Source: a virus
Direction: 5' to 3' (one strand)
Length of the DNA: 64,000 bases
IMG/VR virus record: IMGVR_UViG_3300035670_010555
Location: 1 to 64,000 of that record
In this document: in pieces, positions 1 through 64,000 of the stretch
Layout of the letters: each line of letters opens with the position of its first letter
Numbering within the stretch: the first letter of the stretch is position 1
Program-made: the position numbers and the translations under genes
Notes under the pieces: generated by a model
Seen by the model: only the letters and a program-made list of their open reading frames with translations
Told to the model about the DNA's origin: nothing
The model's database searches: none

Positions 1-424
1 TAGTTCCTGAAGTTCCGCTTGTACCTGAAGTACCGCTTGTACCTGATGTACCAGATGTTCCTGAAGTCCCTGAAGTACCACTTGTACCACTTGTTCCCGA
101 AGTACCACTAGTTCCTGAAGTTCCGCTAGTACCTGAAGTTCCGCTAGTACCCGATGTACCATTGGTACCACTAGTTCCTGACGTACCACTTGTTCCTGAA
201 GTTCCACTTGTTCCTGAAGTTCCACTTGTTCCTGATGTTCCGCTAGTACCTGATGTACCACTTGTACCATCGGTTCCACTTGTACCATCGGTTCCACTTG
301 TACCCGATGTTCCCGAAGTACCACTAGTGCCAGAGGTACCACTAGTTCCTGATGTCCCCGAAGTTCCGCTAGTACCTGATGTCCCATCCGTTCCTGAAGA
401 ACCAGATGACCCAGATGTACCATT
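1..424 (-). repeat. Second Gly-Thr-Ser coding tandem array, continues past window edge
   Basis: Same 9-bp unit as the main array and in the same reading frame, after a non-repetitive stretch of about 500 bp. True length is unknown because the window ends inside it. Confidence 0.85.
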
Positions 425-3400
425 TACAATACCCAACGTAGTTTGTGCGTAGGAGTAATGTATCGAACCTTCAGTCGCTAAGGTAACTGTTCCTGTGACA
501 CTTCCTGTATTTGTTGCACGTACCTTAACAAGTATTTGGTCCGAAACTGTGAAAGTGTATCCAGTTTGATATACATCAGAAATTTCCATCGTAAACGTTG
601 GTGAATCCGATAATATAGGTGTTGGATCTGACGAGAATAAAAATGTTTCCGTACCTCCCGTAGTTCTTTTATACACCTCACAGAATATATCGAAAGCAGT
701 ACCACTTGATTTATAACTATGTAAAAAGAATTGCCATATTCCCGCAGGAATTGATGTAACCCCCGGAAAACCTGTATCCGTCAAAAATGACTGAATTGTA
801 TCTGTTAAACCAGATGCAATCGATGGCGATATTATAGTTTGTTCACCAGTATCCGTTGGAGATATCGAAAACTCCTTATATGGGCCTGAAGTGATTGACT
901 CATTGAAGTAGTATATGGCCCCTCCCGAAACCCCATTTACACCTGATGTTCCACTAGTACCTGAAGTACCAGACGTTCCGCTAGTACCTGATGTTCCCGA
1001 TGTTCCTGAGGTACCACTAGTTCCTGAAGTACCCGAAGTACCCGAAGTACCTGAGGTTCCTGATGTACCACTAGTTCCTGAAGTTCCACTAGTTCCTGAT
1101 GTACCTGAAGTACCCGATGTACCACTAGTACCTGAGGTTCCTGAAGTACCTGACGTACCACTTGTCCCTGATGTACCTGAAGTACCCGATGTACCGCTAG
1201 TTCCCGATGTACCACTAGTTCCCGATGTACCTGACGTACCACTTGTACCTGATGTACCTGATGTACCCGATGTACCACTAGTACCCGAAGTACCTGAGGT
1301 TCCTGATGTACCGCTAGTTCCTGAGGTTCCTGATGTACCGTCCGTTCCACTCGTACCCGATGTACCACTAGTGCCTGAGGTTCCTGATGTACCGCTAGTT
1401 CCTGATGTACCGCTAGTTCCTGATGTACCACTAGTACCTGATGTACCATCCGTTCCTGAGGTTCCTGATGTTCCACTAGTTCCTGAGGTACCTGATGTTC
1501 CACTAGTTCCAGATGTTCCCGAAGTTCCGGAAGTACCAGACGTCCCACTAGTACCTGATGTACCTGATGTACCACTAGTTCCAGACGTTCCACTAGTTCC
1601 AGATGTTCCCGAAGTACCACTAGTACCCGACGTACCACTTGTCCCTGATGTACCTGAAGTACCGTCCGTTCCACTTGTCCCTGATGTACCGCTAGTACCT
1701 GATGTACCGCTAGTACCTGAGGTACCACTAGTACCTGATGTTCCACTAGTACCTGATGTTCCACTAGTTCCAGATGTTCCACTAGTACCTGATGTCCCTG
1801 ATGTACCACTAGTACCTGATGTACCACTAGTACCTGATGTACCACTAGTACCTGATGTTCCCGATGTTCCTGAGGTACCACTAGTACCTGAGGTTCCACT
1901 AGTACCTGATGTTCCACTAGTCCCTGAAGTACCGCTAGTACCTGATGTTCCACTTGTACCTGAGGTTCCACTCGTACCTGAGGTGCCAGAAGTCCCACTA
2001 GTGCCAGATGTCCCATCAGTTCCACTTGTACCAGATGTACCACTAGTACCAGATGTGCCGGAAGTACCACTTGTTCCACTAGTTCCACTAGTTCCACTTG
2101 TTCCTGATGTACCAGAAGTTCCGCTGGTACCACTAGTTCCAGATGTTCCACTAGTCCCTGAAGTTCCTGACGTACCAGAAGTTCCTGAGGTGCCCGAAGT
2201 TCCACTAGTTCCTGAGGTACCAGAAGTTCCACTAGTGCCACTTGTTCCTGATGTTCCGCTTGTTCCTGAAGTTCCGCTGGATCCTGAAGTTCCTGATGTT
2301 CCATTCACACCCGAAAGACCTGATGTTCCTGAAGTCCCACTTGTTCCTGAGGTACCACTTGTTCCTGATGTACCACTTGTTCCTGAGGTACCACTTGTTC
2401 CTGAGGTACCACTTGTTCCTGAGGTACCACTTGTTCCACTAGTACCACTTGTTCCTGATGTTCCATCAGTTCCACTAGTACCTGATGTACCTGAAGTACC
2501 AGATGTTCCTGATGTTCCTGATGTTCCTGAAGTACCACTAGTTCCAGATGTTCCTGAAGTACCACTAGTACCTGAAGTACCACTAGTACCTGAGGTACCA
2601 CTTGTCCCACTAGTGCCCGATGTTCCTGAAGTACCCGATGTACCCGATGTACCCGATGTACCACTAGTACCTGATGTACCACTAGTTCCAGATGTTCCTG
2701 AAGTACCACTAGTACCTGAAGTACCCGATGTTCCACTCGTACCTGATGTTCCCGATGTTCCTGAAGTACCCGATGTACCACTAGTACCTGATGTTCCTGA
2801 TGTGCCACTAGTTCCTGAAGTACCTGACGTACCACTAGTACCTGAGGTGCCACTAGTACCTGAGGTGCCACTAGTACCTGAGGTACCACTAGTTCCTGAT
2901 GTCCCTGACGTACCCGAAGTACCATCAGTTCCCGAAGTACCATCAGTTCCACTAGTACCATCAGTTCCACTAGTACCTGAAGTACCAGATGTCCCTGAAG
3001 TACCACTAGTTCCTGATGTACCACTTGTACCTGATGTTCCCGAAGTACCAGATGTACCAGATGTTCCTGATGTTCCTGATGTCCCATCGGTACCTGAAGT
3101 ACCTGATGTTCCCGAAGTACCACTTGTGCCACTGGTCCCTGAAGTTCCACTAGTTCCTGATGTTCCGTCTGTTCCTGATGTTCCGTCTGTTCCTGATGTT
3201 CCGTCTGTTCCTGATGTCCCATCGGTACCTGAAGTACCTGAGGTTCCACTTGTACCTGATGTACCAGATGTTCCTGATGTTCCCGAAGTACCTGATGTAC
3301 CACTTGTACCTGAAGTACCATTCGTTCCCGCCGAACCAGATGTACCCGCTTGCCCAATAATATTTAACGTAAATTGAGTATCGTTTGGTATTGAACCAAC

Positions 3401-3940
3401 TCCACCTGTTGCCACTTGTAAAACTTCATAATCTTCATAATTCGAAACCAAAGGGTCAACCGCTGTAATTCGTAATAATTTGAAAAAAGTTGAATCATCA
3501 ACTCTGACTATTTTAAGTGTTGTTCCAACTGTAAGGGTATTAAGTAAACTTTGAAAGTTTTGAGCAGGATTGAATGCTATGTCATTTATTGTAATCCCTG
3601 TGGTTGTTAAAGAAAAATCGTCCCCTGTGTTGAGTGAAAAATACCCTGTTCCAGGATCTGTCATACTAGTACTTCCAGTAAATCTCCAAACCGCAACATT
3701 ACCATCCAAACCCGATGTACCTGAAGACCCACTAGAACCCGAAGATCCGCTAGAACCTGATGTTCCAGCAGTTCCTGAAGTACCACTTGTACCACCTGAA
3801 ATGCTTGCAGTTAATGAAGAAAATGCAATTTGACCTGAGGTTCCAGAGGTTCCTCCTGTGAAGTCAGTGACAATATAAAATCTATCGTTGGATGACGCAG
3901 ATAATACTATGGGTAAATCAGTTATTCTAGTGTTCGACAT
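1..3940 (-). CDS. Collagen-like Gly-Thr-Ser repeat protein, probable tail fibre (3' end outside window)
   Basis: The frame opens at ATG 3938-3940 (MSNTRITDLP) and stays open to the window edge, over 1,310 codons, so the C-terminus is missing. Residues 1-46 are non-repetitive; about 47-78 hold a short Gly-Ser/Thr-Ser run; 80-195 form a folded-looking segment; about 196-1003 are almost pure Gly-x-y triplets (x mostly Thr or Ser, y mostly Ser, sometimes Asp); 1004-1172 are non-repetitive; triplets resume to the edge. Gly at every third position is the collagen triple-helix pattern, and such repeats are common in phage fibres as trimeric shafts. It is the last gene seen of the tail cluster, which fits a fibre or adhesin. 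Fibre function is inferred from the repeats and context; no receptor-binding domain is visible. The frame was checked at several points through the non-repeat segments. Confidence 0.85.
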   Translation of the reverse strand, partial: MSNTRITDLPIVLSASSNDRFYIVTDFTGGTSGTSGQIAFSSLTASISGGTSGTSGTAGTSGSSGSSGSSGSSGTSGLDGNVAVWRFTGSTSMTDPGTGYFSLNTGDDFSLTTTGITINDIAFNPAQNFQSLLNTLTVGTTLKIVRVDDSTFFKLLRITAVDPLVSNYEDYEVLQVATGGVGSIPNDTQFTLNIIGQAGTSGSAGTNGTSGTSGTSGTSGTSGTSGTSGTSGTSGTSGTDGTSGTDGTSGTDGTSGTDGTSGTSGTSGTSGTSGTSGTSGTSGTDGTSGTSGTSGTSGTSGTSGTSGTSGTSGTSGTSGTSGTSGTDGTSGTDGTSGTDGTSGTSGTSGTSGTSGTSGTSGTSGTSGTSGTSGTSGTSGTSGTSGTSGTSGTSGTSGTSGTSGTSGTSGTSGTSGTSGTSGTSGTSGTSGTSGTSGTSGTSGTSGTSGTSGTSGTSGTSGTSGTSGTSGTSGTSGTSGTSGTSGTSGTSGTDGTSGTSGTSGTSGTSGTSGTSGTSGTSGTSGTSGTSGTSGTSGTSGTSGLSGVNGTSGTSGSSGTSGTSGTSGTSGTSGTSGTSGTSGTSGTSGTSGTSGTSGTSGTSGTSGTSGTSGTSGTSGTSGTSGTSGTSGTSGTSGTSGTSGTDGTSGTSGTSGTSGTSGTSGTSGTSGTSGTSGTSGTSGTSGTSGTSGTSGTSGTSGTSGTSGTSGTSGTSGTSGTSGTSGTSGTSGTSGTSGTSGTSGTSGTSGTSGTSGTSGTSGTDGTSGTSGTSGTSGTSGTSGTSGTSGTSGTSGTSGTSGTSGTSGTSGTSGTSGTSGTSGTSGTSGTSGTSGTDGTSGTSGTSGTSGTSGTSGTSGTSGTSGTSGTSGTDGTSGTSGTSGTSGTSGTSGTSGTSGTSGTSGTSGTSGTSGTSGTSGTSGTSGTSGTSGTSGTSGTSGTSGTSGTSGTSGTSGTSGTSGTSGTSGTSGTSGTSGTSGTSGTSGTSGTSGTSGTSGTSGTSGTSGVNGVSGGAIYYFNESITSGPYKEFSISPTDTGEQTIISPSIASGLTDTIQSFLTDTGFPGVTSIPAGIWQFFLHSYKSSGTAFDIFCEVYKRTTGGTETFLFSSDPTPILSDSPTFTMEISDVYQTGYTFTVSDQILVKVRATNTGSVTGTVTLATEGSIHYSYAQTTLGIVNGTSGSSGSSGTDGTSGTSGTSGTSGTSGTSGTSGTSGTSGTSGTDGTSGTDGTSGTSGTSGTSGTSGTSGTSGTSGTSGTSGTSGTNGTSGTSGTSGTSGTSGTSGTSGTSGTSGTSGTSGTSGTSGTSGTSGTSGTSGT
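930..3353 (-). repeat. 9-bp tandem repeat array encoding Gly-Thr/Ser-Ser triplets
   Basis: About 2.4 kb of degenerate 9-bp units (sense GGTACTAGT-like) with scattered Asp, Ala and Asn codons. Roughly 270 triplets. Synonymous variation between units (GGT/GGA/GGG, ACT/ACA/ACG) keeps the copies from being identical, so the array is old or under selection for the protein pattern. Confidence 0.9.
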
Positions 3941-3943
3941 AAC

Positions 3944-3952
3944 TTATAAATA
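3944..3952 (-). promoter_or_regulatory. TATTTAT motif before the collagen-like gene
   Basis: Sense strand TATTTATAA, only 3 nt before the ATG. If it were a -10 element, transcription would begin inside the gene, so this copy argues for caution about the promoter reading of the motif. Confidence 0.25.
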
Positions 3953-3998
3953 TTTTTCTATTTATTTTTTTCTCTATATCATTTTTTTATTTTTCGTT

Positions 3999-4328
3999 CT
4001 ATAGAGGAACGTCACCTGATGATTGTAAAACCAAACTGTCACCACTTTGAGTTATTATAATAATTCCATTTTGAGTTATGATGAAATCACCAAACACGCA
4101 GGTCAATACCTTAAATACCTGACAATTGTTGGTATCTACCATTTTTAGTAAAATTTCAGGTGCAGTTTGGAATATTGAAGGAATAACTGTATTATATTCA
4201 ACTTGTGGAGGGACTGCCCCACTGATTGTGCCAAGAAACGTTTCATAGTTTCCATATATGTCAGATATGTAGACATTAATTGGTGGAGTTCCTCCTGTTA
4301 CCGATGTTACAACTACCTGATTACTCAT
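3999..4328 (-). CDS. Small SprB-like tail protein
   Basis: 109 aa starting MSNQVVVTSV at 4328, chosen because its ATG overlaps the TGA of the upstream SprB-repeat gene (ATGA), a typical coupling signal; an in-frame ATG lies 9 bases upstream at 4337. Residues about 5-75 look like one degenerate SprB-type unit (GGTPP near the start, a DTNNC turn later). The C-terminus ends in a short beta-like repeat rich in ITQ and SGD. Probably an accessory of the adhesin just upstream; function unproven. Confidence 0.7.
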   Translation of the reverse strand: MSNQVVVTSVTGGTPPINVYISDIYGNYETFLGTISGAVPPQVEYNTVIPSIFQTAPEILLKMVDTNNCQVFKVLTCVFGDFIITQNGIIIITQSGDSLVLQSSGDVPL

Positions 4329-6460
4329 GATAAACAAATTATATTATAGTCTATAACTAGATCGATTACTATTTCTTCTCCTTCTAAAGAAGTATTATTT
4401 CTACTTGTTTCGATAGTTATTTGATTATTTAATTGGTCGATACTAACATTCCCTACACCAGGTATTCCCAACAACAAATTACGAATTGTATTATACCATT
4501 GGTTATCAGTTGGAACTTGAACCAAAGAAGTTGATGTAAAGAAATTTTGAGTTACAATTATCCCTGATGGATTTACTGAAACTTTTGCAGTGAATGTTGC
4601 GCTTATTAAATCACAACTTGTATTTCCTGATGTTAAATCAAAGAATCCTTCATTCAACATTTGTAATAATCCAAATTTGGTCGGAGACTGGATGTTAAAT
4701 ACTTCAGCCCCCATAACATAAGTCTGATAAGATGTCGAGTTTGTATTACAGGTTATCGTAGTGTTTTTCGTTAATGAGCAACCATTTGCGTCTACCACGG
4801 TCAAAGAATAGGTACCCGCAGTCAATCCACTAACTTGAATTTGTTGTGGTTCATTTGGTACATTGTCGGACCAATTGAAACTAAATGGTGGTTCTCCAGA
4901 AGTAATGAATGCCGTAATTTTTCCACTTGACCCACTACCACAGGAAGTACTATATAAAGAATAATTTAAGGATTGACTACTTGGAACTAATATGTTTGTT
5001 GTTTGAACACATCCATCCGCATCAGTCACCGTAATAACATGAGTACCTGATGATAAATTATTGAAAGTTACTGCAGTCAAATTTGTGTCAATCACATTTT
5101 GTACTCCATCAACAGAATAATCTAATGGTAATGTTGCCCCTGTTGTAGTAAAAATCGTCACAGACCCATTATTTTGGTTACAACTTGTTCCAACGACTTG
5201 TGTTGATATTGTAAATTTGTTTTGGGCGACTAAAGTAACTTCTTCCAAGAAAGAACAACCAGTATTGTCTGAGACACCTACAGTATAAGTTCCTCCACTC
5301 AAGTTATTAAATATTTGAGTTGTTTGAGAATTACTAATATTCAATTGATTACCAGTCGGATAAATTAAAGTATAGGTATAAGGTGAATTGCCCCCAACAA
5401 CAGTTACAGTAATTGAACCATTCGTACTTGAACAGGTTGAATTTTGCCCTTGAGCAGTAACACTTGTAATTCCACCAGGAGTTTCAAGTGTAGTTCCTGC
5501 AAACATTTGGCAAAGGCCCGCGTCCGTTACCTGAAAATTGTATTGCCCTGCAGACAATCCTGAAAGTGTGAATGTTCTTGAATATGAAACTAAAACATCA
5601 CCTGTAGATGCCGAATAGTAAAAAGGTGCAGTTCCACCTGTGATGGTCATGTTAATGACTCCATTTGATTGGAGACACGTTGGAGCGGTTGATGTAAATA
5701 TCCCAAGCCCAACTGAATTAACATCAGTTATTGTTGCCGACTTCGATAAAACACAACCAAAAGCATCAGTAACTTCAACAGAATATACGCCTGAAGTTAA
5801 TCCTGTAATTGTGCTACCTGTCTGCGCATTGCTCCACAAATAACTATATGGTGCTTGTCCCGTTTGACCCGTTACAAAAATTTTACCTATAGGGGTTCCT
5901 CCACAACTTGAGTTAGGTACTGTATATAATCCAAAATCCAAAGGAGTTGATTCTTCAATAATAAAAGTTTGGGTGAATGCAGTACAACCACCCAAATCAG
6001 TAACACCTAAATAGTAAGTTCCAGCACTTAATTGTCCAAAGACAACAGCATCTGTATTTGTGGTGGCTGAAGAGATATAATTATTATTTATATCATATAG
6101 TGAAAAATTTGTAGAAGAATATAATGATGTTGAAGACCCTGTCACCGAACCATTATTACTACCACAAGTTGTATTCTGAACCGCAACTATAGAACCACAA
6201 ACTCCACTTGAGATGGGTATGTTTAATAGAAATTCATTGTTGGTCGGTAAACTACTATCATTAACCCTTAATTGATATACATTACTTGCCAATCCTACCA
6301 ATGATGCTGGTTGTGTTGTAATTGTTTGTGATGCGTAAGATGGATTCAGAAATTGTACGGTATATGGAGGTGTTCCAGCACTGACGAAAAGATTGAATGC
6401 CCCTGAATTATTATTGGAGCAATCACCAGTTACCGTTATATTATAATTTAATACCGCCAT
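4325..6460 (-). CDS. SprB-repeat tail adhesin
   Basis: 711 aa. From about residue 5 to 570 it consists of at least six repeats of about 75-85 residues with the SprB pattern: Cys...NG, then GG..PY.Y.WS, then L..G.Y.V.VTD..GC. This repeat family is known from Bacteroidota gliding adhesins and other surface proteins, so it points to host-derived adhesive modules on the virion. Residues about 575-711 are a different domain resembling the end of the next gene's product. The start overlaps the previous stop as TAATG at 6458-6462, so the two are translationally coupled. Most likely a baseplate-attached adhesin or fibre; receptor unknown. Confidence 0.8.
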   Translation of the reverse strand: MAVLNYNITVTGDCSNNNSGAFNLFVSAGTPPYTVQFLNPSYASQTITTQPASLVGLASNVYQLRVNDSSLPTNNEFLLNIPISSGVCGSIVAVQNTTCGSNNGSVTGSSTSLYSSTNFSLYDINNNYISSATTNTDAVVFGQLSAGTYYLGVTDLGGCTAFTQTFIIEESTPLDFGLYTVPNSSCGGTPIGKIFVTGQTGQAPYSYLWSNAQTGSTITGLTSGVYSVEVTDAFGCVLSKSATITDVNSVGLGIFTSTAPTCLQSNGVINMTITGGTAPFYYSASTGDVLVSYSRTFTLSGLSAGQYNFQVTDAGLCQMFAGTTLETPGGITSVTAQGQNSTCSSTNGSITVTVVGGNSPYTYTLIYPTGNQLNISNSQTTQIFNNLSGGTYTVGVSDNTGCSFLEEVTLVAQNKFTISTQVVGTSCNQNNGSVTIFTTTGATLPLDYSVDGVQNVIDTNLTAVTFNNLSSGTHVITVTDADGCVQTTNILVPSSQSLNYSLYSTSCGSGSSGKITAFITSGEPPFSFNWSDNVPNEPQQIQVSGLTAGTYSLTVVDANGCSLTKNTTITCNTNSTSYQTYVMGAEVFNIQSPTKFGLLQMLNEGFFDLTSGNTSCDLISATFTAKVSVNPSGIIVTQNFFTSTSLVQVPTDNQWYNTIRNLLLGIPGVGNVSIDQLNNQITIETSRNNTSLEGEEIVIDLVIDYNIICLS

Positions 6461-9447
6461 TAGTTATTAGTACAGTTTATACTTATATTTATCCCCGAAT
6501 TCAAGGAAAGTGTCTCATTAATATTTCTTTCAGTACAAGTAAGACTTGTTATTGTTAATAAATTACCATTCAAGAAATATGTAAATCCATAATCATATAG
6601 TTGTGGAAGATACTGTATTAAAGCGTTTCTCCACATTGTATTAGTTGGAACATCCGTCAAACCATATCCAACATAAAATAATTCTTGAATTATAATATCT
6701 CCTCCAATTCTTAAATCAACATACCAACTACTTTCAACTGAATTCTGAATACAATCATTTAATGTTAATCCACTCTGTACCAACATATTATTAACTCTAT
6801 TTGACAAAATACTACTAAAATTACTCACATCTACATCTCCATTCAACCAAGGAAATATGTTAAAGTCTGTATATTCAGTTGTACATGTATAATCAAAAAT
6901 GTTTGAAATTATAAAACAAGGTTCGACAGGTACAGGAATAAACTGACATCCTCTTTGTCTTCGATAAACAAACTTCTGTCTTTGGAATATTGAGTTTTCC
7001 ATTCTTACCCCCGTATTCCATATTGTTGTTGCGGGAATCATTTGTTCCACCAACTTCATCCAAAAAGGACCAATACCATTTACATAATCAATTAATTTCT
7101 GATAGGTATATTTGTTATTTGGTAATCCAACGGTGCTTTCTGATTCGATATATTTCCAAAAAATTGATTGTAGTGTTGGATAACCTCCTGTCTTTCCGTC
7201 AGTGATGTACTGACGGTTTCTAACATTAATCATGTTCTCCCAAAAAGTTTGAGAGAATTCAAAAAATGTTTTCTTTTTTGGCTGTGGATTTATGAATGTA
7301 GAATCCACACCACCAGGGACTGGATATCCAACTGTCAATCCTGATTCAGGTATGGGATAATCGTATCTTCTTGATTGGTCCCAAACATCATAAACTAAAC
7401 CTTGCGCAGGATTTAAGAAAAGGTCAACGTTTTTAACATTTAATACTAACTTTTCATTGTCTACGAAATAATAGGCATTATAATCAGCGCTTGTTGAAAC
7501 TCTTATTCTGTCATCTTCTTCTAACCAAGACTTATTATTATCAACTACTTTTTTTAGTTTGAATCCTTCAGTCATGAATGGGAAATTCCTAAATCTATTC
7601 AAGTAAGTTTGACCGTAAGTAAACGGAGCCAACTGTGTTTGAATATTAAAATTTTGCCCTGTAAATACCTGTCCTGTTACAGTAACTTCGTCAGGACTTC
7701 TGTGTGATGGTGTTGATTCATACCATCCAGACCCTATTTGAAAGAAATAACTTTCAGTGTTAGCAGGTGCTTTCGGAAACCCTGCTAAATCAACAGGATA
7801 GTCGTCCAATCTTGTATTCACATCTTGATATGTGTTAGTGGATGTAAATGCGCTGAAAGTTTGACCCTTAATTTTATAAGTTGAACCAGGTATAAAACCT
7901 GGAGTACTTTGAACATATGTACCTCCTGAAATTGCCGCCCATTGAACCCCAAATTGGTCCATGTTTATTTTTTGGTCAGCTAAATAGATGTGTTCATTGA
8001 ATTCTATTAACGAATCGGGAGCACCAATTAACCTCAACATAAATTCAACAGACCTTCTTGTTCCTTTTGATTTGAATAAATAAGACGCATTTAGAATTAA
8101 ATTACGATAAAATGCATAGTTTAATTCTGTTGGTGTTAACGCTCTAGCATATCCGGGATATGTTGGAGTTGATGTATTACCAAACACCGAGCTTAGAAAA
8201 TCTTCATTTGTAATAGGAGAGAAGTTTGAACTCCACCCAAGTGTTTGAGCCAAGTTAACCAAAAGTTGTGATGGAATATCGTTTGAAGGATTATAACTAA
8301 CTGAATTCATGTACGCCAACGCGTCTATAAATTGTTTGATTTGGTCAAAACTTCTACCATATATTTGAAATATTTTTTCTACTTTTTGCCCTAACGTATC
8401 AAATTCTTTCAACGAATCTGTAACTAAAAATCTTGAAATTAAATTAGTTTTGAATGAATCTAAATTAACCGCTATCTCTTCTAGCTGCCCCAAATAATTT
8501 TCGAATAAAAAAGACCTAATATCTAAATTCCAAGAGCCTTCCTTAGGCCATGTTACTTGTTGAAAGTCTGTAAAAAATTGACCTGACTCATTCTGTTGTG
8601 GTACTTGGAAAACTGCGGTATATTCAGGTCTTATAAGTCGATTTAACAAGAATTTTTGTACCTCATCGAAATCCTCCGCAAAAATTCTATCAACAACAAA
8701 ATCATTAGGTCTTATTTGGAAACCCTCATTAGATGTTGTTGCAGTTATGCCGAATGGAGCTCCTGAAACAATAAATTCAATGAATCCTGTAGATAATGTT
8801 TCTGATGGTGTAAATGCAACGACATTAAAAATGTTATCATTAATTGAAATACAATAATCCAAATACGTGTTATATAAATTTCTATACTTAGAAACCGTAA
8901 TTTCTCTTATAGATAAGTTCGTTGTTGCACTTAAAGAATAATCAATGTCAAATGGGTTGTTAATTCTACTAACATCGATTCTAAATGATGTTTCATTTAA
9001 TGTAGAGTCATATTCAATATTGGTTGCAGTTGCACCAGTGACAAAATCATTATTATTAAATACAATATCCAAAGATGCTGGAAATCTATGTATAATTTCA
9101 GTAATAGAAACTTGGAACCTTTTACTCAAGGAACCATACATCGAAAAATTTAGAACCTGTGATACATCATAGTTCGGATATACTCTGAACTGTGTGGCCA
9201 TTATAGCTCTACTCTCGGTTAAGTCATTAATATTTAACCCTTCCAAACTTATTGGTTCGGAGAACGCTCCTACGTTGAACGTTCTAGTAGTTCTTTCCGT
9301 AACCGAAGTTGTGAACTCAAAGTTACCTTGCGTAAGTCCTCCCCCTTCTACCGTTTGTAATCCTACAATATTGTCAGAGAAGGTTGCAGCCCCACTACCT
9401 GGTCGTGGTGGGTAAAAAAATTTGGTAGTCCTTTGAGTCGTAGCCAT
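6460..9447 (-). CDS. Large tail/baseplate protein with P2 gpI-like region
   Basis: 995 aa. Residues about 335-485 match the pattern of phage tail proteins of the P2 gpI type: a helical stretch with conserved turns, then 'FYRNLILNASYLFKSKGT' followed by RRSVEFMLRLIG, seen in baseplate components that connect wedges to fibres. The rest is beta-rich with no recognised domain. The last 130 residues share a pattern with the C-terminus of the following SprB gene (VPT...W...L...N.LTI.S..C). Coupled at both ends by TAATG overlaps. A structural baseplate or fibre-connector role is inferred from this region and position. Confidence 0.7.
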   Translation of the reverse strand: MATTQRTTKFFYPPRPGSGAATFSDNIVGLQTVEGGGLTQGNFEFTTSVTERTTRTFNVGAFSEPISLEGLNINDLTESRAIMATQFRVYPNYDVSQVLNFSMYGSLSKRFQVSITEIIHRFPASLDIVFNNNDFVTGATATNIEYDSTLNETSFRIDVSRINNPFDIDYSLSATTNLSIREITVSKYRNLYNTYLDYCISINDNIFNVVAFTPSETLSTGFIEFIVSGAPFGITATTSNEGFQIRPNDFVVDRIFAEDFDEVQKFLLNRLIRPEYTAVFQVPQQNESGQFFTDFQQVTWPKEGSWNLDIRSFLFENYLGQLEEIAVNLDSFKTNLISRFLVTDSLKEFDTLGQKVEKIFQIYGRSFDQIKQFIDALAYMNSVSYNPSNDIPSQLLVNLAQTLGWSSNFSPITNEDFLSSVFGNTSTPTYPGYARALTPTELNYAFYRNLILNASYLFKSKGTRRSVEFMLRLIGAPDSLIEFNEHIYLADQKINMDQFGVQWAAISGGTYVQSTPGFIPGSTYKIKGQTFSAFTSTNTYQDVNTRLDDYPVDLAGFPKAPANTESYFFQIGSGWYESTPSHRSPDEVTVTGQVFTGQNFNIQTQLAPFTYGQTYLNRFRNFPFMTEGFKLKKVVDNNKSWLEEDDRIRVSTSADYNAYYFVDNEKLVLNVKNVDLFLNPAQGLVYDVWDQSRRYDYPIPESGLTVGYPVPGGVDSTFINPQPKKKTFFEFSQTFWENMINVRNRQYITDGKTGGYPTLQSIFWKYIESESTVGLPNNKYTYQKLIDYVNGIGPFWMKLVEQMIPATTIWNTGVRMENSIFQRQKFVYRRQRGCQFIPVPVEPCFIISNIFDYTCTTEYTDFNIFPWLNGDVDVSNFSSILSNRVNNMLVQSGLTLNDCIQNSVESSWYVDLRIGGDIIIQELFYVGYGLTDVPTNTMWRNALIQYLPQLYDYGFTYFLNGNLLTITSLTCTERNINETLSLNSGINISINCTNN

Positions 9448-10355
9448 TAACTAGTTATATTTGTAAAGTTTTTACTGAAATCGATATTATTACCTCTACT
9501 TTGTCTAACCTCATAAAGAAGAGCATTAAATTGGTCTCTAATTTCATATAGGTTGTATTGTCTATATATGTTATCATTAGAGTCGTAGATAGTGTAGATA
9601 CCATCATCAATAGACTTGGTTTGATTACCATATAGTGCAATAGCAAGAGAAGAAATATCGTACTCAACCATTTCAATCTCAATAGACACCGGATTGAAAA
9701 AAGTGTTTGTAATAATAATATCTTGGTCAGGCTGTCCGATGTACGGAGTTGCATTTGGTTTGTTGGTTGGTGATGAAGACGGTGATAATGTTAAGAATAT
9801 CAAATTTGAATCCCCTTCAACATATCTATATCTTATAGACTTTTGAGTTGTATTAACTTCATTTGTAGGTACAGTTTCACAAAAGAAACTTGAAGTTACA
9901 ACTCTAAAGAAATTAGGAATTTTTGACCCGTCGGGATTAAGGTATTCAACTCTGAATCCAACCAACCCTTGTGGAACAAATTTATTTTGATATTGTGTTG
10001 GTACATCATTAATATCAATGATGATACCTTTAACGTTTGGTAAAGCACTTAAAACACCACAATCAGTAATTACCGTTCTAATCTCTGCAGGTCTGATATA
10101 TAAAGTGTAAATCCCCAACGCATTGAACTGATTTGCGGGTAATGTCAAATTATAAAGACCTCCCAAAACTTCAACACCAGCATTCCCTCCCGTTTCAGAG
10201 TTTGCGAAGTAAGGTCTTAATATTGTTTGTGCATCCAACTTTGTTAGGACAAACTGGTCTGTCACATCCCTTGTAGGTGTGTAATTCATAATGATATCAA
10301 CATCCGCTGGTGAAACATCTGAAGGTCTTATTGTACCGTATGAGCCGATTGCCAT
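9447..10355 (-). CDS. Virion structural protein, baseplate region (unknown)
   Basis: 302 aa, starts MAIGSYGTIR. No recognised domain. The protein is beta-rich at first; the last third contains a helix-prone region (YNLYEIRDQFNALLYEVRQS). Overlaps the next gene by one base (TAATG at 9445-9449). Its place between gpI-like and PKD-bearing proteins suggests a baseplate component, but nothing in the sequence proves it. Confidence 0.6.
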   Translation of the reverse strand: MAIGSYGTIRPSDVSPADVDIIMNYTPTRDVTDQFVLTKLDAQTILRPYFANSETGGNAGVEVLGGLYNLTLPANQFNALGIYTLYIRPAEIRTVITDCGVLSALPNVKGIIIDINDVPTQYQNKFVPQGLVGFRVEYLNPDGSKIPNFFRVVTSSFFCETVPTNEVNTTQKSIRYRYVEGDSNLIFLTLSPSSSPTNKPNATPYIGQPDQDIIITNTFFNPVSIEIEMVEYDISSLAIALYGNQTKSIDDGIYTIYDSNDNIYRQYNLYEIRDQFNALLYEVRQSRGNNIDFSKNFTNITS

Positions 10356-10370
10356 ATTCTCTTATTTAAT

Positions 10371-10379
10371 TTATAAATA
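10371..10379 (-). promoter_or_regulatory. TATTTAT motif, candidate late promoter
   Basis: Sense TATTTATAA, 15 nt before the start of the 302-aa gene, in a 39-bp gap between coding regions. Confidence 0.4.
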
Positions 10380-10394
10380 CTTTATTTCCTTTTT

Positions 10395-11489
10395 TCAATT
10401 AGTTCTTTCTTTATTAACTACGTTGAAAAATCCATATCCATAGTTAATCATATCTCCCAAGTTGTCAACTTCACCTAACCTCATTACTCTTTCATAGGCA
10501 CTATTCTTCCCCCTTTCAACGAATACATTGGTTTGTATTTGAGCTTGGTCGATTACTTTAAGTAAAACTTCATCTTTTGTAATAGGTTGTGCCGTTAAAT
10601 TATTTGATGTTAATCCCGATGATTCTTGGAAAAATATTGTGGTTCCATCATTGTAATCATAATAATGAACTCCAGTAATTGTATAGGCGGTAAAAACAGG
10701 ATTCATATCTGATATCGCCCCCCATATTTGCCCATAACTAATTACAGGTACTCCAACTTGAAACTTTGGGCTACCATACAATGCTAATTCATTTACTCTA
10801 GATTTTGTGTTTCCTGAAACCATAAATGGAATAGTAACATAGTTGTTAGATGTTTGAGCTGAGACTTCATTTATAGCATCTCCAGAAAAAATATAATTAT
10901 AAGATACAGGTGTCCCAATCCAATTCCCCGTTGATGGTGCAAAAAATGCTTCACCTTGTGGATTGAAAACCACAACATCGGTAAATGGTACATTGATTGT
11001 TTTCGATACTTTTGTTATACCCCAAGGATTAGTTTGTTCCAAAGTTATAGTATATTGTTTAGTCGCGGTTGGATAAGTATGAGTTATTGAATTGGGAGCA
11101 TAAGTTGTTATGGTTTGTTTCGGACTTCCATCCCCCCAATCCACTCTATACACTGACAACTCCAAAAACTTTTGGAATTCATCCGAAGTATTATAAACAT
11201 TCCACACATATGGATTAGTTGTTGTAGATGAGAACAAAAAGTTAGTTACAACATCTTTTTGCAACACCGCACCATCAAAAGGACTATAATATCCAGCATC
11301 AACTGCAGTTTGTCTTAGTAGTATAGGTACCGATAAATTAGTGAGTAATGATGTTCCATTAGGTCCTGAACTAACAACTTGGGTCATTGCAGAATAAACA
11401 CCGACAGGCGTTCCTTGGTAATTTACAACGGATAAATCCCTTGCAACATTTTCAGGAGAGACAATAAATCTGTAAGTATCCTGTGACAT
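10395..11489 (-). CDS. PKD-domain virion protein
   Basis: 364 aa. Residues about 110-168 form a PKD-type Ig fold: VDWGDGSP, then THTYP, then a final strand IT.VSKTINVPF, the standard PKD signature. PKD domains act as spacers or carbohydrate/protein contacts in surface and virion proteins. The surrounding sequence is not recognised. Start MSQDTYRF overlaps the upstream stop by one base (TAATG at 11487-11491). Ends about 40 bases before the next gene, which has its own upstream motif. Probably a baseplate or fibre-attachment component. Confidence 0.65.
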   Translation of the reverse strand: MSQDTYRFIVSPENVARDLSVVNYQGTPVGVYSAMTQVVSSGPNGTSLLTNLSVPILLRQTAVDAGYYSPFDGAVLQKDVVTNFLFSSTTTNPYVWNVYNTSDEFQKFLELSVYRVDWGDGSPKQTITTYAPNSITHTYPTATKQYTITLEQTNPWGITKVSKTINVPFTDVVVFNPQGEAFFAPSTGNWIGTPVSYNYIFSGDAINEVSAQTSNNYVTIPFMVSGNTKSRVNELALYGSPKFQVGVPVISYGQIWGAISDMNPVFTAYTITGVHYYDYNDGTTIFFQESSGLTSNNLTAQPITKDEVLLKVIDQAQIQTNVFVERGKNSAYERVMRLGEVDNLGDMINYGYGFFNVVNKERTN

Positions 11490-12319
11490 TATTGTGTTGG
11501 ATTTACATATTCATACCATTTTATGGGTATATTGGTACCCACCCTTTGCCCGCTAGTATTAAACACTTGGTAAGTTTGTGTTTCATAATCAAGTCTGACG
11601 GTATAATAAAAAAACTGTGTATTATCAAAAGCAAACTTATTTCCTCTCAAATTGAACTGAGGCCCGTTTGTAAGGTCAATTGAACTTGTTCCTCTACCTG
11701 TCATCATTTTTGTAAATTGCCCCGTCTTCGCATTGAAAAACTTTGCCGTCATATAAAATGTGTCTATATCAAGGAAGTTACGTTTTTTCAACCAATAGAT
11801 AAAAAATCCTTCTTTATCCCCAACATAATCTAAAATAAATTGAGGTTTTCTAATATTGACCAATGTACGTTGCATTTGTGTCTCCATCATCAAACCTTGT
11901 TGTGTTGGTAATATAATGGTCAAATAATTTGTTTGTTGTTTTTCATCAGGTGTGTCATAAAAATCTAACTTAAAAAACGAATTGGCAAACACATTTTCAT
12001 AATAATATACTTCTTGTGGAGTAAATCCTTCACTTAAATAATTGATTCTCCAATTACTTGAATCATCAAGGGACCCTCCAGAATAAAAATAAAATTCATA
12101 ATTAATTAATGTATCATTCGTCGTCCCTGTTGCAGGGGCATGGGCAAATCTTGACACTTCAAAATCTCTACCCTTACCGATAACATCTCTAATGACTTTG
12201 ACTTCATACTCATCAATCGCCAAACCCATACCTAAATAATCCCACTTGAGTTCCACAGGTATGTTGATTTGTTTGTCAACAATAACATTTTGTTTAATTA
12301 CAAACTTATTCACACTCAT
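11489..12319 (-). CDS. Virion structural protein (unknown)
   Basis: 276 aa, starts MSVNKFVIKQ, overlapping the upstream gene by 14 bases. The sequence is rich in aromatic residues and alternating strands, with no recognised domain, signal peptide or membrane segment. Sits in a coupled run of tail genes, so a structural role is likely by association only. Confidence 0.6.
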   Translation of the reverse strand: MSVNKFVIKQNVIVDKQINIPVELKWDYLGMGLAIDEYEVKVIRDVIGKGRDFEVSRFAHAPATGTTNDTLINYEFYFYSGGSLDDSSNWRINYLSEGFTPQEVYYYENVFANSFFKLDFYDTPDEKQQTNYLTIILPTQQGLMMETQMQRTLVNIRKPQFILDYVGDKEGFFIYWLKKRNFLDIDTFYMTAKFFNAKTGQFTKMMTGRGTSSIDLTNGPQFNLRGNKFAFDNTQFFYYTVRLDYETQTYQVFNTSGQRVGTNIPIKWYEYVNPTQ

Positions 12320-14003
12320 CGATTAGTGGTTTTATTGCAAAGTCAAATCCATTAAGATTATCGTTATAATTTATTCCTTCAGGTATCAATCTGAAAATGA
12401 CTTGAGTATATGGATATTGCGCCGAATTCAAAAATGGATAATTCACTCCACGACGCAAGTTGTCAATAAACCCATAGGTATAAATATCCCTCCATCTGAA
12501 CTCTTGGTCCGCTGTAGAGTAAAATGACCAACTTGGAACATTTTCAATTGACCCTAATTCAGCTGTTTCAATATAATCCGAAAATACTTTAAGAACCATC
12601 GAGTTGTGAGGCTTATAATAATATCCAGGTGAATTGGTTGAAAAATTATTTGTGGTTTGAAACACAGTTTGGTTAAACTTTATCTTATGATAATATGGGG
12701 AAACAACGCGCTCAATTTGCTCATAATCATTCCATTCACAAAAATCCCCATCCATAATATCTCCAGCTTTCAAATCAGCATTATAATAGAATGTTTTTGT
12801 CGCACCGCTTGTGAGAGTATATGATGAAACTGATATGCTTGTATTTGACCTTTGATTATTCAAATCCCACCAAGGATTTGTTGTTTTGGATAAATTGAAC
12901 TCCCACCCTTGTTTCAATCCAACTCCATTAAATGGTTGATTGAAATATCCTGAGTATCCTCGATTTATTATCGTTAGACTAATTTCATTTATCGGTCTTT
13001 TTTGATTATCCAATAAACCCGCCAAATTCAAATCATAATTAGAAGTAACGTCATACGCGTTACTACTCGTCTTCTGAGATATCCTTGTAACATTGTTTGG
13101 TGTAATTGAACTAAACTCTAATTTCTTATCTTCCCCAAATACATTTTTTTCGAATCCAGCCTTTGTAATCGCAAGGTCTGTCACATTGGTTAATACCTTA
13201 TATTTCTTGACATAATATTTCGATCTAGTTTCAGTCAAGTTATCAGGATTAATCACCCTTCGAAATGTTCCGATAGTACCATTACTGAATGTTGCGCCAG
13301 TAAATCCAATATTAAATAAATTGAAAACATGTGAGCTGCTCCCAAGCAATCCATTGCCAATAGAGTATACCTGAAATATATTAGACCCCCTATAAGTCAA
13401 AGATAACTCAACGTATTCTCCCGTAGTTAATCCATGAGGTGCAACACAGACAAATGAAACCAACCCATTACCATTTTGCGTAGTATTCCTGATTGAAAAT
13501 GGGATTCCACTAGATGCAACCCAATTGACATCATTATTTGTTGAGGAGTAATATGTTAATTGTCTATTACTATCATTTTCATATGGGTATGTTAAATAAT
13601 ACATCCAATTATAGGTGTAAGCACTTTTTGCTTTGTATTGAAAATGGTTGTCCCCTACATTAGGCCGATAAAAATCAAACTCATAATACTGAGGAAATCC
13701 TCTCCAAATACCACTTTGTTTTGAAGACGTTGGATTGGTATAATAAAGATTGTATTGAAATGGTAAATAGGTCGTAGTACCAGTATAGGTATTATCATAC
13801 AAATATGTAATCTTAAATGTTGGTCTAAATATCGTACTTGTCTGTCGTTCATCATCATAAACCTGAGCAAGATTTAAGGTCGAAGTCCTATCATACTCAG
13901 TAATTTCTTGACTCTGTTCTTGGAGCGTTACAGAAAGTTCCTCATCTAAAGATGGTGCACCTTTATATCTAAGTCCACTTGGTATTATCGTATACTTATT
14001 CAT
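12306..14003 (-). CDS. Virion structural protein (unknown)
   Basis: 565 aa, starts MNKYTIIPSG. Very rich in Tyr, Asn, Ser and Thr, typical of beta-rich phage tail proteins. No known motif. It overlaps the upstream gene by 8 bases and the downstream gene by 14, so it belongs to the same translational unit. I cannot assign a baseplate position. Confidence 0.6.
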   Translation of the reverse strand: MNKYTIIPSGLRYKGAPSLDEELSVTLQEQSQEITEYDRTSTLNLAQVYDDERQTSTIFRPTFKITYLYDNTYTGTTTYLPFQYNLYYTNPTSSKQSGIWRGFPQYYEFDFYRPNVGDNHFQYKAKSAYTYNWMYYLTYPYENDSNRQLTYYSSTNNDVNWVASSGIPFSIRNTTQNGNGLVSFVCVAPHGLTTGEYVELSLTYRGSNIFQVYSIGNGLLGSSSHVFNLFNIGFTGATFSNGTIGTFRRVINPDNLTETRSKYYVKKYKVLTNVTDLAITKAGFEKNVFGEDKKLEFSSITPNNVTRISQKTSSNAYDVTSNYDLNLAGLLDNQKRPINEISLTIINRGYSGYFNQPFNGVGLKQGWEFNLSKTTNPWWDLNNQRSNTSISVSSYTLTSGATKTFYYNADLKAGDIMDGDFCEWNDYEQIERVVSPYYHKIKFNQTVFQTTNNFSTNSPGYYYKPHNSMVLKVFSDYIETAELGSIENVPSWSFYSTADQEFRWRDIYTYGFIDNLRRGVNYPFLNSAQYPYTQVIFRLIPEGINYNDNLNGFDFAIKPLIDECE

Positions 14004-17000
14004 CTACAGAATACTTTGTTTTGAATTTATCCAAAGCGGTTTCTCCTACAATTGTCCCAAAATAAAATTGGAAGGGAGCCCCCACTACAAATTTTTGTTT
14101 CAATGCTCCATTCGAAACGTATTGCCCATTTCCAACAGTCCCATTGACATTGAAAATATATCCACGTGCATTCAAATCATTGGACATAAAGTTAGACCCT
14201 AAAAAATAATCAGTGTTTGTCGAATATCTATCTAATGATTGATATCTAGTGTTTTGAATAATATCTGATGAAGATGTTGCCCAAGTATTAAATTGGTTTC
14301 CAAATATCAAATTTGTATTCGCCAATCTCCACTGATAGAAAGGAACTTGTTGTGATTTAATTCCATATGGATATGGATAATAACCAATATCGTCACTACC
14401 TCTAAAATTAATTCGTCCAGGGGCAATATAATCTTTTGTTTGTAAATCTTGAGTTGTAGAAGAAAACCATACTGCAATTGTTGGATTTTTTGGAGTTCCA
14501 AGAATTTGAGTTGGTTGGTTAGTCTCACCAGAAACACTATCATAATATTCAGGTGAAAAATTAATATTACCAATTTCACAATTAATAGACATTAATTGTG
14601 CCAAGTCTCCATCAATTCTTCTCTCGTCCCTTGAAAATAGTTGATTAATAGAATTATCTCCCAAAGGTATTAACTGTTGTAAGAAATTTTCATCAGTGAT
14701 TCTTGAAACCACAAATAGATTAATTAAATCAGATGTATCCCCATAACTTGTAGGACTAATGTTTGGCATTATAAATCCTCGAGTCGATGGATCGTAGGTT
14801 ATTTCTGAATAGAAATAATCTTTCATCCCTAAATTTATAATAGTGGTTGGAAACAATAGATTCAAATCATTTACACTTCCATCATTATTTGTTTGTTTAC
14901 CAACAAATCTATTAGTACTAAAATTGTAAGGACTACTTCTATAGTAGAAGTTATTACTATCCCGATTATAATAAATCACATCTTCACAAAATCTAACTTG
15001 ACTTACTCTATTTTGCCTATTATAGAATGTGTCTACTTGAATTGGGAAAAAATATAAAGAACCATTAACCCAATTATTCATGAATGATTGGGATAAAACT
15101 CCTCTACATAGGCCATAGAAAAATCTAAACCTAAACGCCCATTCTCCGAAGTTTTTAAGATCTTTAACCAAATCCAAACCAGGTCTCCTCATAAAAATAT
15201 AACAACCTTTTTCAACCGCATCTTTCGTTGTACACTCCTGATTAACTTCAAAGTTATCACCAAAACCTGTATAACAATCCAATCCAACCATATTCTCACA
15301 ATCAAAGGATGATAATACTGTTATTTCGTTTGGTAATCCCTCCAAATCTGCAGTAGGAATTTGCGCACCTGTAGCATAACCTACTAACTCAACAGGCTCA
15401 TCTAACTCGGGTATTTCATAAAAAACAAAATTATTATTCTGTTGTAACAATGCCGGATTAGTAGTCCAAGCACTACCATTCAATGCATCAGATGAAGGTA
15501 GTCTATCAGTCCTCATTACATTATTAATTTTAGAGGAAATTGCCATTGGAGACCCTGTCAATTGAGGATAAGCATTCGGAGTGAAATACTGAAATCTTAC
15601 ATCTCTATAACCAAAACTTGCTCCCGCACTAATATTTGCAAATATGTACGATGCACCAGACACATCCTCAGATAAATCATATTTTGCTGAGTTTTGAGTT
15701 GATGAATAGAAATCATTATTAGTTCTTGAAACCATTCCAACGACTCCTCCAATATTTCTTTGGTTCAATCTATTAGTATTAAATGTCGAGTCTAAACTAC
15801 CATAATAACCAACCGTTGAAGTTGTAAATCCACTAAAATCATTTCCAGCCTCAAAAAAATACGACGGATAGAACATTCCACTTTGAGTAAAAGGTTGAAC
15901 AGAAATATTTGTCTGCTCCAACTTTTGAATAGGTATATTCAATCGAGTTGATGCGGTAATTGTTAGATTTGAATCATCTATATTTTTTCCAAAAAGTCTA
16001 CCTAATTTATATTCGTTTTCATATTTAGGAGAATAGGGGTCCACTCCTCTTTGAAGAATTAGTATATATTGGTTATCTAAATTTTCTAAAACTGAAAGTG
16101 GACTAATTAATAAATTACCATCATCTTCATACCCTGTAAGTGGGAAACCTCTTTTTTTCCTTAAAAATATTCTAGATGGCGCACTTAAAACATTGGGGAA
16201 TGCTTCTAAATTAGTTGTGTCCCATATTTTGATAGCTTCCGAAATTGTTATTGCGGTAACGACTTGAAAATATTCTCTATCTTGTGGATATTGCTGACGG
16301 GTTACAGTACTACCCGTTGGTAAAGAATAAGAAACACTACTATCTGTTAGTTCGGTTACAGCATATTTTACAGTTACATTTGTTGACCCTTGTGTTGTTG
16401 TCCCCGTAATTCCATTGGCCAATCCATTGTCAGTTTGTGTCAAATACAAGAAATTTTTATCAGTAGATGTCGAAGGGTTGACTGTTGTTAATAATTGTCC
16501 AGATTCATAGAATTGGTTTGCCAAAACAGTTACAGTATTATCAAAGTGAAATTTTCCTAAGTTCGAATTTTTAGAAAAGGTTACCTTAATTTTATTCAAT
16601 TCTTCAAAATATGATTTTCTAGTGTTAAACACATTTATTCTTTCTCCCAAAGTAAGACTTTCGGCATATGCGAAATATCTTCTTTCATCAGACTCTTCAG
16701 ATAAAAATCGCACAACTTGAGATACGGGAGTTTTGAATATATTCAAGTCAGTAACCGAATCATCATTACCTGCAATGGCCTCTGAAAAAATTAATGATTT
16801 TAACTGAACGTCTTCTGACGGCGTACCATCAGAACCAAAAAAAGACTGTAATCCATCGTAATAACTTAAAGGTGAAGAAACGTAGGACAAAATACCATTT
16901 GTTCCCCCTAAGACATCAATCGATTCGACGTTTGTATCTTTACAAGTACAAGATTGACAGTCAGGATATGTAATCATTGGTAAACGAACCAAAAAACTTT

Positions 17001-18702
17001 TTGTTTCACATGACAACCTTAAAGCATTACAAATAAACGCAAAAGGCCTTATACGTAAAATTTTTACCCCACACAAGAAACACAAAGCCCTAATGACCGT
17101 TGTATAGATAAAAAGTAAAAGGTGAGCTTGAACCAAAAGAACTGACCCAACGAATTGAATTACTGTAAAAATAATTGAAAATAAAAAATACAGTAAATCA
17201 AAATTTTTGAATCCATCATTCACAGGAAACTTATTAATAGTACTCGAACATGTATCATCATCAATTTCTTTGATACCAATAAATCTGCCTCGACCACCTT
17301 TCTTATATTGGTCAATCAATGAAGATATTGTATAAACTCTATTAAACTGAAACTCATAGAATGTATCTTCACAGTCAATAATTTCATTTAATCTATCAAT
17401 TCTTTCAGATCCTGTAAATCCATTAGTATAACCAGTCCAAGATAAACCAAAATAATATGAACTTTCTTGTATATCTTTTCTTGTTTGGTCTTCTACATTT
17501 GTTGGGTCTGAAAGCGAATTAGTCCATCCATATTCCTTTACATTTGGTACTAGATAACTCGGCCTCCTTGTTTGAATAGTTAAATCATTTGGTTGTGTCC
17601 ATTTAATTTTGAATCTGTATTTACCTTTGGTCGGTATCCCCAATGTTGAATCATTAGACAACACCCTTTCTCCAAATTCATTGGTAACTATATAATCCAT
17701 ATTCATCGGTAACTCGGTTAACCAAGTCCCATCCCCATCGATGACGTTTCCAGCCTGTTCCAACTCAAAAACTTCTAAAACAGGATTTCCATCTTCATCT
17801 TGTTCCACAGTTTGTCGAATCGCCAATATTTGGCCTGGACCTGAAGTTAAGTCACATAAGTTACCTAGATTGTCTTTAGGTTTACAATTTTTTCTAATCC
17901 TAAAATTATCCGGTGAAGAAAACATAGACCCCATGAAAACCGAGGTTGGCTGAATATCAACATTAGCATCATCTCGTAAATCAAAATCTACTCTGTTAAT
18001 TGATATATCGCATATTTCAGGGTCTCCCCATAATGGAGATATCTCAGCCCTTTTAGATAAATTAATTATCTGAGGTAATGAATTTAAGTCGTTCGATGTA
18101 CGAAATCTATTGCCCGCAACTTGAGCTTCAGTAGCTAAACCAATTCTAATTAAATCTTGAGGTGTTAAAGAAAATTCACCGATATCAGAAAGGTCAACAT
18201 CCATGACTATGCTTTGTTCTCCAAGTGGAACTCCCATAATCATGTAATCACCACTATCATTAGTTTTTGAAGTGAATCGATAATACTTGTCATAAATCTC
18301 GACTGCAGTAGTGCCTGTTAGAACATCAGATTTTGTAGGCAATGTTCCTGTTGCAGAATGTTTTGAATATGAAGGAGTATAGGGGAGTAAATTATACCTA
18401 TATCCATCCTCATTTTTGTCATTTGGTGACTTGTATGGGTAGATACTTGTGATTAATGGATTTGACTCATCAACCTGAGATATAGGAATAAATATCGAGA
18501 CTCTTGCGTTCGGTACTCCAAAACCATTGTTTGCAGTGACTCTTCCCACCAAAACACCATAATCCGCACAACTTCTTGTGTAGATGTCAGTTTGTTGTAT
18601 TTTAAGAGATAGTATTTCTAAGAACTCAAACTCTTGGTCTAACTGTACATTAATAGATTTGTTAATACCAAGTTCGGTCTTAATTCTATATGAATCACCC
18701 AT
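13996..18702 (-). CDS. 1568-aa virion protein with carboxypeptidase-regulatory-like domain and membrane-like hairpin
   Basis: Starts MGDSYRIKTE. Residues about 48-175 resemble a carboxypeptidase-regulatory-like fold: GVLVGRVTANNGFGVPNARV at the start and GDYMIMGVPLGEQ later, a pattern widespread in Bacteroidota surface proteins. Residues about 497-544 are strongly hydrophobic, two probable helices separated by a short turn, followed by a Cys cluster near residue 585 (DCQSCTC). The rest is beta-rich and unrecognised. Such membrane-like segments are unusual in the middle of a tail protein; they could be buried in the virion or inserted in the host envelope. Located directly downstream of the gp6-like gene, so probably a baseplate wedge or peripheral component. 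Confidence 0.6.
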   Translation of the reverse strand: MGDSYRIKTELGINKSINVQLDQEFEFLEILSLKIQQTDIYTRSCADYGVLVGRVTANNGFGVPNARVSIFIPISQVDESNPLITSIYPYKSPNDKNEDGYRYNLLPYTPSYSKHSATGTLPTKSDVLTGTTAVEIYDKYYRFTSKTNDSGDYMIMGVPLGEQSIVMDVDLSDIGEFSLTPQDLIRIGLATEAQVAGNRFRTSNDLNSLPQIINLSKRAEISPLWGDPEICDISINRVDFDLRDDANVDIQPTSVFMGSMFSSPDNFRIRKNCKPKDNLGNLCDLTSGPGQILAIRQTVEQDEDGNPVLEVFELEQAGNVIDGDGTWLTELPMNMDYIVTNEFGERVLSNDSTLGIPTKGKYRFKIKWTQPNDLTIQTRRPSYLVPNVKEYGWTNSLSDPTNVEDQTRKDIQESSYYFGLSWTGYTNGFTGSERIDRLNEIIDCEDTFYEFQFNRVYTISSLIDQYKKGGRGRFIGIKEIDDDTCSSTINKFPVNDGFKNFDLLYFLFSIIFTVIQFVGSVLLVQAHLLLFIYTTVIRALCFLCGVKILRIRPFAFICNALRLSCETKSFLVRLPMITYPDCQSCTCKDTNVESIDVLGGTNGILSYVSSPLSYYDGLQSFFGSDGTPSEDVQLKSLIFSEAIAGNDDSVTDLNIFKTPVSQVVRFLSEESDERRYFAYAESLTLGERINVFNTRKSYFEELNKIKVTFSKNSNLGKFHFDNTVTVLANQFYESGQLLTTVNPSTSTDKNFLYLTQTDNGLANGITGTTTQGSTNVTVKYAVTELTDSSVSYSLPTGSTVTRQQYPQDREYFQVVTAITISEAIKIWDTTNLEAFPNVLSAPSRIFLRKKRGFPLTGYEDDGNLLISPLSVLENLDNQYILILQRGVDPYSPKYENEYKLGRLFGKNIDDSNLTITASTRLNIPIQKLEQTNISVQPFTQSGMFYPSYFFEAGNDFSGFTTSTVGYYGSLDSTFNTNRLNQRNIGGVVGMVSRTNNDFYSSTQNSAKYDLSEDVSGASYIFANISAGASFGYRDVRFQYFTPNAYPQLTGSPMAISSKINNVMRTDRLPSSDALNGSAWTTNPALLQQNNNFVFYEIPELDEPVELVGYATGAQIPTADLEGLPNEITVLSSFDCENMVGLDCYTGFGDNFEVNQECTTKDAVEKGCYIFMRRPGLDLVKDLKNFGEWAFRFRFFYGLCRGVLSQSFMNNWVNGSLYFFPIQVDTFYNRQNRVSQVRFCEDVIYYNRDSNNFYYRSSPYNFSTNRFVGKQTNNDGSVNDLNLLFPTTIINLGMKDYFYSEITYDPSTRGFIMPNISPTSYGDTSDLINLFVVSRITDENFLQQLIPLGDNSINQLFSRDERRIDGDLAQLMSINCEIGNINFSPEYYDSVSGETNQPTQILGTPKNPTIAVWFSSTTQDLQTKDYIAPGRINFRGSDDIGYYPYPYGIKSQQVPFYQWRLANTNLIFGNQFNTWATSSSDIIQNTRYQSLDRYSTNTDYFLGSNFMSNDLNARGYIFNVNGTVGNGQYVSNGALKQKFVVGAPFQFYFGTIVGETALDKFKTKYSVDE

Positions 18703-18716
18703 GTAATATCTTTAGT

Positions 18717-18725
18717 TTATAAATA
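18717..18725 (-). promoter_or_regulatory. TATTTAT motif, candidate late promoter
   Basis: Sense TATTTATAA, 14 nt before the 1568-aa gene in a 98-bp gap. The rest of the gap is AT-rich with no convincing terminator. Confidence 0.4.
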
Positions 18726-18800
18726 GTTTATGTGTAATTTTTAAAAATTAAAAACACACACATTATAAATTATAACCCAAAGCCTTGGATAATAAACCGA

Positions 18801-20639
18801 TTATGATAAAGTAGTAGATTGGAAATTCTGAACCGAAACCTTTATATCTTTGTTTGGATATCTGATTTGATAAACCTGTGATGGTTGAGCAAAAATTGTT
18901 GAATTAACAGGTTGAATTTCTCGTGTTTCAGGATTAGCGTACTCCATAGAAGTTTCAGCAGACGAATATTGTCCACCTACGTTATTGAAAACTTTGATTG
19001 AAGATACGGTTAACACTCCGTTTTGATTTTGAACAATACTTTGTAATTCAGACAAATAAACGTTTTGTCCTAATTCTCTAACTTGTGGATTAAAGTACGT
19101 AGCGATTCTATCTACCACATCAGCAATAACTTGACCTGAATTTTGTGCAGAAGTTAACACAATCTGTACTTCAACACTTAAGTCAATAACCTCAGCAGTA
19201 AGAATTGAAATGTAGTCATTCATCATTCTATAATTAGAAAGATAGGTTGCAATATTTTGTCTTAATGTGTTTGACACAATGTTTGTTAATCTTCCTGAAG
19301 TATCGTATGATAACAATTGAATTAAAATTTTATTATCTATTTCGGTTACCGAAACTTTAGCAGGAGCACCAAATTCAGATGGCATATTTCTAATAATAGA
19401 CTCATAGTCTTGTACCGTAACTGCTCTCTTTTGAGCTGAGAAGTTGAATGAGACATAATTTCTAATTTCTTCAAGTGATGGTAATCCAGCTCCACCGATT
19501 GCCGCAGTAACGTTATTACATCTTAATGAGTTAACCACAGATGAGTTAGTAAGTTCTGATGGCCCATTTACAAAGAATGATACTGATCCAATCTGAGTAA
19601 TAACATTCGTTCCCAAGTTAGTACCTAAACCACCTCCAATTCTATATTGTACAAATAACGTTGAGTTTGGGGTCAATGCTGAACCTAAAGATATGTTATT
19701 CGAATATCTCTGTAAATCAATTGTGGTGCCTAATGTTGTGAATTGATTGAGAGCATCTTGCGCAGTATTTGTACCTCCACCAAAAGTAAGTTTTTTGAAC
19801 CCTTCTGGTGTATATTCACTAATGAACCTGTTCGGTGTTTGGATATATCTACCAACTTTAATACCCGGTTGGTCAGATACTTTAGTCGGGTCTTCGATAA
19901 AAACTCTATCTTCGGCCAAAGCGTCTACTTCATACCATTTATTTGCAGAACCTAAAAATTCCGCAGTTGTTGGTATGTTGGTATATTCAGTTCCACTTTT
20001 TAATAAAACACTTGTGATCCCTAATACATTTTTTTCAGGTAAAAATAATTCAAAAAATGGTTTAACATCATTTGGAGTAATAACTCTTTTGAATACCTTA
20101 GTAATACCATTAACAACCAATTCTCGTTTGGTAATAGTATAGTTCACTAGTACGTTGTTGGCATTACGATTTGGAATTTTAAGTCTGTTTGGAAAACCTT
20201 GGGCGTTGTATGGTGAGGTAAAATCTACGTCGTATATATTTTCAAACACAATGCCTGCACCTGAAACTTGTGATCCTCTGGCTAAAGTTCCAAGATATCT
20301 TTCATCTTCTTTGTCACCGAAAACCGGCACCGTAATTGAAAAATCTACTAAAGATACTGATGGTCTTTGACCAGGAAGTTTTAATCCATAAGTTCTTGCA
20401 ATATTATATATTGAAGACCTTTGTTGAGCATATTGTAGTACAGTTTCTTGAATACTCCTATCAATATGATAATGTAAGTTATCCGCAACCGCAGCATTCA
20501 AATCTAAGAATACTGAGAATACAGATGCATCATTAAAATCCTGAATTAGTTCTGGATAGTATGTTCTTACATAATTTAGTAACTCAGTTCTTATCCCCTG
20601 ATAATCTCTAGTTGTATATGAAATTTTACGATTTGCCAT
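18801..20639 (-). CDS. Baseplate wedge protein, gp6/J-like
   Basis: 612 aa. The N-terminus (TTRDYQGIRTELLNYVRTYY, then IQDFNDASVFSVFLDLNAA and LHYHIDRS) is the signature of T4 gp6-type and baseplate-J-like wedge proteins, and length is close to T4 gp6 (660 aa). Later TVQDYESIIRNMPSEFGAPA and the end region with LRQNIATYL...MMNDY also match this family. gp6 dimers form the inner ring of the baseplate that holds the wedges together around the hub. Five bases separate it from the gp25-like gene, the usual neighbour in contractile systems. Confidence 0.88.
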   Translation of the reverse strand: MANRKISYTTRDYQGIRTELLNYVRTYYPELIQDFNDASVFSVFLDLNAAVADNLHYHIDRSIQETVLQYAQQRSSIYNIARTYGLKLPGQRPSVSLVDFSITVPVFGDKEDERYLGTLARGSQVSGAGIVFENIYDVDFTSPYNAQGFPNRLKIPNRNANNVLVNYTITKRELVVNGITKVFKRVITPNDVKPFFELFLPEKNVLGITSVLLKSGTEYTNIPTTAEFLGSANKWYEVDALAEDRVFIEDPTKVSDQPGIKVGRYIQTPNRFISEYTPEGFKKLTFGGGTNTAQDALNQFTTLGTTIDLQRYSNNISLGSALTPNSTLFVQYRIGGGLGTNLGTNVITQIGSVSFFVNGPSELTNSSVVNSLRCNNVTAAIGGAGLPSLEEIRNYVSFNFSAQKRAVTVQDYESIIRNMPSEFGAPAKVSVTEIDNKILIQLLSYDTSGRLTNIVSNTLRQNIATYLSNYRMMNDYISILTAEVIDLSVEVQIVLTSAQNSGQVIADVVDRIATYFNPQVRELGQNVYLSELQSIVQNQNGVLTVSSIKVFNNVGGQYSSAETSMEYANPETREIQPVNSTIFAQPSQVYQIRYPNKDIKVSVQNFQSTTLS

Positions 20640-20644
20640 CTATA

Positions 20645-21115
20645 TTAAATATTAATAATAACAAAATCACTTTGAGCAAAAGATGATCTGTTGTTTGAAT
20701 AATCTATTCTAATTTTTGCAGTATATTCCGAGGTACCTTTTCCGGGTAATCTATAAATTGGAGATTCGCTTGTACCAATAATGTTTTCACCTATCATAGT
20801 ATCTACTTCTTGCTCAGGGTCTGCTGGTGTAATTGTTATCTGATTTAATAAAAGGTTAGGCATAAATTGTTGAACCGCGTCTCTAATATCCGATTGAATT
20901 GCATCGAAAGTCAGTCCATCAAAAGGTTCAAATAAGAATTCGTATAATCTAGTACCAAATTCAGGTAAATAATATCTACTGCCTTTTCTTGTTAAAAGTA
21001 AATGTATTAAATCAGATTTTACCTGCTGAGCCTCTAACTGGGTAAGTTCTAAAAAATCACCACGTCTCGAATCTCTGAATGGAAAATTAATACCATATGT
21101 AACTCCGTTCGCCAT
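20645..21115 (-). CDS. Baseplate wedge protein, gp25-like
   Basis: 156 aa. Contains the gp25/GPW pattern: an early FPF, then 'VKSDLIHLLLTRKGSRYY' followed by PEFG..LYEFLFEP, then DI.DAVQQF.PN. gp25 nucleates sheath assembly on the baseplate and binds gp6. The family is described as lysozyme-like in older annotation but is structural. Paired with the gp6-like gene immediately downstream. Confidence 0.9.
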   Translation of the reverse strand: MANGVTYGINFPFRDSRRGDFLELTQLEAQQVKSDLIHLLLTRKGSRYYLPEFGTRLYEFLFEPFDGLTFDAIQSDIRDAVQQFMPNLLLNQITITPADPEQEVDTMIGENIIGTSESPIYRLPGKGTSEYTAKIRIDYSNNRSSFAQSDFVIINI

Positions 21116-21144
21116 AAAGATAAATATAAGTCCCTTGTTTTTCC

Positions 21145-21153
21145 TTATAAATA
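21145..21153 (-). promoter_or_regulatory. TATTTAT motif after the nrdA terminator
   Basis: Sense TATTTATAA, 29 nt before the gp25-like gene and just downstream of the intrinsic terminator that ends the replication block, as expected if it restarts transcription. Confidence 0.45.
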
Positions 21154-21160
21154 GCCCAAA

Positions 21161-21188
21161 ATAAAAAATCCCGATATATGTCGGGATT
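21161..21188 (-). terminator. Intrinsic terminator after nrdA
   Basis: Minus-strand stem AATCCCGA/TCGGGATT with a 6-nt loop, followed by TTTTTTAT. Starts about 10 bases after the nrdA stop codon. Confidence 0.85.
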
Positions 21189-21198
21189 AATTATTTAA

Positions 21199-23625
21199 TT
21201 ACGAAGAACAACCAAAACATTCAATTTCAATTCCTTCTGGTTTTGGTGGTAAATTCATGTTACTGTAATCTACTTTAGGAACTTCTACAACTGGTTTTGG
21301 TTTTTGGTTTTTCGATATATCCACCGCTAAGTGTTTTGCTCCTGTTGAAATTGCTTTAGTTCTTACATAGTAACACAATGTTTTCAACCCTTTTTCCCAC
21401 GAATGAAAGTGAGATGATGTAATCTTTGACAATGTAGGATTAGACATATAAATATTCATAGACTGTGATTGGTCAATAAATGGAGCTCTGTCCGCAGCCA
21501 TATTAATCAATTCTTTCTGTGAAATTTCCCAAATAGTTTTGTATTTCGGAATCAAGTGTTCAATTCTTTTAACTTTTTTATTGTAGTTTTTATCTTCGAC
21601 ATCAAGATACTGATTGAAGTTAATATTTTGAATTGACCCTTCATTCAAAATAATTTCATTTTTCAAATCCTCAGACCAAATACCAATCTTCTCAAAATCA
21701 TTAATCAAGTATTTGTTCACAATCATAATTTCACCACCAACAACTCGTCTATTAAATAACGCTGAGTGAGCTGGTTCGGTCATCTCAAATGAACCTGTAA
21801 TCTTAGCGGATGATGCAACTGGCATCTGAGCGGTGAACAATGAATTACAAACACCATATTCTTGAACATCTTTTTTCAATGTTTCCCAATCTAAGAATAA
21901 ATCAGAATCATTAAGACCCCACATATCAAATTGGAAAATACCTTTTGACATTGGAGAACCTTTGAAGAACTCATAAGGGGTTCTAATACCTTTCTTACAC
22001 AAATCATTACTCTCAGTAACTGCCGCGAAATAAATTGCTTCAAAGATATTCTTATTCAATGACTTAGCTTCATCCGAAGTGAAAACATAATCTAAAAGAC
22101 AAAACACATCCGCTAATCCTTGAACTCCGATTCCAATTGCTCGTTGTTCGAGACCACCCTTAAGACCTTTTTCTGTTGAATAATTGTTTTTATCAATAAC
22201 ATTATTCAACGCTCTTACAACCTTTCTTACTTCTTGGATTAATAGATTATAATCGAACTTACCATCAACAATAAAGTTTTTCAATACGATGGAAGATAGA
22301 GTACAAATCGCGGTAGTTTTTTCGTCAGTGTACTGATAAATCTCATTACATAGGTTAGATTGTTTAATCACTCCAATGTTTTGATGATTCGTTTTCTTGT
22401 TAGCACTATCCTTAGCACACAAGTAAGGAACACCCGTCTCAATTTGAGATTCAATTACCTTACTCCATACTTCTTGAGCCTTTACCTTACGACCAAGACC
22501 CATGTCAACCGCTTTTTGATAATTACTTTCGTACTCCTCACCATAACACTCTTGTAAAGGTTTGATTCCAGCTTTAATAATGTCATTCGGACAGAATAGG
22601 TACCAATCTTCATTATTCTTGACCGCCCTCATGAAGTTATCAGGAATCCATAATGCGGTAAACAAGTCTCTTGCCCTCAATTCTTCAGCACCCGTATTCT
22701 TTTTGATATCCAACAAGTCGAAAATATCTTTATGCCATGGTTCCAAATAGATTGCAGCACTACCAGGTCTTCTCCCTTGTTGATTAAAGAATCTTAATGA
22801 TTCATTAACAATCTTTAAGTACTTTAACAAACCACCAGCAAATCCACCTGAAGATGTGATTCGACTTTCTTTACTTCTGATGTTAGACATCGATAATCCA
22901 ATACCCGCAGCGTCTGATGAATATGTTGAAATATCATTCAAAGTTTTCAACAAACCATCTCTAGAGTCGGAGTTGTTGTAATGTAACACACAAGATGCCA
23001 ACTGAGGAACTTTTGTTCCTGAGTTAATCATAATTGGTGTTGCCTTGGAAATACGTTGACTTGATAACGACTCATAATATTCAACTGCCTCCTCAAAAGT
23101 ATTGGTAACCCACAAAGCCACTCTCATATACATATGTTGTGGTCTTTCGATAACTTTTCCTTGGGGAGTCTTCAATAGATACATTTCTTGCAATGATCTC
23201 CAACCAAAGTAATCAAAATTATAATCATTTTCATGATTGATAACTTCGTCAATCTTGGACGAACCATACTCTTCAATCTTTGCCATCAAATCATCGTGAA
23301 CTACACCATCAACGTGTAATGTGTGCATAACATTAGAAAAACTTGGGTCGGTCTCTTTGTGATACGATGAAATTGCGACTGATGATGCAAGTCTTGAATA
23401 GTCATAGTGACTGCCAGTATACGCCGCAGCAATTTCATACACAAGTTTATCCAACTCTTTTGTTGTTATGTTACCTTCAGTTGGTACTGATGTAATTACC
23501 TTAATGAATATTTCGTCAGAGTTTACGGTTAACCCTTTCGCAGCCCTTTTAATTCTGTTATAAATTTTTTGAGGATTGAATGCAACATCTTCCCCCCCTC
23601 TTTTTTTAATTTTTAATGACATCAT
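21199..23625 (-). CDS. nrdA: Ribonucleoside-diphosphate reductase, large (alpha) subunit
   Basis: 808 aa class Ia enzyme that reduces NDPs to dNDPs for phage DNA synthesis. Residues about 3-90 form an ATP-cone (allosteric activity site). Active-site residues are present: Cys212 (QLASCVLHY), the N-L-C-N-E motif with Cys426 and Glu428, Cys441 (CTLSS), the adjacent tyrosine pair in LCYYVRTKA that carries the radical, and the C-terminal redox pair in CFGCSS. Two ATGs in tandem make residue 1 uncertain by one codon. It follows nrdB by 18 bases and ends in a strong terminator, the end of the replication block. Confidence 0.95.
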   Translation of the reverse strand: MMSLKIKKRGGEDVAFNPQKIYNRIKRAAKGLTVNSDEIFIKVITSVPTEGNITTKELDKLVYEIAAAYTGSHYDYSRLASSVAISSYHKETDPSFSNVMHTLHVDGVVHDDLMAKIEEYGSSKIDEVINHENDYNFDYFGWRSLQEMYLLKTPQGKVIERPQHMYMRVALWVTNTFEEAVEYYESLSSQRISKATPIMINSGTKVPQLASCVLHYNNSDSRDGLLKTLNDISTYSSDAAGIGLSMSNIRSKESRITSSGGFAGGLLKYLKIVNESLRFFNQQGRRPGSAAIYLEPWHKDIFDLLDIKKNTGAEELRARDLFTALWIPDNFMRAVKNNEDWYLFCPNDIIKAGIKPLQECYGEEYESNYQKAVDMGLGRKVKAQEVWSKVIESQIETGVPYLCAKDSANKKTNHQNIGVIKQSNLCNEIYQYTDEKTTAICTLSSIVLKNFIVDGKFDYNLLIQEVRKVVRALNNVIDKNNYSTEKGLKGGLEQRAIGIGVQGLADVFCLLDYVFTSDEAKSLNKNIFEAIYFAAVTESNDLCKKGIRTPYEFFKGSPMSKGIFQFDMWGLNDSDLFLDWETLKKDVQEYGVCNSLFTAQMPVASSAKITGSFEMTEPAHSALFNRRVVGGEIMIVNKYLINDFEKIGIWSEDLKNEIILNEGSIQNINFNQYLDVEDKNYNKKVKRIEHLIPKYKTIWEISQKELINMAADRAPFIDQSQSMNIYMSNPTLSKITSSHFHSWEKGLKTLCYYVRTKAISTGAKHLAVDISKNQKPKPVVEVPKVDYSNMNLPPKPEGIEIECFGCSS

Positions 23626-23643
23626 AGATATAAAAGTATTAAA

Positions 23644-24591
23644 TTAAAAATCAGAATCAAATGATAACTCTTCATTTAGTTTAGCTTTTTGGTATTCCAT
23701 TGTTCTTGACTCAAAGAAGTTACCCTTTGTTTCAACTGCAATTTGTTCCATAAACTTGAATGGTTGTTCAACATTGAATTCTTTTTTACATCCAAACTTA
23801 ACCAACAATCCATCAGTAACGAATTCCAAATATTGTTTCATAAGATTGGAGTTCATACCAATAAGTGAAACAGGTAATGATTCAGTGATGAATTCTTTTT
23901 CAATCTCCAATGCAGACAATAGAATTTCTTTGATTCTTTTTTCTGATGGTTTAGTCTCCAAGTGATTATTAACCAAGTGAATTGCAAAGTCACAGTGAAG
24001 ATTCTCGTCTTTAAAAATCAAACTGTTTGCATTACACAAACCTTGCATAATACCTCTCGACTTCAACCAGAAAATTGAACAGAAAGACCCTGAAAAGAAG
24101 ATACCTTCAACCGCAGCGAATGCCACAAGTCTCTCTTGGAAGGATGCGTTTTCAATCCAATCAAGAGCCCATTTAGCCTTCTTTTGAACTGCCGGTAGAT
24201 TATCTAATGCGGTAAAACAAAGTTGTTTTTCTTTCTCATTCGAGATGTAAGTATCAATGAGTAATGAATACATCAAACTGTGGATGTTCTCCATCATCAA
24301 CTGAAATCCATAGAAAAATTTAGCTTCAGGATATTGTACTTCCTTTAAGAAATTTTCTGCAAGATTTTCATTGACAATACCATCAGAAGCAGCGAAAAAT
24401 GACAAAATATTTTTAATAAAATATTGTTCATTTTCAGTAAGATTATTCCAATCTCTAATATCGTTAGTCAAATCTACCTCTTCAGCAGTCCAAAATGCTG
24501 CTTGATGTTGTTTGTAAAATTCCCAAATATCATTGTGCTCAATGGGGAATATAACGAACCTGTTGGGATTTTCTATTAAAATTTTTTCCAT
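23644..24591 (-). CDS. nrdB: Ribonucleoside-diphosphate reductase, small (beta) subunit
   Basis: 315 aa di-iron/tyrosyl-radical subunit that partners NrdA. Candidate metal ligands are Asp40 (FWTAEEVDL), Glu101 and His104 ([10 protein letters not shown]), Glu162 (AAVEGIFF), Glu196 and His199 (KDENLHCDF); Tyr108 is the expected radical tyrosine. All are intact, so a class Ia enzyme is likely active. The gene order nrdB then nrdA is tight and unidirectional. Confidence 0.95.
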
Positions 24592-24608
24592 AATTAATTG
24601 TGTGTTTT

Positions 24609-25985
24609 TTATAATTGTTGTTGTTCCTTTTGTTTTCTCTTCTCCATCAATTCTTTGACTCTGTCTCTCTTTTTCTCTTCTTGTTGTTCCTCAAATCCTA
24701 AGAACGTTACTGAACTTTCAGTATCAATTTCAAGAAGTTCATTGTTGAATTTACAGTTCTCGAATACAACTCCGTCTTTTCCAAGACGAGACTTTGTTAT
24801 CGCGATTGTCGCCAAATTCATTTCTTTCTGTTGAAGTGTTTTTGCCACCGTGATGATGACGTGTCCAACTTGGGCCTTTTTGATTGACCCACCCATTTGG
24901 TCTGTAGTAACTACCTCTGAAGAAATAGAACTTCTATTCCCTTGAGTTGCAGTCCAACCAACCAAGTTGAGTTCGTGGCACATTGCCTCAAACCCTCTCA
25001 TTACCGAACCTTCGGCTTTCCACTCATCCTTTGATGATGACTCAGGTAATACACAGTCGATATAATCTAACATAATCATATCAATTTTGTTTCCATCCGC
25101 AATCATTTTTCTAACCTGATTTTTAAGTTGGTTCATTGTCATAGTATCAGATGCCAACTTCTTCAATACAAGTTTGTTTTTCATTGTCTCTTGTATTTCA
25201 GTAATCTTAGACATTACATCTTCTCTATGTTTTGCCAACTCATCAGGTGGAATACCTGTCCATATTGTAAAATGTTTTCTTTGAACAATTTTAGGATTGT
25301 CTTCAAAGAATACCTGAAGGACATTATACCCCAAGTTGAATGCAGTATTCGCAATCTTAGTCAAGATAGTTGTCTTACCAACACCAGTTGGTGCAAGAAT
25401 TACCCCAATCTCTCCCTTGGCCAAACCACCTTTAAGTAGTTTATCAATACCTGGTATACCCATAGGTATTGGATGTCTATAGTCTTCATCCAAAACGGTA
25501 TCAAGTCCATAGAAAATATCTGTCTGTCCTTTGTCTATCTCACCTACTTGTAGTGCCTCTCTAACTAATCCCTCCACTTTATCGTAAGATTCAAAATCTC
25601 CTTGAGTGATAATTTTTTGAGCTTTATCCATAGCCTTTTGAAGTTCCTGTTGTTTACAGAATTTCAAGGCTTTTTCTTGAACAAACTGTGTTCCTTCAAA
25701 TGGAGCTTCTTTAACTTGTTTTAGGGTATCTAAAACAATTTTAGCAACCAATTCTTGAGAAACTTCAGACTTAATGATTTGTTCGAGAGTTTCGAAGTTA
25801 GGGGTTGATTCATACTTCACATAGTATTCCTTAATCATCTGTAAAAGAATTTTGAAATACTTGTTATCAAAGTATGTGGACTCGATGACATCAAGAATAG
25901 ATGATGAAAAATCTTTATCTACCACAATCTGATTCAATAACTGAATCTGGAAAGTGTTTCCTAAGTAATCGAAATTTTTGTTCAT
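24609..25985 (-). CDS. Replicative DNA helicase, DnaB/gp41-like
   Basis: 458 aa RecA-fold helicase. Residues 1-150 are a DnaB-type N-terminal region; Walker A is APTGVGKTT (198-206), Walker [11 protein letters not shown] (301-310), and TQGNRSS (348-354) resembles the DnaB/gp41 motif with an arginine finger nearby. Ends in a charged, Lys/Gln/Glu-rich tail. Expected to unwind the fork ahead of the family B polymerase encoded at 58069-60858. Clamp, clamp loader and primase are not in this window. Confidence 0.9.
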
Positions 25986-26020
25986 ATATTTGTATTGCTC
26001 CCCTGTGTATTATTAAATAC

Positions 26021-26473
26021 TCACTTACTCAAATCAAAATCCAAATATTGATAAGATAATCTTTGTTCTGAAAAAATGTCAGTCAATTCTCTGAGAATAT
26101 CTTTCAAAAATGGTCGTACGTCAACGGTATAACGAACCTTCGGCGGAAAATATTTTCCATCAAAAATTCTATGACAAATTGTCGTGTCCCCATTCTTAAC
26201 AAAGATGTTAAAAATTTCTGGTCCATCAGTATAAGAGGTGTCCATAACTGATGGGTCATGCATGATAGATTCACTATTGTCCGTCATGTAAATAACAGTC
26301 TTCATTTTCAAATGATACTGTAGGTCATCTTTAATCTCATTAATGAGGTTATAGAATTCAATTGAGTTTTTTGCATTTGGATTGTAACCTCTAACATTAA
26401 AATACCTTTGAACAACAATGTTGTCGTTAAGGGTTAGAAGAAATTCCATTTTAGTGCTGTCTTGCTCTTTCAT
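26021..26473 (-). CDS. Conserved-looking phage protein of unknown function
   Basis: 150 aa. No motif I recognise. It has a compact alpha/beta look, with FLLTLNDNIVVQRYFNVRGY near the start and VRYTVDVRPFLKDILRELTD near the end. Lies between the 5' nuclease (7 bases upstream) and the helicase, so it may act in replication. Residue Met9 is an alternative start. It is not an obvious gp59 or gp33 homologue by eye. Confidence 0.65.
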   Translation of the reverse strand: MKEQDSTKMEFLLTLNDNIVVQRYFNVRGYNPNAKNSIEFYNLINEIKDDLQYHLKMKTVIYMTDNSESIMHDPSVMDTSYTDGPEIFNIFVKNGDTTICHRIFDGKYFPPKVRYTVDVRPFLKDILRELTDIFSEQRLSYQYLDFDLSK

Positions 26474-26480
26474 AAAGTTT

Positions 26481-27482
26481 TTAATTTTTGTTTGTGTTTC
26501 TTTTTTCTTTTCGTGTAAGTTTCATAAATGGTCGGAGGAAATTTACCCAAGCTTCATCGTTCTTGGGTAAGTACTTGAAGAGTCCGTCCTCCATCATCAT
26601 TCTCATCAAGTTTTTGTATCCACGGTCTGTGGGGTCTATTGTGTCTGTATGTATCTGTTCCACAAGTTCTTTACCATCATCAGTGATTAAAGGATTGTGA
26701 AGATCCACGATTTTTTTGTTTGTTTCAAAGAATTGTTCTCCAAATGTACCGCTTTTAGTTTTACCAATCAAAATGTTTTCTAACGCCTTTGGTTTTTTCT
26801 TTTGTTCGTTATTTCGTGCGTTGTCCAAGATTTCTTCGATAGTACATGGTTTCTCTAACAATTCAGGAAACAATTTGACCAAAGTCTTTTCTCCCAACAT
26901 TTCTATACCATCTATGTTATCAGACTTATCCCCTGTCATAATCTTAGTTAACAAGACGTTTTGGTGGGGTATGTTGACCTTATTGATAGTAATCATGTCT
27001 CCATACCCATAGTATTGTTTAGAGGTCGGAGAATAGATGGTTACCCGTTCTGATATAAGTTGAGTTAAGTCCTTGTCGGCAGAAAAAATTATGATTTCTT
27101 CATCGACAGACAATTTGGTATAATAAGCAATAAGGTCATCCGCCTCGTTGTTAGTCATTTCAACCTGACGCACGAATATCTCCTCAAGGTATTGTTTAAC
27201 CCGAGACTTCTGTTGAAGATATGACTCGTACTTAAACTCATTCATATCTTGACGACGATTCGCTTTGTATTGGGGATAGATAGATTTACGAATAGATGAG
27301 TTAGAGTTTCCATCCCAAAAAACCACAACCTTATCATGATTGTGTTCTTCTAAAAATTTTCTCAAGATGTTTATAAAATGGTAGATTCCACCTAAGTGGT
27401 CTCCACCATTATACAACTCCTTAACTCCATGAAATCCTATCTTGAACAGATTGTCTCCGTCCACTAATAATGTTTTAATCAC
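26481..27482 (-). CDS. 5'-3' exonuclease / RNase H (T4 Rnh-like, FEN family)
   Basis: 333 aa. Carries FEN-family acidic motifs: LLVDGDN at residues 4-10, VVFWDG, then NEADDLIAYY, FSADKDLTQL, and MTGDKSDNI, which together bind two metal ions. In T4 the homologue removes RNA primers and flaps from lagging-strand fragments. Its position between UvsX and helicase fits this role. A helix-hairpin-helix-like stretch follows (IDGIEMLGEKTLVKLFP). Confidence 0.9.
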   Translation of the reverse strand: MIKTLLVDGDNLFKIGFHGVKELYNGGDHLGGIYHFINILRKFLEEHNHDKVVVFWDGNSNSSIRKSIYPQYKANRRQDMNEFKYESYLQQKSRVKQYLEEIFVRQVEMTNNEADDLIAYYTKLSVDEEIIIFSADKDLTQLISERVTIYSPTSKQYYGYGDMITINKVNIPHQNVLLTKIMTGDKSDNIDGIEMLGEKTLVKLFPELLEKPCTIEEILDNARNNEQKKKPKALENILIGKTKSGTFGEQFFETNKKIVDLHNPLITDDGKELVEQIHTDTIDPTDRGYKNLMRMMMEDGLFKYLPKNDEAWVNFLRPFMKLTRKEKRNTNKN

Positions 27483-27511
27483 AATTCGTGATTTAAGTGT
27501 GAAATAATAAA

Positions 27512-28513
27512 CTAGTCTTCTTTTTCCTCTTTGAGGGTATAGTCACCATCGGTTCCGATAATATCTTTCCAATAGTCAGCATACTCTTTTTTGTATTTTT
27601 CCAATGAGATTTTCTCTTCAGCCGCCTCTTTACCTCCAATGAATCCGTGTGGTGTAACAATAATCTTTCCATCGTCATAACCCAATCCATTGATGTGGTT
27701 CTTCATTACTGAAACTTTTGTTCTTGACGCAAACTTAATAGTTCTTTTGTCTTTGGTCGCAGTAATCTTAGTTGTTCCCGCACCTTTTTGATTACCAAAC
27801 AAAAATACCAAAGATGAGTTTAACCAAATCGCTTCACCACCCTTAGCCTTAATTTTAGGTTGTCCAAATGGATTATCAGGAAGTTCAACCCAAGGTTGAT
27901 TAACAATAACCAAAGTGTTTTCATATTTTGAGTCAGCTTTACGAGACCCTGAAATACGTTGGTTAATACCCATTCCAATTTTATCCGCTAAAGTAGATGC
28001 ATTGTGTTGCTTTCCACCTTTTCCTTCATAAGTCATCTTACAAGGAACTGAACCAACCGAATCCCATAGGAATAACAAACTATAATCCAATTCACCTTTT
28101 TCTTGAGCATCCAACAAACTATTAATGTAGTCAGTTATTTGTTCAATATACTCAAAGTTATTATTGAATATATAAAATCCATCCCAATCCAATTCACCCG
28201 TTTCTTCATCAACAACTTCTTCACATTGGAACCCCATCAATTTGGCGTGTTCGAAACTCCATTTCTGTTCAGTAATAATGAACACAGGAAGGATACCTTT
28301 ATTCTGAGCATCAACTGCCGTTTTCACCAAAGCTGTAGTTTTACCAGTATCGGAGTGACCCAAGAACATGTTAAGATGTCCAATGGCTGGTCCAGGAAGT
28401 CCAACGGCATCCAAGAAATCAGGACCTAAGTCAAAAAATCTTTGTGGTTTATACTTTGCTGAAGTAGAAAATTTTTTCTTCAGACTTTCGAAATCGTTTT
28501 TCTTAATTGCCAT
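27512..28513 (-). CDS. uvsX: UvsX-like RecA recombinase
   Basis: 333 aa from ATG 28513 (MAIKKNDFES). An in-frame ATG at 28543 would add ten residues, but it sits in the loop of a hairpin that follows the gp32-like gene, so the later start is preferred. Walker A is GHSDTGKTT (residues 52-60); Walker B lies in LLFLWDSVGSV; NQRISGSRKA and VIVNQPW follow as in RecA/UvsX core. The C-terminus is acidic (EEKED), as in many recombinases. It should form filaments on single strands for recombination-dependent replication, with the gp32-like SSB encoded just upstream. Confidence 0.9.
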   Translation of the reverse strand: MAIKKNDFESLKKKFSTSAKYKPQRFFDLGPDFLDAVGLPGPAIGHLNMFLGHSDTGKTTALVKTAVDAQNKGILPVFIITEQKWSFEHAKLMGFQCEEVVDEETGELDWDGFYIFNNNFEYIEQITDYINSLLDAQEKGELDYSLLFLWDSVGSVPCKMTYEGKGGKQHNASTLADKIGMGINQRISGSRKADSKYENTLVIVNQPWVELPDNPFGQPKIKAKGGEAIWLNSSLVFLFGNQKGAGTTKITATKDKRTIKFASRTKVSVMKNHINGLGYDDGKIIVTPHGFIGGKEAAEEKISLEKYKKEYADYWKDIIGTDGDYTLKEEKED

Positions 28514-28529
28514 AAGGTTAGGGAAATGA

Positions 28530-28558
28530 AACTCGGACACCATAATAGTATCCGAGTT
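28530..28558 (-). terminator. Hairpin between gp32-like and uvsX genes
   Basis: 11-nt near-perfect stem (AACTCGGATAC/GTGTCCGAGTT, one G-T style mismatch) with a 7-nt loop, then TTTCATTT on the minus strand. A partial terminator or mRNA-end stabiliser that would let gp32 be made in excess of UvsX. Confidence 0.55.
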
Positions 28559-28569
28559 ATTTTATTTAA

Positions 28570-29418
28570 TTAGAACGGAAGGTCTCCGTCAGGTTCGTCG
28601 TTAGATTGTGGGTCTACATATGTAGATTTTTTGGAACCTCCACCGAATGATTCGGTCTCAACTGAACTGTCACCATAAACGTAACCACCTTTGTCTGAGT
28701 CCCACTTAGGAGTTTCTCCTCTTGCGATTGCCTCAAGGTAATCAACAGGTTTTTTGGAATAAACATCCAACCATGTCAACTCATCTTCCATCCAAGCCTT
28801 TGCTTGTTGTTTATCTTCATGTACTGGTGTTGGGTCATCATACATAATAGTTGAAACTGTTGTGTATTCTTTACCCTTTGGAGTTTTTGCTTTAGCAAGT
28901 TCAATGACTAAGTCACGTCCTTTTTCAGGGTCAGTAATGTCCCCTTTGTTTCTCCAAATAGGAATGATTTTGTCAAGGATACCATCATTCTTAAAGTTGT
29001 GTTTGAATCTCCAAAACTTTGGACCGTCTTCCTCGTGGTCTCTGTCAATTACCTTTACGATATAGAATTTTCGTGAACGATACTGAGCTGCTAATAATTT
29101 GTCAGACTCTTTACCTGTAGACATCAATTCTTCGTAAACCTCATTCAAAGGTGAACGTTCGTTGTCATTTTTTCCCGGATCGTAGAATTTCTGCCACTGC
29201 CCACCCACTTGAATTTCGTGATACCACGCCTCTTTGAATGGTGAGGATCCATCTGGTGTAGGGAGAATTCTAACTCTTCTCTGTCCTGATTTCTCTTTGT
29301 CTCCTAAGATTAAAGCGAAATACTTTTTCATTCTTTCGTCTTGCGACATTTTCGATTGGGCCCCGCCCCCTTGCTGATTTTTTTCGTACTGTGCCAATAC
29401 GGCGTCTAATGAACTCAT
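28570..29418 (-). CDS. Single-stranded DNA-binding protein, gp32-like
   Basis: 282 aa. OB-fold core at about residues 30-200 (YFALILGDKEKSGQRRVRIL, then YHEIQVGGQWQKFYDPG) aligned by pattern with T4 gp32. The segment where T4 gp32 has its zinc cysteines reads DPGKNDNERSPLNE, with no Cys or His ligands, so the zinc site is lost. The tail is acidic and ends in DLPF, like the bacterial SSB tip that binds partner proteins. Start is preceded by a TATCTTTG promoter about 38 bases upstream. First gene of the replication block. Confidence 0.85.
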   Translation of the reverse strand: MSSLDAVLAQYEKNQQGGGAQSKMSQDERMKKYFALILGDKEKSGQRRVRILPTPDGSSPFKEAWYHEIQVGGQWQKFYDPGKNDNERSPLNEVYEELMSTGKESDKLLAAQYRSRKFYIVKVIDRDHEEDGPKFWRFKHNFKNDGILDKIIPIWRNKGDITDPEKGRDLVIELAKAKTPKGKEYTTVSTIMYDDPTPVHEDKQQAKAWMEDELTWLDVYSKKPVDYLEAIARGETPKWDSDKGGYVYGDSSVETESFGGGSKKSTYVDPQSNDEPDGDLPF

Positions 29419-29455
29419 AGTTTTTTTTAAGAATTAAAATGATAAATTATATAAA

Positions 29456-29486
29456 CAAAGATAAGTAAAAGTAAGAATAAGTCAAA
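29456..29486 (-). promoter_or_regulatory. Bacteroidota-type promoter for the gp32-like gene and replication block
   Basis: Minus strand: TTTG (29486-29483), 19 nt spacer, TATCTTTG (29463-29456), an exact match to the Bacteroidota -33 TTTG / -7 TAnnTTTG consensus. The -33 box abuts the T-run of the preceding terminator. Implies use by unmodified host RNA polymerase. Confidence 0.8.
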
Positions 29487-29512
29487 TAAAAAAGGTACCC
29501 GAAGGTACCTTT
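29487..29512 (-). terminator. Intrinsic terminator upstream of the replication block
   Basis: Minus strand: AAAGGTACC, TTCG tetraloop, GGTACCTTT, then TTTATTT. UUCG-closed stem of nine pairs with a T-tract, 20 bases after the 225-aa gene. Confidence 0.9.
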
Positions 29513-29530
29513 CAAACGTTTCGTTCAGTT

Positions 29531-30208
29531 TTATCTGAATGAAGTTTTGTAAACTTCATTATCCATTCCTCCACCAGGTTGGAAGGAATTTTTAATGTCA
29601 TTTACATTAATATCAGTAACTTCGTCCGCAGTTAAAACATAATCATTTTTTCCGGTCTTTTCCATTTCTTCTGACTTATCATCAAAAAATTGTGAAAGTT
29701 TTTGACTAAATGGATAAGAGTCATATGTTCTCAACTCTAACTTTTCTTGTGGAGTTTTTTCTCTATATTTTTCAATCTTATTTTCAAGAGAGTTAAGTTT
29801 GTTCATAATGTTATCCATCTCACCTAACTTAGATTGTAAATCATTAAGTTGGTTAAATAAGTTATTGAAATACTCTTCTTGTTTGGTTTCAATATTTTTT
29901 TGTGAATCAACTAATTCAGTAATGTCTAATTCTTCAGACCCTGATTCGTCTCCTCCTTCTTGTGATTCACCTTCATCATCAATCTTCTCAACATCAGGAT
30001 CTGAATCAACATCGATAGGTTGTGGTTCAGTTGTTGGCGCTGGTGGAGGTGTTGCCTCTGCAGGCGCAGGCGCAGCTTCTGCTCCAGGTATTGGAGCCAA
30101 TGCCCCTAATGCATCGTCTTCAGGCGTTGCTCCCACTTGTTCTAAAATATACTGATTGATTTTTCTATGTCTTTCAATCTCCTTGATAATTTTTTTATCT
30201 AAACTCAT
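29531..30208 (-). CDS. Acidic coiled-coil protein of unknown function
   Basis: 225 aa. Residues 36-63 are Ala/Pro-rich, 65-95 highly acidic, 97-150 a predicted coiled coil with heptad Leu/Ile/Asn spacing, followed by a short folded C-terminus ending in YKTSFR. No known family recognised. Lies 3 bases after the 74-aa gene and is ended by a strong terminator, so it closes the late tail unit. It might be a scaffold, linker or assembly factor; this is only a guess from composition. Confidence 0.65.
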   Translation of the reverse strand: MSLDKKIIKEIERHRKINQYILEQVGATPEDDALGALAPIPGAEAAPAPAEATPPPAPTTEPQPIDVDSDPDVEKIDDEGESQEGGDESGSEELDITELVDSQKNIETKQEEYFNNLFNQLNDLQSKLGEMDNIMNKLNSLENKIEKYREKTPQEKLELRTYDSYPFSQKLSQFFDDKSEEMEKTGKNDYVLTADEVTDINVNDIKNSFQPGGGMDNEVYKTSFR

Positions 30209-30211
30209 TGG

Positions 30212-30436
30212 TTAACCATTTAATAATGTTTTTATTCCGTTAGCGGTTTCTACTCTAACCTTTCTGTTGGCTGTAGTTTGATGACCTGCTCTTTCGATAA
30301 GACCGTCTCTTTCTCTCACTGTGTAACAATCACCTGTATCCAAGTCACAAACTTGTTTAGTTCCATCTCCGTTGTCTTCCTGTGAAAATCTTACAGATTT
30401 ACCAAGATAATTGTCTAATGCTGATTTAATGTTCAT
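30212..30436 (-). CDS. Small protein of unknown function
   Basis: 74 aa from MNIKSALDNY at 30436. An in-frame ATG at 30565 would lie inside the giant upstream gene and is less likely, since a TATTTAT motif sits 13 bases before 30436. It has two cysteines six residues apart (VCDLDTGDCY). No family recognised. Confidence 0.6.
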   Translation of the reverse strand: MNIKSALDNYLGKSVRFSQEDNGDGTKQVCDLDTGDCYTVRERDGLIERAGHQTTANRKVRVETANGIKTLLNG

Positions 30437-30449
30437 AAGAATCTTTTTA

Positions 30450-30457
30450 TATAAATA
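30450..30457 (-). promoter_or_regulatory. TATTTAT motif, candidate late promoter
   Basis: Sense TATTTATA, 13 nt before the 74-aa gene and just after the stop of the giant gene; helps choose the 30436 start. Confidence 0.4.
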
Positions 30458-30467
30458 TGTTACTATG

Positions 30468-33400
30468 TTATAAAGTGAATGGATTACTTGTTGCGGTAAA
30501 TGTACCAGAGTTGTCAGCATTTTCATAAATGACCGATAAAACAAATCGACCACTAGAATTAACATCTATCACGTTTGTATATTTGGTGTCTGGATTATTT
30601 GTTATAGTTATGTTCAATGGAATAGTTTGTTTTGAAACCTCGGCGACGAAAACTTTAGATATTTTACAAAGTGGACAATTAAATCTATAAGTGATAAATC
30701 CTCCATCAGGTCTTCTAATATTATAATACAATGGTCCTTGGAAACTCGGTAATGTAACATCAGTACTTCTCTGAATGAACGATAATGACCCTTGAGGTTG
30801 CACCCCTGTTTCGGAAGATGGAACTATCATTCGGAACCTAACCGATTTAGTATCATCTTTTGGATTCTTTTCTCTATTTTCAGGTCTAGCACGTAAATAA
30901 ATTGATGTACTAATTTCCAATCTCTTTCCTTTTTCCATGTCAAGTACCTCACTAAACTCAGCATCAATAAACTGTTGTCTAGTAATTGAGAAAGTTTGTC
31001 CATCGGGGGATACAAAACCTAAAAGTTTAGACGATTCCGACGTTTCAATTGAAGTTCGAGTAACCGTATTATTAGGCCCCACTTCAATAAGGTCGATAAT
31101 ATAGCTATATTCTACTTGAGGCTCTATTTTCCATACCCCACCAACATAATCATTTTGGTCCACTTTAACTGTTAAAATTTCAGTACCAAGTTCATTATCA
31201 ATTTTTTCAGAAATAAACATAGGTGGATTTAACATAGTTTCTTGAAGATTGGCACTACCACTTACATTCTCTTGTTCAGAAACTGAAATAACTTCTGTAG
31301 TCTTAGTATCCTCGTAACCTCCAGGCGATGATGTTGTGGTATTCTGTAGTGCCGGATTAAATGTAAAATCCACTAAACTTTCAATATCACCATTTTCAGT
31401 TTTAACTGTTATTCTTCCTGTCGCGACAGTTTGTCCCTCAGGTATTTGAATTTCAGGTAAAATAAACCTTAATGTTTCAGAATTAAATACTGTAATATCC
31501 TTCAACTCAACAACTTTGTCAATTACTTGAATTGATTCAACTGACTCAAAATTTCTTCCATTAACTTGAACAATAGTACCCGTAAATCCGGCAGAAGGTG
31601 AGAATGTAGATAAAACTGGTGGTGGACAAGTTTGACCGATAGTTGGAGTTACAGTTGGTGTTTGCTCTTGGTTCCCGTCTTTCTCGTTATTTTCAATGTT
31701 TTCAAGTATTTCGTTCTTTGTCTTCAATCCAGATTCCGCAGCTGAAGTTAGAGCCTTATCAAATGTTTGTTTAGTCTGTAAAAATTCGTCTTTATTTTCA
31801 TCATAGTATTCTTCGGAAATGTTATCCACAGGCCAATGACAAACATAATATTTTGTTAATCCTAACAGTACTATTCTATCAAGATTGCTTCGGAGTCTCC
31901 CAGCCATAAATTGGATATATTTGTCTAATGACTCAAAATGAGCAATTGGCTCTGAAGAAGAGTTTCCCGGATTAGTTCTAATGTTAATACAACTATATCT
32001 TTTTTCTAAAAGTGAAACTTGTCCAAACCAATCTTGACTCAGTGATAATGTTGCAAAATTATTGTTCCATCCGTTGAACATTCCAGCACCTGTATTAGAA
32101 GCTTCTTGATAAGTTCTGATGTAAGAAATAGTATATATCGCAACTTGTAAATCAACGTTATTAGGAATTAACCTTTTCAACGCCTCAGCAAAAACTTGTG
32201 GAGTCATTTCAGTCAATGTCGCATCAACCGCTTCATATCCACCATTAGTGTATACAGGTGCAGTTATTTTTGAACTACAAGAATTTGTAGTGTCTTTTGT
32301 GTTATCCGCCTGTTGTACAACTTGAGTTGATTTAACATTATTAGTTGTTGCATTAATTTTTACTTGGTCCTTATTTATCTTCAGTATCTCTTCTAACTTT
32401 GTAATCAAATTTTGATTAATACTTTGTAGGAAACTATCTATAGTCGGTAAATCGAAATAACCTTGTCTTGTTCCATCAAATGTAGTTTGAAAGGACCCTT
32501 GTTGAATCGAGTGATTTACCTCAGTAATCAAGTATGGTCCATCAAACATGGGAACATGCCGTAAATTAAAATACATTGTAGGTTGTATTAACGCATTTCC
32601 CAAACTTGTTATCGAACATTTATATGACCTATTTTTGTATAAGTTATATAAACTATTATTTTGTGTTGCTATCTGTCTTCCTGAAGCTTGATTTGCCATG
32701 TCAAGTTGGACATTTATCGATTCAGATGTTGCAACCCCATTATCTTGTGAAACTGTCATGGAATAAAAAATGTTCTGATTTCTAATTCCAACATCGACAT
32801 TGAAACCAACGCACTTGTTTGAAAGAGCCCAATCCTTTTTTCCTTGTTGGTCTTCTAACAATGGATTACCAGAAGCTCTTCTCATTTCAAAAGCATCATC
32901 TCGATACTTAAAATCTCCTTTAGGTAATTTCAAATATTGTGAAGGTTTTCCAGCATAGAAGCAAACCATCTTTGGTCCCGAATTTCTATAGTCAACATCC
33001 AAAAATGTTCCCCATAAATTATTTGCAAATTGTTCGGGTCTATCAAGTCTTGGAGTCGCCGTCACATCAACATCTTGGATATTGTAAAAATTCACATATG
33101 CTGGAAGTGGCATCACAACAAAATTATTTTTAATCAAAATACCACTTATAAAAGTGAAAACACTCATTGCTTGATTAAGAGAAAAATCTCCAGGAGTTTT
33201 ACCTCCAACACCAAACATGTATTTCAAATCAAAAATATCGAGTAATATACTATCTCCAATATTTCTTGATGCTCTATCCAAAAACAACATATCTTCAAAT
33301 AGAGTTTTGGTTTTCCAATCCCCACCAGAAATCCACTTGTCATTCAACGCTTTGAAAACTTCATAATTTTCAACCTTACTTTGGTCTCCAGTAATGACAC

Positions 33401-36400
33401 TATTAATTGCACGTTCAGGTAATTGTACTTGATCTGGTAAATCTTTTCTCAGTCGGCTTAAAACTCCATTCAAAAAGTTGTTTTGTATCAGTGTTTCTCT
33501 CTCAAGATATTGATTTAGTTGATTTTGAAATTGTATTGCATTTAGATTTGGATTATTTAATTTCTGAGTAGCGTACATTTTAATAATCGGAGCCAACAAT
33601 GTAACATTCTCACTAGTAAATGCTATATTGTTATCGATAAAAAAATCTGTAATATATGACCCTATTGAACTATATCTTACATTAGGGATTGTTGAGAACC
33701 CTACTTCTGTTTCCAAAGCCGTCCAAGCCTGTCTATTATTAATTTGAGATTGACTTAATAATAAATTACCACCGGCACTCGGAAGAGAATTAGGTACGTA
33801 AGGTTCAAAAGTAATTGGGTCTACAACTTCCTGAGTATTATTATGAGATAAGTAAGAATCAAAAATTCTCCTTTCATAGTTGGAAGGATTACCATATTTG
33901 AATATGACATCATATTCCATAAATGATTTAATACCATTTTGAAATAATGAATATTGATTATTAATTACATTGTTAAAATATAATTCATCAGTTTCTGTTT
34001 GTGTTTTAGCAGGAACCACCATTAAACTTCTGAATAATGATTGGAAGTTTTTGAAAGTTGCATTTGGGTCAACGGGAGATTGTCCAAAAGTAACAATATT
34101 CCTTCCAGTTGAAGCATTACCAATCGGTTTACAAAAATTCAAAAATTCAGTTTCAAATGAATCTAAAATTTTCTTTTCGAAAACAGAAAACACTTCTTCT
34201 ATTTTTGTATAGTTGTCTTGTGTTAGAAAATACAATGGTGTTTGGCTGTTGCCAGTCGTGATTAAAGTTAAATAGGAATCTGGTTCAGGGAATGCCAACT
34301 GATTACTATCGAAATATCCAAAATTAGGTGCCGACCATAAACATCTTACCGACCCATTGTACATGTTTGGATTGTTAGTTAAATCCACAACAGTTGCTGG
34401 AGATGTTGTTTGTGCACTAAAACAAGAATCAACTGTTTGATTGAATTGTGTCCCAAACGACGGAATTACAAAATAATCATCACCTACAGTATTATCTTTA
34501 GGGTTACAATCAACTGGAGGTCTGATAGTTATATTTGGTAATAAAATTGACCATGTAGTCAATCTTAAATTTTTATCCCCTTGTTTAGCACTATTTATGT
34601 TTGATGAACTGAAATTATATAATTTCATACCAGAATTAACACTCTGTTGGATTTCCTCACTTGTATAATTTTCATACAAATCATATCCGTTTAGAAAAAC
34701 GTTGAAGTCATTAATAACTTTAGGATAAAACCCGACTTGCATCTGAATTTGATTTTCCTCTTCGTTTTGAAGTGTTATTTTTGTATCTACGTTTGAATAC
34801 TTGAATTCATACGTTTCAGTTACAGCACTTGTAACAGGATAGTAATTACCCGCGTAATCAAAGTTTTTCCAAGCACTTTCTAATATATCAACATTCGACT
34901 CTTTATATTTTTTATACCTGTGCCAAATCGAACCATATTTTAGAATCCAAGCATATGGTAACTTATGGATTGCACCAAATTTTTTGAATGTTGATGAAAT
35001 GTAATCCAAATCAGTTGTAATATTGTTAGAAACAGATTTGTATTTTTCTCTCAATGTTGCCAAAGGTAATGAATTCAAGAACATATATGCCGCTTGGACA
35101 TATGGATAGGTGATTCCTGACAACCTAGAATTATAAACTCCGTTTTGTACAGCATTTATAAAGTAAGGCGTATTCAACATTGAAGTGGTACTTCTTGGAC
35201 TGAACGCCCTTGTCGGAGTAGTCCCGTTGATATACCCTTCAGTCGCAACAAAATCCTGAGGGTTTCTATTCAAGTAAAACGCATTGAGTCCAAGTGGTCC
35301 ATAGGTCGTATATGTAGAAAGTCCAGTCGTATCAATAGTTTCAGTTGGATTTTGATTTAATATGTATGAAAAATTTGTTACAGGTCTATTCGTTGTGTAG
35401 TTATACACGTCACTAAAGTTTGCAATAATTCTTCTTTGCTCGAAAATAGTTAAAGACTTGTTTGTATTATAAACTTGATTGGACAAGGCGCTATTTCCTT
35501 GATTCAAATTGTTAAGGCACCAAGTTTGGTCTGTGTAGGGTAAAGTATCAACAATTAAAGGGTCATTTGGGGCATTGACTACTAAAGATCTTAATGCCTC
35601 TGATTTTGTTGCGGTCTGAGGTATTTTACCTAAATCCAAAGTACTAAGAATTGAAAAAGAGTTTTCAGTTATTCTCTTAATATAGGGGGTAACAAAAAAA
35701 TCTCTAATAAAATCTTGATAAGCTCTACCTGTTCCTGAGTTTGATATTGTCCTCAAAAATTCAGGATAGTCTTGAGCGTTCAGATTAAAGTTTTTAAGTT
35801 TTAATGTCAAGTAGGGAGAACTTATTCCAAGTTTTGAAATAATATTATTTGCTTCCGCCTCAATGTTTAACGTAATTAATTCATTAAGTTGATTTGAGTT
35901 ACCTCTTATGAATCCAGAATAATGAGAAGTTAAAAATTGTCTTTCCCATATTTCATAAAAAAACTTTATTTCTTCTTTGTTTGAGTATGCCAATCCCACC
36001 GATGGGAATTCAATCGCATTAATGTTAATGATATTAGTATCCCGTTCATTATCTAACGGTGGAGGGGAATTAGGATTTTGAAACTTTTGAGTCAATCCTT
36101 TCATATATTCCTCAACAAATTCAACTTCAGGCCATTTGTCGAAAAGGTATCCTTGAGTCAAATCAACAACAGAAGGGTCGGCAATGTATTTTAATTGAAA
36201 TTTGTTTTTTTCATCTTGAGTTTCAACAAAAAATTGTGGCCATGGATATACTGGTATCTCAGCTAACTTTAATCCAGTTTCTTCTTCGAATGCGTTTGAT
36301 GCTAATTTCAAATCATCTTGAGAGTCCGAACTTGGAGCTGAGGCTAGGTCATTCAAAATTGCCCGTTTTCTTACGGGGTCATATTTTACGTCCCAAGCGT

Positions 36401-38195
36401 TTGTATGAACATCATCCAAAAGACGGATGAAACCTTCTGCAGATGCCATAATAACCGCAAGCATATTTCTTACTGTAGGTTTGAACCCGATACCCGTCGC
36501 AGTATCCTCAACTTTTCTTAAAAGAGCGGTAGAAATTTGACTTTCGTAATCAGATAGTTTTTTGTTGGCTTGAGTTTCAAGTAATGCGATTTCTTTATCA
36601 AATCTTCCTTCATCTTCGAACACAAACCATTTTTCTTTTACCAAGGTACCTTTAGCTAAAAGTTCTAAGGTTTCAATAATTCCAGTTGGATTTTTTGGTA
36701 ACTCAATCGAAGTAGGAACAAAAAACTTTGTCAAATTAATCTTCGTTTGAGTTATATTTTCAACACTTGGGGTTACAATTCCAGTCTGAATTCTAGTAGT
36801 TTCTTCCCAATTTATTTCTGAAAAAACTGGAGCGGTAGCTTCAATCATATCATACTTTACAGGATTTGGAATCGGTGACGCTCCCTTGGACCCCAATGTC
36901 GGATTACTCGCTAGGGCCTCATTAAATTTCACAATATCACCCTGTAATTGAGTAATCGCAGTTTCTTTAGCTTCTCTTGATAGGTCTTTGAATACATATA
37001 ATTTTTGGCCTGTTTTGAGGACTATTGGATTAGTGTTTAGATTAATATTAAACCAAGATGTATTTGACCCTCTTATTGTTGTAAAATATTGTGTGAGAAC
37101 TGACTTATAATTTCTTATATTCGTTAAGGATTCAACTTCTGTTTTATCAAACGAGTCCGCGATTAGTGTTTCAAAATTTTCTAACTTATTCATAAGTTGA
37201 ACTAATGTCAACTCAGGAAAGTCAGGAGCAATTAATCCTTTAGCTTTGTATTCACTATAAACTTCTAATATTTTTTGATATCCCTTTTCAGCAACAAGTT
37301 GAGTAACAACCGCCTCATTAGAACCTAAATTATTAGCACCTCTTTCGGCTTGAGTACTTGCTTGGGACTCAGCCGCTTTATTAGGCTGTTGTGGACCATC
37401 TACTGTTTGAGTTACATCAAACCTTTGACTATACATGTGAGGAGCCGCCAATAGGTGACCCATGGAAACTTCATTTAAGATATTAAACTTGTATCCTACA
37501 AAAACCAATCTGACCTGATAGTTTCCACTAAACCCATTAAATGACGCATGGAAAGTTTTTAAGTTAAGTTGGTATCTAATCGCTTGTCCATAATACCCTT
37601 TTAATGTCAGATAGAATTGTGGGTAAGGTAAGTTAAAAAATGCCGAATAAGGTGAATTATTTCCTAATTGAAATAATCCTTTACCTTGGACATCTTCCAA
37701 TAACATTTCTACAGTAGGAATGAAGCTAGATGATGTTTTTATATTAATTGACGTAATTCCTAACAATCCGTTGTCGATTATATCTTTCTGATTAACAACA
37801 GTGTCAAGTATATAAGGGTCACTATTATCTGTTGCAGATTGTGATATCGCGGCTTTTTGATTTTCTCCTTTGAATTGTGTTGTATTTTCTCCAGTCAACT
37901 CATCATAATAACCTGTTCCAAGATATGAATTTTTACTAGGTTTCAGGAAATTCATTTTTGCAACAGAGATAGTCTTAACTCTATCATTAGGACTTCCTCC
38001 TACCGATAATTTTGTTCTTTTTAGAACATCGGCCTCCAAATTTGCATACATGACAAGATTTTCATGGTCAACAAGTCTTTCACTAATATTTCCAAAATCA
38101 TCTGTAGTTTTGTTAGGGTCGACTACAATAATATTGTTTTCGTCCAACTCAACTAAAATATTTCCACTTGTGTCCGCTTGTATGTTACCTGCCAT
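30468..38195 (-). CDS. Giant baseplate hub/spike-like protein with IPT/TIG domain
   Basis: 2575 aa, one of the largest proteins here. Residues about 1850-1895 (ITSLGNALIQPTMYFNLRHV, then FDGPYLITEVNHSI) match the pattern of gp27/hub-type baseplate proteins. Residues about 1980-2135 are a helical domain containing YQEASNTGAGMFNGWNNNFA, which looks enzyme-like but is not assigned. Residues about 2185-2275 are an IPT/TIG Ig-fold (STFSPSAGFTGTIVQVNGRNF then VTVKTENGD-like strands). N-terminal 200 residues resemble other tail hub starts. It follows the gp53-like LysM gene with an 11-base overlap. Most likely the central hub/spike of the baseplate, possibly with a cell-wall-interacting domain. Confidence 0.65.
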   Translation of the reverse strand: MAGNIQADTSGNILVELDENNIIVVDPNKTTDDFGNISERLVDHENLVMYANLEADVLKRTKLSVGGSPNDRVKTISVAKMNFLKPSKNSYLGTGYYDELTGENTTQFKGENQKAAISQSATDNSDPYILDTVVNQKDIIDNGLLGITSINIKTSSSFIPTVEMLLEDVQGKGLFQLGNNSPYSAFFNLPYPQFYLTLKGYYGQAIRYQLNLKTFHASFNGFSGNYQVRLVFVGYKFNILNEVSMGHLLAAPHMYSQRFDVTQTVDGPQQPNKAAESQASTQAERGANNLGSNEAVVTQLVAEKGYQKILEVYSEYKAKGLIAPDFPELTLVQLMNKLENFETLIADSFDKTEVESLTNIRNYKSVLTQYFTTIRGSNTSWFNINLNTNPIVLKTGQKLYVFKDLSREAKETAITQLQGDIVKFNEALASNPTLGSKGASPIPNPVKYDMIEATAPVFSEINWEETTRIQTGIVTPSVENITQTKINLTKFFVPTSIELPKNPTGIIETLELLAKGTLVKEKWFVFEDEGRFDKEIALLETQANKKLSDYESQISTALLRKVEDTATGIGFKPTVRNMLAVIMASAEGFIRLLDDVHTNAWDVKYDPVRKRAILNDLASAPSSDSQDDLKLASNAFEEETGLKLAEIPVYPWPQFFVETQDEKNKFQLKYIADPSVVDLTQGYLFDKWPEVEFVEEYMKGLTQKFQNPNSPPPLDNERDTNIININAIEFPSVGLAYSNKEEIKFFYEIWERQFLTSHYSGFIRGNSNQLNELITLNIEAEANNIISKLGISSPYLTLKLKNFNLNAQDYPEFLRTISNSGTGRAYQDFIRDFFVTPYIKRITENSFSILSTLDLGKIPQTATKSEALRSLVVNAPNDPLIVDTLPYTDQTWCLNNLNQGNSALSNQVYNTNKSLTIFEQRRIIANFSDVYNYTTNRPVTNFSYILNQNPTETIDTTGLSTYTTYGPLGLNAFYLNRNPQDFVATEGYINGTTPTRAFSPRSTTSMLNTPYFINAVQNGVYNSRLSGITYPYVQAAYMFLNSLPLATLREKYKSVSNNITTDLDYISSTFKKFGAIHKLPYAWILKYGSIWHRYKKYKESNVDILESAWKNFDYAGNYYPVTSAVTETYEFKYSNVDTKITLQNEEENQIQMQVGFYPKVINDFNVFLNGYDLYENYTSEEIQQSVNSGMKLYNFSSSNINSAKQGDKNLRLTTWSILLPNITIRPPVDCNPKDNTVGDDYFVIPSFGTQFNQTVDSCFSAQTTSPATVVDLTNNPNMYNGSVRCLWSAPNFGYFDSNQLAFPEPDSYLTLITTGNSQTPLYFLTQDNYTKIEEVFSVFEKKILDSFETEFLNFCKPIGNASTGRNIVTFGQSPVDPNATFKNFQSLFRSLMVVPAKTQTETDELYFNNVINNQYSLFQNGIKSFMEYDVIFKYGNPSNYERRIFDSYLSHNNTQEVVDPITFEPYVPNSLPSAGGNLLLSQSQINNRQAWTALETEVGFSTIPNVRYSSIGSYITDFFIDNNIAFTSENVTLLAPIIKMYATQKLNNPNLNAIQFQNQLNQYLERETLIQNNFLNGVLSRLRKDLPDQVQLPERAINSVITGDQSKVENYEVFKALNDKWISGGDWKTKTLFEDMLFLDRASRNIGDSILLDIFDLKYMFGVGGKTPGDFSLNQAMSVFTFISGILIKNNFVVMPLPAYVNFYNIQDVDVTATPRLDRPEQFANNLWGTFLDVDYRNSGPKMVCFYAGKPSQYLKLPKGDFKYRDDAFEMRRASGNPLLEDQQGKKDWALSNKCVGFNVDVGIRNQNIFYSMTVSQDNGVATSESINVQLDMANQASGRQIATQNNSLYNLYKNRSYKCSITSLGNALIQPTMYFNLRHVPMFDGPYLITEVNHSIQQGSFQTTFDGTRQGYFDLPTIDSFLQSINQNLITKLEEILKINKDQVKINATTNNVKSTQVVQQADNTKDTTNSCSSKITAPVYTNGGYEAVDATLTEMTPQVFAEALKRLIPNNVDLQVAIYTISYIRTYQEASNTGAGMFNGWNNNFATLSLSQDWFGQVSLLEKRYSCINIRTNPGNSSSEPIAHFESLDKYIQFMAGRLRSNLDRIVLLGLTKYYVCHWPVDNISEEYYDENKDEFLQTKQTFDKALTSAAESGLKTKNEILENIENNEKDGNQEQTPTVTPTIGQTCPPPVLSTFSPSAGFTGTIVQVNGRNFESVESIQVIDKVVELKDITVFNSETLRFILPEIQIPEGQTVATGRITVKTENGDIESLVDFTFNPALQNTTTSSPGGYEDTKTTEVISVSEQENVSGSANLQETMLNPPMFISEKIDNELGTEILTVKVDQNDYVGGVWKIEPQVEYSYIIDLIEVGPNNTVTRTSIETSESSKLLGFVSPDGQTFSITRQQFIDAEFSEVLDMEKGKRLEISTSIYLRARPENREKNPKDDTKSVRFRMIVPSSETGVQPQGSLSFIQRSTDVTLPSFQGPLYYNIRRPDGGFITYRFNCPLCKISKVFVAEVSKQTIPLNITITNNPDTKYTNVIDVNSSGRFVLSVIYENADNSGTFTATSNPFTL

Positions 38196-38508
38196 AATAA
38201 TAAAAATGATTTTCTAATGCTGCCTTATAGTCCTGTAAAGATGGTAATAACGGAAATGGGATAATCAATACCGCTCCGTCATAAATATTATTTTCAAGAC
38301 CTCCAAATTGCGGATTCGCCTGAAGAATTAGCCAGCTGAATACAGGTGAATTATAAAATTCTTGTGAAACTTTATCTAGTCTACTTTTAGCGACTTTATA
38401 GATAAATGCCTTATCTGTCGGTTTTTGAGGCAGGTATACAAAGGGTACAACTGTTTGTTCCCCATTAATAAGAAAATCACTATATCTATTCCAATATTGA
38501 TATGCCAT
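38185..38508 (-). CDS. Baseplate wedge protein, gp53-like with LysM-like fold
   Basis: 107 aa. Residues about 35-90 resemble a LysM module (YKVAKSRLDKVSQEFYNSP, then LILQANPQ and IYDGAVLIIPFP). T4 gp53 is a small LysM-bearing wedge protein that closes the baseplate rim, and small LysM proteins sit next to hub genes in many contractile systems. Start is coupled (TAATG at 38506-38510) to the 1703-aa gene. Confidence 0.7.
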   Translation of the reverse strand: MAYQYWNRYSDFLINGEQTVVPFVYLPQKPTDKAFIYKVAKSRLDKVSQEFYNSPVFSWLILQANPQFGGLENNIYDGAVLIIPFPLLPSLQDYKAALENHFYYYGR

Positions 38509-41500
38509 TAGTTAAGTTTTGATTTAGATATATATGCACCTGTAGTGTTTCCATTTGTATCATTCCAAGTTAATACATTTGTATTTTGATTTGTTGTATT
38601 TGCCAAACCTTTTATCATATTTTCTTGAGATGTTTTTTGTCCACTATCCGCAGAATTCTCTGTTGTAAAGGTCAAATTTCTTTGTTTGGTAGTGTCGAAT
38701 GGTGTATAAATTAAATAATCTTTCAAGTCATTTTTTTCCAAATTTTCTATGAATGATTTCGTAATATTATTTTCTTCTAAGAAAATAGGTCTAGCGGTTG
38801 CTATCCAATATGTATCAAATATTACTTCAATGTCAACAGATCCATCACCAAGTAATGCTTGGTTACCGAGAACATTTCCAATAAGTTCTTGTTTGAATAC
38901 CTCATATTTTTGCGCGTCGATTACATCATCAGAAATAGTCATATATACTCTTCTTTCAGCATTATTTCCTAAAAGAGGATTTGTACTGAATGGTAGGAAA
39001 ACTTGTTCGACTGTGACAGCATTTGATTTTCCGTTTACAGTTTCAAACACTAATGTCCCTTCATATGTGGTATTAGTCGCAGGATAAACAAATGGTCTTT
39101 TACCTTGAATAATAGTATTAAATGCTGCTATGTCTTGTTGTATTTTAACCGTGTCTTCAACTAATTCCAAATATGTGTCTGGACTTTCCGAAGTTGGGTG
39201 TATGTCTGTGGTTCCAGATGTTACATATATTCTTACAGGTCCGTTTTTAGCCTGAAGTCCATCAGTACCAGTGTTAGAATCAGTTGGGTCAAATAATATT
39301 GTATTCAATCTACCAAGAGTTTGTAGATATGTCTGTTCTTCATTTACCAAACTCTGTGTAATTGTTGATATCCCATTCTGAAATGAACTTCTTTTCCTTG
39401 ACACAAAATTTCGATAATTTTCTTTCAGTGCTCTGATTAACTTAGGCGATAAATTTTTCGATGGTTCAGAAATAAATTTAATAAATCCTTCTGTACCATT
39501 TTTTATATTTTCATCAAGTTGTACAAATATTTCATCAAATCTTTTCTCCACATTATTAGGTTTACCAAACAATACTACTGTATCAGCGGATACATTGAAA
39601 TTACCTTGAGTGTAATTTCTTTCTATCATCCATTGTTGTCTTACTGCATTGTTATATTGATTTACAGTTTCTTTGGTTTTATTGACAACATTTGTAAAAT
39701 ATGTTTGAGTATCAGTAACAACCTTACCCATAAATGCACTATAACTTATAACACCCGTCGTGATTCCACTTACATCTATTAAGGAACTAACTATCGTACC
39801 AATAGTATTATTATTATCTTGTCCATTGTTTGGAGCGGCACTGTTGACACCAGGTATTGGAGGAGGAACTTGACCCGCTAAAAATATTTGGTCTAATATT
39901 CTTGAAGACTCAATATCTGTTGAGTCCGCCCTTTCATCATAGATTTCAGTGTTAGCATAGTAATTGAATGTTAGTGCATTTTGTAACTTGTCAACCGATT
40001 CCTTCAATCCACTACCTCCAACAAAGTTAAATGATAATGTGACGTTTGCAATCATTGGTTGAACACCAATTCCTTCAGGATTAATATCTAACCCTTCATA
40101 GTTAATTGCTAACGATGTAGGAATAATCTTCGTATTATAAAAATCGCCTACTCTCAATACCAATACTGGAGGTGCTCCAAATGATGTGTTTGTAGCATTA
40201 TTATACTGTAGTTCTTGCTTACCACCTGGTGTGGATTGTTTAACTGTTGGTATTGTATCACCAGGTCTCATACACTGTTGTAAAAACGTCAACCTTGAAT
40301 TTAATCCTTCAGGTGTCATTGAATGGAATGATGGTTGAAAGAACTTTAATTTGTCTTTCAAGTTATCATAAACCATCGGCGTTTCAGATTTGATAGTTTC
40401 AAAATAATCGCACTCGGACAATAAAGCTCTAACGACTTTTTTTGTAATATTATCTCTTGGTTCCCATCTTGGTTCAATGACTGGTTCAGGTACAGTCTGA
40501 GTGACAACATTTCCAATCAACACTGGAATTGTACCTGAACTTGTAGTCGGATTTGTCTGTCCTCCTGGTGTTCCTTCACCATTAGGCCCTGTCTGTGGAG
40601 CTTTTAAGTTTGGAACTATCTTTGAAATAAATGACCTTCTACAAGCCATTGCTCCTACTGTAAAGATTTCTTTCGCACCAACCAAAGTATCCCCTCCTTG
40701 AACAGTAGTATCACTACATCCAAATGTTTTCCCGTTTGGTTCCAAAGAATCGATATATGGTCCTTTAGTCAAATTACTTTTCTTTGGATTAGATATCGCA
40801 ACCTCTCCGAGAGCTCCAGCTCGTCCACCCCCACTTCCAGTATCTTCTTTAACAATTAATCTAACAGGATTTGGTTCCATGTATTTTTTTGTTGCATCGT
40901 TTTCCACAAAAAATTTGACTGTTGCCGCTATTCTACGTTTTGATAACTCAAGATTATATGATTCAGTTGCAGGTGCTGAACAACTTGAACTAATGTATAC
41001 TGTTACAGTCCCTTCGTTAGTTTCTAATTGTTTTCCCAAATCTATCGCAAACTCATCCATTGCCTTATAATTTGGAGTAACAACTGTATCGAAAAAACTT
41101 TTGGTTTCTGTAGCATTTGATTTTTTGGAATACTGCTCATTAACTTCTGTAGTATATCTTGCGTATTCAGTTGTATAATTTATAGTTGTGTTCGGTTTTG
41201 GAAAATCGTTTCCAAAATAAAATCCTAGTTGTAGATATTTGTCGAAGTTTAAGTTTGTATTACCACCTCCTCCTTCTTGAGCAAGTGGTTGATCTCCTCC
41301 ATTAGGTGAAAAAGCTCCTGATTCTATGGTTCCACGAGTATATACAATTTGTTCTCGCGTCATTTCCTTTGAAGAAATTGCCTGTTGTAATTCGAACAAA
41401 TCATTTGGATTTACTGTTACATATTTTTTTGCCAACTCATAGATATCATATTTTCTACATCCAGCAAAAAATGATTCTAAAATACTATCAATACGAGTCT

Positions 41501-43619
41501 TGTTTGTTTCGTTATTCAAAACTTTATTCACAATGACATTAAGAACTGATGGATGGTCTACTACAATTTTCCATTGTAGTGATCCCGTTCTTGATGTATT
41601 TTTATAAGTATATATTGGTTCAGGTCGTCCCAAAAAGTCAGATTGATTCCAATTCGATGATATGCTTTCACTGAATGTTAATCCATATGGTGGAAACCAC
41701 ATAACTCTACCATCATTAGGTCCTCTCTCACAAACAGGTAAATCAGACGTTGAAAATCCTGGAGTACTAGATGTTCTCCATGCCAAATTTTCTAAAGAAA
41801 ACATATATTTTTTGGCAACCGCATTATTTATTGTACCAACAATATTCGTTGAATCCTGTCCACCTTCTTGTTTATTTGGTGCAATATTAAGGTTATAAGT
41901 CTTATCTAATACTGAATACGCAAATCTTCTGCCTTCAGTAGTAATACCATCTTGTTTCTGTAAATCGTTATACTGTAGATATGGTAAATCTTTAGCAAAA
42001 ACACGACAATACTCAGTACCTACCTCTTGACCGATAGCACCAACGTATCTATAAACTCTTGAACCTTTAGTAAGTTCTTTATATCCATCATTGAATACTT
42101 TACTTACTTGGTCTATTGCATTTCCAACGTGTTGAAGACGCTTACCTCCTTGAGGTTGGCTATCAATTATTCTTTGTGTTTTATCAAGGATTGAACCGTC
42201 CCTAAACTCATTATTGACCGATTCGGTATTAACGTAAGACGATGGTCTGAAGTCCTCATCTTGTTCAGTAACCTCACCACCAATACCAACTTTCTTACCA
42301 GCATTACCTCTGTACTTAGGTGAAACCCAAGTAAATCCACCTTCGATACCACCACCATTACTATATGTCGGCCCATTCGCACCAAGTCTTATTGATTGAC
42401 TTGGCCCTTCATATAACTGCGCCAACTCTGAAGGGCCATAGACAGGTGACTGTTGTTCAACACCAAATTGGTTAACTGGAACATCTCCTACAGGAGAAAA
42501 TACTTGGGATGGGTTAGAAGTTATACTTCCAACATAAAAGTTACTATTATCAGATACCGTACCTAAAAGAGTACCACCTAACCTTTGGAAAAAGTTTCTT
42601 GGGAAATTCGGTTTGTATCTGTTGAAATCAATGTTCTTGAATAGTCTAGACCTTTGTCCCGCTCCCATGTTATTAAACATGATTTGTGAACCTGTTTCTC
42701 CTCCGCCCATTAATCGGTTGAAGAACCTACCGACACCACTTCTTCTGAAAGCATTACCTAACTGTTGTATAGTTGTAGGTTGTCCTAAAGTAATGTTAGG
42801 GTCAAAATATGATCCAGGTATAGGTGATACAGGTAAAATACTACCTCCAAGTCTTAGTGCAAAATTAGTTGCTGCAAGTATTGGGTTTGCGGTTACTGTA
42901 ATGGTATAAACTGGTTCAATGATAGGTACAACACCAGCCAATATATTGACAATATCTGTCCCGCTTGAAACATTGAGAATATTTGCTCTACCTATTGTAT
43001 CTTGGCGTATTTGGTCCGCGATTCTTTGTTCAAACTCTCTCCTCAAAGTTTGAGCACCTAAACGTGCAATAAATGAATCTTGACTTAATAACCCATTACT
43101 ACCACTCGGATCAGGCGATAATAATATCGATACAGGTGTATAGGTTGATGATACAAAAGTTGTTGGATATGGTTGATTATTAAATGTGTTTCTTGCTAAA
43201 GGTCTATCTACTGACGAAAAAAATGGAGCACTATCTATTGGTAATTGATTTCCATTAGAAAAAACGTTGAGTGGTTTCCATTTTTGAGACTCAGGTCCTG
43301 ATTGGTCAAGTATGTTTGCATCTTGATATCCATACTCTCCCTCATTTGATTTTGTATTTAATAACGATCCAGGGTCTGGAACTTGTTCATAACCTCCTTC
43401 ATTTCCATATTGATTTAGTGGATATAATTTATTGGCAAAAGAAGGTTCATCAATCAATTTATCAGGACTATCTTGAACTGACGAATTCGATTGAACGTAT
43501 TCCGTATCGATTGGTTGTGTAGGTCTATTTGGAGCTTTTGCATAGGGTGTTAAATTCCTAGTCAAAAGTTTTTTTCTAAACCCCTCTGAATTTGCTAAAT
43601 CTAATAACGGACTTGCCAT
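38508..43619 (-). CDS. 1703-aa tail protein with OmpA-like domain
   Basis: Starts MASPLLDLANSEGF. Residues about 845-925 resemble the OmpA-type peptidoglycan-binding fold (VYISSSCSAPATESYNLELS, then KRRIAATVKFF, then RLIVKEDTG): the conserved Leu-Ser-x-x-Arg helix is present, but the usual Asp of the first motif is replaced. A later part (LVLRVGDFYNTKIIPTSLAI, then ANVTLSFNFVGG) looks like baseplate/tube-cap proteins. It lies immediately downstream of the tape measure, where T4 has gp48 and gp54. Possibly an enlarged hub or tube-cap protein that also contacts the cell wall. Confidence 0.65.
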   Translation of the reverse strand: MASPLLDLANSEGFRKKLLTRNLTPYAKAPNRPTQPIDTEYVQSNSSVQDSPDKLIDEPSFANKLYPLNQYGNEGGYEQVPDPGSLLNTKSNEGEYGYQDANILDQSGPESQKWKPLNVFSNGNQLPIDSAPFFSSVDRPLARNTFNNQPYPTTFVSSTYTPVSILLSPDPSGSNGLLSQDSFIARLGAQTLRREFEQRIADQIRQDTIGRANILNVSSGTDIVNILAGVVPIIEPVYTITVTANPILAATNFALRLGGSILPVSPIPGSYFDPNITLGQPTTIQQLGNAFRRSGVGRFFNRLMGGGETGSQIMFNNMGAGQRSRLFKNIDFNRYKPNFPRNFFQRLGGTLLGTVSDNSNFYVGSITSNPSQVFSPVGDVPVNQFGVEQQSPVYGPSELAQLYEGPSQSIRLGANGPTYSNGGGIEGGFTWVSPKYRGNAGKKVGIGGEVTEQDEDFRPSSYVNTESVNNEFRDGSILDKTQRIIDSQPQGGKRLQHVGNAIDQVSKVFNDGYKELTKGSRVYRYVGAIGQEVGTEYCRVFAKDLPYLQYNDLQKQDGITTEGRRFAYSVLDKTYNLNIAPNKQEGGQDSTNIVGTINNAVAKKYMFSLENLAWRTSSTPGFSTSDLPVCERGPNDGRVMWFPPYGLTFSESISSNWNQSDFLGRPEPIYTYKNTSRTGSLQWKIVVDHPSVLNVIVNKVLNNETNKTRIDSILESFFAGCRKYDIYELAKKYVTVNPNDLFELQQAISSKEMTREQIVYTRGTIESGAFSPNGGDQPLAQEGGGGNTNLNFDKYLQLGFYFGNDFPKPNTTINYTTEYARYTTEVNEQYSKKSNATETKSFFDTVVTPNYKAMDEFAIDLGKQLETNEGTVTVYISSSCSAPATESYNLELSKRRIAATVKFFVENDATKKYMEPNPVRLIVKEDTGSGGGRAGALGEVAISNPKKSNLTKGPYIDSLEPNGKTFGCSDTTVQGGDTLVGAKEIFTVGAMACRRSFISKIVPNLKAPQTGPNGEGTPGGQTNPTTSSGTIPVLIGNVVTQTVPEPVIEPRWEPRDNITKKVVRALLSECDYFETIKSETPMVYDNLKDKLKFFQPSFHSMTPEGLNSRLTFLQQCMRPGDTIPTVKQSTPGGKQELQYNNATNTSFGAPPVLVLRVGDFYNTKIIPTSLAINYEGLDINPEGIGVQPMIANVTLSFNFVGGSGLKESVDKLQNALTFNYYANTEIYDERADSTDIESSRILDQIFLAGQVPPPIPGVNSAAPNNGQDNNNTIGTIVSSLIDVSGITTGVISYSAFMGKVVTDTQTYFTNVVNKTKETVNQYNNAVRQQWMIERNYTQGNFNVSADTVVLFGKPNNVEKRFDEIFVQLDENIKNGTEGFIKFISEPSKNLSPKLIRALKENYRNFVSRKRSSFQNGISTITQSLVNEEQTYLQTLGRLNTILFDPTDSNTGTDGLQAKNGPVRIYVTSGTTDIHPTSESPDTYLELVEDTVKIQQDIAAFNTIIQGKRPFVYPATNTTYEGTLVFETVNGKSNAVTVEQVFLPFSTNPLLGNNAERRVYMTISDDVIDAQKYEVFKQELIGNVLGNQALLGDGSVDIEVIFDTYWIATARPIFLEENNITKSFIENLEKNDLKDYLIYTPFDTTKQRNLTFTTENSADSGQKTSQENMIKGLANTTNQNTNVLTWNDTNGNTTGAYISKSKLN

Positions 43620-43631
43620 TTATATTTTTAT

Positions 43632-43640
43632 TAATAAATA
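43632..43640 (-). promoter_or_regulatory. TATTTAT motif, candidate late promoter
   Basis: Sense TATTTATTA, 12 nt before the 1703-aa gene. A T4-style TATAAATA on the same strand lies at 43658-43665, 38 nt before the start, so two competing candidates exist here. Confidence 0.4.
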
Positions 43641-43669
43641 GGTTATGATTGTTTTTTTATTTATAAATT

Positions 43670-45526
43670 TCAGTAGGTCGCGGCTCCCCCTCCTCTGAAT
43701 ACATTAGTAGGATTAGTAACTCTAACTATATAATCCTTAAACTTATCTTCATTTAATTTATCCGAGATAGTTTTCGTAATTTGTTCTTTCTGATCTGAAC
43801 TCAATCCTGTCGGCATTTCTTGGAAATTAACGTTTACCTTTATTTCTCCAAGTAACTCAATTAGACTCTTTTGTTCTTTTACTTGGTCAGCAACTGTACC
43901 TAAATTTCGGTTTGCACCTGACATTCCTTCAGATGTGACTTTTGTCCAAAAATCATCCTCAGTTGTCGTTCCTCCTTTTCCCCCACCTTTGAACATTTCA
44001 AAATCAAGCCCTTTAATTTTACCACTTAAATTATCAAGAAGTAAATCTATCTTGTCAGTCATATTTCCTACAAAACCCCCTTTTTGTGACAATTCCTCTT
44101 TTATTTGGTCGCCCGCCTTTGACAACATATCTTTGGATGAGTCTGTTATAGTCCCAAATGATGCGGTAGAATTTGTCACCAATGTATCCAACGCCCCTTT
44201 TATATCTCCCTTAACAATCATATCTTCAACTGACTTTCTAAAATTAGTTGAAGCGGCTTCACTCATTTCCCTAATTCTTTCCATAGAAATATTTTCAACA
44301 CCAGCTCTTCCCGTAACTTCAGCCAATGTTCTACCCCCTTCTCGTAAATCTTGTATATTCTTATCTGTTAAAATACCACCCAAAACGGCATATTTGATTG
44401 CCGCGATATCACTCTGTATGATCTCATCAACAGTTAATTGAGCTCTTTGTAACTCTTCTACAGTCATAGCTTCTGTTTTTTGTTCCTTAATCAAATCATT
44501 TAATTGTTCTTGAGTAAGTTCTCCTAACTTGACGGCTTCTTCCTGCCCTTTTATTTTTACTTCATATTGTCCACCTTCTCCCATCCTACCGATGTTAGCA
44601 AGATATTGTTTGTCCTCCTCATTTTCGAATTTTAGACTTGGGCTTATTTGACCTAATCTCTGATCGAGTTCGGCAGCAGCTAATCCCAATTTCGACATTT
44701 CTTTCGCGCTAACTCCCGTCTGAGATTCCAACTCTTTTAAGGTTAATACTCCTTGTGGATTTATTTTGAAAGTTTTGGTTTTTTCATCGAAGTAAGTGAA
44801 TTGTTGTGCTACCTCTACTAAACTGTCTTGCAATGATCCAGGGTCATTTATTGACGCGTTCATCAAGGCGAAAGGGTCGGCCAAATTACCGACCGCTAAT
44901 CCTAATCTTTGAAATGCCGCTGCAGTTTCGACCGCTCCTTCAGGACTTAAAACTCTTTCAGCTAACTGAAAAGTTTGTTGCATGTCAAACCTCAACATGG
45001 ATGCTTGAGCAGCCATTTTGGTTAATCCTTGAACTCCCCCCTCAAATTGGTATCGGTTCATTTGCTCCATGTTCTTTTGAACATCTTGCATAACTTGCCG
45101 AGCATTTCCACCAATTCCTCTTACATAATCTATTGAGCCTTCAAGAGCATCTGATATCGATTGAATCCCGACCCCAACGTCCAAAAAACTGTTGCTTAAA
45201 TCTTGAGCACTTATTCCAAGTACTTTGGACGCAGAAAATAAAGCTTTTATTTCTTCTTCATTAGCAACGACATTTCTTCGTGCCGCCACTCCTACTTCTT
45301 GTATAATTCTACCGACATCCTTAATATCCCCCCCTAAACTTCTTACAGCGGGTAAAGAGTCCGCCACAGCTCTCTCAAATTCGAAAACTCTCTCTCTTCC
45401 TTGTGTGAAGGTACCGATAATTTGATTAGATATTTTATCTAAACTTTGTCTAACATCATCAAAACTAAAATTGTCTTTGGGTTTTTCCGCTCCAGTACCT
45501 GAAGCCGTTGCTTCTTGAAAAAACAT
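43670..45526 (-). CDS. Tail tape measure protein
   Basis: 618 aa, mostly alpha-helical, Ala/Gln/Glu-rich. MFFQEATASG start, followed by coiled segments (VFEFERAVADSLPAVRSLGG) and long helix-rich stretches resembling other tape measures (VEEIQLAAKYAV-like repeats). Position between the tail-chaperone pair and baseplate genes is the standard place for this gene. Length sets tail length: at 1.5 A per residue, 618 residues correspond to about 90 nm. Confidence 0.8.
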   Translation of the reverse strand: MFFQEATASGTGAEKPKDNFSFDDVRQSLDKISNQIIGTFTQGRERVFEFERAVADSLPAVRSLGGDIKDVGRIIQEVGVAARRNVVANEEEIKALFSASKVLGISAQDLSNSFLDVGVGIQSISDALEGSIDYVRGIGGNARQVMQDVQKNMEQMNRYQFEGGVQGLTKMAAQASMLRFDMQQTFQLAERVLSPEGAVETAAAFQRLGLAVGNLADPFALMNASINDPGSLQDSLVEVAQQFTYFDEKTKTFKINPQGVLTLKELESQTGVSAKEMSKLGLAAAELDQRLGQISPSLKFENEEDKQYLANIGRMGEGGQYEVKIKGQEEAVKLGELTQEQLNDLIKEQKTEAMTVEELQRAQLTVDEIIQSDIAAIKYAVLGGILTDKNIQDLREGGRTLAEVTGRAGVENISMERIREMSEAASTNFRKSVEDMIVKGDIKGALDTLVTNSTASFGTITDSSKDMLSKAGDQIKEELSQKGGFVGNMTDKIDLLLDNLSGKIKGLDFEMFKGGGKGGTTTEDDFWTKVTSEGMSGANRNLGTVADQVKEQKSLIELLGEIKVNVNFQEMPTGLSSDQKEQITKTISDKLNEDKFKDYIVRVTNPTNVFRGGGAATY

Positions 45527-45541
45527 ACTTTGTTATTTTAT

Positions 45542-45550
45542 ATATAAATA
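45542..45550 (-). promoter_or_regulatory. TATTTAT motif directly after terminator
   Basis: Sense TATTTATAT, 15 nt before the tape measure, touching the end of the preceding terminator. Best-placed example of the terminator-motif-gene arrangement. Confidence 0.5.
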
Positions 45551-45551
45551 T

Positions 45552-45577
45552 AAAAGGACTGATTTTTCAGTCCTTTT
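45552..45577 (-). terminator. Intrinsic terminator between tail chaperone and tape measure
   Basis: 11-bp perfect stem AAAAGGACTGA/TCAGTCCTTTT with an AAAA loop, then ATATTT on the minus strand. The stop codon of the small chaperone ORF lies within the stem. Confidence 0.8.
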
Positions 45578-45746
45578 TGTTTAGTTCAACCCATTTATCT
45601 AAAAGATACTTCCTAATGAATATTGGCATTATTAAAAAATCAGAATAAGATATATTCAGAAGTGTCTTGAGATAGTAAAATTCATCTATCTGTCCTTTCC
45701 TATAATCAGAAGAAAGGACGAAAAAAGTCCACCCCAAACCCAACAT
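45567..45746 (-). CDS. Second tail-assembly-chaperone frame (59 aa, overlapping)
   Basis: 59 aa in the +1 frame relative to the upstream gene, overlapping its last 41 bases. It can start at its own ATG (45746) or be made by +1 slippage at TTT TTT CGT (45726-45718). The centre reads DEFYYLKTLLNISYSDFLIM followed by PIFIRKYLLDKWVE, a helical pattern typical of small downstream partners of tail chaperones. The large-plus-overlapping-small arrangement just before a tape measure is conserved across tailed phages. T4 has gp26 and gp51 at the corresponding place. Confidence 0.7.
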   Translation of the reverse strand: MLGLGWTFFVLSSDYRKGQIDEFYYLKTLLNISYSDFLIMPIFIRKYLLDKWVELNKKD

Positions 45747-46449
45747 TAACTGTTAGTTTCTCTCCTGATGGGGCCATTACTGTTCTCGTTAAATCTAGTT
45801 TAGGTTCATTTTCTTCCATGAACTTTCTTATGTATTTGGAATCCGCAATTGGCATTTGGTCTATAAATCTTGCGATTTCAGATTTATCTGTTACCCCATT
45901 TGCTTCAATAATTTGTTTGTTTAATCTCCAAGTAACTTTTGGTGCGGTTCTCCCTTGTGGATATGATTCCGACATTTTTTGAATTTCCAAAATTTCACCA
46001 TAAGTTAAAGGTTTAATCTTTACAGTTGTCTGAGACTTCGGTAACATAGTTACAAAAGTTCCATCATCAGATGGTTGTACCCCTTTAATAACATCTAATT
46101 CGTCAAGTCTAACAGCGCCTTTGAATGGTTTTTTTGTAATTGGGTCAACCAAGTTTAATTCCATTTCAGGTCCGAACGAGGTATTTCTTAAAAAAATTAA
46201 TATTGCTTCAACATCTCCTTCCAATAAATCTTCAATACGAACATCTGGTTCGTAAATCTTTGTTCTTAAAAGATTTTGAGTCATGTCGTTACCTCCAGCC
46301 ATTAGGATGTTTTCATCATTTGCTGTCAGGTATCCAACTTTGATTGATTTTTTCTTATTCTTGTAGAATAGACCTTGTGTCGGTAAAGGCACAACGTCGT
46401 GAGGTAACGTAAAATTCGATTGTCCGTGTTCTCTTGCTTGATTATCCAT
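45706..46449 (-). CDS. Tail assembly chaperone / baseplate hub protein, gp26-like
   Basis: 247 aa. Features VVPLPTQGLFYKNKKKSIKV near the start, then LTANDENILMAGG and a middle IKPLTYGEILEIQKMSE, matching T4-like proteins annotated as gp26 baseplate hub or tail-chaperone. Ends VDFFRPFF just at a run of six Ts followed by CGT, a possible +1 frameshift site into the 59-aa frame. It lies upstream of the tape measure, as tail chaperones do. Its ATG is 1 base after a terminator T-run. Confidence 0.7.
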   Translation of the reverse strand: MDNQAREHGQSNFTLPHDVVPLPTQGLFYKNKKKSIKVGYLTANDENILMAGGNDMTQNLLRTKIYEPDVRIEDLLEGDVEAILIFLRNTSFGPEMELNLVDPITKKPFKGAVRLDELDVIKGVQPSDDGTFVTMLPKSQTTVKIKPLTYGEILEIQKMSESYPQGRTAPKVTWRLNKQIIEANGVTDKSEIARFIDQMPIADSKYIRKFMEENEPKLDLTRTVMAPSGEKLTVNVGFGVDFFRPFF

Positions 46450-46450
46450 A

Positions 46451-46489
46451 TAAAAATTTAACCGTAAAGTTTAGTGCTTTACGGTTAAA
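46451..46489 (-). terminator. Strong intrinsic terminator after the tube gene
   Basis: 13-bp perfect stem TTTAACCGTAAAG/CTTTACGGTTAAA, 7-nt loop, followed by TTTTTAT on the minus strand; ATG of the chaperone follows directly. Likely limits chaperone and tape expression relative to tube. Confidence 0.85.
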
Positions 46490-46508
46490 TATAAATGTAT
46501 TTGAATTT

Positions 46509-46517
46509 TAATAAATA
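46509..46517 (-). promoter_or_regulatory. TATTTAT motif upstream of the tube terminator
   Basis: Sense TATTTATTA, 59 nt before the chaperone gene but upstream of the terminator, so transcripts from it would have to read through the hairpin. Confidence 0.25.
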
Positions 46518-46530
46518 GTATCTTGATAAA

Positions 46531-47019
46531 TTAGTAAACAAGTACGCAACGGTCCATTCTAAGTGTTGCGTTGATTGTCGCCAATCCATCCTGTGCGTAA
46601 CTCAAAGCGTTGAAGTTTACGTCAGTCAAAAATGTACCATAAAGAATCCATTTTTCTACAACAACTCCGGTTGGGTCCAACATTTCGAGGTCAACATCTT
46701 TTTTATAACCCGCAGCATAACCCATACGACCTGTCACAGATTCAGCGTGTAAACGTACCCATTCCATAAGAGCCTGAGCCGCTGAAGGTCCAATCGGATC
46801 TCTAAACACCGCTGGAATTGTTTGCCATGTGAACTTACCTGCAACATAAGTTTCAGTATTCAAGAAAGGAATTGGAACTGGGTTTATAACAATATGTGGT
46901 CTTGCAGAAGATTCAACAAACCATTCATTTATACCAAGTGATGATGGAAACCTTAAGATAAAACGATTCTGTCGTTTTGGTTCGTAAGGAATCGGCATTT
47001 TCATTAACAAATCAGCCAT
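46531..47019 (-). CDS. Tail tube protein, gp19-like
   Basis: 162 aa, the usual tube size. Features KRQNRFILRFPSSLGINEWF near the start and VNFNALSYAQDGLATINATL near the end are typical of gp19-family tubes, which stack as hexameric rings around the tape measure. Located between sheath and chaperone genes, as in T4-like phages. Strong downstream terminator suggests a separate, abundant transcript. Confidence 0.9.
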   Translation of the reverse strand: MADLLMKMPIPYEPKRQNRFILRFPSSLGINEWFVESSARPHIVINPVPIPFLNTETYVAGKFTWQTIPAVFRDPIGPSAAQALMEWVRLHAESVTGRMGYAAGYKKDVDLEMLDPTGVVVEKWILYGTFLTDVNFNALSYAQDGLATINATLRMDRCVLVY

Positions 47020-47052
47020 GTGTTTTTAATTTTTTTGTTTTTGTTATTTTAT

Positions 47053-47061
47053 TGATAAATA
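47053..47061 (-). promoter_or_regulatory. TATTTAT motif before the tube gene
   Basis: Sense TATTTATCA, 33 nt before the tail tube start; the leader in between is very A-rich. Confidence 0.45.
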
Positions 47062-47112
47062 TATCCTTTCACAAAAATTTTTCTATTTACTTTTTTTTTG
47101 AAAACGATATTC

Positions 47113-47943
47113 TTATTTAACTTCCTGCTTAACTCCTCCAGCAGTAGAATAAGTCTTTACTATATTATCTGGTTTATTTTTGAAGTGTTTTTGCATTACT
47201 TCTATATTTTTTGGATCATCGTCACTAAATCCTATAGATAAGTTATCTGGATTAAATTTATTACTAATATCCTTTTTTAAGAATGCTCTTTTATTTAATA
47301 CTGCGGCCATCGCCTTGATGTAATTTACAAAAGCCTCCATAGCCTCTACTTTAGCTTCTTCAGGATTAACCGCTCCTTGGTCATCACCAAAAGACACTGG
47401 ATGATACTTATTGAGTTCCAAATATGACTTGATTAATTCTTCGTCACTCATTTCATCTTCACCTACAAAAGACCGATATTTTTTAAGATTTTTAATTAAC
47501 TCGTCTTTATCTATCCCGTTGAATCCCTCTATAATATAATTATAAATTGCTTCTTTTATAGTGTTCGGGTTATGTCCCCTCGCAGTAATTATTGCAAATA
47601 TTGAACCGTTATTGATTGCCTCTCTAAAATCATCGAATGCTGGTCCTTTTTTTGCCCTCATAGCATCCACCAAAAAATCTTTGTCCCCGTCGGTTCTAAA
47701 ATTTCTGAATGGAGAATCACTATAACCCACAATCGTATTACCTTTATAACTGAATGGTTCTTTTCCTATTTGATGTCTAAACTCTGCGAAATCATCAGTA
47801 GACATTCCGACTTCATTGCCACTCTCATCTTTAACTAAAATTTTAGTCGGCATATGAACTATATTATCGTCCCAATCGAACGCGTAATATTTTAAGTCTG
47901 GAGTACCCTCACTTTTGAATCCTTCTGTAAAAATTTTTTTCAT
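47113..47943 (-). CDS. HAD-superfamily hydrolase-like protein
   Basis: 276 aa. Residues 20-27 (YAFDWDDN) give HAD motif I with nucleophile Asp23 and Asp25; ITARGHN supplies motif II; GFSDDDPKNIE supplies motif IV. A Lys-rich segment between (KRAFLKKD) could give motif III. HAD enzymes are mostly phosphatases, some in nucleic-acid end repair; substrate cannot be told. Encoded between sheath and tube genes, preceded by a very strong GC hairpin. Whether it is virion-bound or just a passenger gene is unknown. Confidence 0.75.
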   Translation of the reverse strand: MKKIFTEGFKSEGTPDLKYYAFDWDDNIVHMPTKILVKDESGNEVGMSTDDFAEFRHQIGKEPFSYKGNTIVGYSDSPFRNFRTDGDKDFLVDAMRAKKGPAFDDFREAINNGSIFAIITARGHNPNTIKEAIYNYIIEGFNGIDKDELIKNLKKYRSFVGEDEMSDEELIKSYLELNKYHPVSFGDDQGAVNPEEAKVEAMEAFVNYIKAMAAVLNKRAFLKKDISNKFNPDNLSIGFSDDDPKNIEVMQKHFKNKPDNIVKTYSTAGGVKQEVK

Positions 47944-47951
47944 TTGGCTTA

Positions 47952-47971
47952 AGGGGGGATTTCACCCCCCT
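47952..47971 (-). other. GC-rich hairpin between sheath and HAD-like gene
   Basis: Seven-pair stem AGGGGGG/CCCCCCT with a 6-nt loop, in an otherwise AT-rich region, in the 36-bp gap after the sheath stop. No T-run follows on the minus strand, so it looks like an mRNA 3'-end stabiliser or attenuator rather than a classical terminator. Confidence 0.6.
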
Positions 47972-47979
47972 ATTAAATA

Positions 47980-50900
47980 TTAGATATTTTCGAACGAAGC
48001 TCCTGTTGGAGTGATAAAGAATTCGATATCGATGAATTCTAATGCCTTCGTAGGTTTCAAGTATATCTTTCCTGTTAATGTGTTTCTATCTAAATCTTCA
48101 GGTGAAGAAGAAACTGTAACTCTGAAGTCGAATAGACCTCTGTCTCTTCTAATTGAATCTAAGATAGGGTTAACACTGTCCAAGAATTGTTGTCTAACGA
48201 TTTGGTCATTTTGTTCGAACAACAATCTTACTGCTACTGCTGAAATCAACTTACGAGCTTGAAGTAATAATCTTCTTACGTTTAATCTATTAAGTGCAGT
48301 GTCAGCAACTTGTAAAGTTTTGTTACCCCAAATTACAGTTCCTACATCAGAGAAAGTTGCGATAGGGTTGATTCTGCCTTGATAAAGAGTGTCTCTATCT
48401 TCTTGAGTCAACTTAACTCTCGCTTTGATTGAGTTCACAAGACCTCTTGTGTAACCCGCTGAAGCGAACCAAGGGAATGCGATGTTATCTGTCAATGCCA
48501 AGTTTCTACAAACTTCACCTGTAGGTGGAAGATAGATTTGGGTATTATTTACAGTATCTCTTGTAAGAATCCAAGGATAATAAGTCGCAGTATAGTTAGA
48601 ATCGATACCTGTGTTATCCAAGTTGTCAACCGCTTCTTGAGGATAAATAATATCCTGTGGATTTGTTGCATCAGGAGTAAACATTTGGTAATCAGGTGTA
48701 GTTGCAATGTAAACTGAGTCCGCTCTTGAGAATTGTACCATGTCGATAGCTTCTTCTACAAGGTTAGAGTTGTTTACATAATCAATACTTGATGTTGCAA
48801 ATACGTTGATGTTGGTTGATTCAGGGTTAGCGAACGTTAAGATACCAAGTAAGTAAGCGTAGTAGTCGGTGTTTGCGAAATCTTGAGTATTGTTTTGAAC
48901 CACAATTCTCTTGAATAATCCAGTACCAGTTGCGTTTGGATATCTTTGAGACGGAGATGCTCCCGCCAAGAATCCTGTAGCTCCGATTTGGAATCTGTCC
49001 TCATTAGTCCTAAACTCTCTGTAAATGTCCCAACCATCAAAACCACCAGCAAAACATACCGTATATTTTCTTGAGAAGATGAAGTAATACGGATTCTCTT
49101 GAGTTTCAGGATCTCTCGTAAAATCAGCAACCCCACATTCAAATGCAGTTTGTCCACTCGTTAGTGAAGAGTTAGAAATTGTAACTACAGTTGCGCCTGA
49201 GTCCATGTGGAATCCTTTACTCAAGTAGTTCCAAGTTGCTCCTTCAACAGGTAATGGAGAATCTACCCAATTCAAAGGATTTTGTGTACCTTTGTATTGT
49301 AAGAATGAATCATCAATTCCGAATTGACTTGAGAAACCTAAATAACTTCTTCTAACAATATCTCCTGAAGATTCAGTTACATCAGTTGGTGCTCCGAATG
49401 GAGGGTTATAGATAACTTCACCAGGGAAATAATATTTTGTTTTGAAAATTGGAACTGGTGAAGGGTTACTTACTGAAGAGTATTCTCTTTGAGTGTAACC
49501 GTAGAAACCGCAAGGAATCGCATCGATTGGAGCTTCGTCAGCCAACTCAATCATTATGTAACGTGAAATCAAAGCGTATTCTCCATCACTTGAACCGATT
49601 TTCTTAGCAACGAAATTGTTTGAATTAGGATTCATGTTACAGTTAGTAAATTTCTCAATTACCACAGGGTTAGCATCAGTATCGAAGAAATTTCTTACTA
49701 ACACATCGAATGACATATTATTAAACGATAAGTTAGTGATAGAAACTTTTACTTCTGTGTTTGCTGCATTACCATCGGAAATTGATATAAACTTGAATAA
49801 GTTATAAACCTTGTTACCTCTGAGTTCAGACACTAAGAAAGGTGTACTTGGTGACTTATATTGGGTTACATTGTAAGCGATTGATTGTGGGTCTTGACTT
49901 CTAGCTCCTTCAAGTGCAATTAAATTACAATTCAAACCACGAATATATCCTTGGTTATAAGCGTAAGCCAAAGTTCCTGGATAAATTTCTTCAACATATA
50001 CCGGTACTTCATTTCTTGATTTACCAAAGTTATCAACACCTAATACTTTTGTTATGTACTTAGGAGAAGATGCTGACATAGATGTTTCAAAAGAGAAATT
50101 GTCGTTGTCTTTTGTAACACCTGAAATTAAGAATGACTCAAAAGGAGATTGAGTGACTCCTGAGTATTGTTCAGTACATACTAATTGTAAATCAGTTAAA
50201 CCACTAACTTCATAAATTGGTCCGTGGTTATCACTTGTTGTACTATTCGTATATAAAGATATACCTCTTGAACGTAAAGTCGCAACAACCATATTGTTGT
50301 ATTCAGAGTAAGCAGTACCTGAATAGTTATAAACCGTACCTGATATAGTACCTGAAAATGTAGATGATGCTCCTGAAGTTAGAGAAGATACATAATAAAA
50401 GAATGAGTATCCTGAATAAGCATTTCCTGATGTAATATCAAAATTAGCATAATACCATGGGTCATTTTCATCAGAGGACAAGTCATTAGTTGCAAGATTG
50501 ACAGTGTCACAAGCATATTCGTTAATGATGTTTGAATAAGTCGCGGTCAAATCATAAAAATCACTTTCAGGAAGAACTCCATAAACAACCGCAGTATTTG
50601 CGGATAGAGAAGGAGTATCCATGATATTATCAAGATTACTTGTAAAATCTAATCCTAAAGTTGATGTACTACCATCAGATAATCTGTATTGACTGTTAAA
50701 TTTAGCCAAAACTTCAGAAGGTAATGCTCCACCAACAAATTCAACAGTATTTCCTGAAGAAGACCCTGTGAAATCTGCCGACCAAGTAGTTCCTGTTACA
50801 GGACTGAGACCAATAGTTAATGGATCGACATTTGCAGTCACCTTAATACTCCAAGACGGACCAGCGTCATAACCTGATAAACCTAAAATTCTTGTTACGA

Positions 50901-51189
50901 AAAGTTGATTTGATTGTTGCAAATATGACTTTGCAATATATGCAGCTTCATACTTAGGGATTTGTGTGTTTATAAATTTTGTAGGTTCAGTCCCCCCAAA
51001 ATATGATTGAAACTCATCGTAGTTCGTGATGAAGATAGGTTCGAATGCGGGACCTTTGATTGTTTCCCCGACTAAACCTAACGTAGTCACACCTACACTT
51101 TGAGCCACAAATGATAAGTCAGTTTCAGACGTATATACTCCAGGCGATACGTATACCTTTTGATTTACTTGTGTTGCTTGAAAAAACAT
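47980..51189 (-). CDS. Tail sheath protein, gp18-like
   Basis: 1069 aa, longer than T4 gp18 (659). N-terminal region YVSPGVYTSETDLSF, then TLGLVGETIKGPAFEP and FGG, matches the sheath family start. The C-terminal part (NVRRLLLQARKLISAVAVRL, then LFDFRVTVSSSPEDLDRNTL, KIYLKPTKALEFIDIEFFI) is the conserved sheath domain that forms the contractile lattice. The extra middle length, rich in Ser/Thr/Tyr, probably forms decoration on the sheath surface. Followed by a strong hairpin. Confidence 0.92.
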   Translation of the reverse strand: MFFQATQVNQKVYVSPGVYTSETDLSFVAQSVGVTTLGLVGETIKGPAFEPIFITNYDEFQSYFGGTEPTKFINTQIPKYEAAYIAKSYLQQSNQLFVTRILGLSGYDAGPSWSIKVTANVDPLTIGLSPVTGTTWSADFTGSSSGNTVEFVGGALPSEVLAKFNSQYRLSDGSTSTLGLDFTSNLDNIMDTPSLSANTAVVYGVLPESDFYDLTATYSNIINEYACDTVNLATNDLSSDENDPWYYANFDITSGNAYSGYSFFYYVSSLTSGASSTFSGTISGTVYNYSGTAYSEYNNMVVATLRSRGISLYTNSTTSDNHGPIYEVSGLTDLQLVCTEQYSGVTQSPFESFLISGVTKDNDNFSFETSMSASSPKYITKVLGVDNFGKSRNEVPVYVEEIYPGTLAYAYNQGYIRGLNCNLIALEGARSQDPQSIAYNVTQYKSPSTPFLVSELRGNKVYNLFKFISISDGNAANTEVKVSITNLSFNNMSFDVLVRNFFDTDANPVVIEKFTNCNMNPNSNNFVAKKIGSSDGEYALISRYIMIELADEAPIDAIPCGFYGYTQREYSSVSNPSPVPIFKTKYYFPGEVIYNPPFGAPTDVTESSGDIVRRSYLGFSSQFGIDDSFLQYKGTQNPLNWVDSPLPVEGATWNYLSKGFHMDSGATVVTISNSSLTSGQTAFECGVADFTRDPETQENPYYFIFSRKYTVCFAGGFDGWDIYREFRTNEDRFQIGATGFLAGASPSQRYPNATGTGLFKRIVVQNNTQDFANTDYYAYLLGILTFANPESTNINVFATSSIDYVNNSNLVEEAIDMVQFSRADSVYIATTPDYQMFTPDATNPQDIIYPQEAVDNLDNTGIDSNYTATYYPWILTRDTVNNTQIYLPPTGEVCRNLALTDNIAFPWFASAGYTRGLVNSIKARVKLTQEDRDTLYQGRINPIATFSDVGTVIWGNKTLQVADTALNRLNVRRLLLQARKLISAVAVRLLFEQNDQIVRQQFLDSVNPILDSIRRDRGLFDFRVTVSSSPEDLDRNTLTGKIYLKPTKALEFIDIEFFITPTGASFENI

Positions 51190-51222
51190 AGTTCAAAATT
51201 ATTGTTAGCAAATTTATTTTAA

Positions 51223-51231
51223 TGATAAATA
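51223..51231 (-). promoter_or_regulatory. TATTTAT motif before the sheath gene
   Basis: Sense TATTTATCA, 33 nt before the sheath start, the same spacing as the tube gene. Confidence 0.45.
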
Positions 51232-51310
51232 TTCATATCTGAGTGAAAAAACTTGACTTTTGAATATCTATTTGTAAGGAGTATGAATTTATTCTACCTT
51301 TTTTCTACCT

Positions 51311-51472
51311 ATGAAAACAACTAAAGAAATAAAGAATATCAAAATATCCCCTGAATCCCACGAGATATTAAAAAAGTACTGTGAAAAGCGTGGAATAAAA
51401 ATCTACAAGTTTTTGGAAAATCTTATTATAGAAAATTGTAAAGAGAAGAAAGATATTTACGGGGAGGACTAA
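51311..51472 (+). CDS. Small ribbon-helix-helix-like protein
   Basis: 53 aa on the plus strand. The pattern IKNIKISPESHEILKKYCEK then IKIYKFLENLIIENC resembles a short N-terminal strand followed by two helices, as in ribbon-helix-helix DNA-binding proteins. It lies between the sheath and gp15-like genes, which run on the other strand; its last 4 bases overlap the end of the latter. Just upstream a Shine-Dalgarno-like AAGGAG precedes a 13-codon reading frame (51283-51324) that overlaps the start, a possible leader. DNA binding is inferred. Confidence 0.6.
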   Translation: MKTTKEIKNIKISPESHEILKKYCEKRGIKIYKFLENLIIENCKEKKDIYGED

Positions 51473-52509
51473 ACTAACTGAGATTCGAATTCGATGTTGG
51501 ACTCTAAGTCATTATCATTTTTGACAACATCAATTCTTAAAATATCATTTGTTGTGATTTGAATTTCGGAAACATCAGTACCAAAATAATCCCCATTTAT
51601 ATATACATCAAAACTATCAACATTAGTTGATTTAATTAAAGATAAGTTTGCTCTAAAATCAATAATTTCACTTAAAGTGTTATTCCCAACTATATATAAA
51701 AAGTTGGATAAAAATTCGTCAGGATTTTTAGGAAACTTTGGTCTTCTTCTCTTCAACACCGTGTTGTCCAACTCCATAATTTGCGAGACTCTGGCGATTG
51801 CTGGTTTAACTTCAAATTCCTCTTCATCAATCAAATAACCTAACATAGTAAAGTCATAATTTTGAATAAAATATTTTCTAGCATCAACCTGCATTTGTGA
51901 CTCGTCAGATATATTATTAAGAACAATTGGAACATATTGACCTTTGATAAAAGTATATGCTTGCCTTGAAGAAAACTTTTGCATAATAATCTTATTCAGT
52001 TGGTTAAGTTCTCTCATTCTGTTACAAATAATTTTCACACTATAATTAATGTCAACAGGTACGGGTTGAGGGATTGTGTAAATGTCCATACCCTGTTCAT
52101 TACCATTCCAAGTTGGCACAGAAGCGTAATAAAATTGTTTTCTATTTGGTATTGTATATTGTAAAGCCGGATTTGTACCGTACTTAACTTCGGGTTGTCT
52201 AACAACAGTTATGAATGGAGGTTCAGGATTGAAATCCAAGTTGGTAAATAAAGCCGTTTCAACATATTGAGACCAATTTTGTGTCGTGATTATAATATCA
52301 ACCATCGGAATAATTTTTCCCGCTGTCACAACTTTAAGATCTTCTTTGACAAAATCCAGCATTCCCCTATCCAAATCAGCGTGTAATACTGACTTTGGTA
52401 AATAAGTTCCATCTTTGTTTATAAACTCAAGAAGTTGTTCTCTTCTTGCGTACAAAGTTTTCTTTGGGACTAAAGGTAATGTAGGTTTAACTTGTTTTGG
52501 TAAAGGCAT
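51469..52509 (-). CDS. Tail sheath stabiliser/terminator, gp15-like
   Basis: 346 aa. Resembles T4 gp15 around residues 150-245: IPQPVPVDINYSVKIICNRM, then a helix, YVPIVLNN, and DARKYFIQNYDFTMLGYLID. gp15 caps the top of tube and sheath and joins the neck. It sits beside gp14-like and sheath genes, matching the T4 order. N- and C-terminal extensions are unassigned. Confidence 0.75.
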   Translation of the reverse strand: MPLPKQVKPTLPLVPKKTLYARREQLLEFINKDGTYLPKSVLHADLDRGMLDFVKEDLKVVTAGKIIPMVDIIITTQNWSQYVETALFTNLDFNPEPPFITVVRQPEVKYGTNPALQYTIPNRKQFYYASVPTWNGNEQGMDIYTIPQPVPVDINYSVKIICNRMRELNQLNKIIMQKFSSRQAYTFIKGQYVPIVLNNISDESQMQVDARKYFIQNYDFTMLGYLIDEEEFEVKPAIARVSQIMELDNTVLKRRRPKFPKNPDEFLSNFLYIVGNNTLSEIIDFRANLSLIKSTNVDSFDVYINGDYFGTDVSEIQITTNDILRIDVVKNDNDLESNIEFESQLV

Positions 52510-52515
52510 CTTTTT

Positions 52516-52677
52516 TTATTTTTCAGAATTATCATGTCCACATTTATGACACATGTAAGGGTCTTTCCCTCCTTCAGATAATTTCCAAGACCAACCACAT
52601 TCATCACAAATAACTTTCTCTTTGGTGACCTTTTCAACTATTCGAGCCAGCTGAGTTTCCCTAACAATAATTTTCAT
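52516..52677 (-). CDS. Small zinc-ribbon protein
   Basis: 53 aa, coupled to the gp14-like gene by TAATG at 52675-52679. Has two CxxC pairs (CDEC and CHKC) about 20 residues apart, separated by GWSWKLSEGGKDPYM, a zinc-ribbon pattern, after a basic, helical N-terminus. Zinc ribbons like this act in nucleic-acid or protein binding; the exact role is unknown. It is too short for typical gene finders. Confidence 0.75.
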   Translation of the reverse strand: MKIIVRETQLARIVEKVTKEKVICDECGWSWKLSEGGKDPYMCHKCGHDNSEK

Positions 52678-53192
52678 TATATTCCCCTAAATTCGTTTTC
52701 ACTAACATAAGTGGCAATAACAGTTCTATAGAAAGGTTTATATCCACCATATGTATGTTTATTATCAGATTTTACAAATCCATCATCGACAACAGAATAA
52801 TACCTAACTCGGTCTTCAGACTCGTAGTATCCAATGTAATCACCCATAAATATTTCAACACCCATATCATCCAAAGTTTTTTGATAGATACTAAATTTCA
52901 TATTACCAGGTTCTTGTTGTTCTATCTTGGAAGTTCCAAGATTTTTATTGACAGGTGCCATAACTTGAACCAATCCCTTCAGTTCAACAGGTGCAAGAAA
53001 CTGTATCCCATCTTCCAACACTTCTCCATATACATCATCAGTTTTCGTCTTTCTTCTATCAATACGGTAAAGTACTATAGTGAAATTCATATCACCGATT
53101 AGCCATTCTTCACCCATACCGATATCTAAACTATAATCTTCGGCTCCGAAGAATTTACCTAATCTTGAAATTGGAACTAACTTTTCTCCCAT
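52677..53192 (-). CDS. Neck protein, gp14-like
   Basis: 171 aa. Region ITFLYRID-like start, then VELKGLVQVMAPVNKNLGTS, DMGVEIFMGDYIGYYES and GYKPFYRTVIATYVSE fits the gp14-type neck proteins of T4-like phages. gp13 and gp14 form the collar joining head and tail; a gp13-like gene is encoded at 56615-57742. The N-terminus contains a DIGMGEEW stretch. Confidence 0.65.
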   Translation of the reverse strand: MGEKLVPISRLGKFFGAEDYSLDIGMGEEWLIGDMNFTIVLYRIDRRKTKTDDVYGEVLEDGIQFLAPVELKGLVQVMAPVNKNLGTSKIEQQEPGNMKFSIYQKTLDDMGVEIFMGDYIGYYESEDRVRYYSVVDDGFVKSDNKHTYGGYKPFYRTVIATYVSENEFRGI

Positions 53193-53216
53193 TATATTAT
53201 ATGATTACCTATATGT

Positions 53217-53225
53217 TGATAAATA
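53217..53225 (-). promoter_or_regulatory. TATTTAT motif before the gp14-like gene
   Basis: Sense TATTTATCA, 24 nt before the start, inside the 75-bp divergent gap with the SNF2 gene. Confidence 0.4.
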
Positions 53226-53267
53226 CTCAGTTTATAACTATATTTTAATCAAATATTTTTCTTATAG

Positions 53268-55019
53268 ATGGATGTAAGTCTAGAATCGAAAGCATTATCA
53301 CTATTGGAATCTTATGAAGGTGGAAATAACTATTTACTTGAACTCAAACGAAAGTCTCAAATAAATAAAAGATTCTATCCAACAAGAAGCCAATCTGAGT
53401 ATATTATCAATAACCATAACAACCAACCAAAGGTTGCAAAGAAATGGGTCATACTAGATGCGTACTTTGCCAAAAAGTTAGCCGATGATAAATTATATAC
53501 CGTAATACCTGATAAAGTATGGGTTGAAAAATTATTGTGTGACACAGAAAAAGCTTTTCACATTTGGGGTAAGGTATTCGAAACTGAAGAATTCCACGAT
53601 TTTTGGTTACCAAAAGCTGCGATTATAAAAGACAATTCAGTTAAAGATGTTGTCATAGATTATAAAAAATATTCTCATAGACCCCCACTCGAACATCAAA
53701 AAGAAGCAATCCAAAAACTTGTTGAAAACAAAAAATACATATTGGCTGATGATATGGGTTTGGGGAAAACAACTTCAACGATCATCGCAGCTTTAGAAAC
53801 GGGAGCAAAGAAAATTCTAATCATTTGTCCAGCAACTCTTAAGATAAATTGGAAACGAGAAATTGAAAATTATTCAGATAGGTCGATATTCATATCAGAA
53901 GGAAAAACTTTTAGTACCGAACACGATTTCGTAATCATAAACTACGACATTATCAAAAACTTTCATGACACTAAGAAAAAAGATGAATCGCAAGTTATTG
54001 CTGCCAATTTTGATTTGGTGGTCGTTGACGAAGCTCACTATATCAAAAATCCTACAGCCCAAAGAACAAAACTAATAAACGACATCGCCAAAGGAGTTGA
54101 TAGATTATGGTTGTTAACAGGAACACCGATGACATCAAGACCTATGGATTATTTCAATCTATTACATCTTATTGAGTCGCCTGTTGCTAAAAATTGGATG
54201 GCTTACGCAATCAGATATTGTAGTGGGTATCAATTCAATGTTGGAGGACGTAAAGTTTGGAACGTAACAGGTTCATCCAATTTGGAAGAATTAAGAGACA
54301 GAACGACAGGTCTTGTGTTACGAAGACTCAAAGAAAACGTATTGGACTTACCCGAAAAAATAATAACCCCCGTTTATCTTAGATTGAAATCCAAAGCATA
54401 TGAAGAAGTTATGGGAGAGTATTATGATTGGTATGATAAGAACCCTGAAGAATCCAAATCATTAACGGTACAGTTTACCAAGCTTACCAAAGTACGACAA
54501 ATCATTGCCGATGAAAAAATACTTCAAACAATTGAAATTGCCGAAAACATTATTGAACAAGATAAGAAGGTAATTATTTTCTGTAACTTCACCGACTCTC
54601 TGAATAAAATTTGTCAACACTTTGGAAAAACTGCAGTCAAAGTGGATGGTTCGATGTCCAAATCTGAAAGACAACATAGTGTGGATAGTTTCCAAGAAAA
54701 TGATAAGGTCAAAGTATTTGTTGGTAACATTAAAGCTGCGGGAGTTGGTTTAACTTTGACTGCTGGTGAAGCGGTAATTATGAACGATCTATCATTCTTA
54801 CCATCTGACCACGCTCAAGCAGAGGATAGAGCATATAGATACGGTCAAAAAAACAACGTACTAGTTTATTACCCAATATTCGAAAATACAATCGAAGGAA
54901 TTATCTATGACATATTAAATAATAAAAAACAAGTCATAGCAACCGTAATGGGGGATAACCTTAATTCATCTGATATGGCTGAAGAAATTTTGAAGAGAAT
55001 AAACGAAATCAGAAAATAA
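53268..55019 (+). CDS. SNF2-family DNA helicase/translocase
   Basis: 583 aa. Residues 141-300 carry helicase motifs: DDMGLGKTT (161-169, Walker A), DEAH (254-257), LTGTP (283-287). Later VDGSMSKSERQ, AGVGLTLT and QAEDRAYRYGQ (motif VI) complete the SNF2 signature, close to SMARCAL1/HARP-type annealing helicases. The N-terminal 130 residues are phage-specific. In phages such proteins are thought to remodel forks or recombination intermediates. Starts the plus-strand group together with the SOD-nuclease fusion. Confidence 0.85.
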   Translation: MDVSLESKALSLLESYEGGNNYLLELKRKSQINKRFYPTRSQSEYIINNHNNQPKVAKKWVILDAYFAKKLADDKLYTVIPDKVWVEKLLCDTEKAFHIWGKVFETEEFHDFWLPKAAIIKDNSVKDVVIDYKKYSHRPPLEHQKEAIQKLVENKKYILADDMGLGKTTSTIIAALETGAKKILIICPATLKINWKREIENYSDRSIFISEGKTFSTEHDFVIINYDIIKNFHDTKKKDESQVIAANFDLVVVDEAHYIKNPTAQRTKLINDIAKGVDRLWLLTGTPMTSRPMDYFNLLHLIESPVAKNWMAYAIRYCSGYQFNVGGRKVWNVTGSSNLEELRDRTTGLVLRRLKENVLDLPEKIITPVYLRLKSKAYEEVMGEYYDWYDKNPEESKSLTVQFTKLTKVRQIIADEKILQTIEIAENIIEQDKKVIIFCNFTDSLNKICQHFGKTAVKVDGSMSKSERQHSVDSFQENDKVKVFVGNIKAAGVGLTLTAGEAVIMNDLSFLPSDHAQAEDRAYRYGQKNNVLVYYPIFENTIEGIIYDILNNKKQVIATVMGDNLNSSDMAEEILKRINEIRK

Positions 55020-55032
55020 ACTGATTTTGTAT

Positions 55033-55040
55033 TATTTATA
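55033..55040 (+). promoter_or_regulatory. TATTTAT motif before the SOD-nuclease fusion
   Basis: Sense TATTTATA, 17 nt before the start, in the 38-bp gap after the SNF2 gene. One of the few plus-strand copies. Confidence 0.4.
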
Positions 55041-55057
55041 GTAAATTAAAGCCAACA

Positions 55058-56596
55058 ATGAATAAAACAGAAGAAAAGATTCAACAACTCGAATTACAGA
55101 TTGTAGAACAAAAAGTAACCAGAGAAAAAGAGTTGTTAATCACCGAAATGAAAAAAATAGGAATTGAGAAACTACCATATTCCTATTCCGCCCTCAAACA
55201 ATTTATTGACCCCGAAACAATGGATTTCCATTATAACAAACATTACAAGGGGTATGTTGATAAATTAAACGATGCTCTATCCAAGAAAAAATATGGAGAT
55301 TTAGAGTTAGAACAAATAATCAAAACAATAAGCCGATTTGACAAAACAATTAGAAATAATGCAGGTGGAGCATTTAACCACGCATTGTTTTGGAACATGC
55401 TAACACCTGAACCCAAAAGACTCAAAGGGGATTTACAGAAAAAAATTATCAAAGAGTTCGGTAGCTTCATTTTATTTAAGAAAAAGTTCGAAGAAATTGC
55501 CAAAGAAAGATTCGGGTCAGGATGGGTTTGGTTAGTTTTAACTGGTAGAAATACTTTGAAAATTATGTCCACCCCAAACCAAGATAACCCTTTGATGAAT
55601 ATTATTGAAGGTGGTGGATTTCCGTTATTAGGTTTGGATTTATGGGAACATGCATATTATCTCAAGTATAAAAACAAAAGAGACGAATATATTTCTAACT
55701 TTTGGAAAGTGGTGAATTGGGAATTTGTTTCCAAACTTTATGATATGAAAACAGAAACAAAACTTTTGGAATCTGTTGAAATGAAAAAAATTATCAAAGA
55801 ATTCAAGGAACCAAAATTTTGTGATTCAAATGAAATTACTTTTTATAAAGAATTAATCAACAATCCAAAGATAAAAAAATTATACCAAGAAGGTGTTACT
55901 GATGTTTTGAAAAAAGTATTTCATGAATATTGGGTGGAGAGTAATGAGAAAGAAATGTCTGGCTTTTATGGGATTGAATCCGACAGTGCTAGATCAGTTT
56001 TGAATAATTTGAATACCAACTTTAACACTTTTTGTTTATTAACAAAAGCAATCAATAGACAGATAGAATCGATTAACAAACCAAACAAAAAATTCGATTT
56101 TTCCATCAAAGAGAAACGAACAATTAGTGAGGTCAATAGACTTATTGCTGCGTTAGATTATTTCAAAAAAGAAATTTTTACAAAAAACAACGAAGATTTT
56201 GTTAACATTATAAGTGTGTTATTAAAACTTTGGGATAGAGGGCAAAAATCTGAAGACAAAGTTCTTTCTAAAATAGAGCAATATTTCGGTAAAGATTCTT
56301 CAGTTGAAAAGATAGGTGGCCATGGTCAGAAAAGTGACGCATTCAAAGGTATTGATTTGATTGTCAATGTTGGTGGTAAAAAACACACCGCTCAAGTGAA
56401 ACCTTTTTCTTCTATAAAAAAAGAAGGAGATAAAATCACAGTTTTGAATACAGGTAACGTTAAACCATATAACGTAGATTGGATGATATTTATAAACACT
56501 AAGTCTAATAAAATTCTAATTATTGAGAATAATCCGATTGAGAGCCGTGACCAATATGTTTTCAATGTGTCATCTCTAATTCACGAAATAGATTAA
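55058..56596 (+). CDS. Mn/Fe superoxide dismutase fused to a PD-(D/E)XK-like domain
   Basis: 512 aa. Residues 1-35 form a coiled coil; residues about 36-230 are a full Mn/Fe-SOD fold: MDFHYNKHY, RNNAGGAFNHALFW, TPNQDNPLM, GLDLWEHAYYLKY and KVVNWEF. All four metal ligands are present (His58, His108, Asp194, His198). Gln174 sits where manganese SODs place their glutamine. Residues about 235-400 are helical and unassigned. Residues about 400-490 look like a PD-(D/E)XK-type nuclease core: a helix, then GID433, a beta-hairpin and Gln446-Val-Lys448 (Gln instead of the usual Glu). SOD activity is likely from the residues; nuclease activity is a structural inference. It follows the SNF2 gene in one direction. 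I know of no standard annotation for this fusion. Confidence 0.8.
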   Translation: MNKTEEKIQQLELQIVEQKVTREKELLITEMKKIGIEKLPYSYSALKQFIDPETMDFHYNKHYKGYVDKLNDALSKKKYGDLELEQIIKTISRFDKTIRNNAGGAFNHALFWNMLTPEPKRLKGDLQKKIIKEFGSFILFKKKFEEIAKERFGSGWVWLVLTGRNTLKIMSTPNQDNPLMNIIEGGGFPLLGLDLWEHAYYLKYKNKRDEYISNFWKVVNWEFVSKLYDMKTETKLLESVEMKKIIKEFKEPKFCDSNEITFYKELINNPKIKKLYQEGVTDVLKKVFHEYWVESNEKEMSGFYGIESDSARSVLNNLNTNFNTFCLLTKAINRQIESINKPNKKFDFSIKEKRTISEVNRLIAALDYFKKEIFTKNNEDFVNIISVLLKLWDRGQKSEDKVLSKIEQYFGKDSSVEKIGGHGQKSDAFKGIDLIVNVGGKKHTAQVKPFSSIKKEGDKITVLNTGNVKPYNVDWMIFINTKSNKILIIENNPIESRDQYVFNVSSLIHEID

Positions 56597-56602
56597 TAAA
56601 GA

Positions 56603-56610
56603 TATTTATA
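56603..56610 (+). promoter_or_regulatory. TATTTAT motif before the gp13-like gene
   Basis: Sense TATTTATA only 4 nt before the start of the neck gene. Confidence 0.25.
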
Positions 56611-56614
56611 TTAT

Positions 56615-57742
56615 ATGTCAGCAATACCAGAACCAGAACGAAGTAGGATATACACTAGAATTAAACACCAATTAGGTGCTCCACTCAGAAGTGTCGAACT
56701 CGAAGACGAAATGTTGGATTCACTAATGGAATTAGCCATAGGGGACTATGAAGAATATATCCTTCAGTGGTTAATCGATTCACAGTGGGTTAATCTCGTA
56801 AACTTGAATATGAACGAAAGGTCAGTTGCCAGAGCGTTGGTAACTCGAACTATGGATTTTGAACAACAATTCAGTTATTCATATTCGAAAATTGTGGGTC
56901 TACAAACCACAGGCCCTTGGGTTCTAAAAAAAGATTATTTTATTTTAAGTGCTAATACACAAACTTACGAAATTCCCGCAGGACGAGAAGTAAATGAATT
57001 GTTGTGGTTTTCTAATCAACCTTGGACAGCATTTGGATTAGGAGGGGTTGGAGGATTCGGATTCGGAGGTATCGGATTAGGGGCTAATGAAGCTGGTTAT
57101 GCTCAAATGGGATATCAAGGGTCATACTTTATGATGTCAGGATTTGACTACTTAATTAGAATGCAAGAGGCGAATATTCTAAACAGAATCTTAGGAGGTT
57201 CCTTAACATATAGAATTACTGGTCTTCCTGATGGAAAAAGACTTATCCACTTATATAACACTCCTGGAGGAAGATTCAATTGGAATAACTACAGTTTGTA
57301 TGTTGGTAAAGCGGTATGGTATTGGTATTATGATGTTGAACCTGATAGTCGAGCCGATTGTTTGAAGAACAATCCTGACATTATCAAACTACCTACTGAT
57401 GTACCTATTGAAGAATTGACTTGGACTGACCTAAATGTGCCAGGCCAACAATGGGTTAGAAGATGGTTCACCGCTTATTGTAAAGAAACTTTGGCAAGAG
57501 TAAGAGGTAAATATAGTGGTAATCTTAAGACACCTGATAGTGAGATAGTTATGGACTATCAGAGTTTGTTAACTGAGGCTAAAGATGAAAAAACTAAATT
57601 AATCGAAGAATTAATTGGTGCTGAAGGTTGGTTAACAAGATTGAGACCTGAAAAAGTAATGGAGAGAGAGGCATTAATTGCCGAAAATCTAAATAAACAA
57701 ATGAAGTTTAGAGCAATGCCTCGACAAATTTACGTAATTTAA
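56615..57742 (+). CDS. Neck protein, gp13-like
   Basis: 375 aa. The pattern MELAIGDYEEYILQWLIDSQ then LNMNERSVARALVTRTMDFE and the C-terminal QWVRRWFTAYCKETLARVRG fit gp13-like head-completion proteins of T4-like phages. A Gly-rich stretch at about residues 138-160 is extra. gp13 is needed to close the head before the tail binds, together with gp14. It is separated from the rest of the structural cluster and on the opposite strand. Confidence 0.75.
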   Translation: MSAIPEPERSRIYTRIKHQLGAPLRSVELEDEMLDSLMELAIGDYEEYILQWLIDSQWVNLVNLNMNERSVARALVTRTMDFEQQFSYSYSKIVGLQTTGPWVLKKDYFILSANTQTYEIPAGREVNELLWFSNQPWTAFGLGGVGGFGFGGIGLGANEAGYAQMGYQGSYFMMSGFDYLIRMQEANILNRILGGSLTYRITGLPDGKRLIHLYNTPGGRFNWNNYSLYVGKAVWYWYYDVEPDSRADCLKNNPDIIKLPTDVPIEELTWTDLNVPGQQWVRRWFTAYCKETLARVRGKYSGNLKTPDSEIVMDYQSLLTEAKDEKTKLIEELIGAEGWLTRLRPEKVMEREALIAENLNKQMKFRAMPRQIYVI

Positions 57743-57746
57743 TTTT

Positions 57747-58082
57747 ATGGCAATAGTAAAATCAATACCTTCAAAAAGAATAATTAAGGGTGAAGTAATT
57801 AATGCTTCAGAAATTTCTGTAGTTTCCGAGACAAGTTACAAAACCAGCGGAGAGAGTTGTGTTATTGTAAGAGGTATTGCTCAAGCAGTTATAATTTTGG
57901 ATTCAACAAATACCGACCACGTTGTGGTTAAATCAATGACCAACCTCACCATACTTCCCGATGTCGGACTAATCGACGAAGAATATGATGAGGTTGTTGT
58001 TGATAAGTTTGCTTGTATTGAATTCAGATTTGTTGGTGGAAACTGGTACATCCTGTCAAGTGACGGACTTAAACAGTCATAA
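57747..58082 (+). CDS. Small protein of unknown function, probably structural
   Basis: 111 aa, starts 4 bases after the gp13-like gene. Beta-rich, no motif recognised. Its last 14 bases overlap the end of the DNA polymerase gene on the other strand. It ends in WYILSSDGLKQS, an ending often seen in head-fibre-like or capsid decoration proteins, but the assignment is a guess. Confidence 0.55.
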   Translation: MAIVKSIPSKRIIKGEVINASEISVVSETSYKTSGESCVIVRGIAQAVIILDSTNTDHVVVKSMTNLTILPDVGLIDEEYDEVVVDKFACIEFRFVGGNWYILSSDGLKQS

Positions 58083-60858
58083 GTTTTTCCTCCCACCCTT
58101 CTTCAGCTAAATCATACATGTAATTAGGACTCAATCCTCTCTTTTCCCAGTATTTGAGTTCTAACTCAGTAATATCTAACACGTCTTCTTGTAATCTATC
58201 TTGGTCACCTTCAGATAATGGGTGTCCATTTATCAATTCACATTGAGACGTTGTGAAGATTCCCCTTTTCTCAGGGTCACTCACAATTAAACCATTTCTC
58301 ACTTCATCTTGAAACACAACCATTAGAGGTTCAATTCGTTTGTTGAATGTTACTATCGCTCTCGGTACATTATAATCACCAGTCAAGGTTGGGTCATTGC
58401 TCAAAATATCTTTGTCTAACATATAACAGTTGACTATAACCCCATCTTTTACTTCAGGGGACTTTGGGTCTTGGAGTTTATTTGCAACATTCAAATCTTT
58501 TAGTTGTTTTACCGTCATCTTTTGAACATCTCCTTGAGAAGCCTTTGTACCATTATTAACATACATGATTACATCACCCAAGTTAACATTCAGTCCTTCT
58601 TGGATTGCAAGTTCCATGTGTGCCATACGAGACATACTATTGCCCGACTTAGTTTTGGTCGTTAATCTTTTCTTGTACTCATCAATAGTTAACTTCACTT
58701 TTGCCCTCTGTGCGATTTTGGAAAGAGGAATTTTTTTGTCATATATTGTCTGAAGATACTCGTAATAGTATTCAACGAACCCTTTCCCGTCCCCTTGTAA
58801 TAACATCTTGATACCTTTATCCAAAAACTCTTCAATATAGATTGGAAGTTTTTTTGACTTGATACTGTTACCCGTGAGTTTAATTTTACCCTTCGCATCC
58901 ATAACCGCATAGTTCTTACGAGCCAAGTTAATACACGATGGCCAAACGCCATCAGTATCCAAAGCCATCTCACCTCTCATGAATATGTCATTATATTCTG
59001 CAACGTCTGCTTCAGGTCCATAATATTCTTTACCCAACTTAACTTTCCAATTCAAACCACGTCCAACATAAACTCTATTCTTAGCATCCTCAGGTGTAGA
59101 AAAGTTCACACCATCAGTATCCATCACCAGTGGAACATATCCTTTGGTCATAAAAAACTTAATCATCTGACGAAGATACTGTCTTCCCGTGCACGTAATT
59201 TGTTCTCCCATATACATGTCACCCCAAGCATAAACCTGAGGAGCCGACAATGCACCGAACATGGAGTTAATAAAGATTTTAATAGGTAATTGTTTGTTAC
59301 CGTAAGACTCAGATTTTTTTCTGTCTGTTTCGTAGTATTGTTCCGCCAAGTTTTTGTATTTGATACGAGTATCTCGGAACCACTTCAACATACCTTTCAT
59401 CGCACCCGTGACATCACAGTCAGGGAATACGTCATGTACCAACTGAATGGAGGGGTATAGAGACGAGAAGTCAAGCTTGAGTACGTCCTTACTATATCCC
59501 ACCTTAAGTAGTCGTGAAAGACCTCCAACGAAGTCAGTCTTAGATTCTTTTGCGGGGATTGCAATGTTATGTTTATAAGACCAAGCCATCATCAACATCT
59601 TCCACAAAGTTGCGGTACCCATAGTAGATACTCTCTCATAGGTAGTTGGAATCATCGCAGCAAGCAAGAATGAACCTTGGTTGAATTCTTGGTCAACTTT
59701 CAAGGTCTCGTCCAAGTCATCGTCAAGATATCGTTCTACCAAGTTGTCTCCTGTTACTTTAAGATAAACATCAGTTCTCTCTTCACAAATCTTGTCTATC
59801 TTGGGGTCTTGTCCAACTTTGCGATAGTTACCATTTTGAGTATTCAACCAAAACTCTTCTTTCTTAGCATAAAACGGACCGATGTCCAAGTGGTCAATAT
59901 AAACTCGGTCAGGTGCCTCAGCGTTAATATATTGTGTAATATACTTCAAACCCGCAGACTTGATACTTGAATTGATTGCTTGTGCTCGTCTTACCGCGTG
60001 AATAATATCAATCACATTGTAACCCCAAATGGAAGTCTGAGTATACAACTCAACTTCGTTCGCAAGTTTCAACATACCCTCTTTTCTTGTGAATGAATGT
60101 TGGGGGTGTAGGGAACGACAAATCTTCTTTGGGTCAATACCCAAGATTTTACATCGTTCAAATATCCAATGCCAGTCAAAGTTTGCTGAGTTATATCCAC
60201 CAATAATACTTGGTTTCAACTCGTCAATAATATTAAAAAATTCTATGATGGCACCTCTTTCTTGAGATTCATCAATACATTCGATAACCTTATGATATCC
60301 TTTGTTGGTTTTGATTCCAATCATGAATATACGACCGTCTTTGGGCTCCAATGCGGTCGTTTCCAAGTCAAATACCAAACGGGTTACTTGATTATAATCT
60401 TCAAATCCTTTGAACAATCTTTTTTCTTTTGAAACAAGATATTGTTCTACCGGAGATAAAATCATTATTTTTTCTTTTGTCTTTTCACCCCACGGATCAC
60501 ACCCTCCTTCTCTGAAAAATTGAATGAGTTCGCGGTATCCTTTCAGAGATTTAACCATAAAGGTCATTCCTCTTTCTAATCTTTCATTGCCGTGTGTGTC
60601 AAGTTTTTCAATCATGATACCATGTTTGGTCATGGCTTCCTTCTGAGCGGCTTTTGAACCACCATAAAAGTTGATGTCTCGTAAATCACCAACCCATGCG
60701 AATGGTGTAAATGTATCCTTACGGATCTCTTTACCCTTACCAGGAATTTCTTTGATTTTGTAGATGGAGTTGGAAGCGTAGTCGAATTCGATTGCGACTA
60801 TAAATTCTTCAGGGTCATTTCCGTGTAGAAACGATTCAATTTCTTTTTCTGTAAACAT
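58069..60858 (-). CDS. DNA polymerase, family B (gp43-like)
   Basis: 929 aa with 3'-5' exonuclease and polymerase domains. Exo I is DLETT (164-168), Exo II YNSANFDW (222-229), Exo III Tyr377...Asp381. Polymerase motif A is DFSSLYPSI (463-471), motif B KIFINSMFGAL (527-537), motif C MDTDG (579-583). T4 and RB69 have NSLYG and DTDS at motifs B and C, so here a Phe replaces Tyr and a Gly replaces Ser in the active site. The clamp-binding tip is not obvious. A small hairpin lies in the leader. Confidence 0.92.
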   Translation of the reverse strand: MFTEKEIESFLHGNDPEEFIVAIEFDYASNSIYKIKEIPGKGKEIRKDTFTPFAWVGDLRDINFYGGSKAAQKEAMTKHGIMIEKLDTHGNERLERGMTFMVKSLKGYRELIQFFREGGCDPWGEKTKEKIMILSPVEQYLVSKEKRLFKGFEDYNQVTRLVFDLETTALEPKDGRIFMIGIKTNKGYHKVIECIDESQERGAIIEFFNIIDELKPSIIGGYNSANFDWHWIFERCKILGIDPKKICRSLHPQHSFTRKEGMLKLANEVELYTQTSIWGYNVIDIIHAVRRAQAINSSIKSAGLKYITQYINAEAPDRVYIDHLDIGPFYAKKEEFWLNTQNGNYRKVGQDPKIDKICEERTDVYLKVTGDNLVERYLDDDLDETLKVDQEFNQGSFLLAAMIPTTYERVSTMGTATLWKMLMMAWSYKHNIAIPAKESKTDFVGGLSRLLKVGYSKDVLKLDFSSLYPSIQLVHDVFPDCDVTGAMKGMLKWFRDTRIKYKNLAEQYYETDRKKSESYGNKQLPIKIFINSMFGALSAPQVYAWGDMYMGEQITCTGRQYLRQMIKFFMTKGYVPLVMDTDGVNFSTPEDAKNRVYVGRGLNWKVKLGKEYYGPEADVAEYNDIFMRGEMALDTDGVWPSCINLARKNYAVMDAKGKIKLTGNSIKSKKLPIYIEEFLDKGIKMLLQGDGKGFVEYYYEYLQTIYDKKIPLSKIAQRAKVKLTIDEYKKRLTTKTKSGNSMSRMAHMELAIQEGLNVNLGDVIMYVNNGTKASQGDVQKMTVKQLKDLNVANKLQDPKSPEVKDGVIVNCYMLDKDILSNDPTLTGDYNVPRAIVTFNKRIEPLMVVFQDEVRNGLIVSDPEKRGIFTTSQCELINGHPLSEGDQDRLQEDVLDITELELKYWEKRGLSPNYMYDLAEEGWEEKLMTV

Positions 60859-60919
60859 TGTCTATATACGAGTGGTTTATTGGCTTTCACACTAACGTGA
60901 AGTTTACCTTGCTCATCGT

Positions 60920-60928
60920 ATATAAATA
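60920..60928 (-). promoter_or_regulatory. TATTTAT motif before the DNA polymerase
   Basis: Sense TATTTATAT, 61 nt before the start. The leader between them contains a 5-pair hairpin (CTTCAC...GTGAAAG type). No host-like promoter with correct spacing was found. Confidence 0.3.
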
Positions 60929-60961
60929 TTAAACAAATTTATAGACTTATCAAATAGCGGG

Positions 60962-61459
60962 TTATAATAAAAGTTTTGGACTATTTTTGTTTTCCTTTGT
61001 CGTCATCAAATAAGAACCATTTTTTGAAAAAGCTGAAGTAATGATTTTATAATTTTTCAAATCATCTGCTAACACAATAAACTCCAAATAGTTCATAAAG
61101 TACGGTAATCCCAAATCATCTCCTACTTCTTTGATTACTGAAATAGTATTATTTGGTCTTACTAAATCTAACTTTGACATTTTATTTTTTATTTTATCAA
61201 AGTCGTCAATAAAAATACTTCCAATTAATTTATTGGGGGCTCCGACTCTTTCAAAAAATTTTGGGTTGTTAGCAAAATTATAATCGTAAATTTCCACAAT
61301 TTCGTCAAGAGATTTATTTCCTTGTCGTTGATTCCATTGATGGTATGTTGCAGACAAATTTATCAAAAATTTATCATGAACAAAACTCACAATAGGTAAC
61401 GACCCATCAGGTTTTACTTGTTCTAAAATTAAATCGGATAATAGTCGGGTTAGTTTCAT
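60962..61459 (-). CDS. Protein of unknown function
   Basis: 165 aa, starts MKLTRLLSDLILEQ. No motif recognised; the N-terminus looks helical and the remainder mixed. Sits upstream of the polymerase in the same direction, 103 bases away. Function unknown. Confidence 0.6.
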   Translation of the reverse strand: MKLTRLLSDLILEQVKPDGSLPIVSFVHDKFLINLSATYHQWNQRQGNKSLDEIVEIYDYNFANNPKFFERVGAPNKLIGSIFIDDFDKIKNKMSKLDLVRPNNTISVIKEVGDDLGLPYFMNYLEFIVLADDLKNYKIITSAFSKNGSYLMTTKENKNSPKLLL

Positions 61460-61462
61460 AAA

Positions 61463-61840
61463 TTAACAACATGCCGTTTCTGATATGAAACTATCTTGAA
61501 TATTTATGTATAATTCTTCCCTAATTGGTAATATTAAATTACCCTCATCATTTCTAATTAAAAATTGCCCTTGATATCTGCCAATCGTATTTGTATCTCT
61601 TGAACTGAACTTGAAATAAATATAATACTCAGGAGCTGCCCCCAAAGGTAGAATTAAATTAACGATTTCACACGGTGCGGAAACAATCTTAGGAATACCT
61701 GTTTCCACATCAATCATAGTAAAAAATATTGTCGAGACCTCAAGGTCTTCCATGAGTTGTTGGTAACCCGCTCTTCCATCCTTTACTACCTGCATTTTTA
61801 ATACAGGGAGAGTTGCGTTCTTTTTAATATAAAATTCCAT
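61463..61840 (-). CDS. Small beta-rich protein, unknown
   Basis: 125 aa from MEFYIKKNATLPVLKM at 61840. An in-frame ATG at 61894 would overlap the end of the glycosyltransferase gene and lacks the pattern of the family start. The sequence with IGRYQGQFLIRNDEG then LPIREELYINIQDS resembles N-terminal domains of phage fibre/baseplate proteins of the BppU type, an Ig-like fold. Weak assignment. Confidence 0.55.
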   Translation of the reverse strand: MEFYIKKNATLPVLKMQVVKDGRAGYQQLMEDLEVSTIFFTMIDVETGIPKIVSAPCEIVNLILPLGAAPEYYIYFKFSSRDTNTIGRYQGQFLIRNDEGNLILPIREELYINIQDSFISETACC

Positions 61841-61842
61841 AA

Positions 61843-61851
61843 CAATAAATA
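61843..61851 (-). promoter_or_regulatory. TATTTAT motif before the 125-aa gene
   Basis: Sense TATTTATTG, only 2 nt before the start chosen for the 125-aa gene; too close for a promoter unless the start is further downstream. Confidence 0.2.
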
Positions 61852-61856
61852 TACTG

Positions 61857-63533
61857 TTATGACTCTTTACGAAGCCCCCTATCGTAATGTTCAAATCTAT
61901 CGTGCTCCGTTGGTGTTAATAACAACAATGCGGGATTTAATTCTCCTTTTTTGACAAGTTGATACATGTGTGACATCCACGTTTGTTCAAACGGGTGTGC
62001 CCAAGTTGTGTCTAAGAACATCTTTTGATTCCCTGTTCTACTAACAATTTGAGGCCAATTGCAATAATAGACCTCACCCGCAGCGTATGGAAGTCCTTTG
62101 TGGGACAAGACTTTGTTGAATTGTGTTTTAGGGGCATTTGGGTCTAACCCAATTTCAGGTAGTCGTGGTTTACCCGGCCAAAATTCTGTCCTAACATGTT
62201 GTGGAACATTATACCAAGACCACTGAGTACCGTTATCACCATAAAATTCAGAATAATTAAGTTTCAAGAAATCGAAGTTTTCTTTTTTAATAATCTCCAA
62301 AGACTTACTGTACAGATTTGGAACGTACCTATTAAAACCATTTCTACAAACTTCACCTTCATTTGGATAAAAAAACATATCATCCTCAAAAAATAAATAA
62401 TAGTCCAAATCCGTTTCATTTTGAAAGTGCTCGGCAATCCATTGTCTTCCCCCACATATTCCCAAATTATCTTTTTTAATATGTTCAAATCCAAATTCTT
62501 CACAAATCTCAGAATATTCTGAGGTAGTTGTCAAATCACTTGAATTATCTAGTAAAAATTTACTTGTTTTATTAAGGTAATCTTTATCGTAAGCCAACAT
62601 CGAATCAATCAAGGTCATAAATTGGTTTGGGCTATTGAATGTGATAACATACAAACCGACTTTGTTTGTATCCAAATTATTTACAACTTGTACTGAACTT
62701 TCATTTTTGGATTTCAAGTTATCATTTTTTAAGTCCTCAAAGAATTTACCAACAAGTCCATTCCCTTCAATTTCAAAGTAATTGAAAAGGTCAGAATGTT
62801 TATAACACATGATACTGAATATAGATTCTTCAGTACCCATGTATCCTTCCTCTAAAGTACTTTTTAACAATCCATAATAAATTCCATTAACATCACCAAT
62901 TGTGTGTTTAGGACCTCCAAAAAAACCACCTCTTGCAACTTTTGTCACTTTATTGCCGGCAATATAATTTAACTTATTATATTCAAATCCATGAATTTCC
63001 CTCTCCGCTCCGTATGGAAAACAAATAAATGAAAATTTGGAAATGTATTTAGATAAGTTATTAAGAACTTTATCATGAGTGAAATAACCTGGATGTACTG
63101 TATTAGTTAATCCACCATCAATCCAAAACATATACTCCGAGTTGAACTGGTCCATAATTTTAGCATCATGTAACAAAAACATTTTGGACATTACTAATGG
63201 ATTGTAGTTTTCTAAACGACCTTGTGTCGATTCTTTTAACCACCCAACTTGGTCATACCACTCAGAACTTGTTCTAATTTTTTGAATTAAAGGAAAAAAC
63301 TCTGAATTGGTAAACCAGCTAAGTGGTCGCACAATAAATTGTGTGTTTTCGGTATTACGTCTTTCAAAAACGAAAGATTTCAGATCTTCGTCTCCAAATA
63401 TAATAAGGTTTTCTTCAACCTTTAATAACTGGTCGAATTTATCCAAATAATGCTGGTAGGATCTACTCCATCCTTCGGTTAATTCTCCTCGACCGATGTC
63501 CCAAATACCTGTAACTAAAGTTATATTACTCAT
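61857..63533 (-). CDS. Two-domain glycosyltransferase (HtrL/YibB-like + GT-A)
   Basis: 558 aa. Residues 1-270 resemble the HtrL/YibB family (TGIWDIGRG start, MFWIDGG at 135-141, GGFFGGPKH at 202-210, TEESIFS at 234-240). Residues 290-558 resemble a second, GT-A-type domain (LYVITFNSPNQF, GICGGRQW, then YLFFEDDMFF with the acidic triad at 383-385). Such enzymes transfer sugars to glycans; in phages they modify host envelope or phage DNA/proteins. Starts MSNITLVTGI overlapping the upstream gene's stop by 8 bases, so the two glycosyltransferases form one unit. Confidence 0.75.
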   Translation of the reverse strand: MSNITLVTGIWDIGRGELTEGWSRSYQHYLDKFDQLLKVEENLIIFGDEDLKSFVFERRNTENTQFIVRPLSWFTNSEFFPLIQKIRTSSEWYDQVGWLKESTQGRLENYNPLVMSKMFLLHDAKIMDQFNSEYMFWIDGGLTNTVHPGYFTHDKVLNNLSKYISKFSFICFPYGAEREIHGFEYNKLNYIAGNKVTKVARGGFFGGPKHTIGDVNGIYYGLLKSTLEEGYMGTEESIFSIMCYKHSDLFNYFEIEGNGLVGKFFEDLKNDNLKSKNESSVQVVNNLDTNKVGLYVITFNSPNQFMTLIDSMLAYDKDYLNKTSKFLLDNSSDLTTTSEYSEICEEFGFEHIKKDNLGICGGRQWIAEHFQNETDLDYYLFFEDDMFFYPNEGEVCRNGFNRYVPNLYSKSLEIIKKENFDFLKLNYSEFYGDNGTQWSWYNVPQHVRTEFWPGKPRLPEIGLDPNAPKTQFNKVLSHKGLPYAAGEVYYCNWPQIVSRTGNQKMFLDTTWAHPFEQTWMSHMYQLVKKGELNPALLLLTPTEHDRFEHYDRGLRKES

Positions 63534-64000
63534 ATATTCTGTTAAATTCTTCTAAGATTTTATAAAAACTTTTATTTTGTTGGAACAATTCTTCGGAAGT
63601 TCCCCTTGGAGCGTTATCTCTACACCACCAAATATCAAAATGTTTTCGTTCAAAAAGTTCTTTATGGTTATAATACATTAGAGTCATTACAGTTTCTTCA
63701 TGAGGTATACCCTTATCTTCAGGTATAATTTTACTAATATAATTTTCGAACAAAGTGACAACTTCATCCCACTTGCTCTTATGTCCCCCAAACAAACCAC
63801 CAATTATATGTAACCCTCTATCGTATTCTTTGTACCACTTTCTATCAACGGTTCCCGACCAAAAATTTCTATCATTTTCCTTTCCGATAATGATAAATTT
63901 ATCTTTCGTGTCTTCAATTAAATTTTTTAAGAACTCGTTATTGAATAATGAACTTTCATAGTATCTTCTAACAAGACCGTCATGAGTTAAATATTTTAAG
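63526..64000 (-). CDS. Partial HtrL/YibB-like glycosyltransferase (5' end outside window)
   Basis: Open to the window edge with no start; about 158 residues remain. The segment LHIIGGLFGGHKSKW then HEETVMTLMYYNHKELF parallels GGFFGGPKHTIGDVN and TEESIFSIMCYKHSDLF of the next gene, so both belong to the same family. Stop at 63526 overlaps the next start by 8 bases. The N-terminal catalytic part lies beyond the window. Confidence 0.7.
   Translation of the reverse strand, partial: LKYLTHDGLVRRYYESSLFNNEFLKNLIEDTKDKFIIIGKENDRNFWSGTVDRKWYKEYDRGLHIIGGLFGGHKSKWDEVVTLFENYISKIIPEDKGIPHEETVMTLMYYNHKELFERKHFDIWWCRDNAPRGTSEELFQQNKSFYKILEEFNRIYE

What the first reader, a model, noticed from the sequence alone, without database searches (positions are those of the whole stretch)
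55058..56596. Superoxide dismutase fused to a probable PD-(D/E)XK nuclease in a phage
Seen: a full Mn/Fe-SOD fold with all four metal ligands (His58, His108, Asp194, His198) and a manganese-type Gln174, followed by a helical linker and a C-terminal region with Gly-Ile-Asp433 and Gln446-Val-Lys448 as in PD-(D/E)XK nucleases. SODs are rare in phages, and I know of no such fusion. Inference: the SOD could protect phage DNA or proteins from superoxide released during infection or respond to a redox defence, while the nuclease acts on host or competitor DNA; or the SOD fold may serve only as a structural or sensor domain. It is co-directional with a SNF2 helicase, a pairing typical of DNA-targeting systems.
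Basis: partly seen in the sequence, partly recalled or inferred. Interest (0 to 1): 0.88.

Follow-up and report, generated by a model that had tools for sequence, protein, structure and literature searches.

The report
Jumbo-phage superoxide dismutase fused to nuclease
A widespread group of very large bacterial viruses carries one gene that joins an apparently intact superoxide-detoxifying enzyme to a DNA-cutting enzyme, and the cutting half is swapped between close relatives far more than its neighbours, as if it took part in a conflict over DNA.

Summary
ORF 55058-56596 (+) is an intact 512-aa gene in a jumbo-phage contig: a short N-terminal coil, a complete Mn-type SodFM1 superoxide dismutase (res. 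36-230) and a C-terminal module (about 240-512) whose predicted structure has a PD-(D/E)XK core. It is not a sequencing artefact: 118 distinct full-length fusions keep every SOD and nuclease active-site residue, between an SNF2 helicase and a neck gene. New findings: (1) the C-terminal module is exchanged as a unit; phages with 99% identical SOD domains can have 36% identical nuclease modules, DNA identity falling from about 93% to 50% at codon ~243 and recovering in the next gene. (2) The module stands alone in unrelated huge phages, including a 735-kb one. (3) One sub-lineage has lost the SOD domain cleanly in frame, keeping the nuclease. So the nuclease is the core and the SOD, related to Bacteroidota enzymes, is an added, strongly constrained but dispensable enzyme. 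Best reading: a DNA-cleaving effector under antagonistic selection, probably against competing phage or host DNA, with built-in superoxide protection. A branch-resolving role with the neighbouring helicase is the main rival. Biochemistry is untested; I found no report of this fusion.

The parts
55058..56596 (+). SOD-nuclease fusion gene, 512 aa
   Evidence: full-length relatives in IMG/VR
55058..55162 (+). N-terminal coil (res. 1-35), kept in part by SOD-less orthologues
55163..55747 (+). Mn-type (SodFM1-like) superoxide dismutase domain, res. 36-230; ligands H58, H108, D194, H198; H62, Y66, Q175, G192, E197
55775..55801 (+). approximate recombination boundary (codons ~240-248) where C-terminal alleles diverge
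55787..56227 (+). helical middle domain (res. ~244-390) with NNLNTN motif; exchanged together with the nuclease
56228..56593 (+). PD-(D/E)XK nuclease domain (res. 391-512); E399, D433, Q446-x-K448 invariant
53268..55019 (+). SNF2-family helicase, constant upstream neighbour
56615..57742 (+). neck / head-tail adaptor-like gene, constant downstream neighbour, 18 bp away

Best explanation
The gene encodes a bifunctional enzyme. Its C-terminal half is a metal-dependent PD-(D/E)XK DNA endonuclease with a helical companion domain; it is the core of the gene and probably cuts DNA that is not the phage's own (a co-infecting relative, or the host chromosome), perhaps together with the adjacent SNF2 helicase. 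Its N-terminal half is a working Mn-superoxide dismutase of Bacteroidota type, joined on to remove superoxide where the protein acts and, as the usual SodFM1 homodimer, to pair two nuclease subunits. Shown by computation: the fusion, intact motifs of both domains, purifying selection on both, exchange of the nuclease half, stand-alone relatives, clean SOD loss in one lineage. Inferred: catalysis by either half, the DNA target, dimerisation, and the reason for the pairing. Separate estimates: SOD catalytically active about 0.85; nuclease active about 0.8; conflict role as stated about 0.45.
For: SOD: Pfam/PDB matches; ligands and second-sphere residues in 118/118 and 40/40 distinct sequences; dN/dS about 0.04. 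Gln175 in the C-terminal half and Gly192 two residues before the Asp ligand are the pattern typical of Mn-preferring SodFM1 (PMC10172142). Nuclease: E399/D433/Q446/K448 invariant across all alleles, SOD-less and stand-alone forms; predicted fold matches I-Ssp6803I, Hjc and SPARDA complex chains. Conflict signature: two main allele types 30-45% identical, with SOD pairs up to 99% identical across types; sharp break near codon 243; in a ~60-kb colinear comparison this half is 38% identical while most genes are 88-98%, only one other gene being comparably variable. Independence: stand-alone homologue in a 735-kb phage (hhalign probability 97.9, E 4.8e-13; HMM E 3.7e-18) and in L397/L399. SOD secondary: SOD-less orthologues at the same locus form a group next to SOD-bearing L455 and carry no SOD elsewhere in contigs of 160-318 kb.
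Against: No assay or expression data exist. No immunity or DNA-modification gene was identified beside it, so self-protection is unexplained. The gene is present in every fully covered member of this clade examined, more typical of a housekeeping role than of an accessory weapon. Allele exchange could instead track hosts or a host defence. dS is near saturation in many pairs, so dN/dS is approximate. PDB fold matches are only E 1e-3 to 1e-2.
Confidence: 0.45

Rival explanations
1. The C-terminal half is the phage's branch-resolving (Holliday-junction type) nuclease, working with the neighbouring SNF2/UvsW-like helicase to process recombination intermediates before packaging; the SOD guards DNA late in infection.
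For: Second-best fold match is archaeal Hjc. The gene lies between a helicase and a neck gene wherever flanks are covered. No RuvC, Hjc or RusA family match in seven relatives up to 326 kb, with controls ringing, nor endonuclease VII (control silent). Present throughout the clade.
Against: A housekeeping resolvase would not be expected to be among the fastest-diverging segments of the genome or to exist as swapped alleles at 36% identity. Stand-alone homologues in other huge phages lie among small uncharacterised genes, not beside helicase or neck genes as far as could be seen. Other resolvase families were not searched.
Confidence: 0.3
2. A homing-type mobile nuclease: the C-terminal module promotes its own spread into relatives' copies of this gene, which produces the allele exchange.
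For: Best fold match is the PD-(D/E)XK homing endonuclease I-Ssp6803I; the swap is gene-conversion-like and ends at the gene end. HNH endonuclease genes sit between helicase and SOD gene in several relatives (L004, L007, L045, L234, L269).
Against: No empty allele was seen in the close clade; every complete copy carries a nuclease module. Exchange occurs between two occupied alleles. The swapping could be driven by the separate HNH genes.
Confidence: 0.12
3. The SOD fold serves only as an oligomerisation or metal-sensing scaffold for the nuclease.
For: SodFM1 enzymes are homodimers (PMC10172142) and the dimer-interface Glu197 is invariant; many PD-(D/E)XK enzymes act as dimers (general knowledge).
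Against: Catalytic second-sphere residues H62, Y66 and Q175 are also invariant, and dN/dS of 0.04 is far lower than in the nuclease half. The nuclease persists without SOD in one lineage.
Confidence: 0.1
4. Annotation artefact: two separate genes joined by a sequencing or assembly error.
For: In one locus, L428, SOD and nuclease lie in different frames.
Against: 118 distinct full-length fusions from many separate metagenomes, plus diverged ones with SOD at 59-76% identity.
Confidence: 0.01

Closest known systems
Bacteroidota-type SodFM1 manganese superoxide dismutases (e.g. PDB 6gsc, 5a9g)
   Same: Full fold, all ligands, Mn-type Gln and Gly; 45-56% identity to the nearest bacterial enzymes; the fusion SODs form one group (93/94) in a tree with mainly Bacteroidota sequences
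   Different: Embedded in a nuclease protein; no bacterial SOD in the sample has such a C-terminal extension
Stand-alone SODs of jumbo phages (Pseudomonas phage PA5oct group, Vibrio phage 2.275.O)
   Same: Phage-encoded Mn/Fe-SOD-family proteins
   Different: Only about 30% identical, under 200 aa, no nuclease domain
PD-(D/E)XK enzymes: homing endonuclease I-Ssp6803I, Hjc resolvases, SPARDA complex chains
   Same: Predicted fold and E...D...QxK arrangement
   Different: No known sequence family (no Pfam match over cut-off and no convincing PHROG match); has its own ~150-residue helical partner domain
UniProt A0A6J5L953 'superoxide dismutase' (uncultured Caudovirales phage, 501 aa) in BFVD
   Same: Its predicted structure matches our C-terminal model over the model's whole length (TMq 0.77, E 1.3e-18), so it is almost certainly a member
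   Different: Annotated as SOD only; the nuclease half appears unrecognised
PhiPA3 gp210 homing endonuclease in phage-phage interference (PMC11620839)
   Same: A jumbo-phage nuclease acting against a co-infecting relative; a model for the proposed role
   Different: Intron-encoded, not fused to an enzyme; shared function here is inference
Zorya ZorD (SNF2 helicase plus Mrr-like nuclease)
   Same: The neighbouring helicase matches ZorD profiles best in PADLOC (E 1.5e-47) and lies next to a PD-(D/E)XK gene
   Different: Other SNF2 models match nearly as well; Zorya partner genes were not looked for beyond this; not a Zorya system on this evidence

Membership tests
Fe/Mn superoxide dismutase (SodFM) | Both Pfam domains over cut-off | tested here: met
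   133.5 and 80.4 bits against 20.9 and 27
Fe/Mn superoxide dismutase (SodFM) | Three His and one Asp metal ligands | tested here: met
   H58, H108, D194, H198 invariant in 118/118 and 40/40
Fe/Mn superoxide dismutase (SodFM) | SodFM1 C-terminal Gln and Mn-type X(D-2) Gly | tested here: met
   Q175, G192; criteria from PMC10172142
Fe/Mn superoxide dismutase (SodFM) | Superoxide dismutase activity and metal preference | not testable with these tools
   needs protein
PD-(D/E)XK nuclease superfamily | Alpha/beta core fold | tested here: met
   AF2 pLDDT 84; best matches are PD-(D/E)XK enzymes, probability 1.00, though best E is 1.4e-3
PD-(D/E)XK nuclease superfamily | Catalytic acidic residue(s) and (D/E/Q)-x-K on adjacent strand | tested here: met
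   E399, D433, Q446-x-K448 invariant, Q in place of D/E
PD-(D/E)XK nuclease superfamily | Metal-dependent phosphodiester cleavage | not testable with these tools
   needs protein
Holliday-junction resolvase (Hjc) | Match to the Hjc Pfam model | tested here: not met
   no Hjc match at E 0.1 in any of seven genomes, all of which encode this protein
Homing endonuclease | Cuts an allele that lacks it and spreads into it | not testable with these tools
   fold similarity only; no empty allele seen in the close clade
Polymorphic toxin | Conserved N-terminus with exchangeable C-terminal effector | tested here: met
Polymorphic toxin | Adjacent cognate immunity gene | tested here: not met
   neck gene starts 18 bp downstream and is 86-99% conserved across alleles

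The most novel reading that the evidence does not exclude
A jumbo-phage conflict nuclease with exchangeable specificity modules that carries its own superoxide dismutase, so that DNA attack and redox protection are coupled in one protein; relatives with different alleles exclude one another during co-infection.
Probability: 0.3. Interest if true: 0.88.

Novelty: new variant of a known kind. Interest (0 to 1): 0.74.

Why it matters
A superoxide dismutase joined to a DNA nuclease is an unexpected combination, here kept under strong selection across a large jumbo-phage clade seen in many metagenomes. Natural variants make the question directly testable: swapped nuclease alleles in near-identical phages, orthologues that have cleanly lost the SOD, and stand-alone nucleases in other huge phages. 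It could show why a phage needs redox protection at a nuclease, and may identify a new phage-phage or phage-host conflict locus. It also shows that phage proteins filed as plain 'superoxide dismutase' can hide a nuclease.

Tried and rejected
Sequencing-error fusion: rejected. Known Pfam or PHROG family for the C-terminus: none over cut-off; phrog_5018 gave at best E 9e-4 and DUF6602/MC4 only marginal matches. PDB sequence search with C-terminal profiles: nothing meaningful. Bacterial origin of the module: no relative in genome contigs and none credible in 396 genomes drawn from the phylum of the L295 genome, one 30-residue match being noise. A second copy in the contig: none. Immunity gene beside the nuclease: none. 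AlphaFold2 of the full length with a shallow alignment gave a poor SOD half, so it was not used for fold search. Canonical resolvases: none found; the endonuclease VII search had no positive control. Query L375 alone found no relatives in viral contigs, whereas the mixed alignment A6 did. Literature: no report of the fusion in the held library; only open-licence papers are held. A guessed accession for the marine megaphage was not held.

Full report
What is there. The window is part of a 169,854-base IMG/VR phage record with tail sheath, baseplate, ribonucleotide reductase, UvsX-like recombinase and DNA polymerase genes. Nearest relatives lie on contigs up to 326 kb, so it is very probably a jumbo phage. 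The ORF at 55058-56596 is intact and encodes 512 aa. Residues 36-230 are a complete Fe/Mn-type SOD.

The C-terminal half is a nuclease by motif and fold. No Pfam or PHROG family matches it convincingly. With 26 diverse sequences (A5) AlphaFold2 gave a confident model of residues 231-512 (pLDDT 84, pTM 0.72): a helical domain, then a long helix and a beta core. The best PDB matches are PD-(D/E)XK enzymes: I-Ssp6803I (E 1.4e-3), Hjc (E 4.2e-3) and SPARDA complex chains. None passes E 0.001, but E399, D433 and Q446-x-K448 are invariant in every allele, in SOD-less orthologues and in stand-alone homologues.

The fusion is real and common. Full-length relatives were found in 80 IMG/VR loci and more with other queries. 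Complete fusions gave 118 distinct proteins of 508-513 aa; every SOD ligand and second-sphere residue tested and every nuclease residue is invariant. Another 40 sequences, including diverged ones with SOD identity of 59-76%, agree. The gene sits between the SNF2 helicase and the neck gene wherever the contig covers the flanks.

The nuclease half is swapped. Against locus L147 the window has helicase 97%, SOD 98%, neck 99% but middle and nuclease domains only 42% and 38% identical. DNA identity is about 93% up to codon 240 and about 50% after codon 245; the neck gene is again 99% at protein level. Alleles fall into two main types (66 and 50 sequences) plus two singletons; the closest SOD pair across the two main types is 99% identical with C-termini of 36%. 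In a SOD tree the window and L147 are sisters. In a colinear ~60-kb contig of the other type most genes are 88-98% identical and the large tail genes 71-82%; this half is 38%, and the only other comparable gene is 43670-45526 (48-55% in all three relatives). This is why I favour antagonistic selection. dN/dS is about 0.04 for SOD, 0.14 and 0.18 for the middle and nuclease domains, so all are constrained; dS is near saturation, so these are rough.

The nuclease is the core, the SOD an addition. A 290-aa stand-alone homologue occurs in the 735-kb phage LR756501 (hhalign probability 97.9, E 4.8e-13; HMM E 3.7e-18); that record has no SOD. BFVD holds a 1113-aa marine phage protein matching the module (TMq 0.71), so it may be joined to other partners too. 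Among diverged members of the clade some have the same helicase-nuclease-neck locus but a 277-309-aa protein with no SOD. These form one group (93/88) whose nearest neighbour, L455, has the SOD. L439 and L455 share 89% nuclease DNA identity, and L439 reads straight from the N-terminal coil (NEMKKIEIEKL) into the middle domain: a clean in-frame loss. SOD-less contigs of 160-318 kb have no SOD elsewhere, while SOD-bearing contigs ring in the same search. Because the SOD-less group is nested, loss is simpler than separate gains, although the tree is unrooted. The fusion SODs group together (93/94) beside mostly Bacteroidota enzymes, which suggests, but does not prove, a Bacteroidota host.

How it may work. 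SOD: the residues match Mn-preferring SodFM1 (PMC10172142). The best single story is a DNA-cutting effector whose targets differ between alleles, with superoxide removal built in. An intron nuclease of phage PhiPA3 is a precedent for phage-phage interference (PMC11620839). The chief rival is a branch-resolving nuclease working with the helicase: Hjc is a close fold match and no RuvC, Hjc or RusA was found in seven relatives. I could not separate these by sequence alone.

Novelty. I found no report of such a fusion in the papers held. At least one probable member is in UniProt as 'superoxide dismutase'. Both domains are known kinds; their union, its exchangeable half and the natural loss of SOD are new as far as I can tell.

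Noticed in passing
window 43670-45526 (-): A 618-aa gene of unknown family is only 48-55% identical in relatives whose other genes are about 90% identical; it lies in the tail/baseplate region and may be a host-recognition protein.
   Followed up: partly
L004, L007, L045, L234, L269, between helicase and SOD gene: HNH-type endonuclease genes (220-253 aa) are inserted just upstream of the fusion gene in several relatives and may drive local gene conversion.
   Followed up: partly
L147, between helicase and SOD gene: A 530-aa gene of unknown function is inserted here and not in the window.
   Followed up: no
L069, L073, L075, L077, L200, L207: A 69-71-aa gene sits between helicase and fusion gene in one subgroup.
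   Followed up: no
L428:4168-5600: SOD and nuclease appear in different frames, a frameshift or split gene (or a sequencing error).
   Followed up: no
window 915-3377 (+) and 937-2304 (-): Long ORFs overlap on opposite strands (820 and 455 aa); both have matches at 43-65% in relatives, so the coding strand is unclear.
   Followed up: no
window 60962-61459 (-): 165-aa gene without a match in three otherwise colinear relatives.
   Followed up: no
BFVD A0A8D9CCA0: A 1113-aa protein of an uncultured marine phage matches the module (TMq 0.71) and may be a different fusion.
   Followed up: no
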